Assembly (NCBI RefSeq): GCF_014653785.1
Contig: NZ_BNAS01000001.1
Span: 1,039,898 to 1,103,897 of the forward strand
Direction: 5' to 3'
DNA: 64,000 nucleotides
Source: Promicromonospora soli
Lineage (GTDB): Bacteria > Actinomycetota > Actinomycetes > Actinomycetales > Cellulomonadaceae
Shown: piece after piece, positions 1 to 64,000 of the stretch
Layout of the letters: each line of letters begins with the position of its first letter
Numbering within the stretch: position 1 is the first letter of the stretch
Notes under the pieces: generated by a model
Told to the model about the DNA's origin: nothing
The model's database searches: none
What the model saw: only the letters and a program-made list of their open reading frames with translations
Program-made: the position numbers and the translations under genes

Positions 1-471
1 GATCACGACGGAGAGGAAGTGCGGCAGGTACGAGATCGACTGGACCACCCTCTTGAACGCCTTCTTGCGTACCTCGTTGAGCAGGAGCGCCAGGACGATG
101 GGCAGCGGGAAGCCGACGATCAGCGTGAGCAACCCGATGATGGCGGTATTGCCGAACACATGCCAGAACATCGGGTCGTTGATGAACATGTCGATGTAGA
201 GCGTCCCGACCCATTCCTCGCCGAAGATGCTGCCGCCCGGCCGGAACCGGCGGAACGCGATGATGTTCCCCACCATCGGGCCGTAGCGGAAGATCAGGAG
301 GAACACGACCGGCAGCACGGCCATCAGGTAGAGGGCGCCGTCGCGCCGCCACACATCCCGCCACGGCACCTTGTACCCGTGGCTGCCCCGTGCACCGGTG
401 TTCCACCGCCGTCGGCCGACGGCCGGTTCCGCGACCAGCCCCGCGGGTTCACGCTCACGTGTGACGCTCAT
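1..471 (-). CDS. ABC sugar permease, LplB type (partial, 3' end outside window)
   Basis: This is the N-terminal 157 residues of a binding-protein-dependent sugar permease; the gene runs off the left edge of the window. After a basic cytoplasmic head the first membrane segment (about residues 48-65, YLMAVLPVVFLLIF) is followed by RYGPMVGNIIAFRRF, typical of the LplB/YtcP branch. ATG 471 is chosen because an AAGGGG-type ribosome site lies just upstream. It follows the binding protein gene by 72 bp on the same strand, separated by a strong hairpin, so the two form one importer operon. The substrate is probably an oligosaccharide but cannot be read from sequence. Confidence 0.85.
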   Translation of the reverse strand, partial: MSVTREREPAGLVAEPAVGRRRWNTGARGSHGYKVPWRDVWRRDGALYLMAVLPVVFLLIFRYGPMVGNIIAFRRFRPGGSIFGEEWVGTLYIDMFINDPMFWHVFGNTAIIGLLTLIVGFPLPIVLALLLNEVRKKAFKRVVQSISYLPHFLSVVI

Positions 472-491
472 GTCTCACCCCTTCGTGAGGC

Positions 492-526
492 CTGGTGGGC
501 CGGCGGCCTGGCCGCCGGCCCACCAG
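492..526. terminator. Intercistronic hairpin between binding protein and permease genes
   Basis: Two perfectly complementary 17-nt arms (492-508 and 510-526) are separated by one base, giving a very stable GC-rich hairpin without a T-run. Hairpins in this position in sugar ABC operons commonly protect the binding-protein message and attenuate the permease, which would give more binding protein than permease. That role is inferred here. Confidence 0.6.
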
Positions 527-543
527 TCAGATGTCCGACCGGA

Positions 544-2223
544 CTAGCTGTTGCTCTCGGCGAAGCGCTGGTGGGCGCCGTTGACGAGGTCCAGGTACCC
601 CTGGAGGTTCTGGCCCTCGAGCTCGGCGACGTACGCGTCCCACTCGCTGAGGTCACGCTCGCCGAGGATGAACTTGAGCGTGTTGGTGTTGACGGTGTCC
701 GTGAGCGTCGTCGTCAGGAGCGAGGCCTGCTCGAGCTCCGCCTCGTTCAGCGGCGCGGGCGGGAACGGGTCGCGCGGCGTCCTCGTCGAGAGCACCGAGT
801 CGATGTACTCCACGAACTGGGGCGAGTTGTAGGACTCCTTGAGGGCCCTGGACTCGGTGGAGCCCGCGAGGACCTGCGAAGAGAAGCCCAGGTCCTTCTC
901 GATGTCCGTGGGCGCGTCAGGGTTGATGTTGAACCCGTCGAGCGAGTAGTCGGGCTCGAGGGTGAACTTCCCGTCGTCGGACTTCGTGTACGTCTCGCCC
1001 TCGACGCCCCAGCGCAGCATCTCGCGGGCGTCGGGGCTGTAGTACAGCCAGTCCAGGAACTGCAGCATGGCGATGAAGTGCGGGTCGTCCTTGGCCTCGG
1101 AGTTCACCATGAAGCCGTTCCAGAAGTTGCGCGGCTCGACGACCTGGCCGGCCTCGCCGCCCGGCGGCGCGATCTGGACGACCTCGTGGTTGCCCTTGCC
1201 CTCGGTCTCGTCGAGCGCCGTCGAGAACTCCTGCACCGTGCCGTTCGAGCCGGAGGCGGCGAAGACGTTGCCGGCGGCGAACTTCTCGGTGACCGTCCCG
1301 CTGCCGTCGTTGGTGGCGGTGAAAGACTCGGGGTCGAGCAGCCCGTCCTCCACGAGCCCGTGGAAGTACTCGACCATGTCCCGGTAGCCGTCGGACGTGC
1401 CGGCGTAGACGAACTCGCCGGACTCCTCGTCGAAGAACGTGCCGTCGCCGAAGCCCCAGCCGGCCCTGGTCCCGAAGGCGTGCGAGGCGTAGTTGAGCAT
1501 CGACGCGCCCTCGAAGCCGTCGGCCAGGGGGTAGCTGTCGGGGTACTTCGCCTTGATCTTCTCGAGCCCCACGCGCAGCTCGTCCCAGGTCTCCGGGAGG
1601 GGCGCGCCGACCTCGTCGAACACGTCCTTGCGCACCAGGAGCGTGAAGACCGGGACCGAGACCTCTTGCAGGCCGGGCATCATGTAGTACTTACCGTCCG
1701 CCTGGCGCAGGTTGTCGATCATCGGGCGCAGGTCCCACTCCTCCACGTACTTCTGGAAGTTGGGCATGTACTCCTCGTAGTCGCTGAGCGGCAGCACGGC
1801 GCCCGACGCCGCGAAGCTCTTCTCCTCGCCCGTGTAGACGAGCGGGATGATGTACGGCGCGTCACCGGCGCTGAGGAGGAGGCTGCGCTTCTCCACCGCA
1901 TCGCTGAACGGGATGTTGGTCAGCTCGAGCGAGACGTTCGTCCGCTCCTCGATCTCGTCGAACAGCTGCCAGGAGTCCTTGACCGGGAGCTCCGGCCAGT
2001 CGGTCCAGAGCATGGAGAAGCTCATCGGCTCGGTGGCCTTGAACTGCTCGTCGGCCGCGAAGCTCGCCATGGAGCCGGCGGTCTGGTCGAGGCCGTCGAC
2101 CTCTTCGCCGCCGCCGCTGTCCGGGCTGCACGCCGCCAGGGCGAGCAGAGCCGCCGCGCCCACGACCGCCGTCATGCGCCGGCCTGCGCGACGCCCTCGT
2201 CGGGATGTCACCTCACGAGTCAT
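544..2223 (-). CDS. Extracellular sugar-binding lipoprotein, LplA/LipO type
   Basis: A 559-residue family 1 solute-binding protein that should capture an oligosaccharide outside the membrane and deliver it to the adjacent permease. The start is the second of two close ATGs because GAGGAGAG precedes it directly. A twin-arginine-rich basic head and hydrophobic stretch lead to the lipobox LALAAC (lipidated Cys), then a Gly-rich linker. The length and the motif around SMLWTDWPELPVKDSW match the large LplA-like binding proteins that pair with LplB/YtcP permeases. No ATP-binding subunit lies nearby, so a shared MsiK-type ATPase is likely (inference). Confidence 0.88.
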   Translation of the reverse strand: MTREVTSRRGRRAGRRMTAVVGAAALLALAACSPDSGGGEEVDGLDQTAGSMASFAADEQFKATEPMSFSMLWTDWPELPVKDSWQLFDEIEERTNVSLELTNIPFSDAVEKRSLLLSAGDAPYIIPLVYTGEEKSFAASGAVLPLSDYEEYMPNFQKYVEEWDLRPMIDNLRQADGKYYMMPGLQEVSVPVFTLLVRKDVFDEVGAPLPETWDELRVGLEKIKAKYPDSYPLADGFEGASMLNYASHAFGTRAGWGFGDGTFFDEESGEFVYAGTSDGYRDMVEYFHGLVEDGLLDPESFTATNDGSGTVTEKFAAGNVFAASGSNGTVQEFSTALDETEGKGNHEVVQIAPPGGEAGQVVEPRNFWNGFMVNSEAKDDPHFIAMLQFLDWLYYSPDAREMLRWGVEGETYTKSDDGKFTLEPDYSLDGFNINPDAPTDIEKDLGFSSQVLAGSTESRALKESYNSPQFVEYIDSVLSTRTPRDPFPPAPLNEAELEQASLLTTTLTDTVNTNTLKFILGERDLSEWDAYVAELEGQNLQGYLDLVNGAHQRFAESNS

Positions 2224-2293
2224 GTCTCTCCTCATTGAGAACTGGTCCCGAGCGTCAGTGCTCGGGCGTCACCTACGACGGTTCGTCTTCGAC

Positions 2294-2327
2294 CGAAACC
2301 GTTTTCGACATCGATTTTAGCGTTAAA
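2294..2327. promoter_or_regulatory. Two tandem LacI-type operators
   Basis: Two dyads with a central CG lie between the divergent importer and lacI-type gene: CGAAACCGTTTTCG at 2294-2307 and TTTAGCGTTAAA at 2316-2327. Their centres are 21 bp apart, two helical turns, so two repressor dimers could bind the same face. They most likely serve the adjacent LacI-family repressor. Confidence 0.7.
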
Positions 2328-2384
2328 CTAGGCCAGGGCCGGGCGCTCGTCAACCCCCTCGTCCAGCCCGGGAGGCGGCAGCAG

Positions 2385-3383
2385 ATGGTCACGATGAGCG
2401 ACGTCGCCCGCGAAGCCGGTGTCTCGATGATGACCGTGTCCAACGTGCTCAACGGTCACCGCCGCGTCGTCCCGCCCACGCGGGACCGGGTTCTGACCGC
2501 GATCGAGAAGCTCGGCTACGAGGTCAACCTCACCGCGAGACACCTGCGGTCGGGCCGTACCGACACGGTCGCCCTGATCGTTCCGGGCTTCCACGACTAC
2601 TACGGCGACGTCGCGGACCGGATCGCGCCCCTGGTGGAGGAAGGCGGGCGCCGCCTCGTCCTCGAGCGCACCGGCGCGAGTCCCCGGAGCGAGATCGAGT
2701 CGCTGAGCGTCGCACGCCTGCAGATGTACGACGGCGTGCTCCTCTCGGTGGCCGGGCTGGACCGCGAGCGCCTGGAGAGCGTCAGGACCAAGGCCCCGAT
2801 CGTCCTGCTCGGTGAGCGGGAGGTTCCCCAGCGCTTCGATCACGTCCAGCTCGCGAACGAGGAGGGTGCCCGGCTCGCCACCGCGCACATGCTCGCCCGG
2901 GGCTCGCGCCGGGTTCTCGTGCTCGGAGGCGCACCGGGCGAGACCTCGGGGATGGCCTCGTTGCGACGTGCCGGTTGGGAGACGGCGCACCGCGAGGCAG
3001 GAGTGCCCGCAGACAGCGCGCTCGTCGTTCCGCTGACGACGTACTCGGCACACGAGTCGCGCGAGGTGCTCGGCGGCCTCCTCGATGCGGGCGTGCACGT
3101 CGACGGCATCTTCGCGGTAACCGACACCGTGGCGCTCGGGGCGCTGGCGGCGCTGGCCGACCGTGGGATCGGCGTCCCGGACGACGTCCAGGTCGTGGGG
3201 TTCGACGACCTGGACGTCGGGAAGTACCTGTCCCCCGGCCTCACCACGATCGACCCGAACCACGACGAGGTCGCGCGGAGCGCGGTCCGCCTGCTCGACC
3301 GGCGGATGGCTGGCGGCGACGACCCGCCCGAGCACGTCGTGGTCCCCGTCCGTCTCGTGGTTCGAGGCTCGACGCGGGCCTGA
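2385..3383 (+). CDS. LacI-family transcriptional repressor
   Basis: A 332-residue regulator. The N-terminal helix-turn-helix (MSDVAREAGVSMMTVSNVL) and hinge helix (NLTARHLRSGRT) are followed by a periplasmic-binding-protein-like effector domain ending in DVQVVGFDDLDVGKYLSPGLT. The start ATG 2385 has GGAGG seven bases upstream; the longer reading frame has no homologous N-terminus. It is divergent from the sugar importer and the two LacI dyads lie between them, so it probably represses the importer until the sugar or a derivative binds. It converges with hutI. Confidence 0.9.
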   Translation: MVTMSDVAREAGVSMMTVSNVLNGHRRVVPPTRDRVLTAIEKLGYEVNLTARHLRSGRTDTVALIVPGFHDYYGDVADRIAPLVEEGGRRLVLERTGASPRSEIESLSVARLQMYDGVLLSVAGLDRERLESVRTKAPIVLLGEREVPQRFDHVQLANEEGARLATAHMLARGSRRVLVLGGAPGETSGMASLRRAGWETAHREAGVPADSALVVPLTTYSAHESREVLGGLLDAGVHVDGIFAVTDTVALGALAALADRGIGVPDDVQVVGFDDLDVGKYLSPGLTTIDPNHDEVARSAVRLLDRRMAGGDDPPEHVVVPVRLVVRGSTRA

Positions 3384-3413
3384 GCCGCGCCCCCGTCGGG
3401 CAGGGCGGTCGGC

Positions 3414-4616
3414 TCAGACCCGCGCGCCGTCCTTCCACACCTGCGCCACCAGCGGCACGCCCGGGCGGTAGGCCAGGTAGGTGTGGCTGGGGGCGTCGAG
3501 CACGGTGAGGTCGGCACGGGCGCCGACCCGCAGGTGGCCGACGTCGTCCCGCCGGAGCGCTGCGGCCCCGCCCGCCGTCGCCGACCAGAGGGCCTCGGCC
3601 GGACTCATCCGCATCTCGCGTACCGCGAGCGCCACCACGAACGGCATGGACGAGCTGTAGCCCGAGCCGGGGTTGCAGTCCGTGGCCAGCGCGACCGGCA
3701 CGCCCGCGGCCAGCAGACGTCGCGCGTCGGGGTAGGGCGACCGGGTGGAGAACTCGACGGCGGGAAGCAGCGTCGCGACGGTGCCGAGCCCGGCGCCGGC
3801 CCACGACCCGGCCAGCGCGTCCACGTCGGCGTCGGACAGGTGGGTGCAGTGGTCCACGCTCGCCGCCCCGACCTCGACCGCGAGCCGCACGCCGGGGCCC
3901 GCCGAGAGCTGGTTGCCGTGCACCCGCACGCCGAGCCCGGCCCGGGCACCGGCCGCGAGCACGGTCCGGGCCTCGTCCTCGTCGAAGGCGGTGGGTGCCG
4001 CGGGCTCGCAGAAGACGTCGATCCAGCGGGCGTGCGGCGCGCAGGCGGCGAGCATCGGCCCGGTCACGAGGTCGACGTAACCGGCGCGGTCGCCGGCGTA
4101 CTCCGCCGGGACCGTGTGGGCGCCGAGGAACGTCGTCTCCGGCGTCAGCTCCCGCGCGATCCGCAGCGTGCGGGCCTCGGTGGCGACGTCCTGCCCGTAG
4201 CCGCTCTTGATCTCGACGGTGGTGGTGCCCTGCGCGAGCATCTCGCGCACCAGGGCCTGGCCGCGCGCCCGCAGGGCCTCGTCGGACGCCGCGCGCGTGG
4301 CGGTGACCGTGTTCGCGATGCCGCCCCCGGTGTACGGCTCACCGGTCATGCGGGCGGCGAACTCTGCGGCGCGGTCGCCCGCGAACACGGTGTGCGAGTG
4401 CGAGTCCACGAATCCCGGCAGCGCGCACCGCCCCCCGAGGTCGACCGCGGTGTCGGCCGCGGGCGCCGACGACGCCGGCCCTGTCCAGGCGATCCGGCCG
4501 GCCTCGACGACGATCGCGGCGTCCGGCACGACGCCGAGCCCGCCCGACCCTGACCCGGCGCCGTGCTCCGGGTCGTTCGTGACGAGCTCCCCGATGTTCG
4601 TCAGCAGCACGCTCAT
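3414..4616 (-). CDS. hutI: Imidazolonepropionase
   Basis: Catalyses hydrolysis of 4-imidazolone-5-propanoate to N-formimidoyl-L-glutamate, the third step of histidine breakdown. The 400-residue protein has the amidohydrolase metal motif ([13 protein letters not shown]), the later histidines in [10 protein letters not shown] and DHCTHL, and the aspartate in ATDCNPGS, all in the expected order. It is the last gene of the hut operon; its ATG overlaps the hutF stop (ATGA), implying translational coupling. Confidence 0.96.
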
Positions 4617-6097
4617 GCTTCGCTCCCTGAACGGTTATGTGGTTGTGGGCGCGATCGTTGCGACTTCATGCCCGTTTTAGGCGCAACGGTCGCGCCCACA
4701 ACCAAGGGCTTGCTCCCGGGGGTGGCAGCAGACCAGAGCTCGTCGATCGCCTCCGTGAGCATCCGCGCAACGTTCCCGGCCCGGTGCTCACCGCCCCGCA
4801 CCACTACCTCGCCGCCCGCTACGACGTCGGACACGTCCGCCGCGCCGGCTACCAGGACTGCCTGCCCCACATCGATCCCGGCCGTCCGCGCCGTGTCCGT
4901 CCGCACCGCCACCAGGTCCGCGGGCGCGCCTACCGCGATCCGGCCGGCGTCGGGCCGGCCGAGCGCGGTGTGCCCGGCCGACGTCGCGATCTGGACCAGA
5001 GTCGCGGGATCGAAGGCGCCGCGGCGTCCGGTGGCGAGCCGCTCGTGCTCCTCGATGCCGCGCGCCTCCGCGAGCACGTCGGCGCTCACGTGCTGGTCCG
5101 TACCGACCGACAGCGGACTGCCCGCCCGCAGCAGCCGGAGCCCGGGGGCGATGCCGTCGGCGAGGTCGCGCTCCGTCGTCGGGCAGAGGCAGACGCCCGT
5201 GCCCGAGCCGCCGAGCAGCGCGACGTCGTCGTCGGTCAGGTGCACCGCGTGGACCGCGGTGGTGCCGGGGCCGAGGGCTCCGGCATCGTGCAGGAGCCGC
5301 GTCGGGGTGACGCCGAAGGCCGCGAGCGCCGCCTCGTTCTCCCCCGGCTGCTCGGACAGGTGGACGTGCAGCGGCGCGCCGGCCTGCCGCGCCCAGCCGG
5401 CGACGTCGCGCAGCTCGCCCGGCGCGAGGGCCCGCACCGAGTGGGCGGCGGCGCCGACGAGCACGCGGTCGTCGTCGGCCCAGGCGGCGCGGAGTGCGTC
5501 CACGCGACGCGCCCACGCCTCGACCGTGCCGTCCCCGAAGCGGGCCTGCTCCGGCGCGAGCGGCAGGTGCCCGGCGGTGTCTTCGGCGAGGCCGCCGTGC
5601 AGGTAGCAGGTGTCGAGCAGCGTGAGGTGCACCCCGGCGTCGCGCGCGGCGGAGCGCAGGGCCTCGGCCATCGCGTTCGGGCCGCCCTCGGACGCCGGGT
5701 AGGGCGTGCCGTCGGCGCGGTGGTGCACGTAGTGGAACTCGCCGACGGCAGTGGTCCCGCCGAGCGCCATCTCCGCGAAGACCGCGCGCGCCAGCCGCTC
5801 GTACCGCTCCGGGGTCAGGGCCGCGGCCAGTGCGTACATCCCTGTCCGCCAGGTCCAGAACGACCCGCCGCCCGCATGTGTCCGGCCGCGCAGCGCGCGG
5901 TGGAACGCGTGCGAGTGGGCGTTGGCGAGCCCGGGCAGCACCACGCCGCCCAGCACCACGTCGCCGCCCGACGCCGGAGCGCCCGGCTCGACGCCGACGA
6001 TCCGCCCGTCGGCGGTCTCGATCCGTACCGACTCCACGACGCCGCCCGGCGCCCCGCCTTCACCGGGCAGCCAAGCCCGCTGACACCAGAAGCTCAT
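4613..6097 (-). CDS. hutF: Formimidoylglutamate deiminase
   Basis: Converts N-formimidoylglutamate to N-formylglutamate plus ammonia. The 494-residue amidohydrolase shows [13 protein letters not shown], the HLSEQPGEN motif and [13 protein letters not shown] 6097 overlaps the stop of the upstream M20 gene (ATGA). The family usually ends near [13 protein letters not shown]; here about 35 extra residues follow, and most of that tail is encoded by a 22-nt inverted repeat (4641-4703), as if a palindromic element had extended the reading frame up to the hutI start. Confidence 0.94.
4641..4703. repeat. Palindromic element inside the 3' end of hutF
   Basis: Arms of 22 nt at 4641-4662 and 4682-4703 are complementary with one mismatch around a 19-nt loop. 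The element is translated as the non-conserved C-terminal tail of HutF. It could act as a transcript-level hairpin between hutF and hutI, or be a dispersed REP-like sequence. Confidence 0.75.
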
Positions 6098-7494
6098 CGG
6101 CCCTCCCCGCCGGTGAGCAGGTCCGCCAGGACAGCCGTGAGGGCGCGGACGCCGGCGTCGCAGTCGGCCTCCTCCGCGAGCTCTGCCGGCGAGTGGGAGA
6201 TCCCCGTCGGGTTGCGCACGAACAGCATCGCGGTGGGCACTCCGGCCGCGGTGAAGATGCCGGCGTCGTGCCCCGCGCCCGTCCCGATCACCGGTGCGGG
6301 CAGGTCGGAGCCCGGCCGCCCGACGATGTCGGCGAGCCGCGCCGCGAGTGCCGGGTCGAACACGGTGGCGGGCGTCCAGGACTCCTCGACAGCCCCCCAC
6401 CGGCCAAGCCCTCCGCCGCCCCCGGGCAGGCCGGAGCTCGTCGAACGTAGGCCCGGTCGCCCCACGGAGCCCGTTCCCGCGTCTACCCCTACGCTCGAAG
6501 AGTCGCCGATCACTGCCCGGACCGCGGCCTCGGTCTCCGCGCGGGCGTCGATCCAGGCCCGCACGCGGGACGGGATGGCGTTGACGCCGTTGGGCTCGAC
6601 CTGGACCTTGGCGAGCGTCGCGAGCGCCCCGGCGTGCTCGGCGGCCGCGCGGACGTCGGTGATGAGCTGCGCGAGGTCGAGCATCGGGTCGTGACGGTGA
6701 GCCAGCGGAGTCGTTCCCGCGTGGTTGGCCTCGCCCACGAGGTCGACGCGCCAGCGGCCGTGCGGCCAGATCGCGGCGCCGACCGCGACCGGCGCCGCCT
6801 CGTCCGACGGCAGGTCGGCGAGGTAGCGGCCCTGCTCCACGTGCAGCTCGACAAACACCCCGACGCGCGCGAGGGCCTCGGGGTCGCGGCCGTAGTGCTC
6901 GAGCCGCACGCCCCCGGCGCCGTCGCTGGTCGAGCCTGTCGAGATCCCGCGACCGACCCGCGCGAGCACGTCCGCGAGGCTGTCCCCGGCGCCGTCGCGC
7001 AGCGCGAGCAGCCGGTCGGCGCCCACGGTGCCGGTGACCGCCCGCGAGCCGAGGCAGGCAAGCCCGAACCGGGCGCCCTCCTCGTCGGAGAAGTTCACGA
7101 TCCCGAGCGGCCGTTCCGGGCGCACACCCGCGGCCCGCAGCGCGTCGAGCGCCGCGAACGCGCTGGCCACCCCGAGCGGACCGTCGAACGCGCCGCCGCC
7201 GGGCACCGAGTCGAGATGGCTGCCGGTCACGACGCCCGGCCCGTCGGCGTCCGGGTCGCCCCACCAGGCCCACTGGTTCCCGGCGCGGTCGGTCACCACG
7301 GAGAGCCCGCGCGCGGCCGCCTCCGCGACGAACCACTCGCGCAGGCTCAGGTCGTGGGCGGTCCAGGCGAACCGCTCGTACCCGCCGGACGGTGCGCGTC
7401 CGACGTCGGCGATCGCCCCGAGCAGCCGCCCCACCGGCGTCGTGCCCGCCGGTGCCGCGCCCACCGCCACGGACGCGGCCCCGGAACCGCTCAC
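6094..7494 (-). CDS. M20-family amidohydrolase (allantoate amidohydrolase-like) in the hut operon
   Basis: A 466-residue zinc peptidase-like hydrolase of the allantoate/N-carbamoyl-amino-acid amidohydrolase family. Metal ligands are visible in [15 protein letters not shown], the catalytic Glu pair in [10 protein letters not shown], and HVEQG further on. GTG 7494 overlaps the hutU stop (GTGA). Its place between hutU and hutF, in an operon lacking hutG, suggests it hydrolyses N-formylglutamate to glutamate and formate; the same arrangement is known in other actinobacteria, but the reaction is inferred. It is some 45-50 residues longer than usual because of two in-frame insertions (near residues 184-190 and 331-365). 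Confidence 0.85.
6441..6498. repeat. Palindromic insertion within the M20 hydrolase gene
   Basis: TCGAACGTAGG (6441-6451) and CCTACGCTCGA (6488-6498) are complementary with one mismatch. The segment lies in a Gly/Ser/Thr-rich stretch absent from typical family members, so it looks like a repeat element tolerated in frame in a surface loop. Confidence 0.55.
6925..6946. repeat. TGGTCGAGC-type repeat inside the M20 hydrolase gene
   Basis: The sequence GCTGGTCGAGCCTGTCGAGA is one arm of the palindromic element found intact at 35398-35445. On the coding strand it is read as the peptide ISTGSTS. A sister copy in hutH is read as VSTGSTS. Confidence 0.8.
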
Positions 7495-9167
7495 GGCGTC
7501 TCCCGCATCGGCACGCGCAGCCCGCCGCGCTCGGCGGCCGCCACGGCGTCGTCGTACCCGGCGTCGACGTGCCGCAGCACGCCCGTCGCGGGGTCGTTGG
7601 CGAGCACCCGCGCGAGCTTCTCGGCGGCCAGCGGCGTGCCGTCCGCCACCGAGACCTGGCCGGAGTGCAGGGACCGCCCCATGCCGACGCCGCCGCCGTG
7701 GTGGATCGAGACCCACGTCGCGCCAGAGGCGGTGTTCATCAGGGCGTTCAGGAGCGGCCAGTCGGCGATCGCGTCCGAACCGTCCGCCATCGACTCCGTC
7801 TCCCGGTACGGGGAGGCCACCGAGCCGGAGTCCAGGTGGTCGCGCCCGATGGCGAGCGGTGCGGAGATCTCGCCCGACGCGACGAGCTCGTTGAACCGCA
7901 GCCCCGCCACGTCGCGCTCGCCGTGGCCGAGCCAGCAGATGCGGGCCGGCAGCCCCTGGAAGGCGACCCGGTCCTGGGCCGCGCGGATCCAGCGCCCCAG
8001 GTGGTCGTTGTCGGGGAAGAGGTCGAGCACTGCCTTGTCCGTCACGGCGATGTCGCGCGGGTCGCCGGACAGCGCCGCCCAGCGGAACGGGCCCTTGCCC
8101 TCCGCGAACAAGGGCCGGATGTACGCGGGCACAAAGCCCGGGAAGTCGAACGCGCGGTCGTACCCGCCCAGGCGGGCCTCGTCGCGGATCGAGTTGCCGT
8201 AGTCGAACACCTCGGCGCCCGCGTCCAGAAAGCCGACCATGCCCTCGACGTGCCGGGCCATCGACTCCCGCGCCCGGTCGGTGAACCCCGCCGGGTCCTT
8301 CTCGGCCTCGGCGGCCCAGTCCTCCAGGGCGACGCCGGACGGCAGGTACGACAGCGGGTCGTGCGCCGAGGTCTGGTCCGTGACGATGTCGATCTCGACA
8401 CCCCGGCGCAGCAGCTCCGGCACGACGTCGGCCGAGTTGCCGGCCACGCCCACCGACAGCGCGCGCCGCTCCTTCTTCGCCGCCAGCGCCAGCTCGACGC
8501 CGGCGTCCAGGGACTCCGCGACCACATCGAGATAGCGGGTCTCGACGCGACGGTGCAGGCGGGCCGGGTCGACGTCGACCACGAGGCAGACGCCGCCGTT
8601 GAGCGTGACGGCCAGCGGCTGGGCGCCGCCCATGCCGCCGCAGCCGCCGGTCAGGGTGATGGTGCCCGCCAGCGTGCCATCGAACCTCTTCGCCGCCACC
8701 GCCGCCAGCGTCTCGTACGTGCCCTGCAGGATCCCCTGCGACCCGATGTAGATCCACGACCCGGCCGTCATCTGCCCGTACATGGTCAGGCCGAGCTGCT
8801 CCAGCCGGCGGAACTCCGGCCAGGTGGCCCAGTCGCCGACGAGGTTCGAGTTGGCGATCAGCACGCGCGGCGCCCACTCGTGCGTCCGCAGCACGCCCAC
8901 CGGGCGGCCCGACTGCACCATCAGCGTCTCGTCGTCGCGCAGGTCCGTCAGCGAGCGCACGATCGCGTGGTAGCTCGGCCAGTCGCGCGCGGCGCGGCCG
9001 GTACCGCCGTAGACGACCAGGTCGTCGGGCCGCTCCGCTACCTCGGGGTCGAGGTTGTTCATGAGCATGCGCAGCGGGGCCTCGGTCTGCCAGCTGCGGG
9101 CGGTCAGGGTGGTGCCGCGCGCGGCGCGGACGGCGACGGGGGTACCCCGGTCGTACTGCTGGTTCAT
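7491..9167 (-). CDS. hutU: Urocanate hydratase
   Basis: Converts urocanate to 4-imidazolone-5-propanoate using tightly bound NAD, the second step of histidine catabolism. The 558 residues match the family length. Diagnostic stretches include [20 protein letters not shown] near the N-terminus, [17 protein letters not shown], and the C-terminal [17 protein letters not shown]. The start ATG 9167 has GGAGAGG six bases upstream; the longer frame is not conserved. It lies 46 bp after hutH and overlaps the next gene. Confidence 0.97.
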
Positions 9168-9213
9168 GGTTTGCCTCTCCAGTTCGGTCAGGGGTGGCGG
9201 TTCAGCCAGGGGT

Positions 9214-10863
9214 TCAGTCGAGGTGTCCGACGGCGGCAGCGGCAGCCGCCTCGATCCGCCCGCCCGCCACGAGCTGCACGACGTGCTCGATCTCCGGGGC
9301 GAGGTAGCGGTCGGGTCCGGGTCCGGGCACGACGGCGCGGACGGCGTCGTGCACCGCGCCCGTGCCCGCTGCGGGAGCCTGCTCCCGCAGGTCGAGCGCA
9401 CGCGTGGCGGTGAGCACCTCGATCGCGAGCACGCGCGTGAGCCCGTCCACGGAGCGGCGGAGCTTGCGCGCCCCGGCCCAGCCCATGGACACGTGATCCT
9501 CCTGCATGGCGGAGCTCGGGATCGAGTCCACGCTGGCCGGCGCGGCCAGGCGCTTCATCTCCGAGACGATCCCGGCGGCCGTGTACTGGGCGATCATGTG
9601 GCCGGAGTCCACGCCCGGGTCGGCCGCGAGGAACGCGGGCAGGCCCTCGGAACGGGAGACGTCGAGGAACCGGTCGGTGCGCCGCTCGCTCATGCTCGCC
9701 AGGTCGGCGGCGGCGATGGCCAGGAAGTCCAGCACGTAGCCGACGGGCGCCCCGTGGAAGTTTCCGTTGGACTCCACGCGCCCGTCGCTCGTGACCACGG
9801 GGTTGTCGATGGCGGAGGCCAGCTCCCGGCCCGCGACCGTCGCCGCGTGCTCCAGGGTGTCGCGCGCGGCGCCGTGCACCTGGGGCGCACAGCGCAGGGA
9901 GTAGGCGTCCTGGACGCGGGTGCACGCGGGGTTTCCGGCGTCGTCCAGCTCGCGGTGGCTCGCCATGAGAGGCGAGCCCGCCAGGATCCTGCGCATGTTC
10001 GACGCCGACGCGGCCTGGCCCGGGTGTGGGCGCATGCCGATGAGGTCCTCGGCGAACGGCGCGTCCGAACCGAGCAGGGCCTCGACGCTGAGCGACGCGG
10101 CGACGTCGGCCGTGGTGAGGAGTCGCCGCAGGTCGTGGATGGCGAGGCAGAGCATGCCGAGCATGCCGTCGGTGCCGTTGATGAGGGCGAGGCCCTCCTT
10201 CTCGGCGAGGACGAGCGGTTCGATCCCGGCGTCGGCGAGAGCCCGGGCGGCGTCGACCCCGCTGGTCGAGCCTGTCGAGACCCGCTCGCTGGTCGAGGCC
10301 GTGGGCACCACCTGCACCCGCCCCTCCCCCATCGCGGCGAGCGCGACGTGCGCGAGCGGCGCAAGATCTCCGGAGCACCCGAGCGACCCGTACTCGTGCA
10401 CGACCGGCGTGATGCCGGCGTTGAGCATCGCCGCGTAGGTCTGCGCGGTCACGGGGCGGGCGCCGGTATGGCCGGTGACCAGCGTGGCGAGGCGCAGGAG
10501 CTGGAGCGCGCGCACCACCTCGGTCTCGACCTCGGGGCCGGATCCGGCGGCGTGCGAGCGCACGAGGCTGACCTGGAGCTGGGCCCGCATCTCGGCGGGG
10601 ATGTGGCGGCGGGCGAGGGCTCCGAACCCGGTGGAGACGCCGTAGTGCGGCACGGTGTCGTTCGCGAGGTCGTCGATGACGGCGCGGCTCTGCGCCATCC
10701 GGGTCAGGGCCTTCGCCTGGATCTCGACCGAGGCGCCGTACCGGGCGACCGCGACCACCTGGTCGACGGTCAGCGGCGTGCCGTCGAGGACGACGTGCTG
10801 GGGCAGGTCAGCGTCGGCCGCGCGGGTGGGCGGCGTCGTTCCCGCTTCGTGCAGGGTGCTCAT
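9214..10863 (-). CDS. hutH: Histidine ammonia-lyase
   Basis: Deaminates L-histidine to urocanate and ammonia, the entry step of the pathway. The MIO-forming tripeptide is Cys163-Ser164-Gly165 in [15 protein letters not shown]; Cys in place of Ala is allowed by the family signature. YGVSTGFG near residue 75 is also characteristic. At 549 residues it is about 35 longer than usual, partly because the segment around residues 190-202 reads VSTGSTSG and is encoded by a dispersed repeat. First gene of the hut operon, divergent from the IclR regulator. Confidence 0.96.
10261..10298. repeat. TGGTCGAGC-type repeat inside hutH
   Basis: A 22-nt copy at 10261-10282 is followed by a second partial copy (CGCTGGTCGAGG, 10287-10298). 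They are read as [10 protein letters not shown] in HutH. Same element as at 6925 and 35398. Confidence 0.8.
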
Positions 10864-10917
10864 GGGCTCATAGAACCTCGCCGGAGGCCCCGTGGCGCGC
10901 GATGGAGCGACGATAGA

Positions 10918-10933
10918 GTCTGGGATACGAGAC
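10918..10933. promoter_or_regulatory. Candidate IclR-type operator between hutH and its regulator
   Basis: GTCTGGGATACGAGAC is a dyad with 12 of 16 symmetric positions, in the 89-bp gap between divergent hutH and the IclR gene. It is the best palindrome there and is placed to control both. Confidence 0.5.
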
Positions 10934-10952
10934 AGTTCACCGGGAGGAAACA

Positions 10953-11720
10953 GTGGCCGGCAGCAGCGCCGTTCCCGCCGCCCGCACGACCGCCCGTCTG
11001 CTCACTTTTCTGGCAGCGCAGCCGGGGCCCGTGCCGGCCGGCGCCATCGCGCACGGCATCGGGGTGCCGCGATCCACCGTCTATCACCTGCTGTCGGTGC
11101 TGCGCGACGAGGGGTTCGTGCGGCACTTCCCCGACGAACGCCGCTACGGCCTGGGCCTGTCCGCCCTCGGCCTGGGCAGCGCGTACACGCGGCAGGCGCC
11201 GCTCACGCGCCTGGCCGCTCCGGTTGTCGCCCGCCTGGTGGAGACGGCCGGGGAGAACGGGCACCTCGCGGTGCTCAACGGCCGGGAGGTCCTGTACCTG
11301 GTCGAGCAGCGCGCGGCGGGGCGCCCGCCCCTGGTGACCGACGTCGACGTCCACCTCCCGAGCCATCTCACCGCCAGCGGGCGGGCGGTGCTCGCGCTGC
11401 TGCCGCCGGCGCAGGTGCGCGCCCTGTACCCGACGCCGGGTTCGTTCACCGACCTGACCGAGGCGGGGCCGCGCACGCTGCGCGAGCTGCGGACGGTCCT
11501 GCGGGAGGCGCGGGCGAGGGGCTTCGCCGTGGAGGACGGCGAGGTGACCGCCGGGTTCGCGTCCGTGGCCGCTGCGGTGGTGGACCACACGGGTAGGCCG
11601 GTTGCGGGGCTAGCGGTGACGTTCCGCTCGGATTCGTACGACGACGCCGGGCGGGTCTGGCTGGCGGACCAGGCAACCCGGGCGGCGCGGGAGGTCAGCC
11701 GGAGGCTGGGGGCGCGCTGA
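10953..11720 (+). CDS. IclR-family regulator of the hut operon
   Basis: A 255-residue IclR protein with an N-terminal winged helix (TTARLLTFLAAQPGPVPAGA, then IPRSTVYHLLSVL-like residues at 35-50) and a C-terminal effector domain typical of the family (HLTASGRAVLALLP, EDGEVTAGFASVAAAV). The GTG start has GGAGGAAA upstream. Being divergent from hutH, it most likely senses urocanate or another pathway metabolite and controls the operon; repression versus activation cannot be told. Confidence 0.88.
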   Translation: MAGSSAVPAARTTARLLTFLAAQPGPVPAGAIAHGIGVPRSTVYHLLSVLRDEGFVRHFPDERRYGLGLSALGLGSAYTRQAPLTRLAAPVVARLVETAGENGHLAVLNGREVLYLVEQRAAGRPPLVTDVDVHLPSHLTASGRAVLALLPPAQVRALYPTPGSFTDLTEAGPRTLRELRTVLREARARGFAVEDGEVTAGFASVAAAVVDHTGRPVAGLAVTFRSDSYDDAGRVWLADQATRAAREVSRRLGAR

Positions 11721-11723
11721 GGG

Positions 11724-13361
11724 TCAGGCGGGGCGGAGGGTGAGCGTCCAGGTGCCGGGGCTCGTGCCGGTGAGGTAGAGGCGGGGGCCGCCCAGGGCGT
11801 CGGTGCCACCGAGGAAGGTGTAGGCCTCACCGGGCTCATAGGTGCCGACCACCTCGGGCTCGGGATCGACCGAGGTCTCGATGACGATGGCGTCGTCGCC
11901 GCTGCGCAGCTCAGCAGCATGGCCGGCCATCCGGTAGCCGTCGGTGGAGACCTGCTCGACGCCGGCCAGCACACCGTCCCCCAGCGCGAGCTCCAGCGAC
12001 CACCGCGTGGCCGCTCCGCTGGTCGTGACCTGCAGCTCGACGCCGGCCGAGCCCCCGTGCACGACGACGTCGGTCACCAGCTCGACGTCGTCACGGGCCC
12101 GTTCGTCGAACGCCATCGAGGCACTGAAGCGTCCATCGGAGACGAGCCGGTAGCGCCCGTCCGCACGGCGCCGTCCCTCCGCCATCGGCTGGTAGTAGCC
12201 GGCGGTGACGCGCTCGTGAAGACGGGCGACGCCGTCGTCGGCGACCTGCAGAGCCTCGGCACGGAACGGGCCGAGCCCGAAGAACACGCGGGACAGCCGC
12301 AGCGAGCGCACCACGGCGGCGCCGGAGCGGAACCTCAGGAACGTCGGGTCACCCGCCAGTCCCGAACCGACCCGACCGGCGTGCGGTACATCGGAACCGC
12401 CGTAGACGACCCAGCGCTCCGGTCCGCGCTCGGCCACCAGCAGCCCGACGTCGGCGAAGTGACGGACCCGTTCCGAGGCCGACGGCATCGGCGGGGCCGG
12501 GAGCGGAGCATCGAGCTGCGGTTCGGTCAGCACCTCGAGCAGCGCGATCGCCGCCACCGCTCCGTCGCGCGGCTCCGACCGCGCGGCGCCGGCCGTGCAG
12601 GTGGCGCAGCCACCCAGGGCGAAGCGCCGCAGCTGGGTGTGGAAGACCTCCAGCGGGATCTGCCCGCCCTGGTCCTGGCGGCGCGAGAAGACCGTCTCGA
12701 CGACGCCGTCGGCGTCGGTCAGGGCGAGCTGGCTGTGCAGGTTGTCGTGCACGATCTCAAGAAGGTCAGGCCGCTGCAGGCCCTCCGCCAGCACGTGCAG
12801 CGACGGGTTGCTCACGAAGGCCGCATAGTTGGCGCTGCGTTCGGAGTAGAGACCGTCGCGATCGGCGTCGACCCCCTCCGCGAGCCACTGCTGCGCACGC
12901 GCGATCGCCCGCTCGTCGAAGGCGCGCAGGCGAACCAGCGCGGCGCCCACCTCCCACCGGTGGTTGGGCGTGTGCACACCACCGGTGACCAGCGCGGGGA
13001 CGGCTCGCTGTGCAATGCCCCGCAGCTGCTGCTCCAGCGGAGCGAGCGCCGGGTCGGCGGCACGCTCCAGCGCCGTCAGCGTGATGCCGACGTCGTTGAG
13101 GGTGAAGGCACTGTCCGGCGGTGACTGCAGGTTCCCGTCGGAGGAGAACAGCCCGCCGGGCTCCTGCAGCGAGGCGAGCCGCTCGGCCAAGGTGAGCGCG
13201 GTGTCGACCCGGCGGGACGCGACCGCCCCTGGCCGCAGGATCCTCAGCGCGACGGCGGTCGCGACCATCCTCATGAGCTCACGGTGGCCGAGCGTGAGCG
13301 GATCGAGCTCGCGATCCCACCAGGGCTCGACAAGATCGGCCATCCGGCCTGCGAAGGTCAC
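11724..13361 (-). CDS. Unassigned protein, probable carbohydrate-active enzyme
   Basis: A 545-residue protein without signal peptide that I cannot place in a named family. The N-terminal half looks alpha-helical and toroid-like, with aromatic/His motifs such as VHTPNHRWEVGAALVRLR and YSERSANYAAFVSNPSLHV; the C-terminal half is beta-rich. That architecture resembles polysaccharide lyases or heparinase-like enzymes. It is the last gene of a sugar ABC operon, 6 bp after the inner permease gene, so an intracellular role in breaking down the imported sugar is likely. It contains a CATCTAGA-like Cys pair (GGCATCTAG) of unknown meaning. Confidence 0.5.
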   Translation of the reverse strand: MTFAGRMADLVEPWWDRELDPLTLGHRELMRMVATAVALRILRPGAVASRRVDTALTLAERLASLQEPGGLFSSDGNLQSPPDSAFTLNDVGITLTALERAADPALAPLEQQLRGIAQRAVPALVTGGVHTPNHRWEVGAALVRLRAFDERAIARAQQWLAEGVDADRDGLYSERSANYAAFVSNPSLHVLAEGLQRPDLLEIVHDNLHSQLALTDADGVVETVFSRRQDQGGQIPLEVFHTQLRRFALGGCATCTAGAARSEPRDGAVAAIALLEVLTEPQLDAPLPAPPMPSASERVRHFADVGLLVAERGPERWVVYGGSDVPHAGRVGSGLAGDPTFLRFRSGAAVVRSLRLSRVFFGLGPFRAEALQVADDGVARLHERVTAGYYQPMAEGRRRADGRYRLVSDGRFSASMAFDERARDDVELVTDVVVHGGSAGVELQVTTSGAATRWSLELALGDGVLAGVEQVSTDGYRMAGHAAELRSGDDAIVIETSVDPEPEVVGTYEPGEAYTFLGGTDALGGPRLYLTGTSPGTWTLTLRPA

Positions 13362-13367
13362 GGGAGA

Positions 13368-14207
13368 TCAGTCCTTCAGACCGGAGTTCATGTCGGCGCT
13401 CATGATCTGGCGCTGGAACACGATGAACAGGATCACCATCGGGATCAAGGAGATCACCGACGCCGACAGCAGCACGGACCAGTCGATGTTGTCCGCACCC
13501 ACGATCGACCTGAGCGCGATCTGCAGCGTGTACTTGTTGGGGTCGTTGAGCACGATCAGCGGCCAGATGTAGTCGTTCCAGCGCCACTGGAAGGAGAAGA
13601 TCCCCAGCACGATCGCGATCGGCCGGGCGATCGGGAGCATGATCTCGAAGAACGCCCGGATCTCGCCGACGCCGTCGATGCGCGCCGCCTCCAACAGCTC
13701 GTCCGGCACGGTGCGGAAGTACTGCCGGAACATGAAGACGCCGGTCGCGGTGAGGATCGACGGCACGATGATGCCGGCCAGGGTGTTGTAGAGGCCCAGG
13801 TCGCGGATCACCGCGAACGTCGAGGGCATGATGACCTCGGTCGGCAGCATCGTCGTGACGAGGATGCAGACGAAGAACACCTGTAGCCACCACGCCTTGT
13901 ACTTGGCGAAGGCGTACCCGGTCATCGCGGAGACCAGCACGGTCAGCGTCGTCGTGATGAGCGCGACGATGCCGGTGTTGGCGAAGTAGCGCCAGAAGTC
14001 GAACCGGGTCCAGGCCGTGACGTAGCCCGAGGTCGTCCAGTTCTCCGGGAACAGCGTCAGCGGCAGGCTGAACAGCTCGCTGCCCGGCTTGAACGAGCTG
14101 AGCAGGAACCACAGCATCGGGAACGCGAACAGGGCCGCGATCACGACGAGCAGCAGGGTCAGCCAGGGGTTGACGCCCCGGAAGGCCGGGCGTGGCGTTG
14201 TGGTCAC
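13368..14207 (-). CDS. ABC sugar permease, MalG type
   Basis: A 279-residue inner-membrane permease with six predicted membrane segments and the cytoplasmic EAA loop EAARIDGVGEIRAFFEIMLP that docks the ATPase. GTG 14207 overlaps the stop of the partner permease (GTGA), showing coupled translation; longer frames are not conserved. It works with the upstream MalF-type permease and binding protein. No ATPase gene is present in this operon. Confidence 0.93.
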   Translation of the reverse strand: MTTTPRPAFRGVNPWLTLLLVVIAALFAFPMLWFLLSSFKPGSELFSLPLTLFPENWTTSGYVTAWTRFDFWRYFANTGIVALITTTLTVLVSAMTGYAFAKYKAWWLQVFFVCILVTTMLPTEVIMPSTFAVIRDLGLYNTLAGIIVPSILTATGVFMFRQYFRTVPDELLEAARIDGVGEIRAFFEIMLPIARPIAIVLGIFSFQWRWNDYIWPLIVLNDPNKYTLQIALRSIVGADNIDWSVLLSASVISLIPMVILFIVFQRQIMSADMNSGLKD

Positions 14208-15148
14208 GACAGATCCTCCCTCCGGTCGAAGCGCATCTGGACGACGGCGATCACGATGAGGATCACCATGAGCACCATCGACACGGCGCTGGCGTAGCCG
14301 ATCTGGGCCCGTTCGAAGCCGGTCTGGTAGATGTACTGGACGATCAGCATGTTCTCGGTGCCGGGCCCTCCGCCGTTGAGCGCCTGCACCATGGCGAACT
14401 CCTTCATCGCGCCGAGGGTGCCGAGCAGGATCACCATGAAGGACGTCGGGCGCAGCAGCGGCAGGGTGATCCTGAAGAAGCGTTGCGCGGCGGAGGCTCC
14501 GTCGATCTGAGCGGCCTCCAGGTAGGACTTGGGGATGTTCCGCAGGGCCGCGATGAACAGCAGCATCGTGAACGCGGTTCCCGACCAGGTGCTGGCCAGG
14601 ATGACGACGGCGAGCGCGAGGTCGCCGTTGGTCTCCCACTGCTGCCGCGGCAGGTTGAGCACCGTGATCACGTAGTTGACCAGCCCGAAGTTCTCGCCGA
14701 AGATCCAGCGCCAGATGACACCGGTGACGATCGGCGAGATGAGCCAGGGCAGGAAGAAGAGGACCCGGGCGGCCGTACGGAACCTGGTGGCGGCCGAGAC
14801 CAGCAACAACGAGATGCCGAGCGCCACCACGTAGTGCGCCGGGACCGCGAACACCGTGTAGAGCACCGTGCGGCCGATCGAGGAGTAGAACTGCTCGTCG
14901 CCGAACAGCTTCTCGTAGTTCGTCAGCCCCGTGAACGTCGGGTCCCCGACACCGGTGTAGTCGGTGAACGAGTAGTACAGCCCGAGCAACCCCGGGCCGA
15001 GGAAGAACACGACGAACAGCACGACGGCTACCGAGATGAACAGTACCGGCGCGGCGGTCTGACCTGGCCGCCGCAGCCGGCGTCGTCGCTGTGTTGTTGG
15101 TGCAGGCGCCGGTGCGGGCGCCGCAGCGACAGGCGTTTCCTGGGCCAT
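14204..15148 (-). CDS. ABC sugar permease, MalF type
   Basis: A 314-residue membrane protein with a basic Pro/Ala-rich cytoplasmic head, six predicted membrane spans and the EAA loop EAAQIDGASAAQRFFRITLP. It forms the heterodimeric channel with the MalG-type partner. Starts 5 bp after the binding protein stop, in the same operon. Confidence 0.93.
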   Translation of the reverse strand: MAQETPVAAAPAPAPAPTTQRRRRLRRPGQTAAPVLFISVAVVLFVVFFLGPGLLGLYYSFTDYTGVGDPTFTGLTNYEKLFGDEQFYSSIGRTVLYTVFAVPAHYVVALGISLLLVSAATRFRTAARVLFFLPWLISPIVTGVIWRWIFGENFGLVNYVITVLNLPRQQWETNGDLALAVVILASTWSGTAFTMLLFIAALRNIPKSYLEAAQIDGASAAQRFFRITLPLLRPTSFMVILLGTLGAMKEFAMVQALNGGGPGTENMLIVQYIYQTGFERAQIGYASAVSMVLMVILIVIAVVQMRFDRREDLS

Positions 15149-15153
15149 CGGTC

Positions 15154-16452
15154 TCAGCTCGCTGAGCCGAACGCCTCGGTCATCTGCTCACCGATGGTGG
15201 TGATGCACTCGTCGACGCCGATCTCGTCGTTGAGGTAGCGGACCACCTGGTCGCGCAGCGGGTCGCCCTCGGTGGTCAGGCCCGCGACCTCGAAGCCGAG
15301 CTCCATCTGCTTGATCGTGGTGACGATCGGGTCGGAGGCCGCGATCTCGGCGTTGTAGAGGTCGAACGCCTCGGCGTTGTCCGCGTACTCGACCGTGATG
15401 CCGTTGACCGCGGGCAGGAAGCCCGAGGTGGTGGCGAGCTCGGTGTAGTTCTCCTTGGTGTACAGCCAGTTGACGAAGTCGAGAGCGGCCTGCTCCTGGC
15501 CCGTTCCGTCGAACACGACGATGGAGGCCGCGTTGCCGAAGTTCACGGCCTGCACCGGCTGGCGCGGCGTCGGCACCGAAGCCCACTCGAAGTCGGCGAT
15601 GTTGACGGCGAAGTCTGCGATCTGCCACGAGCCGGAGTAGTAGGCCACGACGTCGCCGGACTTGAAGAGCGCGTTGCCGTCGGCCTCGCTCAGCCAGACC
15701 GAGCGCGGCATGAAGCTGTCGTCGTTGATCTCGTAGAAGTACTCGAGCGCGGTCTTGGTCGCGTCGTTGGTGGTGTAGGTGCCGCTGCCGTCCGGCTGCC
15801 ACAGCGTCGAGCCGAACTCGTACAGGAACGACTTGAGCCGGTGCGAGCTGGCGTCCATCGCCATGCCGTAGGAGGCGCCGGTGGCTTCCTGCACCTCCTT
15901 GACTGCGGACACGAAGTCGTCCCAGGACCACACGTCGCCGTCGAGGTTGGCCGGGAACTCCACGCCCGCCTCGTCGAACAGCGACTTGTTGATGAACAGG
16001 CCGACGCCGGTGACGTCGGTCGGGAGCGAGAAGACCCGCCCGTCCTCGTCCTGCGTGGACAGGTCCGCCATGACGCCGGCTGCCGTCATGATCTCGGCGA
16101 GGTCCTTCGTCGCGTTCTTCCAGACCGGGTCGACGGAGCCGACGCGCGCGAGCGCGGGCAGGTCGTCGGCCTGGGCGGCATTCGTCAGCCGCGTCCCGAG
16201 GTCGTCGTTGGCGATGTCGACGATCTCGACCTTGAAGCCGGTCTCCTTCTCGTACTTCGCGGCCATCGCCGCGAAGCCGCCACCCTGGTTGGCGTCGCCG
16301 GAGAGGAAGAACTGCAGGGTGCCGACTTCGGAGGGGTCGGCGGAACCGCCGGAGCCGCCGGAGTCGCTACCGCAGGCGGCGGTGAGACCGATCACCGCAG
16401 CGCCGGAGAGCCCGCCGATGAGAATCTGACGGCGGGTGAAAGTTGAGCTCAT
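15154..16452 (-). CDS. Extracellular sugar-binding lipoprotein
   Basis: A 432-residue family 1 solute-binding protein. The leader contains a twin arginine (FTRRQILIGG) followed by the lipobox LTAAC, suggesting Tat export and lipidation. The body has the usual binding-protein segments (SLFDEAGVEFP, SWDDFVSAVKEVQEATG, YYSGSWQIADFA). First gene of the four-gene transport/degradation operon. Confidence 0.92.
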   Translation of the reverse strand: MSSTFTRRQILIGGLSGAAVIGLTAACGSDSGGSGGSADPSEVGTLQFFLSGDANQGGGFAAMAAKYEKETGFKVEIVDIANDDLGTRLTNAAQADDLPALARVGSVDPVWKNATKDLAEIMTAAGVMADLSTQDEDGRVFSLPTDVTGVGLFINKSLFDEAGVEFPANLDGDVWSWDDFVSAVKEVQEATGASYGMAMDASSHRLKSFLYEFGSTLWQPDGSGTYTTNDATKTALEYFYEINDDSFMPRSVWLSEADGNALFKSGDVVAYYSGSWQIADFAVNIADFEWASVPTPRQPVQAVNFGNAASIVVFDGTGQEQAALDFVNWLYTKENYTELATTSGFLPAVNGITVEYADNAEAFDLYNAEIAASDPIVTTIKQMELGFEVAGLTTEGDPLRDQVVRYLNDEIGVDECITTIGEQMTEAFGSAS

Positions 16453-16756
16453 GGGGGGTGCCTCTTCCTTGAGACGTGGCCGAACCCGGTCGGCACGCGC
16501 AAAGCCCGGAATGCGATTACCGCGGGAACGTTAACATCGGGCCGGATCACCGGTCAATACTTTGTCCGGACATCCGGATGTGCGGTCCTACGTCTTGCGG
16601 AGCAGGCGACCGGGCGGCATCGCGACCCGTAGATCACCCCATACTGGCGATGCAGCCAAGGGCGGAAGGCCGTTCAATGGGTTGAGGGGGCGCGAGGATT
16701 GTTGATCAACGCCGCTCCATGGCTTGCACCTCGCGCTGAGGCAAGGAGGCCTACCC
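16453..16756. promoter_or_regulatory. Promoter region of the sugar operon, with palindromes
   Basis: No gene is seen here. The region carries ACATCCGGATGT, a perfect 12-bp palindrome at 16570-16581, and GGGAACGTTAACA near 16524-16536, whose right half matches LacI/GntR-type sites. These are candidate operators for the divergently leftward sugar operon; no cognate regulator is adjacent. Confidence 0.4.
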
Positions 16757-17029
16757 ATGAAGAGAGTGCTAGCGATCGGCGCACTGGCAGCAGCGGCAAC
16801 GTTCCTCGTCGCTCCGAGCGCATCAGCGACGATTCATCCGATCGTCGAATCAGCAGACTGTGCCAGCTCGACGGCCGATGCAGTACACCCGCTGGGCGAC
16901 GTGGCCGACCCTCCGGGTCAGACCCCCGGACTGAACCACTCGGAGAGCAGCACGCTGCGCGCGGTCCAGGAAGCAATCGACACGCCCGCCGCCTTCGGTC
17001 ACAAGCTCAACGGTGTTTGCGGACCGTAG
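16757..17029 (+). CDS. Small secreted protein, function unknown
   Basis: A 90-residue protein with a clear Sec signal peptide (MKRVLAIGALAAAATFLVAP, cleavage after SASA). The mature part is about 65 residues with two cysteines (CASS and the C-terminal CGP) that could form one disulfide, and a segment ADPPGQTPGLNHSE. ATG 16757 is preceded by AAGGAGG. I do not recognise the family. It is followed by the long 17049-17130 hairpin, so it is probably monocistronic. Confidence 0.75.
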   Translation: MKRVLAIGALAAAATFLVAPSASATIHPIVESADCASSTADAVHPLGDVADPPGQTPGLNHSESSTLRAVQEAIDTPAAFGHKLNGVCGP

Positions 17030-17048
17030 GGAGAGGTGAGGGCCCAAG

Positions 17049-17130
17049 AACTTCGGACGGTTGTTTCCGATGATCCTCAATGCCGCGATGGTCGCGGGGT
17101 GAGGATCATCGGAAACAACCGTCCGAAGTT
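17049..17130. repeat. Perfect 31-bp inverted repeat with nested hairpin
   Basis: Arms 17049-17079 and 17100-17130 are perfectly complementary over 31 nt. The 20-nt loop itself contains CCGCGA-TGG-TCGCGG, so nearly all 82 bases are paired. It lies 20 bp after the small secreted protein. It may end transcription, but the stem is far longer than a usual terminator and has no T-run, which also fits a palindromic mobile or REP-like element. Confidence 0.85.
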
Positions 17131-17193
17131 TGGCACACCGGTACCCCGACCCTCGCAGCAAGAGAGGGCGTACCTCCATTGAGTCAAGAACCC

Positions 17194-17222
17194 TTGACCA
17201 TGTGTCAGGCACACCTTACATT
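17194..17222 (+). promoter_or_regulatory. Sigma-70 type promoter giving a leaderless transcript
   Basis: TTGACC (17194-17199), a 17-bp spacer and TACATT (17217-17222) form a near-consensus promoter. The -10 ends 6 bp before ATG 17229, so transcription should begin at the A of the start codon. The spacer holds GTGT-N5-ACAC, a possible operator for the adjacent XRE regulator. Confidence 0.8.
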
Positions 17223-17228
17223 CGTTCC

Positions 17229-17636
17229 ATGACGAATCAGGCTCAGCCAGACCAAGTGACCCGCGCGGCTCGCCGCGCCATCCTCATCGACGGCCTACCC
17301 GTGATCACGCTGGGCGGGGTCGCCCTGGCGCTGGGCAGCAGCCCCGACCAGAGCACCACCCAGAAGGCTCTGTGGATCGCGGCTACTGCGGTGTTCGCGC
17401 TCGCCGTGGCCTGGGTCCTGCTGCGGGCGTTCCGGCGTGCGGACGAGTACCTGCGCAAGATCCAGCTGGAGAGCATGGCCGTCGCGTTCGCGGCCGTCCT
17501 CGTGGGACTGCAGGTGGCCACCGTGCTCGACTCCGCCGGCGTCGTCCCGCTCCATCAGCTCACGCAGCTGATCGTCATCGGCGGGCTGGCGATCTGGCTC
17601 GTGACCGCGGACCTGCGTACCCGCTTTCACCGGTGA
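17229..17636 (+). CDS. Four-helix membrane protein paired with an XRE regulator
   Basis: A 135-residue integral membrane protein with four hydrophobic segments (around residues 20-37, 50-68, 82-100 and 108-125) separated by short basic loops such as RAFRRADEYLRKIQLES. There is no Shine-Dalgarno sequence and the promoter places the RNA 5' end at the ATG. The pair of a small membrane protein followed by a YozG-like regulator 13 bp downstream is common in actinobacteria; its function is not known to me. Confidence 0.8.
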   Translation: MTNQAQPDQVTRAARRAILIDGLPVITLGGVALALGSSPDQSTTQKALWIAATAVFALAVAWVLLRAFRRADEYLRKIQLESMAVAFAAVLVGLQVATVLDSAGVVPLHQLTQLIVIGGLAIWLVTADLRTRFHR

Positions 17637-17649
17637 CTGCGGCGCGCCC

Positions 17650-17874
17650 ATGAGGAACCGACTGCGCGAACTGCGAGCAGCCCGCCGATGGAGCCAGGCG
17701 GACCTGGCCGCCCGGTGCCAGGTCTCCCGACAGGCCATCAACGCCATCGAGACCGAGCGGTATGACCCCAGCTTGCCGCTGGCGTTCACCATCGCCGACG
17801 TGTTCGACCAGACCATCGAGGAGATCTTCCTGCCCGACCGGACAGACACGACGAACGAGCAAGACCCAGCCTGA
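17650..17874 (+). CDS. XRE-family HTH regulator, YozG-like
   Basis: A 74-residue DNA-binding protein that is almost entirely one Cro/CI helix-turn-helix (LRELRAARRWSQADLAARCQ, then VSRQAINAIETERYDPSLPL), ending in a short acidic tail. It is 13 bp downstream of the four-helix membrane protein and surely cotranscribed. Likely autoregulates the pair through the leaderless promoter. Confidence 0.9.
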   Translation: MRNRLRELRAARRWSQADLAARCQVSRQAINAIETERYDPSLPLAFTIADVFDQTIEEIFLPDRTDTTNEQDPA

Positions 17875-18028
17875 GCAAGGTGTCCTCTCGAACCCCTGGT
17901 GGGCCTACTCCCCAGTCTGGTGCTGATCGGCTGCCTCATGCTCGCGGCGGGCGTGCAAGGGCGAACCGGTGCGGGACACATTCCGGGCAGACGCCGCGAG
18001 CGACGCGGCGCATGCCCGGGGAGCCAAG

Positions 18029-18781
18029 ATGCGACGGAGCAGGTTGATGCGGGGCTGGGTGGTTGCCCTGGTGGCGCTGGTCGGTGGTTGCGCCCAGACC
18101 GGGGCAGCAGGCAGTGCGTCCGGTGACGCGGGGGAATACCTCTGCCAAGGCACGCGGGTCCCGGCGGCGGTGCTGACCGACGGCGCCACCACCGCCGACC
18201 AGCTCGGCGACGAGGCCGCCGCGGCGCTGGACGGGGCGAGCGTCCCCGGCATCGAGCCGGAGCGGTGGCGCGTGCTGACGGAGATCAGCACACAGGTCTA
18301 CCTGATCCGAGAGCTGCCCGAGCCGCGCGACGCCGACGACGGCGAGCGGCGCACGCACGAGCTCCTGGGCATCGAGTGGACCGACCAGACTGAGGAGGGC
18401 GGCGAGGGCTGGCAGCTCTGGCGGCACGGCGACTGTGCCCTGCGCTACGACCTGGGCGGGCTCGGCGACGCGATAGTGGCGCTCGACCCCGACAACCCGC
18501 CGGACCCCGTGTCCTCCGAGGTGCACCTGCTCGTCACGGAGATCGCGTGCGCGGGCGGCGAGCCTGCCGACGGCCGACTCACGCTGGAGCGCCTGGTCGA
18601 GCTCGAGGACCGGGTGGAGCTCGTGATCGGCGTCGAAGCCCCGCCGGGGGACGCACAGACCTGCCAGTCCAACCCGCCGACGCCGTTCACCATCGAGCTG
18701 GACGAGCCGCTCGGCGACCGGACCCTGATGGACGGCGCCGTGTACCCGGAGCGGGAGCTGGCCGCGGTCGCGAAGGTGTAG
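18029..18781 (+). CDS. Lipoprotein of unknown function
   Basis: A 250-residue predicted lipoprotein. MRRSRLMRGWVVALVALVGG leads to the lipobox Cys in VGGCAQ. The mature domain is acidic with three further cysteines (YLCQG, GDCALRYD, IACAGG) plus one in AQTCQSN, perhaps two disulfides. ATG 18029 is chosen because the lipobox then sits at the normal distance; a longer start would give an abnormal leader. No family recognised. Confidence 0.72.
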   Translation: MRRSRLMRGWVVALVALVGGCAQTGAAGSASGDAGEYLCQGTRVPAAVLTDGATTADQLGDEAAAALDGASVPGIEPERWRVLTEISTQVYLIRELPEPRDADDGERRTHELLGIEWTDQTEEGGEGWQLWRHGDCALRYDLGGLGDAIVALDPDNPPDPVSSEVHLLVTEIACAGGEPADGRLTLERLVELEDRVELVIGVEAPPGDAQTCQSNPPTPFTIELDEPLGDRTLMDGAVYPERELAAVAKV

Positions 18782-18893
18782 TGACAGCTGGTCCGGTCGA
18801 CCCGAACTAACGACGGCCAGCGCGCACACCACCACGAGTGGGGCACCCTGGAAGTGACCGCGGGCTGGGGCGAGTCATCAAGGAGCGAGAGAC

Positions 18894-19328
18894 ATGACCG
18901 AGACGTACGTCGCGACGGCGACGATCACCATCGACGCGGCGCCAAGTCACGTGTGGTCGGTGCTCACGGACCGGGATGCGATCAAGGAGTTCATGTTCGG
19001 CACCGAGGTATCCACCGACTGGATCGTCGGCGGGCCGATCATCTGGCGCGGCATGTGGGAGGGCAGGGAGTACCAGGACAGGGGCACGATCCTCGAGCTC
19101 GAACCCGGACAGCGGTTCGTGCACACCCACTTCAGCGGGCTCAGCGGCCAGGACGACAAGCCCGAGAACTACCACACGCTCACCTGGACGCTCGACGAGT
19201 CGGAAGCCGGAAAGACACAGCTGACACTGTCTCAGGACAACAACGCCACCCCTGAGGAGGCCGAGCACTCGAAGGCGATGTGGGAGAGCCTCGTAAAGAG
19301 CGTCAAGGAGATCGCTGAGCGAGCCTGA
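18894..19328 (+). CDS. SRPBCC/AHSA1-family protein
   Basis: A 144-residue protein of the START-like SRPBCC fold, Aha1-C-terminal (AHSA1) branch: AAPSHVWSVLTDRDAIKEFM at the start of the cavity, GGPIIWRGMWEGREYQDRG in the middle, and a long C-terminal helix ending in LVKSVKEIAERA. An AAGGAG site precedes the ATG. Such proteins bind hydrophobic ligands or act with ArsR regulators; neither is indicated here. Confidence 0.85.
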   Translation: MTETYVATATITIDAAPSHVWSVLTDRDAIKEFMFGTEVSTDWIVGGPIIWRGMWEGREYQDRGTILELEPGQRFVHTHFSGLSGQDDKPENYHTLTWTLDESEAGKTQLTLSQDNNATPEEAEHSKAMWESLVKSVKEIAERA

Positions 19329-19429
19329 GATCGTGCGCCATCGGGAAGAGGACTCCAATTATCTGGCTGCCGTAGAGACGGCGGCAGCGGTCGAGCTGGC
19401 CGTCCCATCCGCCGCCAGGCTCGACTCTT

Positions 19430-19525
19430 CTAGCCCTGCCCTTTCGAGCCGGACCCTTTCGAGCCGGACCCTTTCGAGTCTGTCTCTTTAGGACCTTTCT
19501 CTTTCGGATCTTTCTCCTTCGGGCC
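19430..19525. repeat. Second short repeat array at the kinase 3' end
   Basis: Codons for KEKDPKEKGPKE and SKGSGSKGSG repeat in 12-15 bp units, forming the basic end of the kinase tail. Likely slippage-prone like the larger array beside it. Confidence 0.6.
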
Positions 19526-20959
19526 CGACTCTTCCGGGGTCGAAGGGGCCGGGTTCGAGGGGGCCGGGGTCGAAGGAGCCGGCGTCGAAGGGGCCGGCGT
19601 CGAAGGAGCCGGCGTCGAAGGAGCCGGCGTCGAAGGAGCCGGAGTCGAAGGACCCCGCGTTGAAGGAGCCGGAGTCGAAGGACCCCGCGTTGAAGGAGCC
19701 GGAGTCGAAGGACCCCGCGTCGAAGGAGCCGGAGTCGAAGGACCCGGCGTCGAAGGAGCCCGGCTCGAGGGGGCTGGGCTCACGGAGGGTCCCGCCGTGC
19801 CATCGTCGAGAACCGTGCCGACCGGGCTCTGGTTCGTCGGGTCTTCGTCGCCCGCAAGCACCCAGACCAGTCCTGTGACGGCGAGCAGGGCGATGAGCCC
19901 CGCGCCGCCCAGCGCGAGCAACACACGGGGCGGGAGTCCAGTGCGCGCGTGAGGGTCCGGTTGCGAGGCGTCCACGGTCGGTAGGACGACCGTCGGGCTC
20001 CCCGACGGGGGCGGGGTCGGCGGGGTCGGCGCCAGCGGGGTGGGCGCCAGCGGGGGCGGTGGTGGCGGTGTCGGTGCCAGCGGTGGCGGTAACGGCACCG
20101 CCGCGGCCGGGAGGACCGCGGTCATGCCCTGCCCGGATCCCGGCGCCGCCGTCCGGTTCCGGCGCAGGGCCGCGACAGCGCCCGCTCGTCGTTGGGGGTC
20201 TTTCGCGAGCAGGTCATCGACGACCTTGTCCACCCAGGCCGGTACGTCGGGGCGCCGGGCGCGAACCCGCGGCGGCCGCGCGTCAAGATGCTGCCGTAGC
20301 AGCCCCATGGGGTGCTCGGCCGCGAACGGTGGCTGCCCGGTCAGCATCGCCATCAGCACGCAGCCCAAGGCGTAGTGGTCACTGGCAGCGGTCGCAGCCT
20401 CACCCCGAGCTTGTTCCGGTGAGAGGAAGGCGGCACTGCCGAAGACGGTTCCGCCGGCAGTCAGCTGAGGCGCCGTCGCCTCGGCGAGTCGCGCGATCCC
20501 GAAGTCCAACACCTTCAGCTGTCCGTGCTGATCGAGCATCAGATTGCCCGGCTTCACGTCGCGGTGAACCACACCGACCATGTGAACGGCATCAAGCCCC
20601 TCTGCCGCCTGCCGGGCCAGATCCAGGGCGAACGTGACCGAGAGCGGCCCCCGCTCCTGGATGAGCTCAGCCACCGTCGGTCCTGACAGCAGCTCCATGA
20701 CGAGGAACGCGAGGCCCTCCTCGATACCGGCGTCGTAGACCGAAACCACGTTGGGATGGGACAGCGCAGCCGCCGCGGTTGCCTCATGGCGGAACCGCTC
20801 CGCCGCTCGATCATCTGCCGCCGCCCCGATGTCGAGCACCTTGACCGCCACCTCGCGGCCAAGTACCCGGTCGTAGCCGACCCACACCTCGCCCATGCCG
20901 CCATGAGCGAGCGTCTGCCGCAGCTCGTACCGCGCCCCCAGGACCTCGCCGGGAGTCAT
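19430..20959 (-). CDS. Transmembrane Ser/Thr protein kinase with repetitive tail
   Basis: A 509-residue Hanks-type kinase. The catalytic domain (about 1-270) has the Gly loop AHGGMGEVWVG, Lys40 in VAVKVL, the catalytic loop HRDVKPGN (Asp134) and DFG at 152-154; the APE motif reads SPE. A Pro-rich juxtamembrane part precedes one membrane segment (346-368). The outer part has no PASTA domain; it is a Pro/Ser/Thr/Ala pentapeptide repeat (APSTP/RGPST, about 400-475) and then a Lys/Ser/Gly-rich end. ATG 20959 is used because GEVLGARYEL starts the kinase fold. Cotranscribed with the upstream Pro/Thr-rich membrane protein. Confidence 0.9.
   Translation of the reverse strand: MTPGEVLGARYELRQTLAHGGMGEVWVGYDRVLGREVAVKVLDIGAAADDRAAERFRHEATAAAALSHPNVVSVYDAGIEEGLAFLVMELLSGPTVAELIQERGPLSVTFALDLARQAAEGLDAVHMVGVVHRDVKPGNLMLDQHGQLKVLDFGIARLAEATAPQLTAGGTVFGSAAFLSPEQARGEAATAASDHYALGCVLMAMLTGQPPFAAEHPMGLLRQHLDARPPRVRARRPDVPAWVDKVVDDLLAKDPQRRAGAVAALRRNRTAAPGSGQGMTAVLPAAAVPLPPPLAPTPPPPPPLAPTPLAPTPPTPPPSGSPTVVLPTVDASQPDPHARTGLPPRVLLALGGAGLIALLAVTGLVWVLAGDEDPTNQSPVGTVLDDGTAGPSVSPAPSSRAPSTPGPSTPAPSTRGPSTPAPSTRGPSTPAPSTRGPSTPAPSTPAPSTPAPSTPAPSTPAPSTPAPSNPAPSTPEESGPKEKDPKEKGPKETDSKGSGSKGSGSKGQG
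19535..19771. repeat. 15-bp minisatellite in the kinase gene
   Basis: About fifteen head-to-tail 15-bp units (GAAGGAGCCGGCGTC and variants) encode the Pro-Ser-Thr-Pro-Ala repeats of the extracellular kinase tail. Units are nearly identical and keep the frame, so copy number can vary between strains without breaking the gene. Confidence 0.9.
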
Positions 20960-21065
20960 ACGGCCATCATGCGCTGGATCTCTGGCGCCCGCATGGACCA
21001 CGGCTGGCCCGGCAGCTCACCCGGGTCCCGGCACGTCCGGACGCGCATCCGGGTGCTCAGGACGG

Positions 21066-22049
21066 CTACGGGGCGCCGGTCGGCTCGGGCGTGGTCGTGG
21101 GAGAAGGAGTGGGGTCCGGCGTCGGGTCAGGGGTCGGCTCGGGTGTGGGCTCGGCGCTCGGCCGCGGCGTCGGCTCGACGGTCGGGGCCGGCGCGGTCGC
21201 TGTCGGCGTCGCCGTGCCACCGCCGGCCGAACCGCTGCCGCTGGTGGGGCCGGTGCTGCCACCATCGGAGCCGACGTCGGTGGTCTCGCCGCCGCCCGAC
21301 CCGGCGGTCCCTGCGCCGCCCTGGTCAGGCCACGTCTCGGAGCCCGCCGTCGTACCTCCGGACCCGTTGTCCGAAGTCCGCTGTGCGGCCTGGTCGGCCA
21401 GGACGCTCCGGACGTCCCCGATGGTCGACGCTGCGTCGAGAATGGCCGAACGACACGCGTCCAGGCGCTCGACGTAAGCGACTGTGCGCTCAGGACTGTC
21501 GCCCCCCGGCGGCCGGACCGCAAGAGCAGCCAGCCCGGCGTCGAGCGCACCGCGCAGGCTCCGCAGCGCCGCAGGGGACGCCGCACTCCGAGCGGCAGCC
21601 TGAGCATGGATGGTCTTGCCGGCCTCGACCGCGTCCGCAAGACGGGTTCGTGCCTCGGCGACGCGCCGGTCCAGCTCGGCGGCACCGCCCAGCAACTGAG
21701 CGCCTGGGACGACAACCTGCACATCCAGGGCTCCCGCCACGGCCGGCCCGCCGTCGACGTCGCTCGGGTGGTCGCCCCGCAGCGCGATCACCCCTCCTAT
21801 GCTCAGCGCGACGACGGCGAGCGTCACACCGGCGGCCACTACGGCCCGGCGCCGCGAGCGCGCCTGGTCAGGGACCGGACCGGCCACGCTGGTGTCCGCC
21901 GACGACGATGCGGCCTCGCCGTCGGCGGGCGAACCGGACGGCGTCACAAGGTCCCCCGCCGACACCAGAACTGAACCCGGCAAACGGGCGCCTACCCGTG
22001 CCGGTTCGATGTGCTCAAGGTGGCGTGTTGGCCTCGGGTTCTCCCTCAC
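21066..22049 (-). CDS. Membrane-anchored protein with Pro/Thr-rich tail
   Basis: A protein of about 327 residues with one membrane segment (RRRAVVAAGVTLAVVALSIG), a helical Ala-rich outer domain (LDRRVAEARTRLADAVEAGK) and a C-terminal Gly/Ser then Pro-Thr-Glu repeat tail. The start is uncertain: GTG 22049 avoids overlap with the divergent glycosyltransferase gene, while the open frame extends to 22199. It lies 106 bp upstream of the kinase gene on the same strand and has a similar repeat tail, so it may be a partner or substrate (inference). Confidence 0.6.
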   Translation of the reverse strand: MRENPRPTRHLEHIEPARVGARLPGSVLVSAGDLVTPSGSPADGEAASSSADTSVAGPVPDQARSRRRAVVAAGVTLAVVALSIGGVIALRGDHPSDVDGGPAVAGALDVQVVVPGAQLLGGAAELDRRVAEARTRLADAVEAGKTIHAQAAARSAASPAALRSLRGALDAGLAALAVRPPGGDSPERTVAYVERLDACRSAILDAASTIGDVRSVLADQAAQRTSDNGSGGTTAGSETWPDQGGAGTAGSGGGETTDVGSDGGSTGPTSGSGSAGGGTATPTATAPAPTVEPTPRPSAEPTPEPTPDPTPDPTPSPTTTPEPTGAP

Positions 22050-22189
22050 AGCGCGGACGATAGCGCCTTTGGGTGAAATGTCGGTTAAGGGCCGTCTCGT
22101 ACCAGCCCACAACAGCGAGGCCCCACCTCCCGATCGATCCTCTACAGTTGGCCCGCGCCCGCACCCCCGTCGTCCAGGGAGATGTCTTC

Positions 22190-23365
22190 GTGAGTTCACA
22201 CCCGCGCGAGTTCCGTCTACTCGTCACCGGCGGCGGGACCGGGGGCCACACCTACCCGGCGCTCACCACGCTTCGCACGCTCCAGGCCAGGCTCGCCGAT
22301 GCCGGCACCCCGGTAGGGGCCCTGTGGGCAGGAACCGCCGACGGCCTGGAGTCCCGGATCGCAGCCTCCGAAGGCATCCGGTTCACCCCGGTCGCCACAG
22401 GCAAGCTCCGCCGGGCGAGCAACCCGCTGGGCATGCTCACGGCCACCAACATGAAGGACATGGCGCGCGTGCCGCTCGGCGTCGCGCAGGCCAGGTCGAT
22501 CGTTGCCGAGTTCCGGCCGGACGTGATCCTGTCGACCGGCGGCTACGTCGCCGTCCCGATCGGGCTCGCCGCCGGCCTGCTGCGGCGCCCGCTCGTGGTG
22601 CACGAGCAGACCGTGCGGCTGGGGCTGGCCAACCGTGCCCTCGCCCGCAGCGCGACCCGCATCGCGGTGTCCTCCCCCTCGACCCTGGACCTGCTGCCGG
22701 CCTCCCTGGTCGGGCGGGCCGTGGTGACCGGAAACCCGGTTCGCGCCGAGGTCATGTCCGGGGAGGCGATCAAGGCCGTCGACGCGCTCGGCCTCGACTC
22801 GTTCGACCCGAACCTTCCGGTCATCTACGTGACGGGCGGGGCGCAGGGGTCGGTCCAGATCAACACGCTGATCGCCGAGTCGCTGCCGTGGCTGCTGCAG
22901 CGGGCGAACGTGATCCACCAGTGCGGGCCGAACAACCTGCAGGAGATGTTCGACCGGACCGCCACCCTCCCGGCGGACCTCGCCGCTCGGTACCGGTTGC
23001 TCGGGTTCCTCGGCGCTGAGCTGCCGGACGTGCTCGCCCTGGCCGACGTCGTCGTCTCCCGTAGCGGTGCCGGGACGATCGCCGAGCTGACCGCGCTGGG
23101 CAAGCCCTCCATCCTGCTCCCGCTGTCATCGTCGGCAGGGAACGAGCAGGCGCACAACGCTCGCCGGCTCCAGGACCTGGGAGCGGCCGTCACCCTGGAG
23201 GGCGACGTCGCCGAGGCGGACCTCCGGGAGGCTGTCGGCCCGCTGCTGGCCGACGACGGGCGGCGCGCGCGCATGGCCCACGCCGCCCGGGAGCACGGAC
23301 GTCCGGACGCCGCCGAACGGCTCGTCGACGTCCTGCTGGAGGTTGCGCGGACGGCCCGCGCCTGA
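22190..23365 (+). CDS. MurG-family glycosyltransferase (paralogue outside the dcw cluster)
   Basis: A 391-residue GT28 enzyme with the MurG signatures TGGGTGGHTYPAL at the N-terminus, VTGGAQGSVQIN at the start of the second domain and a donor-site segment SRSGAGTIAELTALGKPSIL followed by NEQAHNARRL. MurG adds GlcNAc to lipid I in cell wall synthesis. The gene stands alone, away from any division/cell-wall genes, so it is probably a second copy with a related role. The start is GTG 22190 after GGGAG. Confidence 0.82.
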   Translation: MSSHPREFRLLVTGGGTGGHTYPALTTLRTLQARLADAGTPVGALWAGTADGLESRIAASEGIRFTPVATGKLRRASNPLGMLTATNMKDMARVPLGVAQARSIVAEFRPDVILSTGGYVAVPIGLAAGLLRRPLVVHEQTVRLGLANRALARSATRIAVSSPSTLDLLPASLVGRAVVTGNPVRAEVMSGEAIKAVDALGLDSFDPNLPVIYVTGGAQGSVQINTLIAESLPWLLQRANVIHQCGPNNLQEMFDRTATLPADLAARYRLLGFLGAELPDVLALADVVVSRSGAGTIAELTALGKPSILLPLSSSAGNEQAHNARRLQDLGAAVTLEGDVAEADLREAVGPLLADDGRRARMAHAAREHGRPDAAERLVDVLLEVARTARA

Positions 23366-23392
23366 GGCTGGGCCGCTCCCTACTATTGGCCC

Positions 23393-24301
23393 ATGTCTGA
23401 CAACCTCATCGCAGTCATCGGCCCCGGGGCGATCGGGGGCCTCGTCGCCGCCATGCTCCAGCAGGCGGGGCACGACGTCGTCGTGGTCGCCCGGCAGAAG
23501 ACCGCCCGGCAGGTCACGGAGCACGGCCTGGACGTGCAGACCGACGCGTTCGGCACCTGGCACGCGCCGCTCGCCGCGGCGACAGAGGTCCCGCGCGGTG
23601 CACGGGTCGTCGTGGCGGTCAAGGCGGAGGGCGTCGCGGACGCCGCCAAGCTGCTCGCCGATGCCGCGCCCACCGAGGTGTTGTCCCTGCTCAACGGCCT
23701 GGACCACCTCGACGTGCTGCGGGCTGCGCAGCCCGGCGTGCGCGTCGTCGGCGCCACCATTGCCGGCGAGACGCTACGCACCGGTGCGGGCGGCTTCGGC
23801 CCGGCCCTGGTCCGCCACCGTGGAAACCTCCTGCGGATGGTCGTGCCCGACGACGCCGCGGAGCTCGGCGTCGTCGCCGCACTGCGAAGCACGCCGATCG
23901 AGGTTGACACCGGCGGGACCGACGCCGAGGTGCTGTGGAAGAAGCTCCGCTTCCTCGCGCCACTCGCACTGCTGACGACCACCTGGGAGACCGGCATCGG
24001 GGACGCGCTGACCCGCGATCCACGGCTGACGAGCGGTCTGCTCGCCGAGATCGCGGCGACCGCGACCGCCGAGGGCGTGCCGACCACAGGTGAGGACCTG
24101 GCCGGCATCCTGGGCGGCTTCCCTGCGCCGATGCGTTCCTCGCTGCAGGCCGACGTCGAGGCAGGCAGGCCGGGCGAGCTCGACGCCATCGGCGGGGCGG
24201 TAAGCCGGCGGGCGGCGGCGCACGGCATCGCCACGCCGGTGGTCGACGACGTCATCGCCAGGATCAGTTCGCGGGCGCGGGACGCCGCCACGCCGGTGTG
24301 A
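23393..24301 (+). CDS. Ketopantoate reductase-like protein (ApbA/PanE family)
   Basis: A 302-residue NADP-dependent reductase-like protein. The N-terminal Rossmann motif IGPGAIGGLVAAMLQQAGHD is followed by the conserved LNGLDHLD and a C-terminal helical domain (GEDLAGILGGFPAPMRSSLQ and DVEAGRPGELDAIGGAV), which matches the SSMLQD/GR.TEID motif of 2-dehydropantoate 2-reductases. No ribosome site is visible; a TACTAT -10 box ends 6 bp before the ATG, so the message is probably leaderless. Whether it makes pantoate or reduces another 2-oxo acid is open. Confidence 0.85.
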   Translation: MSDNLIAVIGPGAIGGLVAAMLQQAGHDVVVVARQKTARQVTEHGLDVQTDAFGTWHAPLAAATEVPRGARVVVAVKAEGVADAAKLLADAAPTEVLSLLNGLDHLDVLRAAQPGVRVVGATIAGETLRTGAGGFGPALVRHRGNLLRMVVPDDAAELGVVAALRSTPIEVDTGGTDAEVLWKKLRFLAPLALLTTTWETGIGDALTRDPRLTSGLLAEIAATATAEGVPTTGEDLAGILGGFPAPMRSSLQADVEAGRPGELDAIGGAVSRRAAAHGIATPVVDDVIARISSRARDAATPV

Positions 24302-24361
24302 TTGACACCCGCCGGCGCGATACTGTCGGACATTTCGCCCACTCCGACGGGAGCACTGTCC

Positions 24362-24937
24362 ATGATTCTGGTTGGCCCGCTCGCGGCCGGGAAGTCGACG
24401 CTCGGTGCGCTTGTCGCCGAGCGGCTCGGGCACCCGTTCGTCGATATCGATGACATCGCCTGGTCCTACTGCGCCGAGGTCGGCTGGAGCCTGGACCGGC
24501 TCCTCGAGCGCGACCAGGCGGTCGGCTGGGCCGCCGCGGAACGCGAGTGGGAACCGGCCCGCGCGCACGCCGTGCAGCGAGCCGTCGCAGACCACCCGGA
24601 CGCGGTCATCGCCTTCGGCGCCGGCTACACCAGCTTCACCAGCCCTGCCTGCGCCGATCAGGTGCGTCGGGCGCTGGCGCCGATCCCCGACGTCATCCAC
24701 CTGCTCCCCAGCCCCGACCCTGAACGTTCCGTTGCTGTGCTGCGTGAGCGCGCGATCGCGAGCAGGGGCAAGGACTGGATCATCGAGGGCCACGACTGGA
24801 TCGCCGAATGGGTGGCAGACCCGCTGGCCGGCGAGGTCGCCGCCGCCACCGTCTTCACTGAGGGGATCAGCCCCGAAATGTCGGCCGAGGAGCTCGTGCG
24901 GCTCCGGGAATGTCTGCTGGCAGAGCTGGCCGCGTAG
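24362..24937 (+). CDS. Shikimate kinase-like P-loop kinase
   Basis: A 191-residue small-molecule kinase. The Walker A GPLAAGKST lies directly after the start, followed by FVDIDDIAWSY, the acceptor-side DxD of the shikimate/gluconate kinase fold. It lacks the full shikimate-binding set, so the substrate is unknown. ATG 24362 gives the usual distance to the P-loop and has GGGAGC upstream; an in-frame TTG at 24302 is possible but unlikely. Confidence 0.72.
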   Translation: MILVGPLAAGKSTLGALVAERLGHPFVDIDDIAWSYCAEVGWSLDRLLERDQAVGWAAAEREWEPARAHAVQRAVADHPDAVIAFGAGYTSFTSPACADQVRRALAPIPDVIHLLPSPDPERSVAVLRERAIASRGKDWIIEGHDWIAEWVADPLAGEVAAATVFTEGISPEMSAEELVRLRECLLAELAA

Positions 24938-25076
24938 AGGCCAGTAACCACCGGCCGGCGCCGTCAAGAGGCGCGCCAGGACCTCGGACCTCCGCGGCCT
25001 CGGCGCGTGGCCGGAGCGCGATCGACAGGCGTACCCGGCACCTTCGGTGGTGACGAGCCCCGCTCCTGTTAGGCCG

Positions 25077-25469
25077 TTACGAGTCCAGCCACCGCTCGTA
25101 CTGCATGGAGAACCGTGCCGACCTGGTCTCATCACCCGGCACGTGATCTGTCACCCAAGTGCACACGCGCCGCAGATCCAGCACTCCCCGGAAGGCACAC
25201 ACCCTGCCGTCGGGCAGCACCTCGGCCGCCAGTTCCTCGCCAGACATCCCAGCCGGAGCGTCGACCGTCAGCTCCCGCCAGCAGCCCCCGGAACCGCAGC
25301 CCTTGCCCTCGGCGGTCACCCGCGCGCCGTCGGGCAGCGCAGGAAGGGACGACGCCGGTGGCATGGCGGCCTCGTCGGTCGCCAGCGACAGCAGGGGCAG
25401 CGATAGGCCCACTGCTGCGACCACCGCGAGCGCGACCACTCCCCTGACTACCGTTCGGGTTCGGAACAT
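25077..25469 (-). CDS. Secreted or membrane-anchored protein, unknown
   Basis: A 130-residue protein with one N-terminal hydrophobic segment (VVALAVVAAVGLSLPLLSLA) that may be a signal anchor. The outer part has a Gly/Cys patch (GKGCGSGGCW) and two more cysteines (VCAFRG, RRVCTW), suggesting disulfides. No family recognised. Downstream and upstream genes are on different functions; likely its own transcript. Confidence 0.7.
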   Translation of the reverse strand: MFRTRTVVRGVVALAVVAAVGLSLPLLSLATDEAAMPPASSLPALPDGARVTAEGKGCGSGGCWRELTVDAPAGMSGEELAAEVLPDGRVCAFRGVLDLRRVCTWVTDHVPGDETRSARFSMQYERWLDS

Positions 25470-25518
25470 GCGCAGACTCTACGGCTGCCCTCCGCCTCAA
25501 CCTGGAGCCGGACCGGCG

Positions 25519-26220
25519 TCAAGCCGTAAAGAGGCCGGCGTTCAGGAAGTCGGCACCGAACGTGCCCGCGACGTCGTCGCGCACAGGCCGCACGTCGAGG
25601 GGACGCAGCGGTGCGAAGATCCGCTCCAGGTCATCGAGCAGGAACGACATCCCTCCGCCCAGATCGCCGCTGGTGAGCACTTCGCCGTCGGACGGGCTCG
25701 GCTGGCGCTCCTGGGAGAACGCGACGACCGCGTACTTCCCGCCCGGCGCGAGCAGCGGCAGTACCCGCTCCCGGTAGGTGATCCGCCGATGCGGCGCCAG
25801 GTGGTGGAAGCAGCCGGAGTCGTAGATGAGGTCGAACGGCCCGGCGGGCAGCGGGTCGCGCAGCACGTCGAGCGCGGTCACGCTCATCGATTCCGGGAGC
25901 TCGTGTCGGACGGCGTCGAGCAGCGGAGCGGCCAGGTCCACGCCGACGACGTCGGCGCCCCACTCTGCCAGCCAGGCACCGTTGCGGCCGTTGCCGCATC
26001 CGACGTCGAGCACCCGGGCGCCATCCAGGTCGCCGAGCAGGCCGCGGTCGTACCAGTCCACGAGCGGCTCGTCCGGGAGGCGGGAATTGAGCGGATGCCC
26101 CTCACGCGTGAGCATGGCAGTCCAGTAGTCGGCCGCGTCTCTCGTCACGTCACCCCGGCGGCTTTCCGCCACCACCCGGTCCAGCTCGTCGAACAGCTCG
26201 TTGATGCTCCCGATCCGCAT
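25519..26220 (-). CDS. SAM-dependent methyltransferase, class I
   Basis: A 233-residue methyltransferase. Motif I is [20 protein letters not shown] with the acidic motif [25 protein letters not shown] fits the UbiE/TehB-like subset. Substrate unknown. Transcription looks leaderless: TAAAAT at 26227-26232 ends 6 bp before the ATG and there is no Shine-Dalgarno sequence. Divergent from the isochorismatase-like gene. Confidence 0.87.
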
Positions 26221-26290
26221 CCGCCCATTTTATCGGTCTTGGCCCCATCATGGTCCGCCCAGCCAACCAGTTCAGAGAGGTTCCCTGCCC

Positions 26291-26890
26291 ATGACCACCG
26301 TTGCCCTCGTCATCGACCTGCAGGTCGGCGTCGTCCGCGGATGCTTCGACGCCGATGGCGTCGTGGCCCGGTCCGCCGCCCTCGTCGAGCGTGCCCGCAG
26401 CACCGGAACCCCCGTTGTCTGGGTGCAGCACCACGCGCCAGACCTCGAACGGGGCACTCCGGGCTGGGGCCTCGCCGACGGCCTGACGCCGCGGCCGGAC
26501 GAACCGCTCGTCCACAAGGCGTATCGCGACGCGTTCGCCGAGACCGGGCTCCGCGAGGTGCTCGACTCGCTGGGCGCCACGCGGCTGGTGGTCGTCGGCG
26601 CGCAGTCCGACTTCTGCGTCCGGACCACCACCCAGCGCGCCGCCTCGCTCGGCTACGACGTGACGCTCGTGAGCGACGGCCACACCACCACTGACACCGA
26701 GTGGGACGGCGTGAAAATCACGGGCGAGCAGATCGTCGCCCACACGAACATGTACTTCTCGGGGCTCCGCTACCCGGAGGGCACGTTCACTGTGGCCCGC
26801 CACGACGACGTCGCCCTCGGCCAGGCCCACCACCCGACCGAACTCACCGAGCCCGCCCCCATTCCCCAACCCAATCCCGGACCCGATTGA
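26291..26890 (+). CDS. Isochorismatase-family cysteine hydrolase
   Basis: A 199-residue enzyme of the isochorismatase/nicotinamidase superfamily with the full triad: Asp in VIDLQ, Lys in VHKAYRDAF and Cys in [12 protein letters not shown]. The nearest relatives by motif are small amidohydrolase-like members; no pathway neighbours reveal the substrate. ATG 26291 gives the canonical N-terminus ([11 protein letters not shown]). Confidence 0.88.
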
Positions 26891-26915
26891 ACCGACTCCC
26901 CTCTTCACCCGTAGT
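26888..26915 (+). promoter_or_regulatory. ECF sigma (SigL-like) promoter for the yceI-sigma-anti-sigma operon
   Basis: TGAACC (26888-26893), exactly 16 bp, then CGTAGT (26910-26915). This matches the promoter class described for mycobacterial SigL (TGAACC-N16-18-CGT). The -35 overlaps the stop codon of the preceding gene. Suggests autoregulation by the sigma factor encoded two genes downstream. Confidence 0.7.
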
Positions 26916-26965
26916 AAGGGACAGTGGCCGACATCGGATCGGCCTGCGAACGAGAGGGGCGGAAC

Positions 26966-27649
26966 GTGCGCAGAGGGACCAAGGTGGCGGTAGGCGTCGG
27001 TGCGGCGGTGGTCGTGGTCGGTGCGGCGGCGGGGATCTTCGGGCCGGGCCTGTACGCGGACTGGGCGAACGAGGCGGCTGCGGACGCACCCGCCCTCGAG
27101 CAGTCGGCAGTTCCGCTGGACGACGCCGAGGCGGCCGCCGGCACGTGGACCGTGAGCGAGGGATCGTTCGCGGGGTACCGCGTCGAGGAGGTGCTGCAGG
27201 GCCAGGACGTGACGGTCACCGGCCGGACCGAGGACGTCACCGGCTCGGTCACGGTCGCGGACAGCACCATCAGCGAGGCAAACATCGAGGTCGACGTCGC
27301 TAGCGTGGCGACCGACGAGGCGGCCCGCGACGCATACTTCCGGGACCAGGCGATGCAGGCCGGCGAGTTCCCGACCGCCACCTTCGAGCTCACGGAGCCG
27401 GCGACGATCGAGGAGGGCGCCACGACGGTCGAGCTGACCGGCGACCTCACGGTCCACGGTGTCACCCAGCCGGCCACCGTCGACGCCGAGGTCGCGGGAG
27501 ACGCGGCCAACGGCGACGTCGTGCAGGTCATCGGCAGCGTGCCGATCACGTTCGCCGACTTCGGCGTCGAAGCGCCGTCGCTGGGTTTCGTGACGGTGGA
27601 GGATGAGGGCAGCATCGAGTTCTCGCTGCAGCTGCAGCCCGAGCAGTAA
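26966..27649 (+). CDS. YceI-family protein, membrane-anchored
   Basis: A 227-residue protein with an N-terminal membrane segment (VAVGVGAAVVVVGAAAGIF) and a YceI lipocalin-like domain outside (GTWTVSEGSFAGYRVEE, then DVASVATDEAARDAYFRDQA). YceI proteins bind long isoprenoid or amphiphilic molecules. GTG 26966 follows GAGAGGGGCGG. It heads an operon with an ECF sigma factor and its anti-sigma factor, so it is probably both target and member of that envelope-stress regulon. Confidence 0.88.
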   Translation: MRRGTKVAVGVGAAVVVVGAAAGIFGPGLYADWANEAAADAPALEQSAVPLDDAEAAAGTWTVSEGSFAGYRVEEVLQGQDVTVTGRTEDVTGSVTVADSTISEANIEVDVASVATDEAARDAYFRDQAMQAGEFPTATFELTEPATIEEGATTVELTGDLTVHGVTQPATVDAEVAGDAANGDVVQVIGSVPITFADFGVEAPSLGFVTVEDEGSIEFSLQLQPEQ

Positions 27650-27689
27650 AGACCGCAGGACGGCACGTTGACCAGGAGAGGAGCCGCTC

Positions 27690-28193
27690 GTGGGCGCCGA
27701 GGATGAGCTCCTCGAGGCGGTGCACGACACGCACGCCGGTGCGCTGTACCGGTACGTCGTGCGCCGCACGGGCGACGAGGAGGAGGCGCGCGACGTCGTG
27801 CAGGAGACCCTCCTGCGCGCGTGGCGCCACCCCGAGGTGCTCGAGCGCTCCGAGGATTCCGTGCGCGCCTGGCTGTTCACGGTCGCGCGGAACCTCACGG
27901 TCGACCACCTCCGCAGCGCCCGGCGCACCCGCGAGCGCGTCACCGGCCACGTGCCCGACCGCGAGGAGCGCGACACGACCCAGGCCGTGCTCGACTCGTG
28001 GCTCGTCGCCGACGCGCTGGTCTCGCTCTCGCCGGCGCACCGGGCGGTCGTCGTAGGCGCTTACTACGGCGGCCGCTCGGTGGCCGAGCTCGCGACCGAG
28101 CTGGGCATCGCGCCCGGGACGGTGAAGTCGCGCCTGCACTACGGCCTCCGCGCGCTGCGCCTGGCGCTGCAGGAGAAAGGAGTCACGGCATGA
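27690..28193 (+). CDS. ECF RNA polymerase sigma factor, SigL-like
   Basis: A 167-residue extracytoplasmic-function sigma factor with region 2 (LYRYVVRRTGDEEEARDVVQ, ETLLRAWRHPE) that melts the -10, and region 4 (LSPAHRAVVVGAYYGGRSVA, then GTVKSRLHYGLRAL) that reads the -35. The GTG start has AGGAGAGGAG upstream. Its stop overlaps the anti-sigma start (ATGA). The upstream TGAACC-N16-CGT promoter suggests it activates its own operon. Confidence 0.92.
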   Translation: MGAEDELLEAVHDTHAGALYRYVVRRTGDEEEARDVVQETLLRAWRHPEVLERSEDSVRAWLFTVARNLTVDHLRSARRTRERVTGHVPDREERDTTQAVLDSWLVADALVSLSPAHRAVVVGAYYGGRSVAELATELGIAPGTVKSRLHYGLRALRLALQEKGVTA

Positions 28194-29005
28194 ACCCGGC
28201 AGCAGATGGACACGGTGTCGACCAGTACGCCGAGTGGGACGCGGCGTACGTGCTCGGCGCCCTGAGCCCGAGCGACCGTCGCACGTACGAGCGGCACCTG
28301 GCCGAGTGCCCCGCGTGCCGCGCCGCCGTGGCCGAGCTCGCCGGCATGCCCGGCCTGCTCAGCACGCTCACGGCCGCACATGCGGAGGCGCTGGTCGCGG
28401 ACCCGCCCGAGACGGCCGAGCTGCGTGACGGCGACGCGCCCGCCCGGTCCGGCGTCGGCCCGGGTGACCTGGCGCCGGTGATCCCGCTCGCAAGCCTCGC
28501 TCGCGCGGCGCGCAGGTCCCGCTTCCGACGCCGGACGCTGGGCGCCGTGGCCGCGAGCGCCCTGGTGGTCGCGGGGGCGGTCGGTGGTTCGGTCTTCGCC
28601 GACCGTGGCCCGTTCGGGTCGCCGGACGTCGGGGGCACGACGCCGCCGTCGGCCACCTTGGCCGATGCCCGGACCATCGAGCTGCGCCCCGTGAACGGGG
28701 CGGACATGCGCGCCGAGGTGACCGCAACTCCCACCGACTACGGGACGAAGCTCGAGTGGCGCTGCCACTACCCGCGCAAGCCCGGGGAGCAGACCGACAG
28801 CGGGTACGTGCCGCCGGAGCCGATCGAGTACGAGCTGGTCCTGGTGGGCCAGGACGGCGGGCGCACGGTCGCGGCGACCTGGTCCTGGTCGGGTGGTGTG
28901 GAGCCGAATCTGGACGCCTCGTCGGCCGTGCCGCTGACAGACATGGACCGGATCGAGATCAGGTTCGACGGGGAGGACGAGGCGCTCGCGACGGCGACGC
29001 TATGA
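28190..29005 (+). CDS. Zinc-binding anti-sigma factor (transmembrane)
   Basis: A 271-residue anti-sigma factor. The cytoplasmic head carries the ZAS motif H-x3-C-x2-C in YERHLAECPACRAAV, which binds zinc and the sigma factor; a membrane segment (LGAVAASALVVAGAVGGSVF, about residues 118-137) leads to a C-terminal RskA-like outer domain. Translationally coupled to the sigma gene. Its last 47 bp overlap the convergent F420-family gene. Confidence 0.9.
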   Translation: MNPAADGHGVDQYAEWDAAYVLGALSPSDRRTYERHLAECPACRAAVAELAGMPGLLSTLTAAHAEALVADPPETAELRDGDAPARSGVGPGDLAPVIPLASLARAARRSRFRRRTLGAVAASALVVAGAVGGSVFADRGPFGSPDVGGTTPPSATLADARTIELRPVNGADMRAEVTATPTDYGTKLEWRCHYPRKPGEQTDSGYVPPEPIEYELVLVGQDGGRTVAATWSWSGGVEPNLDASSAVPLTDMDRIEIRFDGEDEALATATL

Positions 29006-29534
29006 CGTTGGCTCGGAGTCGGTGGTCTTCGAAGCCGTGGGGCTCGGTCCATGGCTCCAGGACCACTACCGCGGTCTCGGTCGACCGGAGCGCGGCGTAG
29101 GCGTCCAGGTGGTGGTCGACCTCGTGCCATCTGGCCCACAGGCGCGTCCGCTCGTCGCCCCGTGCGGCCCGCCCCCGCACGGTGCGGGACTCGTCGACGA
29201 GATCAACCGTGGCCTCGGCATGCGCCTGGAGGTTGAGCCACCAGGCCGGCTCTCCGTCGACCCAGCCGTTCATCGCCAGCGAGATCAGGTCCGGGCCGTC
29301 CTCGATGTAGGCGAGGATCACGCTGTGCTCGCACCCGGTGCGGCGTCCGGTGGTGGTCAGTCGGAGCGTTCCCCAGCTGTTCGCCTTCGGACGCTTGAGG
29401 CCGAGCCGGCCTCCGGTGAAGCGGTACAGGCGGCGATGGAGCCCCCACACCGTGCGGACGAACCAGCGCGGCGGCACTCGCACCGGCTTGTCCTCAGCCG
29501 GCCTGCGTTCGACTGACTTGCTCTCGTTCGACAC
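28959..29534 (-). CDS. Deazaflavin (F420)-dependent nitroreductase-family protein
   Basis: A 191-residue protein of the DUF385/Ddn family of split-barrel F420H2-dependent reductases: LRLTTTGRRTGCEHSVILAY and LISLAMNGWVDGEPAWWLNL, then AHAEATVDLVDESRTVRGRA are the family signatures. These enzymes reduce quinones or nitro compounds. The conserved part ends near VVVLEP; the last 30 residues lie in sequence shared with the convergent anti-sigma gene. Confidence 0.88.
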   Translation of the reverse strand: MSNESKSVERRPAEDKPVRVPPRWFVRTVWGLHRRLYRFTGGRLGLKRPKANSWGTLRLTTTGRRTGCEHSVILAYIEDGPDLISLAMNGWVDGEPAWWLNLQAHAEATVDLVDESRTVRGRAARGDERTRLWARWHEVDHHLDAYAALRSTETAVVVLEPWTEPHGFEDHRLRANVIASPSRAPRPPRRT

Positions 29535-29575
29535 GATGACCCTCCGACCCTCGGGTCTTGCCTGGTCCTATCCGG

Positions 29576-29947
29576 TTATCCCAGTGCGATGGGGAGGCTC
29601 AGTGCTGCCAGGACTACTGTCACCGGCACCATCGTGAAGCGCTCCGGCTTGCTCCGTGAGATCGCGTTCAGCCCGATGCCGAGCACAAAGTAGGCGAACA
29701 CGACCCACATACCCACGATAGAGAATCCGCCGGGAAACGCCTCGACGGTTCCAGCGCGGTCGAGGGCGATAAACGCGATGACGGCGTAGATGAGGATCGC
29801 CACCGCGCTGCCGATCCTGAGCCGGCGCGGCAGGATCCGATGCTGCCCACCCCAGGCGAAGTGCCCGATCGGCGCGCCGAAGACCAGCGCGAGCTGAAAG
29901 ATCGCCAGCAGCGCGAGCAGGGCGGTGAGAAGCAGCGCGGCGGTCAC
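29576..29947 (-). CDS. Four-helix membrane protein, unknown
   Basis: A 123-residue integral membrane protein with four hydrophobic helices. The motif APIGHFAWGGQHRILPRRLR between helices 1 and 2 is found in small actinobacterial membrane proteins of unknown role. It lies 41 bp upstream of the F420-family gene on the same strand and is probably cotranscribed with it. Confidence 0.78.
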   Translation of the reverse strand: MTAALLLTALLALLAIFQLALVFGAPIGHFAWGGQHRILPRRLRIGSAVAILIYAVIAFIALDRAGTVEAFPGGFSIVGMWVVFAYFVLGIGLNAISRSKPERFTMVPVTVVLAALSLPIALG

Positions 29948-30052
29948 CCTCGGAGTGTAGGGACGTTCTGGTGCGGATTGGCGGGAATGCGAGGGGGTTC
30001 ACCCGGTTGCCAGCGCGGGTGTTCCGCGTGAGTTCGCAACTCCTGGCCTGGT

Positions 30053-30069
30053 GTAGCACGCGATGCTAC
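30053..30069. promoter_or_regulatory. Operator of the toxin-antitoxin operon
   Basis: GTAGCA-CGCGA-TGCTAC is a perfect 6-bp dyad ending 9 bp before the antitoxin ATG. It overlaps where the promoter -10 should be, the usual place for autorepression by the antitoxin/toxin complex. Confidence 0.65.
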
Positions 30070-30078
30070 GGTGAATGC

Positions 30079-30333
30079 ATGACGGAACAGATCAGCCAGC
30101 GAGAGCTGCGCAACGACAGCGGGCGCATCATGCGTGCCCTCGATGAGGGCCGCACCTTCATCGTGAGCCGCAACGGGCACCCCGTCGGCGAGCTGCGTCC
30201 GCTGCGGCGCCAGCGATTCATTGCCGCGCAAGCGGCTGTGGAGATTTTCCGGCACGCACCGAGCCTCGACTGGAGCGCCGTCCGGGACGACATCGACGAG
30301 TACGTGGACCAGGACATCGAGCCCCGTGGCTGA
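30079..30333 (+). CDS. Antitoxin, Phd/YefM family
   Basis: An 84-residue antitoxin. The N-terminal DNA-binding fold is typical (ISQRELRNDSGRIMRALDEG, then TFIVSRNGHPVGELRP); the C-terminal acidic helix (DWSAVRDDIDEYVDQD) should wrap the toxin. It overlaps the toxin gene by 8 bp. Confidence 0.92.
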   Translation: MTEQISQRELRNDSGRIMRALDEGRTFIVSRNGHPVGELRPLRRQRFIAAQAAVEIFRHAPSLDWSAVRDDIDEYVDQDIEPRG

Positions 30334-30730
30334 GCGCCTCCCGAACGGGCTGCTCGATACGTCCGTCGTGATCGACCTTGAGACCATCCCTGCCGAGGAT
30401 CTACCGGTCGAGGTCGCGATCTGCGCCATCACGCTGGCAGAGCTGGCCGCAGCTCCGGCCGCTGCCAAGGACGCAGCGGAGCGCGCGCGCCGCCAGGACA
30501 GGCTGCAGAGGACCGAGGCCGCCTTCGACCCGATCCCATTCGATCTCGAGGCGGCACGTAGCTACGCCAGGGTTTACGCCGCCGTTGTGGCCCAGGGGCG
30601 CAAGCCGCGCCGTCGCCTGGCCGATCTACTGATCGCCTCGGTCGCGATCGCCGAGGATCTTGCTGTCGTCACTCGCAACCCTGACGACTTCGTCGGCCTG
30701 GAAGAACTCGTCGAGGTCGTCGCGGTCTGA
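30326..30730 (+). CDS. PIN-domain toxin, VapC-like
   Basis: A 134-residue PIN-domain ribonuclease. Acidic active-site residues are Asp in LLDTSVVIDLE, Glu in TLAELAAAP, Asp in RRRLADLLIASVAI and the DD of TRNPDDF. VapC toxins cut specific RNAs such as tRNA or rRNA. The start is GTG 30326 inside the antitoxin 3' end. Pairing of a Phd-type antitoxin with a PIN toxin is a common hybrid module. Confidence 0.92.
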   Translation: MAERLPNGLLDTSVVIDLETIPAEDLPVEVAICAITLAELAAAPAAAKDAAERARRQDRLQRTEAAFDPIPFDLEAARSYARVYAAVVAQGRKPRRRLADLLIASVAIAEDLAVVTRNPDDFVGLEELVEVVAV

Positions 30731-30739
30731 GCTGAAAGG

Positions 30740-30771
30740 CCTCTGGCGCCGGCCGTAGCCGACGCCAGAGG
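30740..30771. terminator. Bidirectional terminator-like hairpin between vapC and katG
   Basis: Arms 30740-30753 and 30758-30771 (14 nt, one mismatch) with a 4-nt loop lie between two convergent genes, so the hairpin can end both messages. Confidence 0.7.
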
Positions 30772-30795
30772 TGACCAAGCCGTTGAGCTCAGCCG

Positions 30796-33166
<2,371 letters not shown>

Positions 33167-33170
33167 GTTT

Positions 33171-34121
33171 TCACCCGTGCACCGCCGCCGCGTACCGCCG
33201 GGACAGCTCCGCCAGGTGGTCGACCAGGCCTTGCGGCTCCCGAACCGTGAAGTCGAGCCCGAGCATGCCGATCCACACCGCTACCGTCTCGATGCTGTCC
33301 CCGCCTGTGACGAGCACACTCGTCCCGTCCTCCGCCGGCTCGACGGTCCCGACGGCCGGGTTGATGCGGGCGAGCACCTCGTCCGCCGGCGCATGCACCA
33401 GGATCCGGGCGTGTACGGCCCACCCCGTACGCGCGACCTCGCGCACCACGAACTCGGTCAGGTCGAACGGAGGATCGGCGGGCACGAACCGCCGTCCGCC
33501 CGGCGTACGCAGCTCCAGCCAGTCCACGCGGAACGGCTGCCACTCCCCCGACGAGACGTCCCGCCCGACGAGGTACCACCGGCGCTGCCAGGCCACGAGC
33601 CGGATCGGCTCCACCTCGTGCGGCTCCTCGCGGTACCAGCAACGCAGCCCCTGGTGGTCGCGGATAGCGGCGGCCAGCTCGGTGAGCAGGCCTGGGTCGA
33701 CGGCGGGGTCCTCCACGTTGCTGTCCGTGTTCACCGGACCGGCGCTGGTGGCGGAGCGCAGCGCGGCGACCTGGCGGCGCAGCCGGTCGGGCAGCACCTG
33801 CTCCAGCTTGCCGAGCGCCCGGGCGCTGCTCTCCTCGATGCCCGTCACGACGGTCGCGGCCCGCAGCCCGACCGCGATGGCCACCGCCTCCTCGTCGTCG
33901 AGCAGCAGCGGGGGCAGCTTGCCGCCCACGCCCAGCCGGTACCGGCCGCCCGGCCCGCGGACGCCGTCGACCGGGTACCCAAGGTCCCGCAGCCGGGCCA
34001 TGTCGTTGCGCACCGTGCGGTCGGTGACGTCCAGCCGGGCCGCGAGCTCCGGTCCGGTCCACTCGGCACGGGACTGCAGCAGGCCCAGGAGGGCGAGCAG
34101 CCGCCCCGCCGTCGTACTCAT
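33171..34121 (-). CDS. WYL-domain transcriptional regulator
   Basis: A 316-residue DeoR-like regulator: N-terminal winged helix (AARLDVTDRTVRNDMARLRD LGYPV region, residues 27-50), then a WYL sensor domain (HQGLRCWYREEPHEVEPIRL, and QRRWYLVGRD) and a WCX C-terminal part. Such proteins sense small ligands or nucleic acid. It is divergent from the epoxide hydrolase gene, a common pairing that suggests direct control of it. Confidence 0.9.
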   Translation of the reverse strand: MSTTAGRLLALLGLLQSRAEWTGPELAARLDVTDRTVRNDMARLRDLGYPVDGVRGPGGRYRLGVGGKLPPLLLDDEEAVAIAVGLRAATVVTGIEESSARALGKLEQVLPDRLRRQVAALRSATSAGPVNTDSNVEDPAVDPGLLTELAAAIRDHQGLRCWYREEPHEVEPIRLVAWQRRWYLVGRDVSSGEWQPFRVDWLELRTPGGRRFVPADPPFDLTEFVVREVARTGWAVHARILVHAPADEVLARINPAVGTVEPAEDGTSVLVTGGDSIETVAVWIGMLGLDFTVREPQGLVDHLAELSRRYAAAVHG

Positions 34122-34211
34122 CGCGGCTCCTCACGACTCTCCGGAAATTGCTCGAACCCTGTCCAGGATAGAGGAAAGAAACGTTCCTGAATCGCCCATA
34201 GAGTCGGAGAC

Positions 34212-35363
34212 ATGGAGACCAAGAGCAACACCACAGAGATCCGCCCCTTCCGCATCGAGATCCCGCAGGCCGACCTCGACGACCTGCAGGACCGCCTCGC
34301 CCGCACCCGCTTCGCGCCGGCCGCGCCGGGCGACTCCTGGGACTACGGGACCCCGGAGGCCTACCTCCGCGCGTCGGTCGATCACTGGCGCACCGCGTTC
34401 GACTGGCGTGCGGTCGAGGAGCGCGCCAACGCGTTCCCGCAGTACCTGACCGAGATCGACGGGCAGACGGTGCACTTCCTGCACGTCCGTTCGGCCGAGC
34501 CGAGCGCACGGGCCCTGGTCCTGACCCACACCTACCCGGGGTCGTTCCTCGACTTCCTCGACATGATCGGCCCGCTCACCGACCCGGTCGCGCACGGCGG
34601 CCGCGCGGAGGACGCCTTCCACGTCGTCGTCCCCTCGATCCCCGGCTTCGGCTTCAGCACCCCGCTCAGCGAGCCGTCCGACGGCGGGAGCTGGACCATG
34701 GCCCGCGTCGCCCGCACCTGGGACGCCCTGATGCGCCGGCTCGGCTACGAGTCGTACGGCACCCACGGCAGCGACGCCGGCACCATGATCGGCCGCGAGC
34801 TCGCGGTCATGGACCCCGAGGGCTTCCTGGGCGCCCACCTGCTGCAGCTCTTCTCCTTCCCGTCCGGCGCGGAGGGCGAGATGGACGGGTTCGGCCCCAA
34901 GGAGTTCGCCGCGCTGGCGCACATGCAGTGGTTCCAGAGCGTGGGCGGGTACAACGCGATGAACGCCTCCCGCCCCCAGACCATCGCCGCCGGGCTCAGT
35001 GACTCGCCCGTCGCGCAGCTCGCCTACAGCGAGCTGTTCGAGAACTTCGGCAACGGCACCAGCCTGGTGTCCCTCGACCAGGTGCTGGCCCAGGTCAGCC
35101 TCTACTGGCTGACCAACACGGCGGCGACGGCGGTGCGCTACCACTACACCGAGCAGCGCTCCGGCGCGGAGCCCGTGGTGAGCACGGGCCGGATCGGCGT
35201 CGCGGTCTTCGCGGACGACTTCCAGACCATCCGGTCGCTCGCCGAGCGGGACAACGCCCGCATCGAGCACTGGGCCGAGTACCCGAAGGGCGGCCACTTC
35301 GCGGCCATGGAGGTACCGGAGCTCGTGGTCGAGGACCTGCGGACGTTCTTCGCCGAGGCCTGA
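34212..35363 (+). CDS. Epoxide hydrolase-family alpha/beta hydrolase
   Basis: A 383-residue hydrolase with the N-terminal epoxide-hydrolase domain (FRIEIPQADLDDLQDRLART RF, residues 13-35), oxyanion-hole HTYPGSF, nucleophile Asp in THGSDAGTM, and the C-terminal His in PKGGHFAAMEVPE. It opens epoxides to diols; the natural substrate is unknown. Probably controlled by the divergent WYL regulator. Confidence 0.9.
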   Translation: METKSNTTEIRPFRIEIPQADLDDLQDRLARTRFAPAAPGDSWDYGTPEAYLRASVDHWRTAFDWRAVEERANAFPQYLTEIDGQTVHFLHVRSAEPSARALVLTHTYPGSFLDFLDMIGPLTDPVAHGGRAEDAFHVVVPSIPGFGFSTPLSEPSDGGSWTMARVARTWDALMRRLGYESYGTHGSDAGTMIGRELAVMDPEGFLGAHLLQLFSFPSGAEGEMDGFGPKEFAALAHMQWFQSVGGYNAMNASRPQTIAAGLSDSPVAQLAYSELFENFGNGTSLVSLDQVLAQVSLYWLTNTAATAVRYHYTEQRSGAEPVVSTGRIGVAVFADDFQTIRSLAERDNARIEHWAEYPKGGHFAAMEVPELVVEDLRTFFAEA

Positions 35364-35397
35364 GCGCGCAGGACTCGCGCGGTCAAGCCTCCAGCCC

Positions 35398-35445
35398 CGC
35401 TGGTCGAGCTTGTCGAGACCTGGATCTCGACAAGCTCGACCAGCG
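35398..35445. repeat. Palindromic TGGTCGAGC element, intact copy
   Basis: Perfect 21-nt arms (35398-35418 and 35425-35445) surround CCTGGA. It lies between the convergent epoxide hydrolase and aztD genes and can serve as a shared terminator. Single arms of the same element are embedded in hutH and in the M20 hydrolase gene. Confidence 0.9.
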
Positions 35446-35471
35446 AGGACGGAGGCTCCGAGGTGCCGGCG

Positions 35472-36749
35472 TCAGTGGCTGTGCGCCTCGGTGCCCAGCA
35501 CGCCGTTCAGCTCGTTCGGCGTGACGCCGAGCTCAGCCGACTTCCAGACCTCACCCGTCTCGACGTCGACCGCGTGGATCGAGTCGTTCGCCGGGTCGGT
35601 CACGTACACGGAACCGTCCAGGGAGAGGATCGCGGGGCGCGGGTCCTGCCACTCGATCGGCTCCTCCCACTCGTCGATCACCGGGATCGACTTCGTGAGC
35701 TTCGCAGTCTCCGGGTCGATCACGTGCACCTGGCCGTCCGTGCCGAGCACGAGGGCCTCGCCCTCGTCGCCCCGCGCGAGCGACCGGAAGGTGTACGACG
35801 ACGGCAGGTCGACCAGCTCGAGCCCTCCGTCACGCGTGTCGATCAGCGAGACCCGTGTGGGCCGCTCCAGCTCGGCGTCCTTGTCCGTCTTGTAGTCGCC
35901 CAGCACGAACGGCGACACCTCGGTGCCGGCCTGGTTGCCGATGCGGCCGTACTTGTCCGGCGCGTCCACCTTGGTGATCTTGCCGTCCTTGTAGAGCACG
36001 GCGCCGTCCTCGCAGCCGATCAGCACCGCCTCGTCGGCCGCCACGGACTCACCATGCACGCCGGGGCAGTCGTCGGAGGCGGCGATCTCCTCGCCGTCGC
36101 CGTCGAGCGCCCGGATGCCGGTGCGCGCCTCCTCGGTGCCCTCGGAGACCACCAGCGTGTCGTCGGTCAGCTCGACCGCGACGCCGTGATGGGCCGACGG
36201 CGTCGTGTACTCCCGGGCCGCGGAGTCGGCGTCGGCCACATGCTCCGAGTCGAGCACGCGCACCTGGCCCGTGCCGTCGTCGAACAGCGCGGTGCGGCCC
36301 TCGTGGACCACGACGTGACCGGGCTCGACGGCGTCGTAGGCCACGTCGGTGAGCGTGGGCTCCGCGGTCCAGTAGTGGGAGTGGTCGCCGTGCGCCTCGG
36401 CCCAGGTGCCCAGGTCGAGCGCCTGGAACTTGCCACCGGTCGAGACCAGCAGGTGACGCTCGTCGCCGGCGGGGTTCAGCCGGTTGAAGCCCTCCAGCGC
36501 GATGTCGCCGACGGGCTCGAGGCTCATCGCGTCGAGCACCAGGACACCGCCGTCGTAGGTGACGGCGATGCGCGGCGTGCGCGACTGCACCTCGGTGGCA
36601 TCGGGCGCCTCCTGCTCGCCGGTCCCGGCGGACGCAGACTCCGAGGCCGCGCCGGACGCCGAACCGCCCTCGGCGGCGCATGCGCTCAGCAGGACGAGGG
36701 ACAGCGCGACGCCGAGGCCTGCGGCCGCGCGGGTGGTGTGATTTCGCAT
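35472..36749 (-). CDS. aztD: AztD-like zinc metallochaperone lipoprotein
   Basis: A 425-residue lipoprotein (lipobox LLSAC after a short leader) whose body is a beta-propeller-like series of repeats (HLLVSTGGKFQALDLG, GQVRVLDSEH, GQVHVIDPETAKL, GSVYVTDPANDSIHAVDVET). The His-rich loop EAHGDHSHYW is a likely zinc site. AztD proteins hand zinc to the binding protein of an AztABC importer. No aztABC genes are nearby. Two Zur-type boxes overlap its promoter, supporting zinc-starvation control. Confidence 0.78.
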   Translation of the reverse strand: MRNHTTRAAAGLGVALSLVLLSACAAEGGSASGAASESASAGTGEQEAPDATEVQSRTPRIAVTYDGGVLVLDAMSLEPVGDIALEGFNRLNPAGDERHLLVSTGGKFQALDLGTWAEAHGDHSHYWTAEPTLTDVAYDAVEPGHVVVHEGRTALFDDGTGQVRVLDSEHVADADSAAREYTTPSAHHGVAVELTDDTLVVSEGTEEARTGIRALDGDGEEIAASDDCPGVHGESVAADEAVLIGCEDGAVLYKDGKITKVDAPDKYGRIGNQAGTEVSPFVLGDYKTDKDAELERPTRVSLIDTRDGGLELVDLPSSYTFRSLARGDEGEALVLGTDGQVHVIDPETAKLTKSIPVIDEWEEPIEWQDPRPAILSLDGSVYVTDPANDSIHAVDVETGEVWKSAELGVTPNELNGVLGTEAHSH

Positions 36750-36797
36750 CGTTGGTCGGGCGGCTCGGTCCGGGCCGCCCGCTCCTTCCTTCTGGAA

Positions 36798-36852
36798 TGA
36801 CAATCATTCTCGTTACCGACGGAGAGTAGCCGGATATGAGAACGATTCTCAA
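36798..36852 (-). promoter_or_regulatory. aztD promoter with two Zur-type operators
   Basis: On the minus strand TTGAGA (36852-36847), 18 bp, TACTCT (36828-36823) form a promoter with a start near 36816. TGAGAATCGTTCTCA (36851-36837, 6-bp perfect arms) covers the -35 and CGAGAATGATTGTCA (36812-36798) covers the start site. Both resemble the actinobacterial Zur box TGAAAATGATTTTCA (11 and 12 of 15). Confidence 0.72.
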
Positions 36853-36877
36853 GTTGCCGAGCCTCAGGGAGGCGCGG

Positions 36878-37501
36878 CTACAGGCTCGTGTACGCGACGA
36901 AGAACGCCGTCGCGACGACTGCCGTGCCGCCGATCGCCAGGGCGACGGGCAGCGCGCCGCGGATGCGGCGGACGAGCACACCGGCCAGCAGCACCAGGCC
37001 GGCCACGCCGATCGCCGTCCAGTACACGGGGCTCGTGCTCTCGTGGACGATCGTCAGGCCGTAGACGGACTCCCCGACGCCGATGCCCGCGAGCAGCGCC
37101 GTGCCGAGCGCCGCGCGGACGCCCGTGGCGCGCATCCAGGACGCCGCGACTCCGACGAACGGGCCGGCCACCACACCCACGACGGAGAAGAACAGCGGGT
37201 CGTAGAAGTAGCCCCGCACCTGGGACGCCACCGTGTACCCGAGGACGAGCAGCACGAAGCTCGTCGCTCCCAGCACGGCTGCGGGCACGGTGCGCGCCCT
37301 GGACCAGTACACGAGCAGCGCGGTGAGGACCGTCCAGCCGCTGGAGGAGTTCGCGAAGGAGACGATCTCGTCCGGCAGGAACCCCTGCGCGTACGACGTC
37401 AGGCCGCCCAGCACGAAGCTCAGGATCACGACGAGCGCGATCCGCACCACTGGGTGCGAGATGCCCACACGGGCGGACGGGGTCTGAGTGGCCGTGGTCA
37501 T
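36878..37501 (-). CDS. Multi-pass membrane protein (DUF6518-like)
   Basis: A 207-residue protein with six or seven hydrophobic helices and short loops; WTVLTALLVYWSRARTVPAA and GYFYDPLFFSVVGVVAGPFV are typical of a family of actinobacterial membrane proteins without known role. ATG 37501 begins a clean N-terminus. The aztD promoter lies just after its stop, so aztD may also be read from this gene when Zur is released. Confidence 0.7.
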   Translation of the reverse strand: MTTATQTPSARVGISHPVVRIALVVILSFVLGGLTSYAQGFLPDEIVSFANSSSGWTVLTALLVYWSRARTVPAAVLGATSFVLLVLGYTVASQVRGYFYDPLFFSVVGVVAGPFVGVAASWMRATGVRAALGTALLAGIGVGESVYGLTIVHESTSPVYWTAIGVAGLVLLAGVLVRRIRGALPVALAIGGTAVVATAFFVAYTSL

Positions 37502-37624
37502 GGCGGAAAATCTACGGACCGGCGTCGCCCCCCGCATCGAGCCCAGGGCGGACAGCTCGTACGTCCCAGGGTGGACATCGAGGTGGCCGTCGTGCACCCA
37601 GGCGATGCGCCGTCGCGGACGCGG
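37502..37624. other. Short intergenic gap, nothing recognised
   Basis: Between the membrane protein start and the cupin stop no coding or structured feature stands out; presumably it holds the promoter of the leftward membrane protein. Confidence 0.4.
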
Positions 37625-38041
37625 TCAGCTCACCGGGCCGTCGGCCGCGCGGTACTCCTCGTCGGTGACGTGCTCCAGCCAGATCGTGGTCTTGTCCGGG
37701 TCGTCGGCGTTGTCGAGCATGGCGAGGTGCTCCATGAAGCTGTCCGATGCCGCGCCGTGCCAGTGCTCCTCGCCCGGCGGGCAGTAGGCGGTCTGGCCGG
37801 CGTGCAGCTCGACCCGGTCGCCCCCGCGTGCCTGCACCCAGGCGACGCCCTGGGTGATGTGGAGCGTCTGACCGAGCGCGTGCGAGTGCCACGCGGTGCG
37901 GGCACCGGGCGCGAACCGGACCCTGGCAACGATCATGCGCTGGCCCGCGGTGCGCGGGGCCGCAATCGGATCGAGCCATACGTCGCCCGTGAAGCGCTCG
38001 GGCGGGTTCTTGATCGTCGGGGTTCGGGGGTCGATGTCCAT
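37625..38041 (-). CDS. Cupin-domain protein
   Basis: A 138-residue single-domain cupin. Motif 1 residues appear in ARTAWHSHALGQTLHITQGV and motif 2 in PPGEEHWHGAASDS, giving a His-rich metal site. The layout resembles the cupin mandelonitrile-lyase-like and carboxymuconolactone-associated proteins often found next to aldo/keto reductases; here the neighbouring reductase is a fragment. Confidence 0.87.
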   Translation of the reverse strand: MDIDPRTPTIKNPPERFTGDVWLDPIAAPRTAGQRMIVARVRFAPGARTAWHSHALGQTLHITQGVAWVQARGGDRVELHAGQTAYCPPGEEHWHGAASDSFMEHLAMLDNADDPDKTTIWLEHVTDEEYRAADGPVS

Positions 38042-38085
38042 GGATCGACGTTAGGCACAGACCGGCGCCACAGGCACGCCCTGCC

Positions 38086-38484
38086 GTGACCGGTACTGCC
38101 AATCACTCCCTCACGCTGGCCGCCGACGCCGAGCACGGCATCCTCTCGCAGGCCTGGTCCCCGATCGGCGGCATCACCTTCTACCGCGAGGGCCCGAACG
38201 GGGGCGGCAGCACGCTCGACGACTCCACGATCGCTGGCATCGCCAAGGCCCACGGCAAGACGGCGGCCCAGGTGATGCTCCGCTGGCACCTGCAGGAGGG
38301 ACGGTCGGCCATCCCCAAGTCGGTCACGCCGCACCGCATCGAGGAGAACCTCGACGTCTTCGACTTCGAGCTCTCGGATGCCGAGCTGAGCGCCGTCGAC
38401 GCGCTCGACCAGGCCGTGCGCCGCGGGCCGGAGCCCGCCTCCCTGACACTCCAGGCCGCCGGATTCAAGATTCCGGAGGCCTGA
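38086..38484 (+). pseudogene. Aldo/keto reductase, C-terminal fragment
   Basis: Only about 120 residues of a normally 280-residue aldo/keto reductase remain: GILSQAWSPIGG, then AQVMLRWHLQEG, IPKSVTPHRIEENLDVFDFE and LSAVDALDQ. The catalytic Tyr/Lys half is missing, so it cannot be an active enzyme. The break lies just beyond the divergent cupin start, as if a deletion had removed the 5' half. Confidence 0.85.
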
Positions 38485-38489
38485 GCCCT

Positions 38490-38867
38490 TCAGTCTCGCG
38501 GCACCACTCGCAGCGTCGTCTCGTGCACCTCCGGCCCGGTGACCGCCCCGACGGGGCCGGGGCCGAACCGGTCGTACTTCGCGTGGTAGGTCGCGTCGAT
38601 GTCGGCAGCCCGGTCGGGTTCCGCGGGCTCGAAGCGCACGTCCCGCTCGACCCCGGCCGAGCTGATCCGCCCGGCGCCTGCCGCCTTGGCATGCCGGAAC
38701 CAGCTGTTCTCGGGGCCGTGCGCGGAGCGGATGTAGATCGCGTCGTCCACCCGGACCTGCCAGATGATGACGTACGGGCGCAGTGTTCCGTCGGAACGCT
38801 CCGAGGCGACCTTGAGCTCGCGCGCGGCTCCGACGCTGCTCAGCTCTTCCTCTGTCCAGCCAGTCAT
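38490..38867 (-). CDS. DUF2255-family protein
   Basis: A 125-residue protein of the DUF2255 family, split-barrel-like: LKVASERSDGTLRPYVIIWQ, then VDDAIYIRSAHGPENSWFRH and DATYHAKYDRFGP. Family members have been linked to nitroreductase-like folds without known function. The ATG overlaps the stop of an MFS transporter stump (ATGA), showing the two were once coupled. Confidence 0.85.
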   Translation of the reverse strand: MTGWTEEELSSVGAARELKVASERSDGTLRPYVIIWQVRVDDAIYIRSAHGPENSWFRHAKAAGAGRISSAGVERDVRFEPAEPDRAADIDATYHAKYDRFGPGPVGAVTGPEVHETTLRVVPRD

Positions 38868-38980
38868 GATGTGTCTCCCGCCGCAGGGTGGGCGTCGCCG
38901 GCGTCGAGTCGGCTCAGCCAGGCCGTCCCGACGAGCGTAAGCGCCATACCCGACGCCAGCAGTGCGGCGGCGCCTCTTTT
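38864..38980 (-). pseudogene. 3' stump of an MFS transporter gene
   Basis: The coupled frame before the DUF2255 gene reads AAALLASGMALTLVGTAWLS RLDAG and stops on the shared TGA. This is one membrane helix typical of DHA2-family drug exporters, with no start or remaining helices upstream. It is best explained as the end of a deleted exporter gene. Confidence 0.5.
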
Positions 38981-39142
38981 GGTGTGGTGTCTCCAGCAGG
39001 CTAGGGCTCGCAAGCCGGGAGTCCGGGCTGCAGGACGCCGCGGAGCTCACGGAACAGCCGGGCGCCGCCGTGGAGGAGCTCCGGGGCTGACCCTCCCCGA
39101 AAGTGCTGTGTGAAGCGTCGGCCGCGGTCTAGCGTTGCCGGC

Positions 39143-39529
39143 ATGGCGACCCTAAAGGATGTGGTGTTCGACTGCCGCCACCCTGCCTCCGTAGCGCGGT
39201 TCTGGGCAACGGCCCTGGACGGCTACGACGTCGCGCCCTACGACGAGGAAGAGCTCGCGCGGCTGCGCGCGATCGGCGTCGACGACCCCGAGGACGACCC
39301 CTCCGTACTGGTGGAGGCGCTGGACGGTGGCCTCCCTCGACTGTTCTTCCACCGAGTGCCCGAGCCCAAGACGGTCAAGAACCGCGTGCATCTCGACCTG
39401 CGCGCTGCCGACCGGGAGGCCGAGGTGGCGCGGCTGATCGGGGCGGGCGCGAGCGAGGTCGGCCGGCACGAGGACTGGGTGGTCATGGCAGACCCCGAGG
39501 GCAACGAGTTCTGCGTGTTCCCTGCCTAG
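39143..39529 (+). CDS. Glyoxalase-like (VOC) protein
   Basis: A 128-residue protein of the vicinal-oxygen-chelate superfamily (glyoxalase-like domain): FDCRHPASVARFWATALDGY, RLFFHRVPEPKTVKNRVHLD and MADPEGNEFCVFPA mark the two half-barrels, with His and Glu metal-site candidates. Substrate unknown; such proteins often act on toxic electrophiles or antibiotics. Confidence 0.88.
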   Translation: MATLKDVVFDCRHPASVARFWATALDGYDVAPYDEEELARLRAIGVDDPEDDPSVLVEALDGGLPRLFFHRVPEPKTVKNRVHLDLRAADREAEVARLIGAGASEVGRHEDWVVMADPEGNEFCVFPA

Positions 39530-39652
39530 GACGGCCGCCCCGTTCCCACTACCAGCCCGGAGGCTCCGCACGGCACCCTCCTCTCCTGGCCGCCGCGCTT
39601 GCGGCGACATTCCTGTCGCTCCGGCGCGCCGCCTGAGGGGGCACGCCCGTGG

Positions 39653-39678
39653 CCGCCACGGCGGGTATGCCGTGGCGG
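39653..39678. terminator. Hairpin between convergent VOC and HNH genes
   Basis: CCGCCACGGC (39653-39662) and GCCGTGGCGG (39669-39678) form a perfect 10-bp stem with a 6-nt loop immediately after the HNH stop codon. The 123 bp between it and the VOC gene hold no gene. Confidence 0.6.
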
Positions 39679-41226
39679 TCAGGGCTTGCGGTCAGGCGGT
39701 AGCGCCCAAGCGAGATCCACACCCCTTCCTGCCCGACGGCGGCGTAGCCGGCGTCGAGGGCGGGAGATGGGTCCGGGCGCACTCGCACAGCTCAGGGAGC
39801 CGCGGTCACTCCGCGGATGTCGGCCTCGATGGACCGGGCTGCTCCTGACCGGGCGAGGCGGTTCGGGCGCGACCGACAGGTACCGGTGCCCGGTCGGGGT
39901 GACCGTCTCCACGGCGTGCCGGCCGCGCGCCTCCGGATCATCCGGGGGCAGCACAGACTGCGACCATCCGGGCGCTTGCTTGGCGTGATTGCAACGCACG
40001 CACAGCCCCTGCCCGTTACCGAGGCTGGTGGCCCCGCCGTCACCGTGCGGAACGACGTGGTCGGCATGCCGGATCGGGGCGTCGCAGTACGGGCTGGCGC
40101 AGACCCCGTGCTGCCTGGCGCGCAGCAGGCTCATGATGCCGTCCGGGAAGAACCGGCCGACCGAGGTGGTCGCCAGCAGCCGGCCCTGAGGGTCCGCGTA
40201 GATCGCCCGCAACCAGGCCGCGTCCGCGTCCACACCGGCCGCGACCAGTTCCCGTGCGACCTGCGCCGGCACCGCACCGACCCCGGCCGCCGAACCCTCC
40301 AGCAGCACACCCGGCGCCTGTCCACCCGCAAGCAGGGTCTCGTCAGAGACCAGCAGATTCACGGTCACGGGGACCTGGTCGGCCTTGTTCCGGCCGGTGA
40401 CCCGCTCGATGAGGGTGTCGGCCATGATCTGCCCGCCGGACCGCTCGTCGCCTGTGCCCTTAACGGCATCCGCGTGGGCCTTGAGCTGGGCATAGGCCTG
40501 GATGCCCTGCTTCATCGGGACCAGCGCGGTCAGGTACACCATGAGGTCCGGCGCCGGACGAACACTGACGCACCGCTCGCTCTCAGCCTTCGCGAGACGC
40601 TTCACGCACGCATGCACATCCAGCCGAGCCGCCAGCTCGTTGACCCTTGCGGTCAGCCGCTTGCCGCCCAGCCCCGCCAGCGCCCGCAGGTCACCGCACA
40701 CCAGCTCGTCGATCATCCTGCGGTGCTCCGCACTCAGGTGCGAGGTCTCCCGGACCATGATCCTGGCCCGCCACTCGCTCAACGCCCCGACGCGCAGCGC
40801 CTCGAACGTGCACGGCATCTGCTGGACCCACACCCGGGCGTCGCCCAGGAATGAGGCGGCGGCGTTCGGTGAGAGCCCCATCACCGCCCCGACCTGCGAC
40901 GGCACACCACGCCCGCGACGCTCCTTACGGATCCCCTGCTTCTCCTCCGACGCCCTGGTCGCCTCGTCCAGTGCCACCGCAACCCGCGCCTGAACCGCAG
41001 CCACCGTGTGCTTTACCTTCTCCACCTCGCCAAGCAGGTCTACCCACGCCGTCAGCGTCTCCTTCGGCACCGCCGCTGTGTCGGTGGCCCCGGGCAGAGC
41101 CCCCTCGGCAAGCACCTCGCGCAGCTGCGCCACGACGCCGGCGTCCAGCACCGGCCGGCCGCCGTCGGGCAACACCGCTGAGGCGGCCGCCTCATCCTCA
41201 GCTGGTACACCCGCGATCCGCGTCAT
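39679..41226 (-). CDS. DUF222 / HNH endonuclease-domain protein
   Basis: A 515-residue protein of the actinobacterial DUF222-HNH family (the mycobacterial 13E12 repeat family): a long helical DUF222 domain (about 30-330) and a C-terminal HNH domain with CASPYCDAPIRHADHVVPHG and LCVRCNHAKQAPGW, containing the zinc Cys pairs and catalytic His. Many copies per genome are typical and a role in mobile DNA has been suggested. The last ~60 residues are Arg/Pro-rich and look like read-through. The start is ATG 41226; TACGAT six bases upstream suggests a leaderless message. Confidence 0.88.
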   Translation of the reverse strand: MTRIAGVPAEDEAAASAVLPDGGRPVLDAGVVAQLREVLAEGALPGATDTAAVPKETLTAWVDLLGEVEKVKHTVAAVQARVAVALDEATRASEEKQGIRKERRGRGVPSQVGAVMGLSPNAAASFLGDARVWVQQMPCTFEALRVGALSEWRARIMVRETSHLSAEHRRMIDELVCGDLRALAGLGGKRLTARVNELAARLDVHACVKRLAKAESERCVSVRPAPDLMVYLTALVPMKQGIQAYAQLKAHADAVKGTGDERSGGQIMADTLIERVTGRNKADQVPVTVNLLVSDETLLAGGQAPGVLLEGSAAGVGAVPAQVARELVAAGVDADAAWLRAIYADPQGRLLATTSVGRFFPDGIMSLLRARQHGVCASPYCDAPIRHADHVVPHGDGGATSLGNGQGLCVRCNHAKQAPGWSQSVLPPDDPEARGRHAVETVTPTGHRYLSVAPEPPRPVRSSPVHRGRHPRSDRGSLSCASAPGPISRPRRRLRRRRAGRGVDLAWALPPDRKP

Positions 41227-41410
41227 GCCATCATCGTATCGAACAACCATACGCATCGCGTGCCCGTATCCGAATCTGTGGACAACCGGAGACGCTCCGG
41301 CAAGGCCGGCGACGAGCTCGGCTTTGAGACGGCGGGATGACGAGACCGCCGTACCGCCGTCGACAGGCTCACCGCCGGCCTGCCCACGCCCATCTCCAAG
41401 CAGGCGCCGC
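41227..41410. other. Intergenic gap with promoter of the HNH gene
   Basis: No gene is seen. The right part has GTCGACAGGCTCACCG (41359-41374), a decayed piece similar to the TGGTCGAGC element. The left part should hold the HNH gene promoter. Confidence 0.35.
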
Positions 41411-42604
41411 TCAGGCCGCGCAGTACGTCGCCGCGTAGCCGCCGAACGCGGCCTCGACGGCAGCCGGCGTCAGCCCGTACCGGGACAGCTCGTACTTGTG
41501 CGAGCGCCCCGGACGGGGACGCGCCAAGACGGCGTCGAGGGTTCCCGCGTCACGGTCGGTCCAGGACGCGCCGATCCGTTCGTAGACCTCGGGCATGCGT
41601 GCATGCGGTTCCGCGGTCAGCCAGGCATAGGGCACGTCCACGAACGACGCCGCCGGAGCCTCGGCCCGGGCCACCTGCGCCTGCTCGACCGCCGAGGCAA
41701 GGAGCTCGAGCCACGTCCGTCCGATGGCGTACAGGTCGGGGCGCCGGACGTGCAGCGCCTGGGTGACCTCCACCATGGAGCACACCGACCCGATAGCCGT
41801 GGCCGGGTCGCGGTGGGTCCACACGATCGTCGCGCCGGGGAACACCGTCAGGAGCTCCGGGAGGTGCCCGAGGTGCATGGGCGACTTGAGGACCCACCGG
41901 CGGCGCTCGCGACCGTGCTGAAGCACCTGGATCGCCTGCTTGAGATAGCCGTAGTCCGGCAAGTAGTTCCGGTCACGCTGCCAGCGGTTGTAGTCGGGCA
42001 TGTCCGCCCGGGCCAGGTGCGAGCTCCCGTGGGGCAGCAGGTAGTTGCACTCGTCCGGCTTCTCGGCGTCCAGCGGGTGGATCACCTGGAACGCCGGAGC
42101 GAGCCGCATGAAGGTGCGTGCCATCTTCCGGGCGTCCTCGACGTGGGCCCGCTGGGCACCCTCGCCACGGTCGATGTCGGTGAACAGAAGCTCCCACAGG
42201 GCCGGGCCTCGATGCCCTTCCGAACGGGCGATGATGTTGTGCGCCAACGTCGTCGCCGTTCGCGGCAGGCCGACGATGATCACCGGGTTCTCGATCGGCT
42301 CGTCCTCGATCTCGGGGATCTGGCGGATCAGCCGAGCTATCCGGAGCCGGTTCTCGAGGCGGGTGCCGACGTCGGAGACGACGCTCTGCCAGCCCATCGG
42401 GCTCAGCCCCGGGCACGAGGCGAAGGAATGCAACAGGAATCGGAGGTCGTCGACGAACTCCGGGACCTCCGCTGCATCGGACCTCGCCTTCCGCTCGGCC
42501 TTCGTGACGAGCGCGTCGAACGTGCGGTCGGGCGCCCGCATCCCGGCGGTCGCCGGTCGCAGCAGGACGTTCAGGGCGCTCGTAGCGAGCGAGGTGCGTC
42601 GCAC
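41411..42604 (-). CDS. Sulfotransferase-family protein
   Basis: A 397-residue P-loop-like sulfotransferase. The 5'-phosphosulfate loop is VGLPRTATTLAHN; the 3'-phosphate motif is HRDPATAIGSVCS. It resembles the Stf0/Sulfotransfer_3 proteins of actinobacteria that sulfate lipids or sterol-like acceptors. A GTG start follows GGAGGAG. Acceptor unknown; neighbours give no clue. Confidence 0.87.
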   Translation of the reverse strand: MRRTSLATSALNVLLRPATAGMRAPDRTFDALVTKAERKARSDAAEVPEFVDDLRFLLHSFASCPGLSPMGWQSVVSDVGTRLENRLRIARLIRQIPEIEDEPIENPVIIVGLPRTATTLAHNIIARSEGHRGPALWELLFTDIDRGEGAQRAHVEDARKMARTFMRLAPAFQVIHPLDAEKPDECNYLLPHGSSHLARADMPDYNRWQRDRNYLPDYGYLKQAIQVLQHGRERRRWVLKSPMHLGHLPELLTVFPGATIVWTHRDPATAIGSVCSMVEVTQALHVRRPDLYAIGRTWLELLASAVEQAQVARAEAPAASFVDVPYAWLTAEPHARMPEVYERIGASWTDRDAGTLDAVLARPRPGRSHKYELSRYGLTPAAVEAAFGGYAATYCAA

Positions 42605-42726
42605 AGCGGCTCCTCCGAGAAGGCATGGGTCATGGCGGTCGGTTTGAGTTGTTCACCCTAGTTCGGCACGACCCCTTGGTCGAGGAAGCACCGCGCTCGG
42701 GCGAGGACCCGACAGCCGCGACGGCG

Positions 42727-43281
42727 CTAACCGAGCCGATGAAGGATCCCCCGCCCTGCGGGCCAGGCACCGAGGCCGCTCGCGTCGTTCACGTGACCGG
42801 CCGGGCCGATCCCGACCACCTCGGCTCCCCACACCGCGGCCAGTTCCCGGGCCCAGTTCGCGGACGCATACGGGTCGTCGTCCGAGACGACGACGGTGAC
42901 CGGGACCGGCAGCCGTCGTCGGACGGCCCGGAAGCCACCCGCCGTGGCCGCAGCCGGGAACGCCGGCCCCGAGGGGTCGGGGACTGCCACGAGCAGGGCG
43001 CCGACCACCTCGCCCGGCGCGTGCTCCGCAAGCCACGAGGCGGCGGCCAGGCAGCCGAGGCTGTGCGCCACGAGGACCGCCGGCCCCTCCCCGTCATACC
43101 CGGCGCCAGCATGCCCGGCGCCGCCCCGCACGGCGCGAGTCAGCGCGTCGGCCCAGTCCCGGGACTCGGGCTCGGCCCAGGACCCGGGCCGGAACCGTGT
43201 GGCCGGCAGGTCGCGCTCCCAGTGCGTCTGCCAGTGGTCGGCCCCGGAGCCGCCGTACCCCGGCACGGTCACGTACCTCAA
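42727..43281 (-). CDS. RBBP9/YdeN-family alpha/beta hydrolase
   Basis: A 184-residue small serine hydrolase. TVPGYGGSGADHWQTHWE is the family N-terminus; the nucleophile Ser is in LVAHSLGCLAA, Asp in VVVSDDDPYAS and His in GPAGHVNDASGLG. Its ATG overlaps the stop of the amidotransferase-like gene, so both are cotranscribed. Confidence 0.9.
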   Translation of the reverse strand: MRYVTVPGYGGSGADHWQTHWERDLPATRFRPGSWAEPESRDWADALTRAVRGGAGHAGAGYDGEGPAVLVAHSLGCLAAASWLAEHAPGEVVGALLVAVPDPSGPAFPAAATAGGFRAVRRRLPVPVTVVVSDDDPYASANWARELAAVWGAEVVGIGPAGHVNDASGLGAWPAGRGILHRLG

Positions 43282-44009
43282 CGGCCGGCCATCACGTCAA
43301 GGCCCTCGGCGAGGCGCCGCCGCGCCCGTTCGCGGGCCGCCGTCACGAACGCGTCGACGACGGGGTGGGGCTGCGCGTCGGCGAGCTCGGGCTGGAAGGC
43401 GGTACCCAGCCAGAACGCGTCCCCAGGCAGCTCGACCACGCGAGGCTCGCCGTCGGGGCTCGTCCCGGACAGCACCAGCCCCGCCGCGACCAGGGGTGCG
43501 GCGTCGTCGGCCGTGAGCCCGAAGGAGCAGTGGAAGCGCTCGAAGCTCTGCTCGCCGAGCGCCGCGGCCGCCCGGCTGCCGGGCACGACGTCGACCTGCC
43601 CGCTGCGGCCCTTGAGGGAGCACGCGAGCTCGGTGATGAGCGCCGTCGACGCCGGAGCGTCGCCCCCGCCACCCGCGACCGGGCTCTCGGCGTGCCGCGC
43701 CGCGACCCCGACCACGTTGCGCGCGAACTCCAGGACCATGTGCTGGTACCCGCCGCACGTGCCGAGCAGCGGCGTCCCGCCCGACCGGGCGGCGCGGATT
43801 GTGTCCACGACCCGGTCCTCGTCGGCGTACGGGGAGCCGGGTACCACCCAGACGCCGTCGAACGCCGTCGCTTCGGCGGGCACGAGGTCCGCGGTCGGGA
43901 GCCAGTGCAGGTCGACGTCGTCGTACCCGGAGGCGATCTGCGGGATCCGTTCGTGGGCGCGGACCGCCGTCGAGCGGTCCCCGACCAGCGCTATGCGTGT
44001 GGGATTCAT
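43278..44009 (-). CDS. Class I glutamine amidotransferase-like protein (CTP synthase C-terminal-related)
   Basis: A 243-residue protein resembling the amidotransferase half of CTP synthase. The nucleophile region is GTCGGYQHMVLEFARNVVG. The usual catalytic His of the FHPE motif is replaced: the sequence reads TAFQPELAD, so normal glutaminase chemistry may be absent or the family may use other residues. Coupled to the RBBP9-like hydrolase and divergent from the LysR gene. Confidence 0.82.
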   Translation of the reverse strand: MNPTRIALVGDRSTAVRAHERIPQIASGYDDVDLHWLPTADLVPAEATAFDGVWVVPGSPYADEDRVVDTIRAARSGGTPLLGTCGGYQHMVLEFARNVVGVAARHAESPVAGGGGDAPASTALITELACSLKGRSGQVDVVPGSRAAAALGEQSFERFHCSFGLTADDAAPLVAAGLVLSGTSPDGEPRVVELPGDAFWLGTAFQPELADAQPHPVVDAFVTAARERARRRLAEGLDVMAGR

Positions 44010-44114
44010 GCGCCCATGCTGAGGCGCGGCCCTGCATCACGTCCAACGATGAATGCCGATGCCTTGATCGGGATTGCTTATACCCAGGGTCCGCGCCGGG
44101 AGATACTGGCTCCC

Positions 44115-44972
44115 GTGGACACCCGCGCGCTGCTCAGCCTGGCCACCGTCGCCGAGACCGGCTCGTTCTCCCGCGCTGCCAGCGCCCTGGGCTTCACCCA
44201 GTCCGCGGTCTCCCAGCACGTCGCCGGCCTCGAGCGGACGGCGGGTACCCCGCTGCTCACCCGGCGTCCGACGGTCGCTCCGACCCCGGCCGGCCGGGAG
44301 TTCCTCCGGCACGCCCGGCAGATCTTGGCGCACGAGCAGGCCGCGCGAGCCGCGGTCGCCCGGGTGACCGGGCGCGACGAGGACACACCGGTGTCCATGG
44401 CCGTCACGCCGGGCACGGAGCACCTCGTCCCGGTGGCCGGCCTGCTCGCCGCCGTCGTCGTGGACGACGCCGCCGGGGCGGCCGCCGCGCTCAGCTCCGG
44501 GCGCGCCGACGTGGCCGTCGTCGACGGCATCGCCGCGCCGGGCGACCCGCTGCCCGGCTCCGGCCCCGACCTCGTTGTCAGGGTGGTGACAGAGGCGCCG
44601 ATCGGGGTGCTCCTCCCGGCAAGCCACCCGCTGGCGGGACGGGACGCAATCGATCTGACGACCCTCACCGACGCGCGATGGCTCGACACGACCGGTACGA
44701 GCTGCTCGACGTCGGACCTCGCCTCCGCCGCCCGGCTCCGCCTGCGGCGCGGCACCACCTACACCGGGACCTCGACGGACGCCGTCACGTCACTGGTCCG
44801 CGCGGGCCACGGGCTGCACGCGGCACCGGCTACCGGCTACGCGCCGCCCGCGGGCCTCGCGATCGTGCCGCTCAGGGCTCCCCGGCTCGTGCACCGGACA
44901 GAGGTACGGGTCCACGCCCCGGCACGAGCGGCCGTGCTCGCACTGGCCGACGCCGTGGGCGCAGCCTCCTGA
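44115..44972 (+). CDS. LysR-family transcriptional regulator
   Basis: A 285-residue LysR regulator. The helix-turn-helix is ETGSFSRAASALGFTQSAVS, QHVAGLERTAG; a long linker helix and an effector domain follow. GTG 44115 gives the proper N-terminus (VDTRALLSL). GATACT at 44102-44107 and no ribosome site suggest a leaderless message. It is divergent from the amidotransferase/hydrolase pair, which it probably regulates. Confidence 0.88.
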   Translation: MDTRALLSLATVAETGSFSRAASALGFTQSAVSQHVAGLERTAGTPLLTRRPTVAPTPAGREFLRHARQILAHEQAARAAVARVTGRDEDTPVSMAVTPGTEHLVPVAGLLAAVVVDDAAGAAAALSSGRADVAVVDGIAAPGDPLPGSGPDLVVRVVTEAPIGVLLPASHPLAGRDAIDLTTLTDARWLDTTGTSCSTSDLASAARLRLRRGTTYTGTSTDAVTSLVRAGHGLHAAPATGYAPPAGLAIVPLRAPRLVHRTEVRVHAPARAAVLALADAVGAAS

Positions 44973-44991
44973 GGCAGGCGACCGGGTACGG

Positions 44992-45627
44992 CTATCCGCC
45001 CGAGGCGCCGGAGCCGCTGACCGGCTGGCGGAGGATCGTCCTCTGCTTCTCGGGTGCGACCCTGCGAAAGTCGCTGAGGTAGATCTCGTGGTGCTTGCCG
45101 ACCATGCGGAGCCCGTTGTCCGGGATGAACTCCTCGTGCATCCGCTTGAGCAGGTCCGCCTCCGCGTCGAACGAGCCGACGTGCAGCGTCTGCACGCACC
45201 GCCCCTCGGACAGCGGCTCGAGTCGGACGTCGTCGAGGCGAGCCGGACGGCCCTTGGCCCGGACCCGCTCGACGGCCGCGTCGAACATGTCCCGGTCGAT
45301 CCAGTCCGGCTGCATGAGCATCAGGGTCCAGTCCCATCGCGACTTGTCCCGCGCAGCCGTGAAGGAGTCCATGTCGTCGGCCCACCACTGGCCCTCCAGC
45401 GGCATCACGACGAAGTCGCGGTCGAGGCCTCGCTTGCTGGCGAACTTCAGCGTGTAGGCCAGCGGGTAGAGCGCTTCGACCGCTTCGGCGAACCTCGGCG
45501 AGGTGTTGGGGTCACCGTGACCGTCGATCATGAGGTACTGCAGGTCAGGGACGTCGACGATCCGGAGCCGGCCCAGCTTCGCCTGGTACGCGTCGAGGCT
45601 CTTCTTGAAATCAGTCTTGTCTGACAT
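44992..45627 (-). CDS. GyrI-like small-molecule-binding protein
   Basis: A 211-residue protein of the GyrI-like/SBMBD superfamily: FKKSLDAYQAKLGRLRIVDV, YLMIDGHGDPNTSPRFAEAV, then FVVMPLEGQWWADD and a C-terminal EFIPDNGLRMVGKHHEIYLS. Such domains bind hydrophobic drugs or act as isopropylmalate-like hydrolases. Monocistronic. Confidence 0.85.
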   Translation of the reverse strand: MSDKTDFKKSLDAYQAKLGRLRIVDVPDLQYLMIDGHGDPNTSPRFAEAVEALYPLAYTLKFASKRGLDRDFVVMPLEGQWWADDMDSFTAARDKSRWDWTLMLMQPDWIDRDMFDAAVERVRAKGRPARLDDVRLEPLSEGRCVQTLHVGSFDAEADLLKRMHEEFIPDNGLRMVGKHHEIYLSDFRRVAPEKQRTILRQPVSGSGASGG

Positions 45628-45692
45628 CGGACACCTGGACTCGGCCGGCGAGCCATGACCTCTCTGCCTCCGGGGGACTTACACGCTAACCG

Positions 45693-47033
45693 TCAGAGCG
45701 TGGTCGCCGCGGCGCGCGTGAGGTGCTGGACGAACCAGTCTCGCGCGAGTGCGGCGACCCGGCCCAGCGCTCCCGGCTCCTCGAACAGGTGGGTCGCGTC
45801 CGGCACGACGATGAGCTGACAGCCGCGGCCCACGGCTGCCTGGGCGCTCCGGTTGAGCGCCAGGACGGTCTCGTCGCGGCCGCCCACGATCAGCAGCGTC
45901 GGGGCGTCGACGTCGGCCAGGCGCGGCCCGGCCAGGTCCGGCCTGCCGCCGCGTGACACGACCGCCCGGACATCGACCCGCGGGTCGGCCGCCGCCCACA
46001 GCGCCGCACCGGCGCCGGTGCTGGCCCCGAAGTACCCGACAGGAAGGGAGCCTGCGTCCGCCCGGGCGCCCAGCCAGAGGGTGACCTCGACGAGCCTCTG
46101 GGCGAGCAGCTCGACGTCGAACACCTTCGTACGGTCGAGCTCTTCCTGTGGAGTGAGCAGGTCGAACAGGAGGCTCCCCAGCCCGGCCTGGTTGAGCTCC
46201 GCGGCGACGTACCGGTTGCGCGGGCTGTGCCTGCTGCTCCCGCTCCCGTGGGCGAACGCCACGACGCCGATCGGGTTCCCGGGGATCGTGAGGTGTCCCG
46301 AGAGCTGTACCGGGTCTGTGAGCACCTCGACGTCCTCGTCGCACAGCGGCGGGTCGTCGGCGGCCACGGCAGCTCGCTCCGGTGACTGCTGTGCGGTGCG
46401 GCGTGCGGCACGGTCGAGCAGGCCTGCGACCTCGCGATCCGTGGTCTGCCGGAAGTTGCTGTACCACTGGCCGACGGCCATGAACCGGGCCGGCGTCTCC
46501 AGGCACACCACGTCGTCGGCATCGCGCTGCAGCAAGCGGACCGCATCGGCCGCGCCCACAGGCACCGCCAGGATCACGCGGGCCGCGCCCTGCGCTCGTG
46601 CGACCTGGCACGCCGCACGGGCGGTGGACCCGGTCGCCAGCCCGTCGTCGACGATCAGCGCGGTCCGGCCCACGAGCGCTGTCCGGTCCTGACCGGCGCG
46701 GAACTTCTCGACGCGGCGCAGCAGCTCGGCCCGCTCGGCGCGCTCGACCTCGGCGAGCTCCTCGGTCGGCAGGCGCACCTGGCCCGTGATCCGCTCATCG
46801 AGCACCCGGACGTCGCCTTCGCCGATCGCCCCCAGGGCGAGCTCGGGCTGATACGGCACACCGAGCTTGCGTACGACGATCACATCGAGCGGGGCATCCA
46901 GTGCCCTCGCGACCTCGAAGGCGACCGGAACACCACCGCGCGGCAGCCCGAGGACCACTACGTTCTCGCCGCGCAAGGGCTGCAGGCGCTCGGCCAGCTG
47001 CCGGCCGGCGTCGGTACGGTCGTTGAAGATCAT
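45693..47033 (-). CDS. Phosphoribosyltransferase-alpha/beta hydrolase fusion
   Basis: A 446-residue two-domain protein. Residues 1-215 are a type I phosphoribosyltransferase with the PRPP loop ALIVDDGLATGST and the N-terminal LGLPRGGVPVAFEVA. Residues about 235-445 are a dienelactone-hydrolase-like alpha/beta hydrolase: Ser in YFGASTGAGAALW, Asp in GGRDETV, His in DATHLFEEPGAL. The same pairing occurs in mycobacterial Rv0571c-type proteins, stress-linked and of unknown reaction. ATG 47033 has GGGAGG upstream. Confidence 0.88.
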   Translation of the reverse strand: MIFNDRTDAGRQLAERLQPLRGENVVVLGLPRGGVPVAFEVARALDAPLDVIVVRKLGVPYQPELALGAIGEGDVRVLDERITGQVRLPTEELAEVERAERAELLRRVEKFRAGQDRTALVGRTALIVDDGLATGSTARAACQVARAQGAARVILAVPVGAADAVRLLQRDADDVVCLETPARFMAVGQWYSNFRQTTDREVAGLLDRAARRTAQQSPERAAVAADDPPLCDEDVEVLTDPVQLSGHLTIPGNPIGVVAFAHGSGSSRHSPRNRYVAAELNQAGLGSLLFDLLTPQEELDRTKVFDVELLAQRLVEVTLWLGARADAGSLPVGYFGASTGAGAALWAAADPRVDVRAVVSRGGRPDLAGPRLADVDAPTLLIVGGRDETVLALNRSAQAAVGRGCQLIVVPDATHLFEEPGALGRVAALARDWFVQHLTRAAATTL

Positions 47034-47251
47034 CGTGCGCCTCCCGTTCGCCAGGAAAGGCGGCCACGGGTGCACGAAACGGCCTGGGTCGTCTGGAGGC
47101 GGTGGTTCAGGCCGCAGCGCGCTCGTCGTGACCCGTCATTTCACTCTAGTGGACGGATCTGCTGAGCTCATGGCGAAGGGCCATCCCTTCCTCCTTGCGA
47201 CGGGATTCCGGGATGGCCCTCTGACCAGCGACTACGGGCGCGCTGTCGGCA
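47034..47251. other. Intergenic region with hairpin repeat copy 1
   Basis: This 218-bp gap holds the 47170-47228 repeat, including a 12-codon mini-reading frame (MALRHELSRSVH, 47184 to 47146) directly behind a strong Shine-Dalgarno sequence in the direction of the sigma-fusion gene. A TAGAGT near 47144-47149 may be a promoter element of the phosphoribosyltransferase fusion. Confidence 0.45.
47170..47228 (-). repeat. SD-bearing hairpin repeat, copy 1
   Basis: A 59-nt sequence nearly identical to 49402-49459. Arms 47177-47187 and 47210-47220 pair perfectly (11 bp). Read on the minus strand the loop carries AAGGAGGAAGG and the 3' arm begins with ATG, so the ribosome site lies in the loop of a hairpin. 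Confidence 0.8.
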
Positions 47252-49348
47252 TCACCACGACGTCCGTGCGTACACCACCGTCTGTCGCAGGTCGCCGTAG
47301 CTCCAGCGGTCCTGATTCTGGAGGCGTTCCAGCTCGGCGCTGGCGTGCTCGGTCCAGACGACACGGTTCGCAGCGCCGGCGACGTCCAGCCACGCGGTCC
47401 CGTCCTCGTCCGGCCCGGGCCCGAGCGTGGTCAGGGCGGGCACGGCGACTCCGTCCCGTGGTTCCAGCCGCAGGAAGTAGATGCTCTCGCCGTCGGCCCA
47501 GAGGATGCCGTCGTCGAACGCGCTGACCGGCCACGAGGCATCCTGACGGACGACTGTGGCGTCGCGCGAGTCCGTGTCGAGCGCCACGATCCACCCGCCC
47601 GACTCGAACAACAGCGTGTCTCCGTTCAGGTACGCGTAGTGGTTCCACGCCGTGCTCTGGTCGAGCCGCACGAGGTCGCGCAGGCCGGAGCCTGCCGAGA
47701 GCAGTCCGATCGTGCTGGGACCCTCAGCAGGATTGCGTGACACGACGACACCGTCGTCACTGTCGGAGATGGCGCAGACGTCCGTGACCACGTCGCGGAC
47801 GATGTCGGTGTCGGGTGCGCCCAGGTCGACCAGGTCGATGCGCCCCGCGCACCGGTCCGGGTCGGCGAGATTCCCGTCCGTGAGGTGCAAGATCGCCAGG
47901 GTTCGCCCTCCCGCTGCGATCTTCCAGACATGCCGAGCGGGATCCGGCTGGTAGCTCGTGATGGTACGGACCTCGCCGTCCGGTCCTTGCGCCTTGACCA
48001 CGACCGGCTCGCTCTCGGAGAACCCCTCGGTCCAGGCGACGTGCGTGTCGGTGAGGACCGGGCTGCTGACGGCGTAGCTGCGATGCTCGCTGTCGGAGTC
48101 GGGCGAGGCAGCTGAGAGCTGCCAGTGCTCCAGTGCGGACTCGCCGGCCGGCCCGGTGGCTGTGGGCCGCGCCAGTGCGGTGATCGGTTCGGAGCCGGGT
48201 CCGACGTCGGGTCGGGCCGCTGCGGCGATCAGCGTCCCGTCGCGACGGACCGTGAACGGAACGTTGGGGTCGGACCCGATCCCGGACCCGACCATGACTT
48301 CCGGAGGGCTGCCAAGGCTCACCCTGTGCTCGGGGATGTAGTCGACGCACTCGACCGCCGGGCGAGCGTCTCCGGCGTCGAGTGCCTGGACGATGGTGTA
48401 GTCCCCGGTCGGGGCGTCCGCGGGGACCGGGATGGTCCTGGTCGCGTCCGGCGTCGGGAGATCGTTCCCAGCGCATGGGGCGGCGAGGGCCGCCATCTCG
48501 GGGATGTCGAGGTCGCCCAGCCCGACGGCGTCGTCCTGCCTGGTCACCGCATCCTCGTCCCGGACCGGGCCGTCATCACGACTGGTGTCGACCGAGGGCA
48601 GGTGGAAGGTCTCCACCAGCCAGCGGTGTGCCGGACCTGTGGTCGTGTCCAGCACCGGTACACCGACCGGACCATGCACGATCAGGGCGATGAACGCGCT
48701 CACCGCGACTGCGGTGACGCTGAGCGCAGCGCTGCGGCGGACCTGACGTGCCGCCGCGGCCTTGCTGCGGGTCAACGTCTCGCGACCGTCGAAGACCGGG
48801 TCGTCCGTGGTCTCCGGGGCAGCGCCGGTCAGGAGCGAGCGAAGCCGCTCGAGACCCCGGGAGCTCGCGGCCTTGACGGTGCCGACCGATCGCCCGATCT
48901 CACGGGCAACCTGTGCCTCCGGCAGATCAAGGACGTGCCGCAGCACCACGACCCGTCGCTGCTGCGGCGAGAGACTCCCCAGCGCCCGGGCGAGCTCGTC
49001 CCGGAGCGCGATCTGTGCGGCGTGATCGTCCGCGTGAGCGACCGGAACGTTGTCGTCACCCGGGACATCCGTCAACCGCGTCCGACGCCACGCATCAGTC
49101 CTGAGATTGACCAGCACCTTCCGCGCGTACGCGCGAGGTGCCCCGGCGGCCCGAGCTGTGTCCCAGCGTCGGTAGACGCGCTCGAAGGTGCTCTGGACCA
49201 GGTCCTCGGCCAGGGCACGCTCGCCGACCAGCAAGAACGCCGTCCGAAACAGGTACGGACCGTCCGCCTCAACGAACGCGACGAACTCCTCGTCCCGCGA
49301 CCGGCCGCCCACGCGGACCTCGACCCGTTTCCCCGAAAGTGTCTCCAT
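47252..49348 (-). CDS. SigE-type ECF sigma factor fused to a membrane segment and outer beta-rich domain
   Basis: A 698-residue single reading frame. Residues 15-175 are an ECF sigma factor (EEFVAFVEADGPYLFRTAFL region 2; LGSLSPQQRRVVVLRHVLDL and IGRSVGTVKAASSRGLERLR region 4). A helix at 207-225 (ALSVTAVAVSAFIALIVHG) should cross the membrane. The remaining ~470 residues look extracytoplasmic and beta-propeller-like (HVWKIAAGGRTLAILHLTDG, SYAVSSPVLTDTHVAWTEGF). Normally such sigma factors and membrane sensors are separate genes. The start METL is preceded closely by GTAGGAG; GTG 49360 is an alternative. Flanked by two copies of a hairpin repeat. Confidence 0.85.
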   Translation of the reverse strand: METLSGKRVEVRVGGRSRDEEFVAFVEADGPYLFRTAFLLVGERALAEDLVQSTFERVYRRWDTARAAGAPRAYARKVLVNLRTDAWRRTRLTDVPGDDNVPVAHADDHAAQIALRDELARALGSLSPQQRRVVVLRHVLDLPEAQVAREIGRSVGTVKAASSRGLERLRSLLTGAAPETTDDPVFDGRETLTRSKAAAARQVRRSAALSVTAVAVSAFIALIVHGPVGVPVLDTTTGPAHRWLVETFHLPSVDTSRDDGPVRDEDAVTRQDDAVGLGDLDIPEMAALAAPCAGNDLPTPDATRTIPVPADAPTGDYTIVQALDAGDARPAVECVDYIPEHRVSLGSPPEVMVGSGIGSDPNVPFTVRRDGTLIAAAARPDVGPGSEPITALARPTATGPAGESALEHWQLSAASPDSDSEHRSYAVSSPVLTDTHVAWTEGFSESEPVVVKAQGPDGEVRTITSYQPDPARHVWKIAAGGRTLAILHLTDGNLADPDRCAGRIDLVDLGAPDTDIVRDVVTDVCAISDSDDGVVVSRNPAEGPSTIGLLSAGSGLRDLVRLDQSTAWNHYAYLNGDTLLFESGGWIVALDTDSRDATVVRQDASWPVSAFDDGILWADGESIYFLRLEPRDGVAVPALTTLGPGPDEDGTAWLDVAGAANRVVWTEHASAELERLQNQDRWSYGDLRQTVVYARTSW

Positions 49349-49401
49349 GCTCCTACCCACGCGCCGAGACCGTCGAAGGTTGAGGCCGTATCCGGGATCC
49401 T

Positions 49402-49459
49402 ATGGCGAGAGGCCATCCCTTCCTCCTTGTAACAGGATTCCGGAATGGCCTCTGACCAG
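49402..49459 (-). repeat. SD-bearing hairpin repeat, copy 2
   Basis: A 58-nt second copy, between tRNA-Ala and the sigma-fusion gene. Arms 49408-49419 and 49442-49453 pair with one mismatch. Changes relative to copy 1 in both arms keep the stem paired (AGGGCC/GGCCCT against AGAGGCC/GGCCTCT). The loop again carries AAGGAGGAAGG followed by ATG. Confidence 0.8.
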
Positions 49460-49468
49460 GTGTTTCGG

Positions 49469-49541
49469 TGGAGCTGGGGGGACTCGAACCCCCGACCCCC
49501 TGCATGCCATGCAGGTGCGCTACCAGCTGCGCCACAGCCCC
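49469..49541 (-). tRNA. tRNA-Ala (anticodon GGC), copy 1
   Basis: The 73-nt minus-strand cloverleaf begins GGGGCTGTGGCGCAGC, with anticodon stem-loop CCTGC-ATGGCAT-GCAGG (anticodon GGC) and T-loop GGTTCGAGTCC. CCA is not encoded. It decodes GCC alanine codons. Identical in sequence to the copy at 54011. Confidence 0.97.
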
Positions 49542-49655
49542 GTGGGTGTTCGCCCTGGTGAGGACGAGCGCCGCCAGCATAGACCGATTCGGCCGCTGGG
49601 ACCAAAGCGGGCAACCACCGCCCGACGCCGCCCACCAGGGCGAACCCGCACCGGA

Positions 49656-50279
49656 TCACGCCGTGATGAGGCTCCCCGTGGCAGCGCGCGCCCGGTCGAG
49701 CCGGCCGGCGACGTCGGACCAGCTCGCGAGGTTCCAGAACGCCTTGACGTAGTCGGCCTTGACGTTGAGGTAGTCCAGGTAGAACGCGTGCTCCCACATG
49801 TCGAGCATCAGCAGCGGGGTGATGCCCAGCGGCACGTTCGCCTGCTGGTCGAACAGCTGGAACACCAGCAGCCGCTCGCCGATGCTGTCCCAGCCGAGCA
49901 CCGCCCACCCGGAGCCCTGGATCCCGGTCGCCACCGCGGCGAAGTGCGCCTTGAACGCCGCGAACGTGCCGAACTGGTCGACGATCGCCGCCGCGAGCTC
50001 GCCGTCCGGCTCACCGCCGCCGTCGGGCGAGAGGTTGTGCCAGAACACGGTGTGGTTGGTGTGGCCGCCCAGGTTGAACGCGAGGTTCTTCTCGTGCAGG
50101 TTCACGGCGGCGAGGTCGCCGTTCTCCCGGGCCTGGGCCAGCGCGTCGAGCGCGGCGTTGGCGCCGGCCACGTACGCGGCGTGGTGCTTGTCGTGGTGCA
50201 GCTCCATGATCCGCCCGCTGATGTGCGGCTCGAGCGCCGCGTAGTCGTAGGGCAGGTCCGGCAGGGTGTAGACGGGCAT
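49656..50279 (-). CDS. sodA: Superoxide dismutase, Mn/Fe family
   Basis: A 207-residue enzyme converting superoxide to hydrogen peroxide and oxygen. Metal ligands are His in [13 protein letters not shown], His in NHTVFWHN, and Asp/His in [23 protein letters not shown] resembles manganese enzymes, but actinobacterial members may use either metal. GACGAGGAAA precedes the ATG. A long-spacer promoter with a central dyad lies upstream. Confidence 0.96.
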
Positions 50280-50308
50280 TTTCCTCGTCCTCTCGTCGAA
50301 TGGCTCCG

Positions 50309-50339
50309 ACGCTAGAACCCCAACCGCGGTTGAGGTCAA
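50309..50339 (-). promoter_or_regulatory. sodA promoter with 19-bp spacer and central dyad
   Basis: On the minus strand TTGACC (50339-50334), 19 bp, TAGCGT (50314-50309). The spacer and -35 edge hold ACCCCAACCGCGGTTGAGGT (50317-50336), a dyad with one mismatched pair. A 19-bp spacer filled by a dyad is the hallmark of MerR/SoxR-family activated promoters. Confidence 0.55.
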
Positions 50340-50521
50340 CGGACCTCGGGAGTGCCAGACGGTGATCGTCACCACAGTTCCGGGGCGGCCGCCCCCACCC
50401 GCGCCCGCGCTTCCAAGTCCGGACTGATTCCGCAGGTCAAGCAACCCATCGCCGGGTCCCGCGCGTCTGGTTGACGTGGCGTCGCACAGGCGGCGCGCTC
50501 GACCCGGACGGGAGAAACCCG

Positions 50522-53500
50522 ATGCGTAAGAGAGCAAGTGCAGCAGCGGTCGCGATGGCGATCGCACTGGGCGGGGGGACGTGGGCGACCGCGGCCGTCC
50601 CGCAGGACACACCGGCACCGCATCACGAGCAGGAGCCTTCGACTGCCGCGGCGCAGGGTCGTCCCGCGGCCGTCACACTGCTGACCGGCGACGAAGTCAC
50701 GGTGCGGACCGCGCCCGACGGCTCGGTCACGGCGACAGTGCGGCCCGGCGCGGGTCGCGAACACATGGCCTTCTTCCAGCAGCGTGAGGGAGAGCATCTC
50801 TACGTCATCCCGCGCGACGTCGCGCAGCTCGTGCCCAGTCGCCTGGACCGCGCGCTCTTCGACGTGACAGGCCTCATCAAGGCCGGGTACGACGACGCCT
50901 CGCGCGACTCGCTGCCGGTCATTGTCCAGACGGCCGAGGCCACCGAGGCAGCCGCGGCGGCCGCGACCGACCCGGATACGGCCGGTTCCCCGGACGACAG
51001 CGCCCGAACCAAGGCACAGGGCAAGCCGAGCTGGGCGGCGTCGGGCATCACGCCCGACCGGAAGCTGGAATCGGTGGGCGCGGTGGCCGACGTCCTGCCG
51101 AAGGGACGGGCAGCGAAGCTGCTCGACGCCCTCGCACCGGCCGAGGCACCGGGCGGCGCCTCGACCAAGCGGACCGCACCCGGCAGCATCGGCCACGTCT
51201 GGCTGGACCAGCCCGTCCGGGCCTCCGACGCCGATTCGACACCGCAGATCGGCGCCCCCGAAGCATGGCAGGCCGGGTTCACGGGCGAGGGTGTCACCGT
51301 CGCCGTGCTCGACTCCGGCATCGACGCGACGCACCCCGACCTCGACGAGGCGGTGGTCGGCGAGCGCGACTTCACCGGCAAGGGCAACGTGGTCGACGGC
51401 GATGGCCACGGCACGCACGTCGCCTCGATCGTGGCCGGTTCGGGCGACGCGTCCGACGGCGTGAACCGCGGCGTGGCTCCCGACGCCGACCTGCTGGTCG
51501 GCAAGGTGCTCGACGACGACGGCTTCGGCGAGCTGTCGGGCGTCATCGAGGGCATGGAGTGGGCGGCCGCCGAGGGTGCCGACGTCGTGAACCTGTCGCT
51601 GGGCAGCCTGTTCTTCGACGTCCCGTCCCCGGACGCCGTCGCGGTGGACGAGCTGACCGAGCAGTACGGCACGCTGTTCGTCATCTCCGCGGGCAACTAC
51701 GGGGAGCTCGGCCAGGGCAGCGTGGGCTCGCCCGGCATCGCGGCGAAGGCCCTCACGGTGGGCGCCGTCGACGACGCCGACGACGTCACGGTCTACTCCA
51801 GCCGCGGCGGCTCCGACGCGGGGCTGCTCAAGCCGGACGTCGTCGCCCCGGGTGACGGGATCGTCGCCGCACGGGCCGCGGGCACAACCGCGGGCGACGT
51901 CGTCGACGACCTGCACGTCGCGCTGAGCGGCACCTCCATGGCCGCCCCGCACGTGGCGGGCGCCGCGGCAGTGCTCAAGCAGGCCCGGCCGGACCTCGAC
52001 ACGACGGCGCTCAAGTCCGCGCTGATGGGCTCGGCCGAGCCGACGGGCGCGGACGTCTGGGCCGAGGGTGCGGGGCGGATCACCGTCCCTGGCGCCATCG
52101 CGCAGCAGGTCACGGCCACGCCGTCGGTCTCGTTCGGCACCTTCGCCTGGCCGCACGACGGCGAGTCGGCCACCCGCACCGTGACCTACACCAACGCGGG
52201 GTCCGACGACGTCACGCTCGCCCTGGCGGCCGGCGTCGCGGACTCGGCGGGCACCGACGTGGCTGCCGCGCTCAGCCTGTCGGCGGACTCCGTCGTCGTG
52301 CCGGCGGGCGGTGCCGCGACGGTCGACCTGACCGCGGCCGACGGCCCGGGCGCGATCGGCGCCATCGGCGGGACGCTCGTCGCGACCGGGACGGACGGCA
52401 CCAAGGTGCGCACGCCGGTCGGCTGGGCCAAGGAGCGCGAGTACGTGAACCTCACGGTGCGCGCCGTCGACCGGGCGGGGGAGCCTGTCACCGCCGACAC
52501 CTGGGGTGCCGCGATCAAGCTGGATCCCGAGAACGGCGGCATCTTCGGCACCAACCTCTTTTTCGAGGACGGCGTCGCCACGGCGCGCGTCATCCCGGGC
52601 GTATACAGCCCGGTGGCGTTTATCGAGACGCTGGGCGAGGACGGCGCAGTGACCGACGCGCTGTTCCTGTCGAGCGGTGAGGTCGACGCCACCGCCGACG
52701 CGGAGGTCCTCCTGGATGGCACGACGGCGCGGGAGGTCACCACCTCCACGCACCGTCCGGCCGAGCTGGCGAGCCTGGGTCTGTCCGTGGAGACCGAGGA
52801 CTCTGCGGAGTTCGCCTCCGCGGGGGTCAACGTGATGTACGGGCCGGGGACGGACCTCGCCCTGACCCCGGTGCCTGCGGCGACGCACGGCGACTACGAC
52901 ACCATCATCCAGGCGACGCTGCTGGCGCCCACCTCGGGCGACGACAGGGGTGACGCAGCCGCGCCCTACCGCTACGACCTCGCCCACCACAGCGAGGGCC
53001 TGGAGGTCCCGGCGCTGCGGGGCGACCGCCGCACGACCGTCGCCGTCGACACCACCTACGGCGCGTCGGTCGGTGACACCCACCTCGCGCGGCGCCTGTA
53101 CTGGGAGCCGGGCACCATCATCGCCGGCGGAGCCATCGAGCCGGTTCCCGTCGGAACGCGGCGCACCGAGTACCTGACGGCCCTGCCGGGCAGGTGGTAC
53201 CTCGGGTCCGAGATCCAGGAGGACGGCGTGGGCGTGGTGCTCACCGAGGCCGAGCGACACGTCTGGAGCGAGCCGGGCCGCGCCCGGCAGGGGCTCGCAG
53301 CGGGTGCGCTGGCACCGGCCGTCTCGTCGATCACGCCGGTCACGCAGTGGGGCGGCGACCTCTCGCTCGCCCCGACGAGCCGCGCCGACGACGACGGCGG
53401 CGTGCTGTGGGGCTCGGACGTCGGGGAGCGGCTGCGCGTCTGGCAGGACGGCGAGCTGATCGAGGACGTTCCGGAGCCTTACTCCTTCCCCACCGTGCCC

Positions 53501-53950
53501 GAGGGCGGGGCCGACTACCGGATGCTGCTGGAGAGCACGCCCGGCGATCCCGCGTACCGGCTCGCCACCAACGTGACCGGCGAGTGGACGTTCCACGCGC
53601 GGTCCGACGTCGGCGACGACGCCGTGCCGCCGCTGCTCGACACCACGTGGGACGTGCGCGGGCTCGACCCCTCGGGCACCGCGCCCGCGACCACCCGGGT
53701 GCGGGTCGGCGTGAGCCACCAGGACGGCGCGTACGACACGTCGCTGGTGGAGGGCGCCCGCCTGTGGTGGTCGTCCGACGACGGCGGCACCTGGCACCGG
53801 GCCACGGTGACGAGGACCGATGACGGCGGCTACGTCGCGACGGTCAGGGCGCCGGCCGGCACCGAGCACGTCTCGCTCAAGGTCGAGGCGTGGGACGAGG
53901 CCGGTGGGTCGGTGACCAAGACGGTCGTCCGGGCGTACGCCGTCGGCTGA
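50522..53950 (+). CDS. Secreted subtilisin-like serine peptidase (S8)
   Basis: An 1142-residue exported protease. A Sec signal peptide ([20 protein letters not shown]) is followed by a propeptide, then the S8 catalytic domain with Asp264 ([15 protein letters not shown]), His296 ([14 protein letters not shown]) and Ser472 ([13 protein letters not shown]). The C-terminal 600 residues are beta-rich and probably accessory. GGGAGAAA precedes ATG 50522. Flanked by the two tRNA-Ala genes and ended by a strong terminator. Confidence 0.95.
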
Positions 53951-53966
53951 TCGAGCCCGTCAACGT

Positions 53967-54002
53967 CAGACGCCCAGGTCACGTGAGTGACCTGGGCGTC
54001 TG
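53967..54002. terminator. Bidirectional terminator between peptidase and tRNA-Ala
   Basis: A perfect 16-bp stem (53967-53982 and 53987-54002) with loop GTGA; GTATTTC follows on the plus strand. It can end the peptidase message and the leftward tRNA transcript. Confidence 0.85.
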
Positions 54003-54010
54003 TATTTCGG

Positions 54011-54083
54011 TGGAGCTGGGGGGACTCGAACCCCCGACCCCCTGCATGCCATGCAGGTGCGCTACCAGCTGCGCCACAGCCCC
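54011..54083 (-). tRNA. tRNA-Ala (anticodon GGC), copy 2
   Basis: Same 73-nt gene as 49469-49541, same strand, base for base, including the flanking TTTCGG just beyond its 3' end. Anticodon GGC in the loop ATGGCAT. Confidence 0.97.
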
Positions 54084-54175
54084 GAATTGGTCTCCCCCAG
54101 CCATCCGGCCGGGCGAGCGTCGTTAGTCTATGCAGACCGACGCCAGGGACCAAATCAAAACCCGCGTGCGTTCCG

Positions 54176-54841
54176 TCACGGCCTGGACTCCGGCCCGGCC
54201 TGCCACGTGTCGAGCGGGTACCCGGCGCCTACGTTGTGCGCCACCAGCCGCCACGGCGGCGTCGCCTCCGGCCCGGAAGCGCGCAGGTGCGACCAGTGCA
54301 CGTTGTGCAGGCCGTGCAGCCCGCGCCACGCCACGGCGTCAAGACCCAGCATGCGAGTGATCGCCTGAGTGATCGCCGACCCGTGCGAGACCACCACGAG
54401 CGTCTCCCCCGCGCCCAGGGAATCGGCGTGCCGCAGCACCGCCTCCTCCATGCGCCGGGCGACGGCGGCCTTGGACTCGACGCCCGCCGCCGACGGCTCC
54501 CCGCCGCCGCGCCAGATCGCGTGCTCCTCCGGCCAGCGCTCGGCGATCTCCGCGTCGGTGAAACCCTCCCAGACACCGAACGAACGCTCGCGCAGACCGG
54601 CGTCGGTCACGACGTCCACGCCCACGTGCCGCGCGTACGCGGCGGCCGTGTCCCGTGCACGCAGCAGGTCGCTGGACACCACGAGGGACGCCTTGTGCGA
54701 CGCCGCGAGCGCCGTTGCGCCCTGCTCCGCCTGCCAGCGGCCCACCTCGTCGAGGGGGATGTCGATCTGGCCCTGCAGCCGCAGGCCGGCGTTGTATGCC
54801 GTGCGCGCGTGGCGCAGCAGGACGACGGTTCCCGCCGTCAC
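54176..54841 (-). CDS. Histidine phosphatase-family protein
   Basis: A 221-residue phosphoglycerate-mutase-like phosphatase: VLLRHARTAYNAGLRLQG carries the phospho-accepting His, and VVVSHGSAITQAI the second catalytic His; GLRERSFGVWEGF is the acid motif. Substrate unknown. It follows rsfS with an ATGA overlap, a conserved actinobacterial order. Confidence 0.92.
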   Translation of the reverse strand: MTAGTVVLLRHARTAYNAGLRLQGQIDIPLDEVGRWQAEQGATALAASHKASLVVSSDLLRARDTAAAYARHVGVDVVTDAGLRERSFGVWEGFTDAEIAERWPEEHAIWRGGGEPSAAGVESKAAVARRMEEAVLRHADSLGAGETLVVVSHGSAITQAITRMLGLDAVAWRGLHGLHNVHWSHLRASGPEATPPWRLVAHNVGAGYPLDTWQAGPESRP

Positions 54842-55278
54842 CGGCGCGCGTCCCCGGCGAGGTGGATCGCGCCGCCGTCGTCGGGATCGCTGTACTCGGT
54901 CGCGTCACCGCCGCCGCGCGCGTCCTCGGGCAGCGGGATGGGCGGGCAGTCCTTCCACAGGCGCTCGAGCGCGTAGTACGTGCGGTCCTCGGCGTGCTGG
55001 ACGTGCACGACGATGTCGCCGAAGTCGATCAGCACCCAGCGTGCCTCGGACTTGCCCTCGCGCCGGATCGGCTTGACGCCCGCCTTGAAGAGCGCCTCCT
55101 CGACGGCGTCGACGATCGCGGACACCTGCCGCTCGCTGGCACCGGACGCGATGAGGAAGACGTCGGTCAGGACCAGCTGCTCGCTCACGTCGAGCGCGAT
55201 GATCTCCTGCGCCTTGATGTCGCTCGCTGCCCGCGCAGCGAGGATCGCGAGCTCTGTGGCCCGCTCGGTCGCCGTCAT
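54838..55278 (-). CDS. rsfS: Ribosomal silencing factor
   Basis: A 146-residue RsfS protein, which binds ribosomal protein L14 and blocks subunit joining in starvation. Signature parts are DIKAQEIIALDVSEQLVLTD, FLIASGASERQVSAI and GKSEARWVLIDFGDIVVHVQ. An additional 25-residue acidic tail follows. Coupled to the genes on both sides. Confidence 0.95.
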   Translation of the reverse strand: MTATERATELAILAARAASDIKAQEIIALDVSEQLVLTDVFLIASGASERQVSAIVDAVEEALFKAGVKPIRREGKSEARWVLIDFGDIVVHVQHAEDRTYYALERLWKDCPPIPLPEDARGGGDATEYSDPDDGGAIHLAGDARR

Positions 55279-56414
55279 GCGGTACCACCTCTCATGAGGC
55301 CGGGTAGCTGACCCGGCAGAGTGCCAAGCATGGCCGCCGCCTGGTCCGTCCCGAACCCGGGGTTGTCTCCCTCGAGCACGAGCTTCCAGATCAGGAGGCC
55401 CAGCACGAAGGCGACGACCACCAGGATGATGTAGTGCAGCCACGTGTACTGCGGGCCCTCGTCCTCCTCCTCGTCCCACTCCTCCTCCGCTCCGCGGCGG
55501 GAGGCACGGGACTGGACACCCGGGGTGACGTCGAACTGTCCGGGGACGCCGGGGCGCTGCTGACCGGGGGCGCCGACCGGACCCGAACCGGGGCCAGCGG
55601 GGCCTCCCGCACCGGGGCGTCCGGGGAAGGGGGAACCAGGAGCCGCGGGCGCGCCGCCCGACGGCATGGACTGCGGAGCCGCCGCCGCGCCGGCCTCCCA
55701 TGGGAGGGCGGGTGCGGCGGCCGACATCGAGCCACCGGGCGGACCGCCGGCCGGGCGGCCGGGACTCCCCGGGCGCTGCTGACCCAGGCCGCCGGGCGCG
55801 CCGGGACCACCCGGCGCACCGCCGCGAGTGCCGAACGGCGACGGCGGCTGGGTCGGGCCGGGCACGGGTGCCCCCCACTGCGACGTCTGACCGGGGTCGC
55901 CGGGCCTGCCGGGGCCGCCAGGACCCTGGGGCGCGCTCGGCGGGCCGAACCGCCCGGACCGGCCCTGCTGGGGGCCGGGCGGAACGGGAGCGCCGGACGA
56001 GCGGGAGCCGAACGGGCTGGGCGGTCCGCTCTGCCCGCCCTGACCGGGGCCCCCAGGGGCGCCGCGGCCACCAGGACCGGGCGGCGGTCCGCCGTGGCTG
56101 CCCGGGCCGGACGGAGCGCCCGGCCGGCCCTGACCGGGACCACCCGGTGCGTACGGCGGCGGGTTGCCGCCAGGCTGCTGCACCGGCGTGAGCCGACCGG
56201 TGGAGTCCACGCCGCGCGAGCCGCCCGTCGCCTGCGGAGGCCGTGCGACCGGCGGGTTCGGCGACCAGCCGCCCTCGGGCGCGGGCGCGCCACGGTGCGG
56301 AGGCTGCTGCTGCCCGGCCGGCGGTGGGTAAGCACCACCGGCGGCGGCCGCAGCGGCAGCCTCACGTTCGCGGATCTCGCGGCGCGTCATGGGACGACCC
56401 TTGTTGTCACTCAT
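55275..56414 (-). CDS. Pro/Gly-rich protein with C-terminal membrane anchor
   Basis: A 379-residue low-complexity protein. A basic N-terminus ([20 protein letters not shown]) is followed by about 270 residues of Pro/Gly/Gln-rich repeats, then an acidic patch ([11 protein letters not shown]) and one membrane helix ([20 protein letters not shown]). It sits between nadD and rsfS with overlaps at both ends, so it is firmly part of this housekeeping operon. The sequence is likely disordered; no function is known. Confidence 0.8.
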
Positions 56415-57021
56415 CGTGAAGACCTCGATACAGTCCGTGCTTGGCGATGTACTGGACCACGCCGTCAGGCACCAGATACCAGACCGGCAACCCCTCCTCG
56501 GCCCGACGACGACAGTCGGTCGAAGAGATAGCAAGTGCAGGAACCTCGAGCGTCGTCACACCGTCCCGAGGAAGCCCGTCCACGGTGAGCATGTGCCCTG
56601 GCCGTGTGACAGCGACGAAGTGTGCCATGTCCCAGAGCTTCTCGGCATCCTTCCACCGAAGAATCTGCTGGATGGCGTCCGCCCCGGAGATGAAGTACAG
56701 GTCCGCCTCCGGGCGCTGGGCGCGCAGGTCGCGGAGGGTGTCCACCGTGTAGGTGAGGCCCGCCCGGTCGATGTCGACGCGGCTCACCTTGAACCGCGGG
56801 TTCGACGCCGTGGCGATCACCGTCATCAGATAGCGGTGCTCAGCCGGGGTGACCCGCTGCTGCTGCTTGAAACCCGGCCGGCCCGTGGGGACGAAGACAA
56901 CCTCGTCCAGCCCCAGGTGGGCCACCGCCTCGCTCGCGGCCACCAGGTGGCCGTGGTGGATGGGATCGAACGTGCCGCCCATCACTCCGATGCGCGGCCT
57001 GGTCCCAGTGGGGGCACTCAT
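56407..57021 (-). CDS. nadD: Nicotinate-nucleotide adenylyltransferase
   Basis: A 204-residue enzyme that joins nicotinate mononucleotide to ATP to form deamido-NAD. The nucleotidyltransferase motif [12 protein letters not shown] and the C-terminal [16 protein letters not shown] are both present. The stop overlaps the next gene. Typical nadD-rsfS operon. Confidence 0.96.
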
Positions 57022-57065
57022 ACGGTGGGTGCGCTCATCTGGTCGTCAGGCTCCCGTCTGGCGGA

Positions 57066-57218
57066 TCAGTGCCGGTTGCCGACGTTGCGGAACGCGTACG
57101 TGACGAACAGGCCGGCAACGAGCGAGCCGAAGGCGATCAGACCGAGCACGATCGGAGCGATCGGCTCGTTGGCGTGCTCCGAGGCAGCCTCGGCGGCCAG
57201 AACGGCGATATAGGGCAC
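57066..57218 (-). CDS. Small single-span membrane protein
   Basis: A 50-residue protein with one membrane helix (IVLGLIAFGSLVAGLFVTYA) and a short basic end. GTG 57218 is preferred because GGGAGGAAG lies seven bases upstream; a longer GTG start at 57248 is possible. Short proteins of this type occur next to nadD/proA in related actinobacteria. Role unknown. Confidence 0.72.
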   Translation of the reverse strand: MPYIAVLAAEAASEHANEPIAPIVLGLIAFGSLVAGLFVTYAFRNVGNRH

Positions 57219-57345
57219 GGGTACTTCCTCCCGGTCGGACGTGCTCACGTGGGCTTTAGTCTCTCACGGACGAATTGCGGCGAGTACACGCCGACACTGG
57301 GTCGCAAGGAGATCCTGGGGAGGTCTCCAGGACGCCGACGGGCGC

Positions 57346-58692
57346 TCACGGCCTGATGTGGCCGTCGCCCGTAACGACCCATTTGGTAGTGGTGAGCTCA
57401 GTCAGGCCCATGGGGCCACGCGCATGCAGCTTTTGCGTCGAGATGCCTATCTCGGCACCCAGGCCGAGCTCGCCGCCGTCGGTGAACCGGGTCGACGCGT
57501 TCACCATCACTGCCGCGGAGTCCACCTCCGCGACGAACCGCTCCGCCGCCGCGATGTCCCGCGTCACGATCGCCTCCGTGTGCCCGGAGGACCACGTGTG
57601 GATGTGCTCGATCGCGGCGTCCAGCGACGGCACGACCCGCACACCGAGCTCCAGCGCCAGGTACTCCGTTGCCCAGTCCTCGTCCGTGGCGGGAACCATG
57701 TCGGCACCGTCGGGGGCAAAGGACATGGCGGCGGGATCCCCGTGCAGCACCACGCCTGCGCCGGCCAGCGCGGCGAGCGCCGCCGGAAGGAAGGCCGCGG
57801 CGGCGTCCTCGTGCACGAGCAGCGTCTCGGCCGCGTTGCAGACGCCCACCCGCTGGGTCTTGGCGTTCATCACGATCGCCACGGCCATGTCGACGTCGGC
57901 CGTCGCGTCCACGTAGACGTGCACGTTGCCCACGCCCGTCTCGATGACGGGCACGAGGGACTCACGCACGACCGTCTGGATGAGGTCGGCACCGCCGCGC
58001 GGGACCAGGACGTCCACGAGGCCGCGGGCACGCATGAGCGCCACACCGCCCGCACGGCCGTAGGCGTCGATCGACTGGACCAGGCCGGCGGGCAGGCCCT
58101 GCGCCTCCAGCGCACCCTGCATCACCGCCACGATCACCGCGTTCGACGACGCCGCCGCGCTCCCCCCGCGCAGGATCACCGCGTTGCCGGACTTCAGGGC
58201 CAGGCCGGCGGCGTCGACCGTCACGTTGGGGCGCGCCTCGTAGATCATGCCGACCACGCCCATCGGGACGCGGAGCTGGCGCAGGCGCAGGCCGTTCGGC
58301 AGGGTCTGCCCGCGCACCACCTCGCCGACCGGGTCGGGCAGCCCGGAGACGTCGCGCAGCGCGTCCGCGATCTGCGCGATCCGCTCCGGGGTGAGGGCCA
58401 GCCGGTCCAGCAGGCCGTCGGACATCCCGTTGGCGCGTCCGCGCTCCAGGTCCTCGGCGTTCGCGGCCACTATCCGGTCCGCGGCTGCTACCAGGGCGTC
58501 GGCGATGGCGTCGAGAGCGGCGTCCTTCGTCATCCGGTTCGCCAGGGCCAGGGTGCGCGAGGCGACCTTGGCACGCCGGGCGACGTCGTGCACCGCGGTG
58601 GTGACGTCCGCTGTGCCGGGCGGCGCCGGGGTGGCTCCTCCGGCGGTCTCGCCTCCGGCAGGTGTCGCCTCGTCCTGGCTCACTATCGTCAT
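57346..58692 (-). CDS. proA: Glutamate-5-semialdehyde dehydrogenase
   Basis: A 448-residue enzyme reducing gamma-glutamyl phosphate to glutamate semialdehyde in proline synthesis. [20 protein letters not shown] and the catalytic Cys in [17 protein letters not shown] are diagnostic. It starts at ATG 58692; TACTCT ends six bases upstream with no ribosome site, so it can be made from a leaderless message, besides read-through from proB 71 bp upstream. Confidence 0.96.
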
Positions 58693-58763
58693 GCGTCGAG
58701 AGTACGTCGGGCAGGTGCGAAAACCGAGCGAGAATCCGCTCTGCGGACGCTCCCCCGGACGCT

Positions 58764-59963
58764 TCACCGAGTCCGGCGCGTTCGCCCCTGGGAACTCGTC
58801 GGCCGGTCCAGCACCAGGTCGTCCCGGTGCACGACCTCCCGGTCGTACCCCTCGCCCAGCTCTTCGCGGAGCGCGTAGGTGGAGCGCCCCAGCAGTGCGG
58901 GGAGGTCGCTCGCGTCGAAGGCCACGAGCCCCCGGGCGACCACGGTGCCGTCGGGCGCGACGAGCTCGACGGGGTCGCCCGCGTCGAACTGGCCCTCGGC
59001 CTTGGTGATCCCGGCCGGCAGCAGCGAGGCGCGGCCGCCGAGGACGGCACGCGCGGCGCCGTCGTCCAGGTGGAGGCGGCCCTGCGTGCGGGCAGCGTGC
59101 GCGATCCAGAGCCGGCGCGCCGACGTGCGGCGTCCGGTCGCGGCGAAGAAGGTGCCGACGTCGTCGCCCGCGAGCGCGGCGGCGGCGTTGGCCGTGAGGG
59201 TGAGGACGGCGGGGACGCCTGCGCCCGTCGCGATCCGCACCGACTCCAGCTTGGTGACCATGCCGCCCGTGCCGACGGCGCTGCCGCGTGCGGTGACCTC
59301 GACGGCCGCGACCTCGGCGAGGTCGTTGACCAGCGGGATGCGGCGGGCGCCGGGGCGCGACGGCGGCGCGTCGTGCAGGCCGTCGACGTCGGTCAGGAGC
59401 AGCAGGGCGTCCGCGCGCACCAGGTGCGACACGAGCGCCGCGAGGCGGTCGTTGTCGCCGAACTTCAGCTCGTCGGTGGTCACGGCGTCGTTCTCGTTGA
59501 TTACGGGCACGACGCCGAGGGCGAGCAGCCGCTCGAGCGCCCGCTGCGCGTTGCGGTAGCGGGCCCGCCGAACGGTGTCCTCCGCGGTGAGCAGGATCTG
59601 CCCGATCTGGATGCCGAACGCCGCGAACTCCTCCTGGTACCGGCCCACGAGCTGCCCCTGGCCCACCGAGGCGGCGGCCTGCATCGTGGCGAGGTCGCGC
59701 GGCCTGGCAGCGAGCCCGAGCGGTCCGATGCCGGCCGACACGGCACCCGACGTCACGAGCACGACCTGGGCGCCGGCGGCCTGCCGCGCGGCGAGGACCT
59801 CGACCACCCCGCGCAGCGCCTCGACGTCGAGGTGCCCGTCCGGGCCGGTCAGGGACGACGAACCGATCTTGACCACGACGCGCCGGGCGTTGGCGATCAC
59901 GGACCGGACGCGCTGAAGATCCTTGGCGTCCTGGGGTCTGCCGGAGGGTTCGAGGGAGTTCAC
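58764..59963 (-). CDS. proB: Glutamate 5-kinase
   Basis: A 399-residue kinase phosphorylating glutamate, first step of proline synthesis and usually proline-inhibited. The amino-acid kinase core ([46 protein letters not shown]) is followed by a C-terminal PUA domain ([18 protein letters not shown]). GTG 59963 is chosen because GGGGAGGATGAGG precedes it; ATG 60005 is an alternative. Confidence 0.94.
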
Positions 59964-60063
59964 GTCCTCATCCTCCCCGGAGGGCCGCCCGGGGCGCGCG
60001 GTCATTTCACGGGCCGGGACCCGCACTGCCGAAGTAGACCTGCAGCGAGATAGGGCGGGTTGG

Positions 60064-61581
60064 TCAGTCGGCGTCCGGGTCCGTCCAGTGGCCTGCCTCG
60101 CGCTCCGTCCACAGCTCACGGCGGGCCTCGGTCTTGGCGTCCATGCGCTCGGTGAACTCGCGGCGCTTGTCGCCGCGGGTGGGCCGCTCGTTCTGGTCGA
60201 GCCGCAGGTCGGTGCCGCGGCCGCCGAGCAGCTCCGGACCGGTCTGCAGGGTGGGCTCCCAGTCGAAGACGACGGCGTTGTTCGGGTCGCCGATCCGCAC
60301 CTCGTCCCCGGCGACGGCGCCGGCCTTGAACAGCCCGTCCTCGACGCCGATCTTCGCCAGCCGGTCCGCGAGGAAGCCGACGGCCTCGTCGTTGTTGAAG
60401 TCGGTCTGGCGAACCCACCGCTCCGGCTTGGTGCCGCGCACCTCGAACCAGTAGTCGGTCTCGCCGCCCAGCCGGCGCACGGTGAACCTGGCCTCGTTCA
60501 CGGCGCGCGGGCGCAGCACGATCGGTGCCGGCTCCGGCGCGGGTGCCGCGGCGCGGGCCTTCTCCACGACCTCGGCCAGGGCGAACTTCAGCTCGCGCAG
60601 GCCCTCGTGGGACGCGGTAGAGATCTCGAAGACGCGCAGCCCGCGCGCCTCGAGGTCGCCCTTCACGAAGTCCGCGAGCTCGCGGGCTTCGGGCACGTCG
60701 ATCTTGTTGAGCACGACGAGGCGGGGGCGCTCGTTCAGCGGCACGCGGCCACCCGCGATGCCGAGGTCCCCGGAGTAGCTGGCGAGCTCGGCCTCGATCA
60801 CGTCGAGGTCGCTGATCGGGTCGCGGCCGGGCTCCAGCGTGGCGCAGTCGAGCACGTGCACGATCATCGCCGTCCGCTCGATGTGCCGCAGGAACTCCAG
60901 GCCCAGGCCCTTGCCCTCGCTCGCGCCCGGGATCAGGCCCGGCACGTCGGCGACGGTGAACCGCGACTGTTCGGCCTGCACCACGCCGAGGTTCGGCACC
61001 AGGGTCGTGAACGGGTAGTCCGCGATCTTGGGCCGGGCGGCGGAGATGGCGGCGATCAGCGACGACTTGCCGGCGCTCGGGAAGCCCACGAGCGCGACGT
61101 CGGCGATCGTCTTGACCTCGAGCTCGATGTCGGCGGCCTCGCCCTCCTCGCCGAGCAGCGCGAAGCCGGGTGCCTTGCGCTTCGGCGACGACAGCGCCCG
61201 GTTGCCCAGGCCGCCCTTGCCGCCGGCGGCGACGACATACTCGGCGCCCTCCCCAACGAGGTCGGCCAGGACGTTGCCGTCCAGGTCCTTCACGACGGTG
61301 CCGTCCGGCACCTTCAGGATCAGGTCGCCGCCCTTGGCGCCGTCCTTGTCGTCACCCATCCCCTGGGTGCCCGACGTCGCCCGCCGGTGCGGCGAGTGGT
61401 GGTACTCGAGCAGGGTGGTGGTGTTCGCGTCGACGACGAGCTTGACGGAACCGCCGTCGCCGCCGTTACCGCCGTCAGGTCCCGCCAGGGGCTTGAACTT
61501 CTCGCGACGGATCGAGGCGCAGCCGTTCCCGCCGTTACCCCCGGCGGCGTGAAGCACCACCCGGTCCACGAAGCTGGCCAT
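60064..61581 (-). CDS. obgE: Obg-family GTPase
   Basis: A 505-residue ribosome-assembly and stress GTPase. The Gly-rich Obg fold is at 1-160 ([19 protein letters not shown]), the G domain at 160-335 with [10 protein letters not shown] (G1), DVPGLI (G3) and NKID (G4), and the OCT domain follows (residues 350-430). The C-terminus has an extra charged tail ([19 protein letters not shown]). Lies between rpmA and proB, the standard order. Confidence 0.96.
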
Positions 61582-61643
61582 GTCTCGATCCTCTCAAGTA
61601 CTGCTCAGTAGAGCCGCTCGGCCGAGCCGCTCTGGAAAAGGCG

Positions 61644-61675
61644 AAGGGGGCGCACCGTCACCGGTGCGCCCCCTT
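61644..61675 (-). terminator. Terminator after rpmA
   Basis: A perfect 14-bp GC-rich stem (61644-61657 and 61662-61675) with a 4-nt loop, followed on the minus strand by CGCCTTTTCC. It should end much of the rplU-rpmA message before obgE. Confidence 0.8.
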
Positions 61676-61691
61676 ACGCGGATTCCGAAGC

Positions 61692-61949
61692 TCAGGCCTC
61701 GGCGGTGACGATGTCGATGACCTTGCGGCCACGGCGGCTGCCGAACTGCACGGCGCCGGGAGTAAGGGCGAACAGGGTGTCGTCCTTGCCGCGACCCACG
61801 TTGACGCCCGGGTGGAAGTGGGTGCCGCGCTGGCGGACGATGATCTCGCCGGCCTTGACGACCTGGCCACCGAAGCGCTTCACGCCGAGGCGCTGGGCAT
61901 TGGAGTCGCGACCGTTGCGCGAGGAGCTCGCGCCCTTCTTGTGTGCCAT
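61692..61949 (-). CDS. rpmA: 50S ribosomal protein L27
   Basis: 85 residues starting [20 protein letters not shown], the typical L27 N-terminus that reaches the peptidyl transferase centre. The conserved [20 protein letters not shown] is present. Cotranscribed with rplU. Confidence 0.98.
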
Positions 61950-62034
61950 CTCAGGACCTGTCTTTCGGGACGAAGTAGAAGAAGAAGTTTGATCTCGCGC
62001 GGGCTCACTCGTCAGAGGAGGCCCGCAGCGGAAG

Positions 62035-62343
62035 TCACTTGATGCCGGTGACCTTGAGGCGGGTCAGCGACTGACGGTGGCCCTGGCGCTTGCGGTAACC
62101 GGTCTTGTTCTTGTACTTGAGGATCGTGATCTTGGGACCCTTCTCGTCCCGCACGACCTCAGCGGTGACCTTGACCTTCGCCAGCTTCTTCGCGTCGGTG
62201 GTCACCTTCTCCCCGTCCACGAGCAGGAGGGCCGGGAGCTCAAGGGTCTCACCGGGGCTCGCCTGGACACGGTCCATGACGACGATGCTCCCGACGGACA
62301 CCTTCTCCTGACGGCCACCGGCCTTGACGATCGCGTAAACCAC
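62035..62343 (-). CDS. rplU: 50S ribosomal protein L21
   Basis: 102 residues; GTG 62343 gives the canonical [18 protein letters not shown] start, and an AGAGATGAG ribosome site precedes it. The conserved end [12 protein letters not shown]-like [20 protein letters not shown] contacts 23S rRNA. First gene of the rplU-rpmA operon. Confidence 0.97.
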
Positions 62344-62476
62344 GTTCAACTCATCTCTCTAGTCTTGGCGTGCGCGCACGACGGTATCCACCGGCTTTGC
62401 TGTGACTCGCTCCGCCGCGGCGGTCGAGTGCGATGCGCCATGGGCACGCAGGACGGGTGCGCAGACAGCACACCGA
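62344..62476 (-). promoter_or_regulatory. Long 5' leader of rplU
   Basis: The promoter below predicts a leader of about 133 nt before rplU. It contains several GC-rich pairing segments (for example CGCCGCGGCGG near 62411-62421). L21 leaders that bind their own protein are known in other bacteria; a match here is only suspected. Confidence 0.4.
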
Positions 62477-62482
62477 AGCACC

Positions 62483-62511
62483 AGGTTACGCGATGCCTTC
62501 CGCGGGTTCAA
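62483..62511 (-). promoter_or_regulatory. Promoter of rplU-rpmA
   Basis: On the minus strand TTGAAC (62511-62506), exactly 17 bp, TAACCT (62488-62483): a good sigma-70-type promoter. Transcription should begin near 62476. Confidence 0.75.
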
Positions 62512-62634
62512 ACCGGTGGCCACGTGGCCTTGCCCACCCTCGCCGGGCCGCCTCGCCGCTGATCGGACGCCATGAGCCTTGGCCCCTTGACGCCTTTGGC
62601 GACCGGGACGCGGCTGTGCCTACGCTGGGTTCGG

Positions 62635-63282
62635 GTGATCCTGATGGTTTTTGAGCCAACGGTGAAGGCTACCGAGCACGACGACATCACGCGGGCGATG
62701 CGTGCAGTCCCCCGCCGCGACTTCCTGCCGCGGTCCCAGCGGCCGTTCGCGGACCACGACGCGCCGCTGCCGATCGGGCGCGGGCAGACGTCCTCGCAAC
62801 CCACCACTGTCGCCGCCATGCTGCGCCTGCTGCGCGTCCCCCTGGGTGCGCGCGTGCTCGACGTCGGAGCGGGCTCCGGCTGGACCACTGCGCTGCTCGC
62901 CTACCTGACCGGCCCTTCGGGCTCGGTGCTCGGCGTCGAACGCGACAGCCGGCTCGCCGAATGGGGTGCCGCCAACGTCGAGCGCACCGGGATGGACTGG
63001 GCGACGGTCGAACCGGCGACGCCCGGCGTGCTCGGCCATCCGCGGCCGAACGGCTGGGACCGGATCCTGGTGTCGGCGTCGGCAGCGGCGCTGCCGCGCG
63101 CCCTGGTGGACCAGGTCGGGATCGGCGGCCGCATGGTGATCCCGATCCGGACGTCGCTGCTGCTCATCGAGCGCCTCCCCGATGGGCGCATCCGCGCGAC
63201 CGACCACGGCGGGTATCGGTTCGTACCGCTCATCCAGGACCAGCCCGTCGAGCGCTCCGAGCAGAGCCGCAAGTCGGGCTAA
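62635..63282 (+). CDS. Protein-L-isoaspartate O-methyltransferase-like protein
   Basis: A 215-residue methyltransferase of the PCMT family. The N-terminal AMRAVPRRDFLPRSQRPFAD and GQTSSQPTTVAAMLRLL, and motif I VLDVGAGSGWTTALLAYL, match enzymes that repair damaged aspartyl residues. GTG 62635 follows a TACGCT -10 box by 8 bp, so a leaderless message is possible; ATG 62644 is the alternative start. Confidence 0.85.
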   Translation: MILMVFEPTVKATEHDDITRAMRAVPRRDFLPRSQRPFADHDAPLPIGRGQTSSQPTTVAAMLRLLRVPLGARVLDVGAGSGWTTALLAYLTGPSGSVLGVERDSRLAEWGAANVERTGMDWATVEPATPGVLGHPRPNGWDRILVSASAAALPRALVDQVGIGGRMVIPIRTSLLLIERLPDGRIRATDHGGYRFVPLIQDQPVERSEQSRKSG

Positions 63283-63385
63283 ATCGGGACTTTATGGACG
63301 GTTAAGGAAACAAATGACAAGGGCAGGTCAACACACCGTCTAAAACCCTTCGCCAGGCATCCACATCTGCCCCTCGCGACAGTAA

Positions 63386-63401
63386 CCTACGGTCCCGTAG
63401 G
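63386..63401. promoter_or_regulatory. Candidate TetR-type operator before the desaturase
   Basis: CCTACGG-TC-CCGTAGG is a perfect 7-bp dyad, 78 bp before the desaturase start in a 196-bp gap otherwise without genes. TetR-family repressors of lipid genes bind such dyads; the regulator is not in the window. Confidence 0.5.
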
Positions 63402-63478
63402 CTCTGGGCCATCTGCATGATGGGCGAAACCGTCCAACTCCACGGCTGGGAAGTCGAAACCGAGCATGTGAGGACCAC

Positions 63479-64000
63479 ATGGCCCAAGCTGCCCCCATCG
63501 TCCGCGACGGCTTCCGCCCGACGAAACCGCGCGACCCCGATGCTCAGCCGGTGACCAGCACGTACTCGTCGCTGGCTCGCACCGTGCGCGACGCCGGACT
63601 GCTCCACCGGGCACACCGCTACTACGCCTGGACCCTCGCCTCGCTCACCGTTGCGCTCGGCGGGATCATCACCGGGTTCGTGCTGCTGGGCGACTCGTGG
63701 CTGCAGCTCCTGATGGCGGGAGCGCTCGGCCTGGTGCTGACGCAGTTCGCCTTCGTGGCACACGAGGCGTCGCACCGCCAGGTCTTCGAGTCCGGGCGCC
63801 GTAACGACCGCGTGGGGCGGTTGCTCGCCAACGCCGTCGTCGGCATCAGCTACTCCTGGTGGATGAACAAGCACACCCGGCACCACGCCAACCCGAACAG
63901 GGTGGACAAGGACCCGGACATCGCGAACGACACGATCGCGTTCACCGAGGACGGCGCCCGGCAGCACCGCGGGCTCAAGCGGTGGATCAACCGGTACCAG
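63479..64000 (+). CDS. Fatty acid desaturase (partial, 3' end outside window)
   Basis: The first 174 residues of a membrane-bound diiron desaturase. Two His boxes are visible, HEASH after the first membrane hairpin and HTRHH in MNKHTRHHANPNRVDKDPDI. It inserts double bonds into acyl chains using oxygen. Continues past the window end. Confidence 0.92.
   Translation, partial: MAQAAPIVRDGFRPTKPRDPDAQPVTSTYSSLARTVRDAGLLHRAHRYYAWTLASLTVALGGIITGFVLLGDSWLQLLMAGALGLVLTQFAFVAHEASHRQVFESGRRNDRVGRLLANAVVGISYSWWMNKHTRHHANPNRVDKDPDIANDTIAFTEDGARQHRGLKRWINRYQ

Follow-up and report, generated by a model that had tools for sequence, protein, structure and literature searches.

A conserved single-gene fusion of a SigE-family ECF sigma factor, a membrane helix and a probable propeller-like outer domain in Promicromonospora

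A single minus-strand reading frame at positions 47252-49348 of the analyzed window (64,000 nt of contig NZ_BNAS01000001.1 from Promicromonospora soli; all unlabeled coordinates are those of the window) places a sigma factor, a membrane helix and a large outer domain in one protein. This raises the question of whether such a gene is real and, if so, whether it represents a signaling design distinct from sigma/anti-sigma pairs, as the original prediction held. The frame comprises 698 codons uninterrupted by a stop and its orthologues are likewise unsplit, in keeping with the predicted joining of the three parts. The sigma part (residues 17-174; 48827-49300, minus strand, as for all parts of the gene) was assigned to the SigE family of ECF sigma factors based on its match to TIGR02983 (E 2.6e-48; 164 bits against a cut-off of 141.55), which agrees with the full SigE-type factor first proposed at residues 15-175. 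It is followed by a juxtamembrane segment of 31 residues (175-205; 48734-48826), basic just ahead of a single membrane helix at residues 206-224 (48677-48733; Kyte-Doolittle window 2.31), where a membrane segment had been expected at 207-225. Segment and helix together are homologous to the beginning of the partner protein of a split pair in two genomes of the genus (G002 and G003; A2 profile). Six of the 20 residues that lead into the helix are lysine or arginine, compared to one of the 20 that follow it, suggesting an orientation with the N-terminus inside the cell.

Beyond the helix, an acidic, weakly constrained stalk (residues 225-291; 48476-48676) leads into an ectodomain of ∼410 residues (292-698; 47255-48475). 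All cysteines lie in the ectodomain, with none in residues 1-291, and four of them (292, 334, 500 and 525) are invariant in an alignment of 11 sequences, which includes two paralogues sharing just 36 and 33% identity with the P. soli protein. No Pfam family matched residues 179-698 at E 0.1. The full-length structure model was poor (pLDDT 44.1); a low-confidence model of the ectodomain resembles beta-propellers (i.e. circular arrays of four-stranded blades), and the outer domain is likely propeller-like; the original prediction had described ∼470 residues of such sequence.

Intact single-frame orthologues were identified in eight of the 12 other Promicromonospora genomes searched and in Myceligenerans pegani, resulting in nine outside the source genome and supporting the conservation of the fusion. 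The remaining four genomes held a copy with one in-frame TAG (G010), remnants of the gene only (G011 and G012), or no copy (G002). A profile of the C-terminal half, with seven candidates scored per genome, matched 14 of 200 genomes of the family, namely 13 of the genus (the source genome included) and M. pegani, although several of these matches covered only the helix region of a paralogue. Among 394 genomes of the class, with three candidates scored per genome, the only match was the source genome itself. The relatives carrying a genus name came from Promicromonospora (seven loci) and Myceligenerans (one). In seven comparisons with the source gene, dN/dS ranged from 0.12 to 0.19 for the sigma part, from 0.32 to 0.48 for the ectodomain and from 0.36 to 1.11 for stalk residues 226-291, values which point to purifying selection on both halves. 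The intact orthologues, together with this selection, rule out a sequencing error or a chance frame. We also consider it very improbable that the gene is decaying, that a lost stop codon artificially joined two genes, or that an internal start additionally allows the halves to be made as separate proteins: such a history would fit the three of the 12 other genomes that have remnants or an in-frame stop and the fourth that has no copy, yet these are outweighed by the nine intact orthologues, purifying selection across the whole frame and the existence of additional groups of fused paralogues. The fusion is thus real and conserved, and adds a new form to the ECF sigma factors tethered to the membrane.

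The claim that this design stands apart from sigma/anti-sigma pairs was not supported when related genes were compared. Six sigma factors of the source genome scored above the SigE-family cut-off, of which two are fused (the gene under study and L063), while each of the other four is followed by a membrane-partner gene whose start codon overlaps the sigma stop codon, preceding it by one base; the helix of one of these partners (L064) fell below the threshold used. Across 100 Actinomycetota genomes, 79 SigE-family matches were listed, 73 of them outside the source genome, and partners were surveyed at 28 of the 73, some of which are near-copies of each other. At 21 of the 28 loci a membrane-protein gene follows, starting between −17 and +7 nt relative to the sigma stop (at −1 in 11 cases); three ran off the contig (L116, L127 and L130), three were without such a partner (L111, L117 and L137), and one, with a tail of 138 aa, was left out of the test (L123). 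The first helix of the 21 split partners lies between residues 36 and 82, with one helix in the part seen for 19 of them, two for L136 and five for L135, and the stretch preceding it is 35–63 aa long in all 21, versus 31 aa in the fusion. Three of the other listed matches (G630:C332, G614:C82 and G630:C178), with open frames of 411–587 aa, could be further fusions. A split near residues 180-200 had been named as evidence against the fusion; it is found in most of the distant relatives surveyed, but not in the orthologues or in the fused paralogues of the genus.

The link between the two forms comes from within the genus itself. Two genomes (G002 and G003) carry a paralogous pair (L045 and L046) that is split, with an ATGA stop/start overlap, and whose partner matches the pre-membrane and helix region of the fusion (A2 profile, E 4.3e-12 and 1.0e-11). 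This homology across the junction identifies the fused gene, on sequence grounds, as a sigma/membrane-partner pair that has been joined, lacking a zinc-finger anti-sigma domain. For the ectodomain, no convincing sequence similarity to 23 split partners was obtained (best full-sequence E 0.0057); the weak matches were rejected as homology, the five alignments displayed being largely confined to the pre-membrane and helix region. The two kinds of fusion, that of the main group and that of a separate, distant cluster in the source genome (L110), do not group together in a tree built from 68 sigma domains, which requires three changes between fused and split labels, two of them forced by well-supported branches; most simply, this would represent two separate fusions. 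The L045/L046 split pair sits among the fused paralogues of the main group, for which a single fused clade was not rejected (p-AU 0.367), so that the pair is either ancestral or re-split. The distant cluster in the source genome (L110; G000:C2:255000-270000) comprises five SigE-like sigma genes in tandem, of which three have a membrane partner encoded separately and two form a fusion with it.

By analogy, the protein may function most like IutY of Pseudomonas putida, an ECF243 sigma/anti-sigma hybrid of the type defined by a FecR-like domain, or like a joined RpoE1 and TolB of Thermoanaerobacter tengcongensis, a bacterium of a different phylum from Promicromonospora. In both the fusion and IutY, a single polypeptide combines a sigma factor, one helix and an extracytoplasmic domain, the outside location being predicted in our case; they differ in that the fusion belongs to an actinobacterium and has a propeller-like domain, with the FecR-like family among those absent from the Pfam search above. 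IutY is described as a cytosolic ECF sigma factor, one membrane helix and a periplasmic domain in a single chain, which belongs to a cell-surface signaling system with an outer-membrane receptor and is activated by regulated intramembrane proteolysis via Prc and RseP (PMC5411451). In the account of Tt-RpoE1 and Tt-TolB, the genes are separated by 2 bp, TolB has a helix at residues 39-61, its residues 1-39 bind the sigma factor, TolB inhibits transcription, and Tt-RpoE1 transcribes its own gene (PMC3397946). Judged by description, this pair resembles the fusion in combining an ECF sigma factor with a partner in which a short N-terminal tail and a single helix precede a C-terminal part of the TolB type, but it is encoded by two genes rather than one.

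Among Actinobacteria, the closest comparison is with ECF52 (SCO4117), ECF48 and ECF53, which likewise encode, in a single gene, a C-terminal extension with a membrane helix and for which proteolytic release is expected (PMC8999054, PMC5826349). The one helix of the fusion falls within the one or two helices of these groups. They are placed in a proteolysis class with zinc-finger domains (PMC8999054), and ECF52 has in addition a proline-rich region and a carbohydrate-binding domain, none of which was found in the fusion. A zinc-finger fusion of the ECF52 kind was ruled out, as no cysteine precedes residue 292 and a whole-protein Pfam scan up to E 1 yielded no zinc-finger family; a C-terminal carbohydrate-binding domain gave no Pfam match at E 0.1, and the model resembles propellers. 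WD40-like repeats are reported in the C-terminal extension of some members of ECF57 (example Singulisphaera acidiphila), together with a conserved pair of cysteines that might connect sigma2 to sigma4 (PMC8999054); this cysteine pair is absent from the cysteine-free N-terminal part of the fusion.

We therefore favor, with a probability of roughly 0.6, a one-protein transmembrane receptor in which a SigE-family ECF sigma factor is joined to the membrane partner that is usually the product of the adjacent gene. Held on the cytoplasmic side of the membrane, the sigma domain would be kept inactive by the juxtamembrane segment and the tether, and the propeller-like ectodomain would sense a ligand or the state of the envelope from outside. 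Upon a signal, the stalk would be cut outside and the helix cut within the membrane by a site-2 protease, and the freed sigma domain would bind RNA polymerase and activate its own promoter. The resulting mRNA would be near-leaderless, and the loop would provide positive feedback. We consider proteolytic release likely; the source genome encodes a site-2 protease (PF02163), but so do all 14 control genomes, and it does not provide specific support. Points that speak against this reading are the pre-membrane stretch, which is shorter than in any of the 21 split partners and contains no recognized anti-sigma domain, the low confidence of the structure models, and the rarity of the promoter motif described below among split genes. 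Alternatively, the sigma factor could act while bound, with binding by the ectodomain altering the juxtamembrane segment and RNA polymerase being recruited at the membrane without proteolysis. This would be in line with the lack of an identifiable protease site in the protein and of a recognized anti-sigma domain in the pre-membrane stretch, and with the conformational change by which the extensions of ECF41 and ECF238 are described to act (PMC8999054). We regard it as rather unlikely, since IutY, the closest studied architecture, requires Prc and RseP (PMC5411451), and the ECF41 and ECF238 extensions are presented as domains contacting the sigma part rather than as a membrane helix with an ectodomain (PMC8999054).

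The feedback step of the proposed receptor relates to a promoter arrangement conserved upstream of the gene. A predicted ECF promoter (49359-49381, minus strand) consists of a −35 element AACCT (49377-49381), a 15-nt spacer and a −10 element CGT (49359-49361), 10 nt before the ATG, and the DNA common to the orthologue loci starts about 40–60 bases upstream of this ATG. ECF promoters carry AAC at −35 and CGT at −10. Searches with the pattern AACCT-N(14-16)-CGT-N(5-14)-ATG, with expectations obtained from mononucleotide shuffles, gave matches before 24 of 26 fused sigma genes (0.01 expected; L044 and L047 lack it) and seven of 34 split SigE-family genes (0.005 expected). All 24 positive fused genes have exactly AACCT-N15-CGT-N10-ATG; as the 26 (the gene under study and its orthologues, 11 in total, and 15 paralogues) are related, these are not independent events. 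In the source genome the strict pattern has one match, the gene's own promoter. Given the resemblance to ECF promoters, the gene probably regulates itself, and its mRNA probably begins at the ATG or immediately upstream of it. The same promoter conservation could also be taken to mean that the tether merely lowers background while control is mainly transcriptional and self-amplifying once another factor switches the gene on. This is distinctly unlikely, as purifying selection extends over ∼400 ectodomain residues that a bare tether would not need.

While the gene is conserved, its location is not. Its position differs between nearly all the genomes compared: among the 55 pairs of 11 loci, flanks of up to 3 kb were alike in two (L058 with L104, and the source locus with L059), and extending the flanks revealed common sequence in a few additional pairs, at other distances. 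The block with tRNA-Ala and SOD and the block starting at 54006 are found on the same contig, separated by no more than about 4 kb, in all 12 other genomes, the second block being cut by a contig end in three (G001, G004 and G007). The sigma gene lies between these two blocks in G001, while in G005 both genes that flank the source sigma gene occur but enclose other DNA. Comparison of 47157-49408 with L092 of G005 (897-4176) indicated that the site between the phosphoribosyltransferase and tRNA-Ala genes is a variable spot that holds different DNA by species. The gene at 50421-53955, which we take from its sequence to be an S8-type protease, is located elsewhere in eight of the 12 other genomes while its neighbors keep their order; relocation is thus not peculiar to the sigma gene and may be common among the accessory genes of this genus.

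A mobile element was considered as the carrier, but neither a transposase nor terminal repeats could be established. The gene is flanked by a 49-bp direct repeat (88% identity between copies), with one copy between the gene and tRNA-Ala, just downstream of the latter (49402-49450), and the other past the 3' end of the gene (47170-47218); the repeat contains an inner inverted repeat and has only these two strong copies genome-wide. A paralogue present in G008 is missing between the same two neighbors in G007. Promicromonospora may harbor sigma-receptor units that are complete in themselves, needing no partner gene because ∼2.1 kb accommodates the promoter, the sigma factor and the sensor, and that are copied, moved around the chromosome and lost singly, an idea we find doubtful; if true, signaling systems would spread inside genomes as one-gene modules. 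As further observations on incomplete copies, the remnant in G011 (L108, 6199-6652) has a large internal deletion and lies beside tRNA-Ala and SOD in a neighborhood resembling that of P. citrea, and in G007 the C-terminal part is partially duplicated (L019; G007:C9:87364-87465) next to the intact gene.

No report naming this fusion in Promicromonospora was found in the open-license literature searched, nor anything specific on actinobacterial SigE-family pairs with varied outer domains. The genus offers a natural series from separate, overlapping genes for a sigma factor and its membrane partner to a single fused receptor, so that the control of the sigma factor by the short pre-membrane segment can be tested by comparing the forms. 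Our data also suggest that SigE-family pairs of Actinobacteria form a wide group with very varied outer domains: the partners at L126 (1992-3095) and L133 (1986-3005) contain GerMN and Gmad2 domains, and that of L120 a DUF6923 domain. Lastly, the same 64-kb window contains a further ECF sigma gene (L066; 27699-28175, plus strand), followed by a gene of 271 aa that overlaps its stop and has a helix at residues 119-137.
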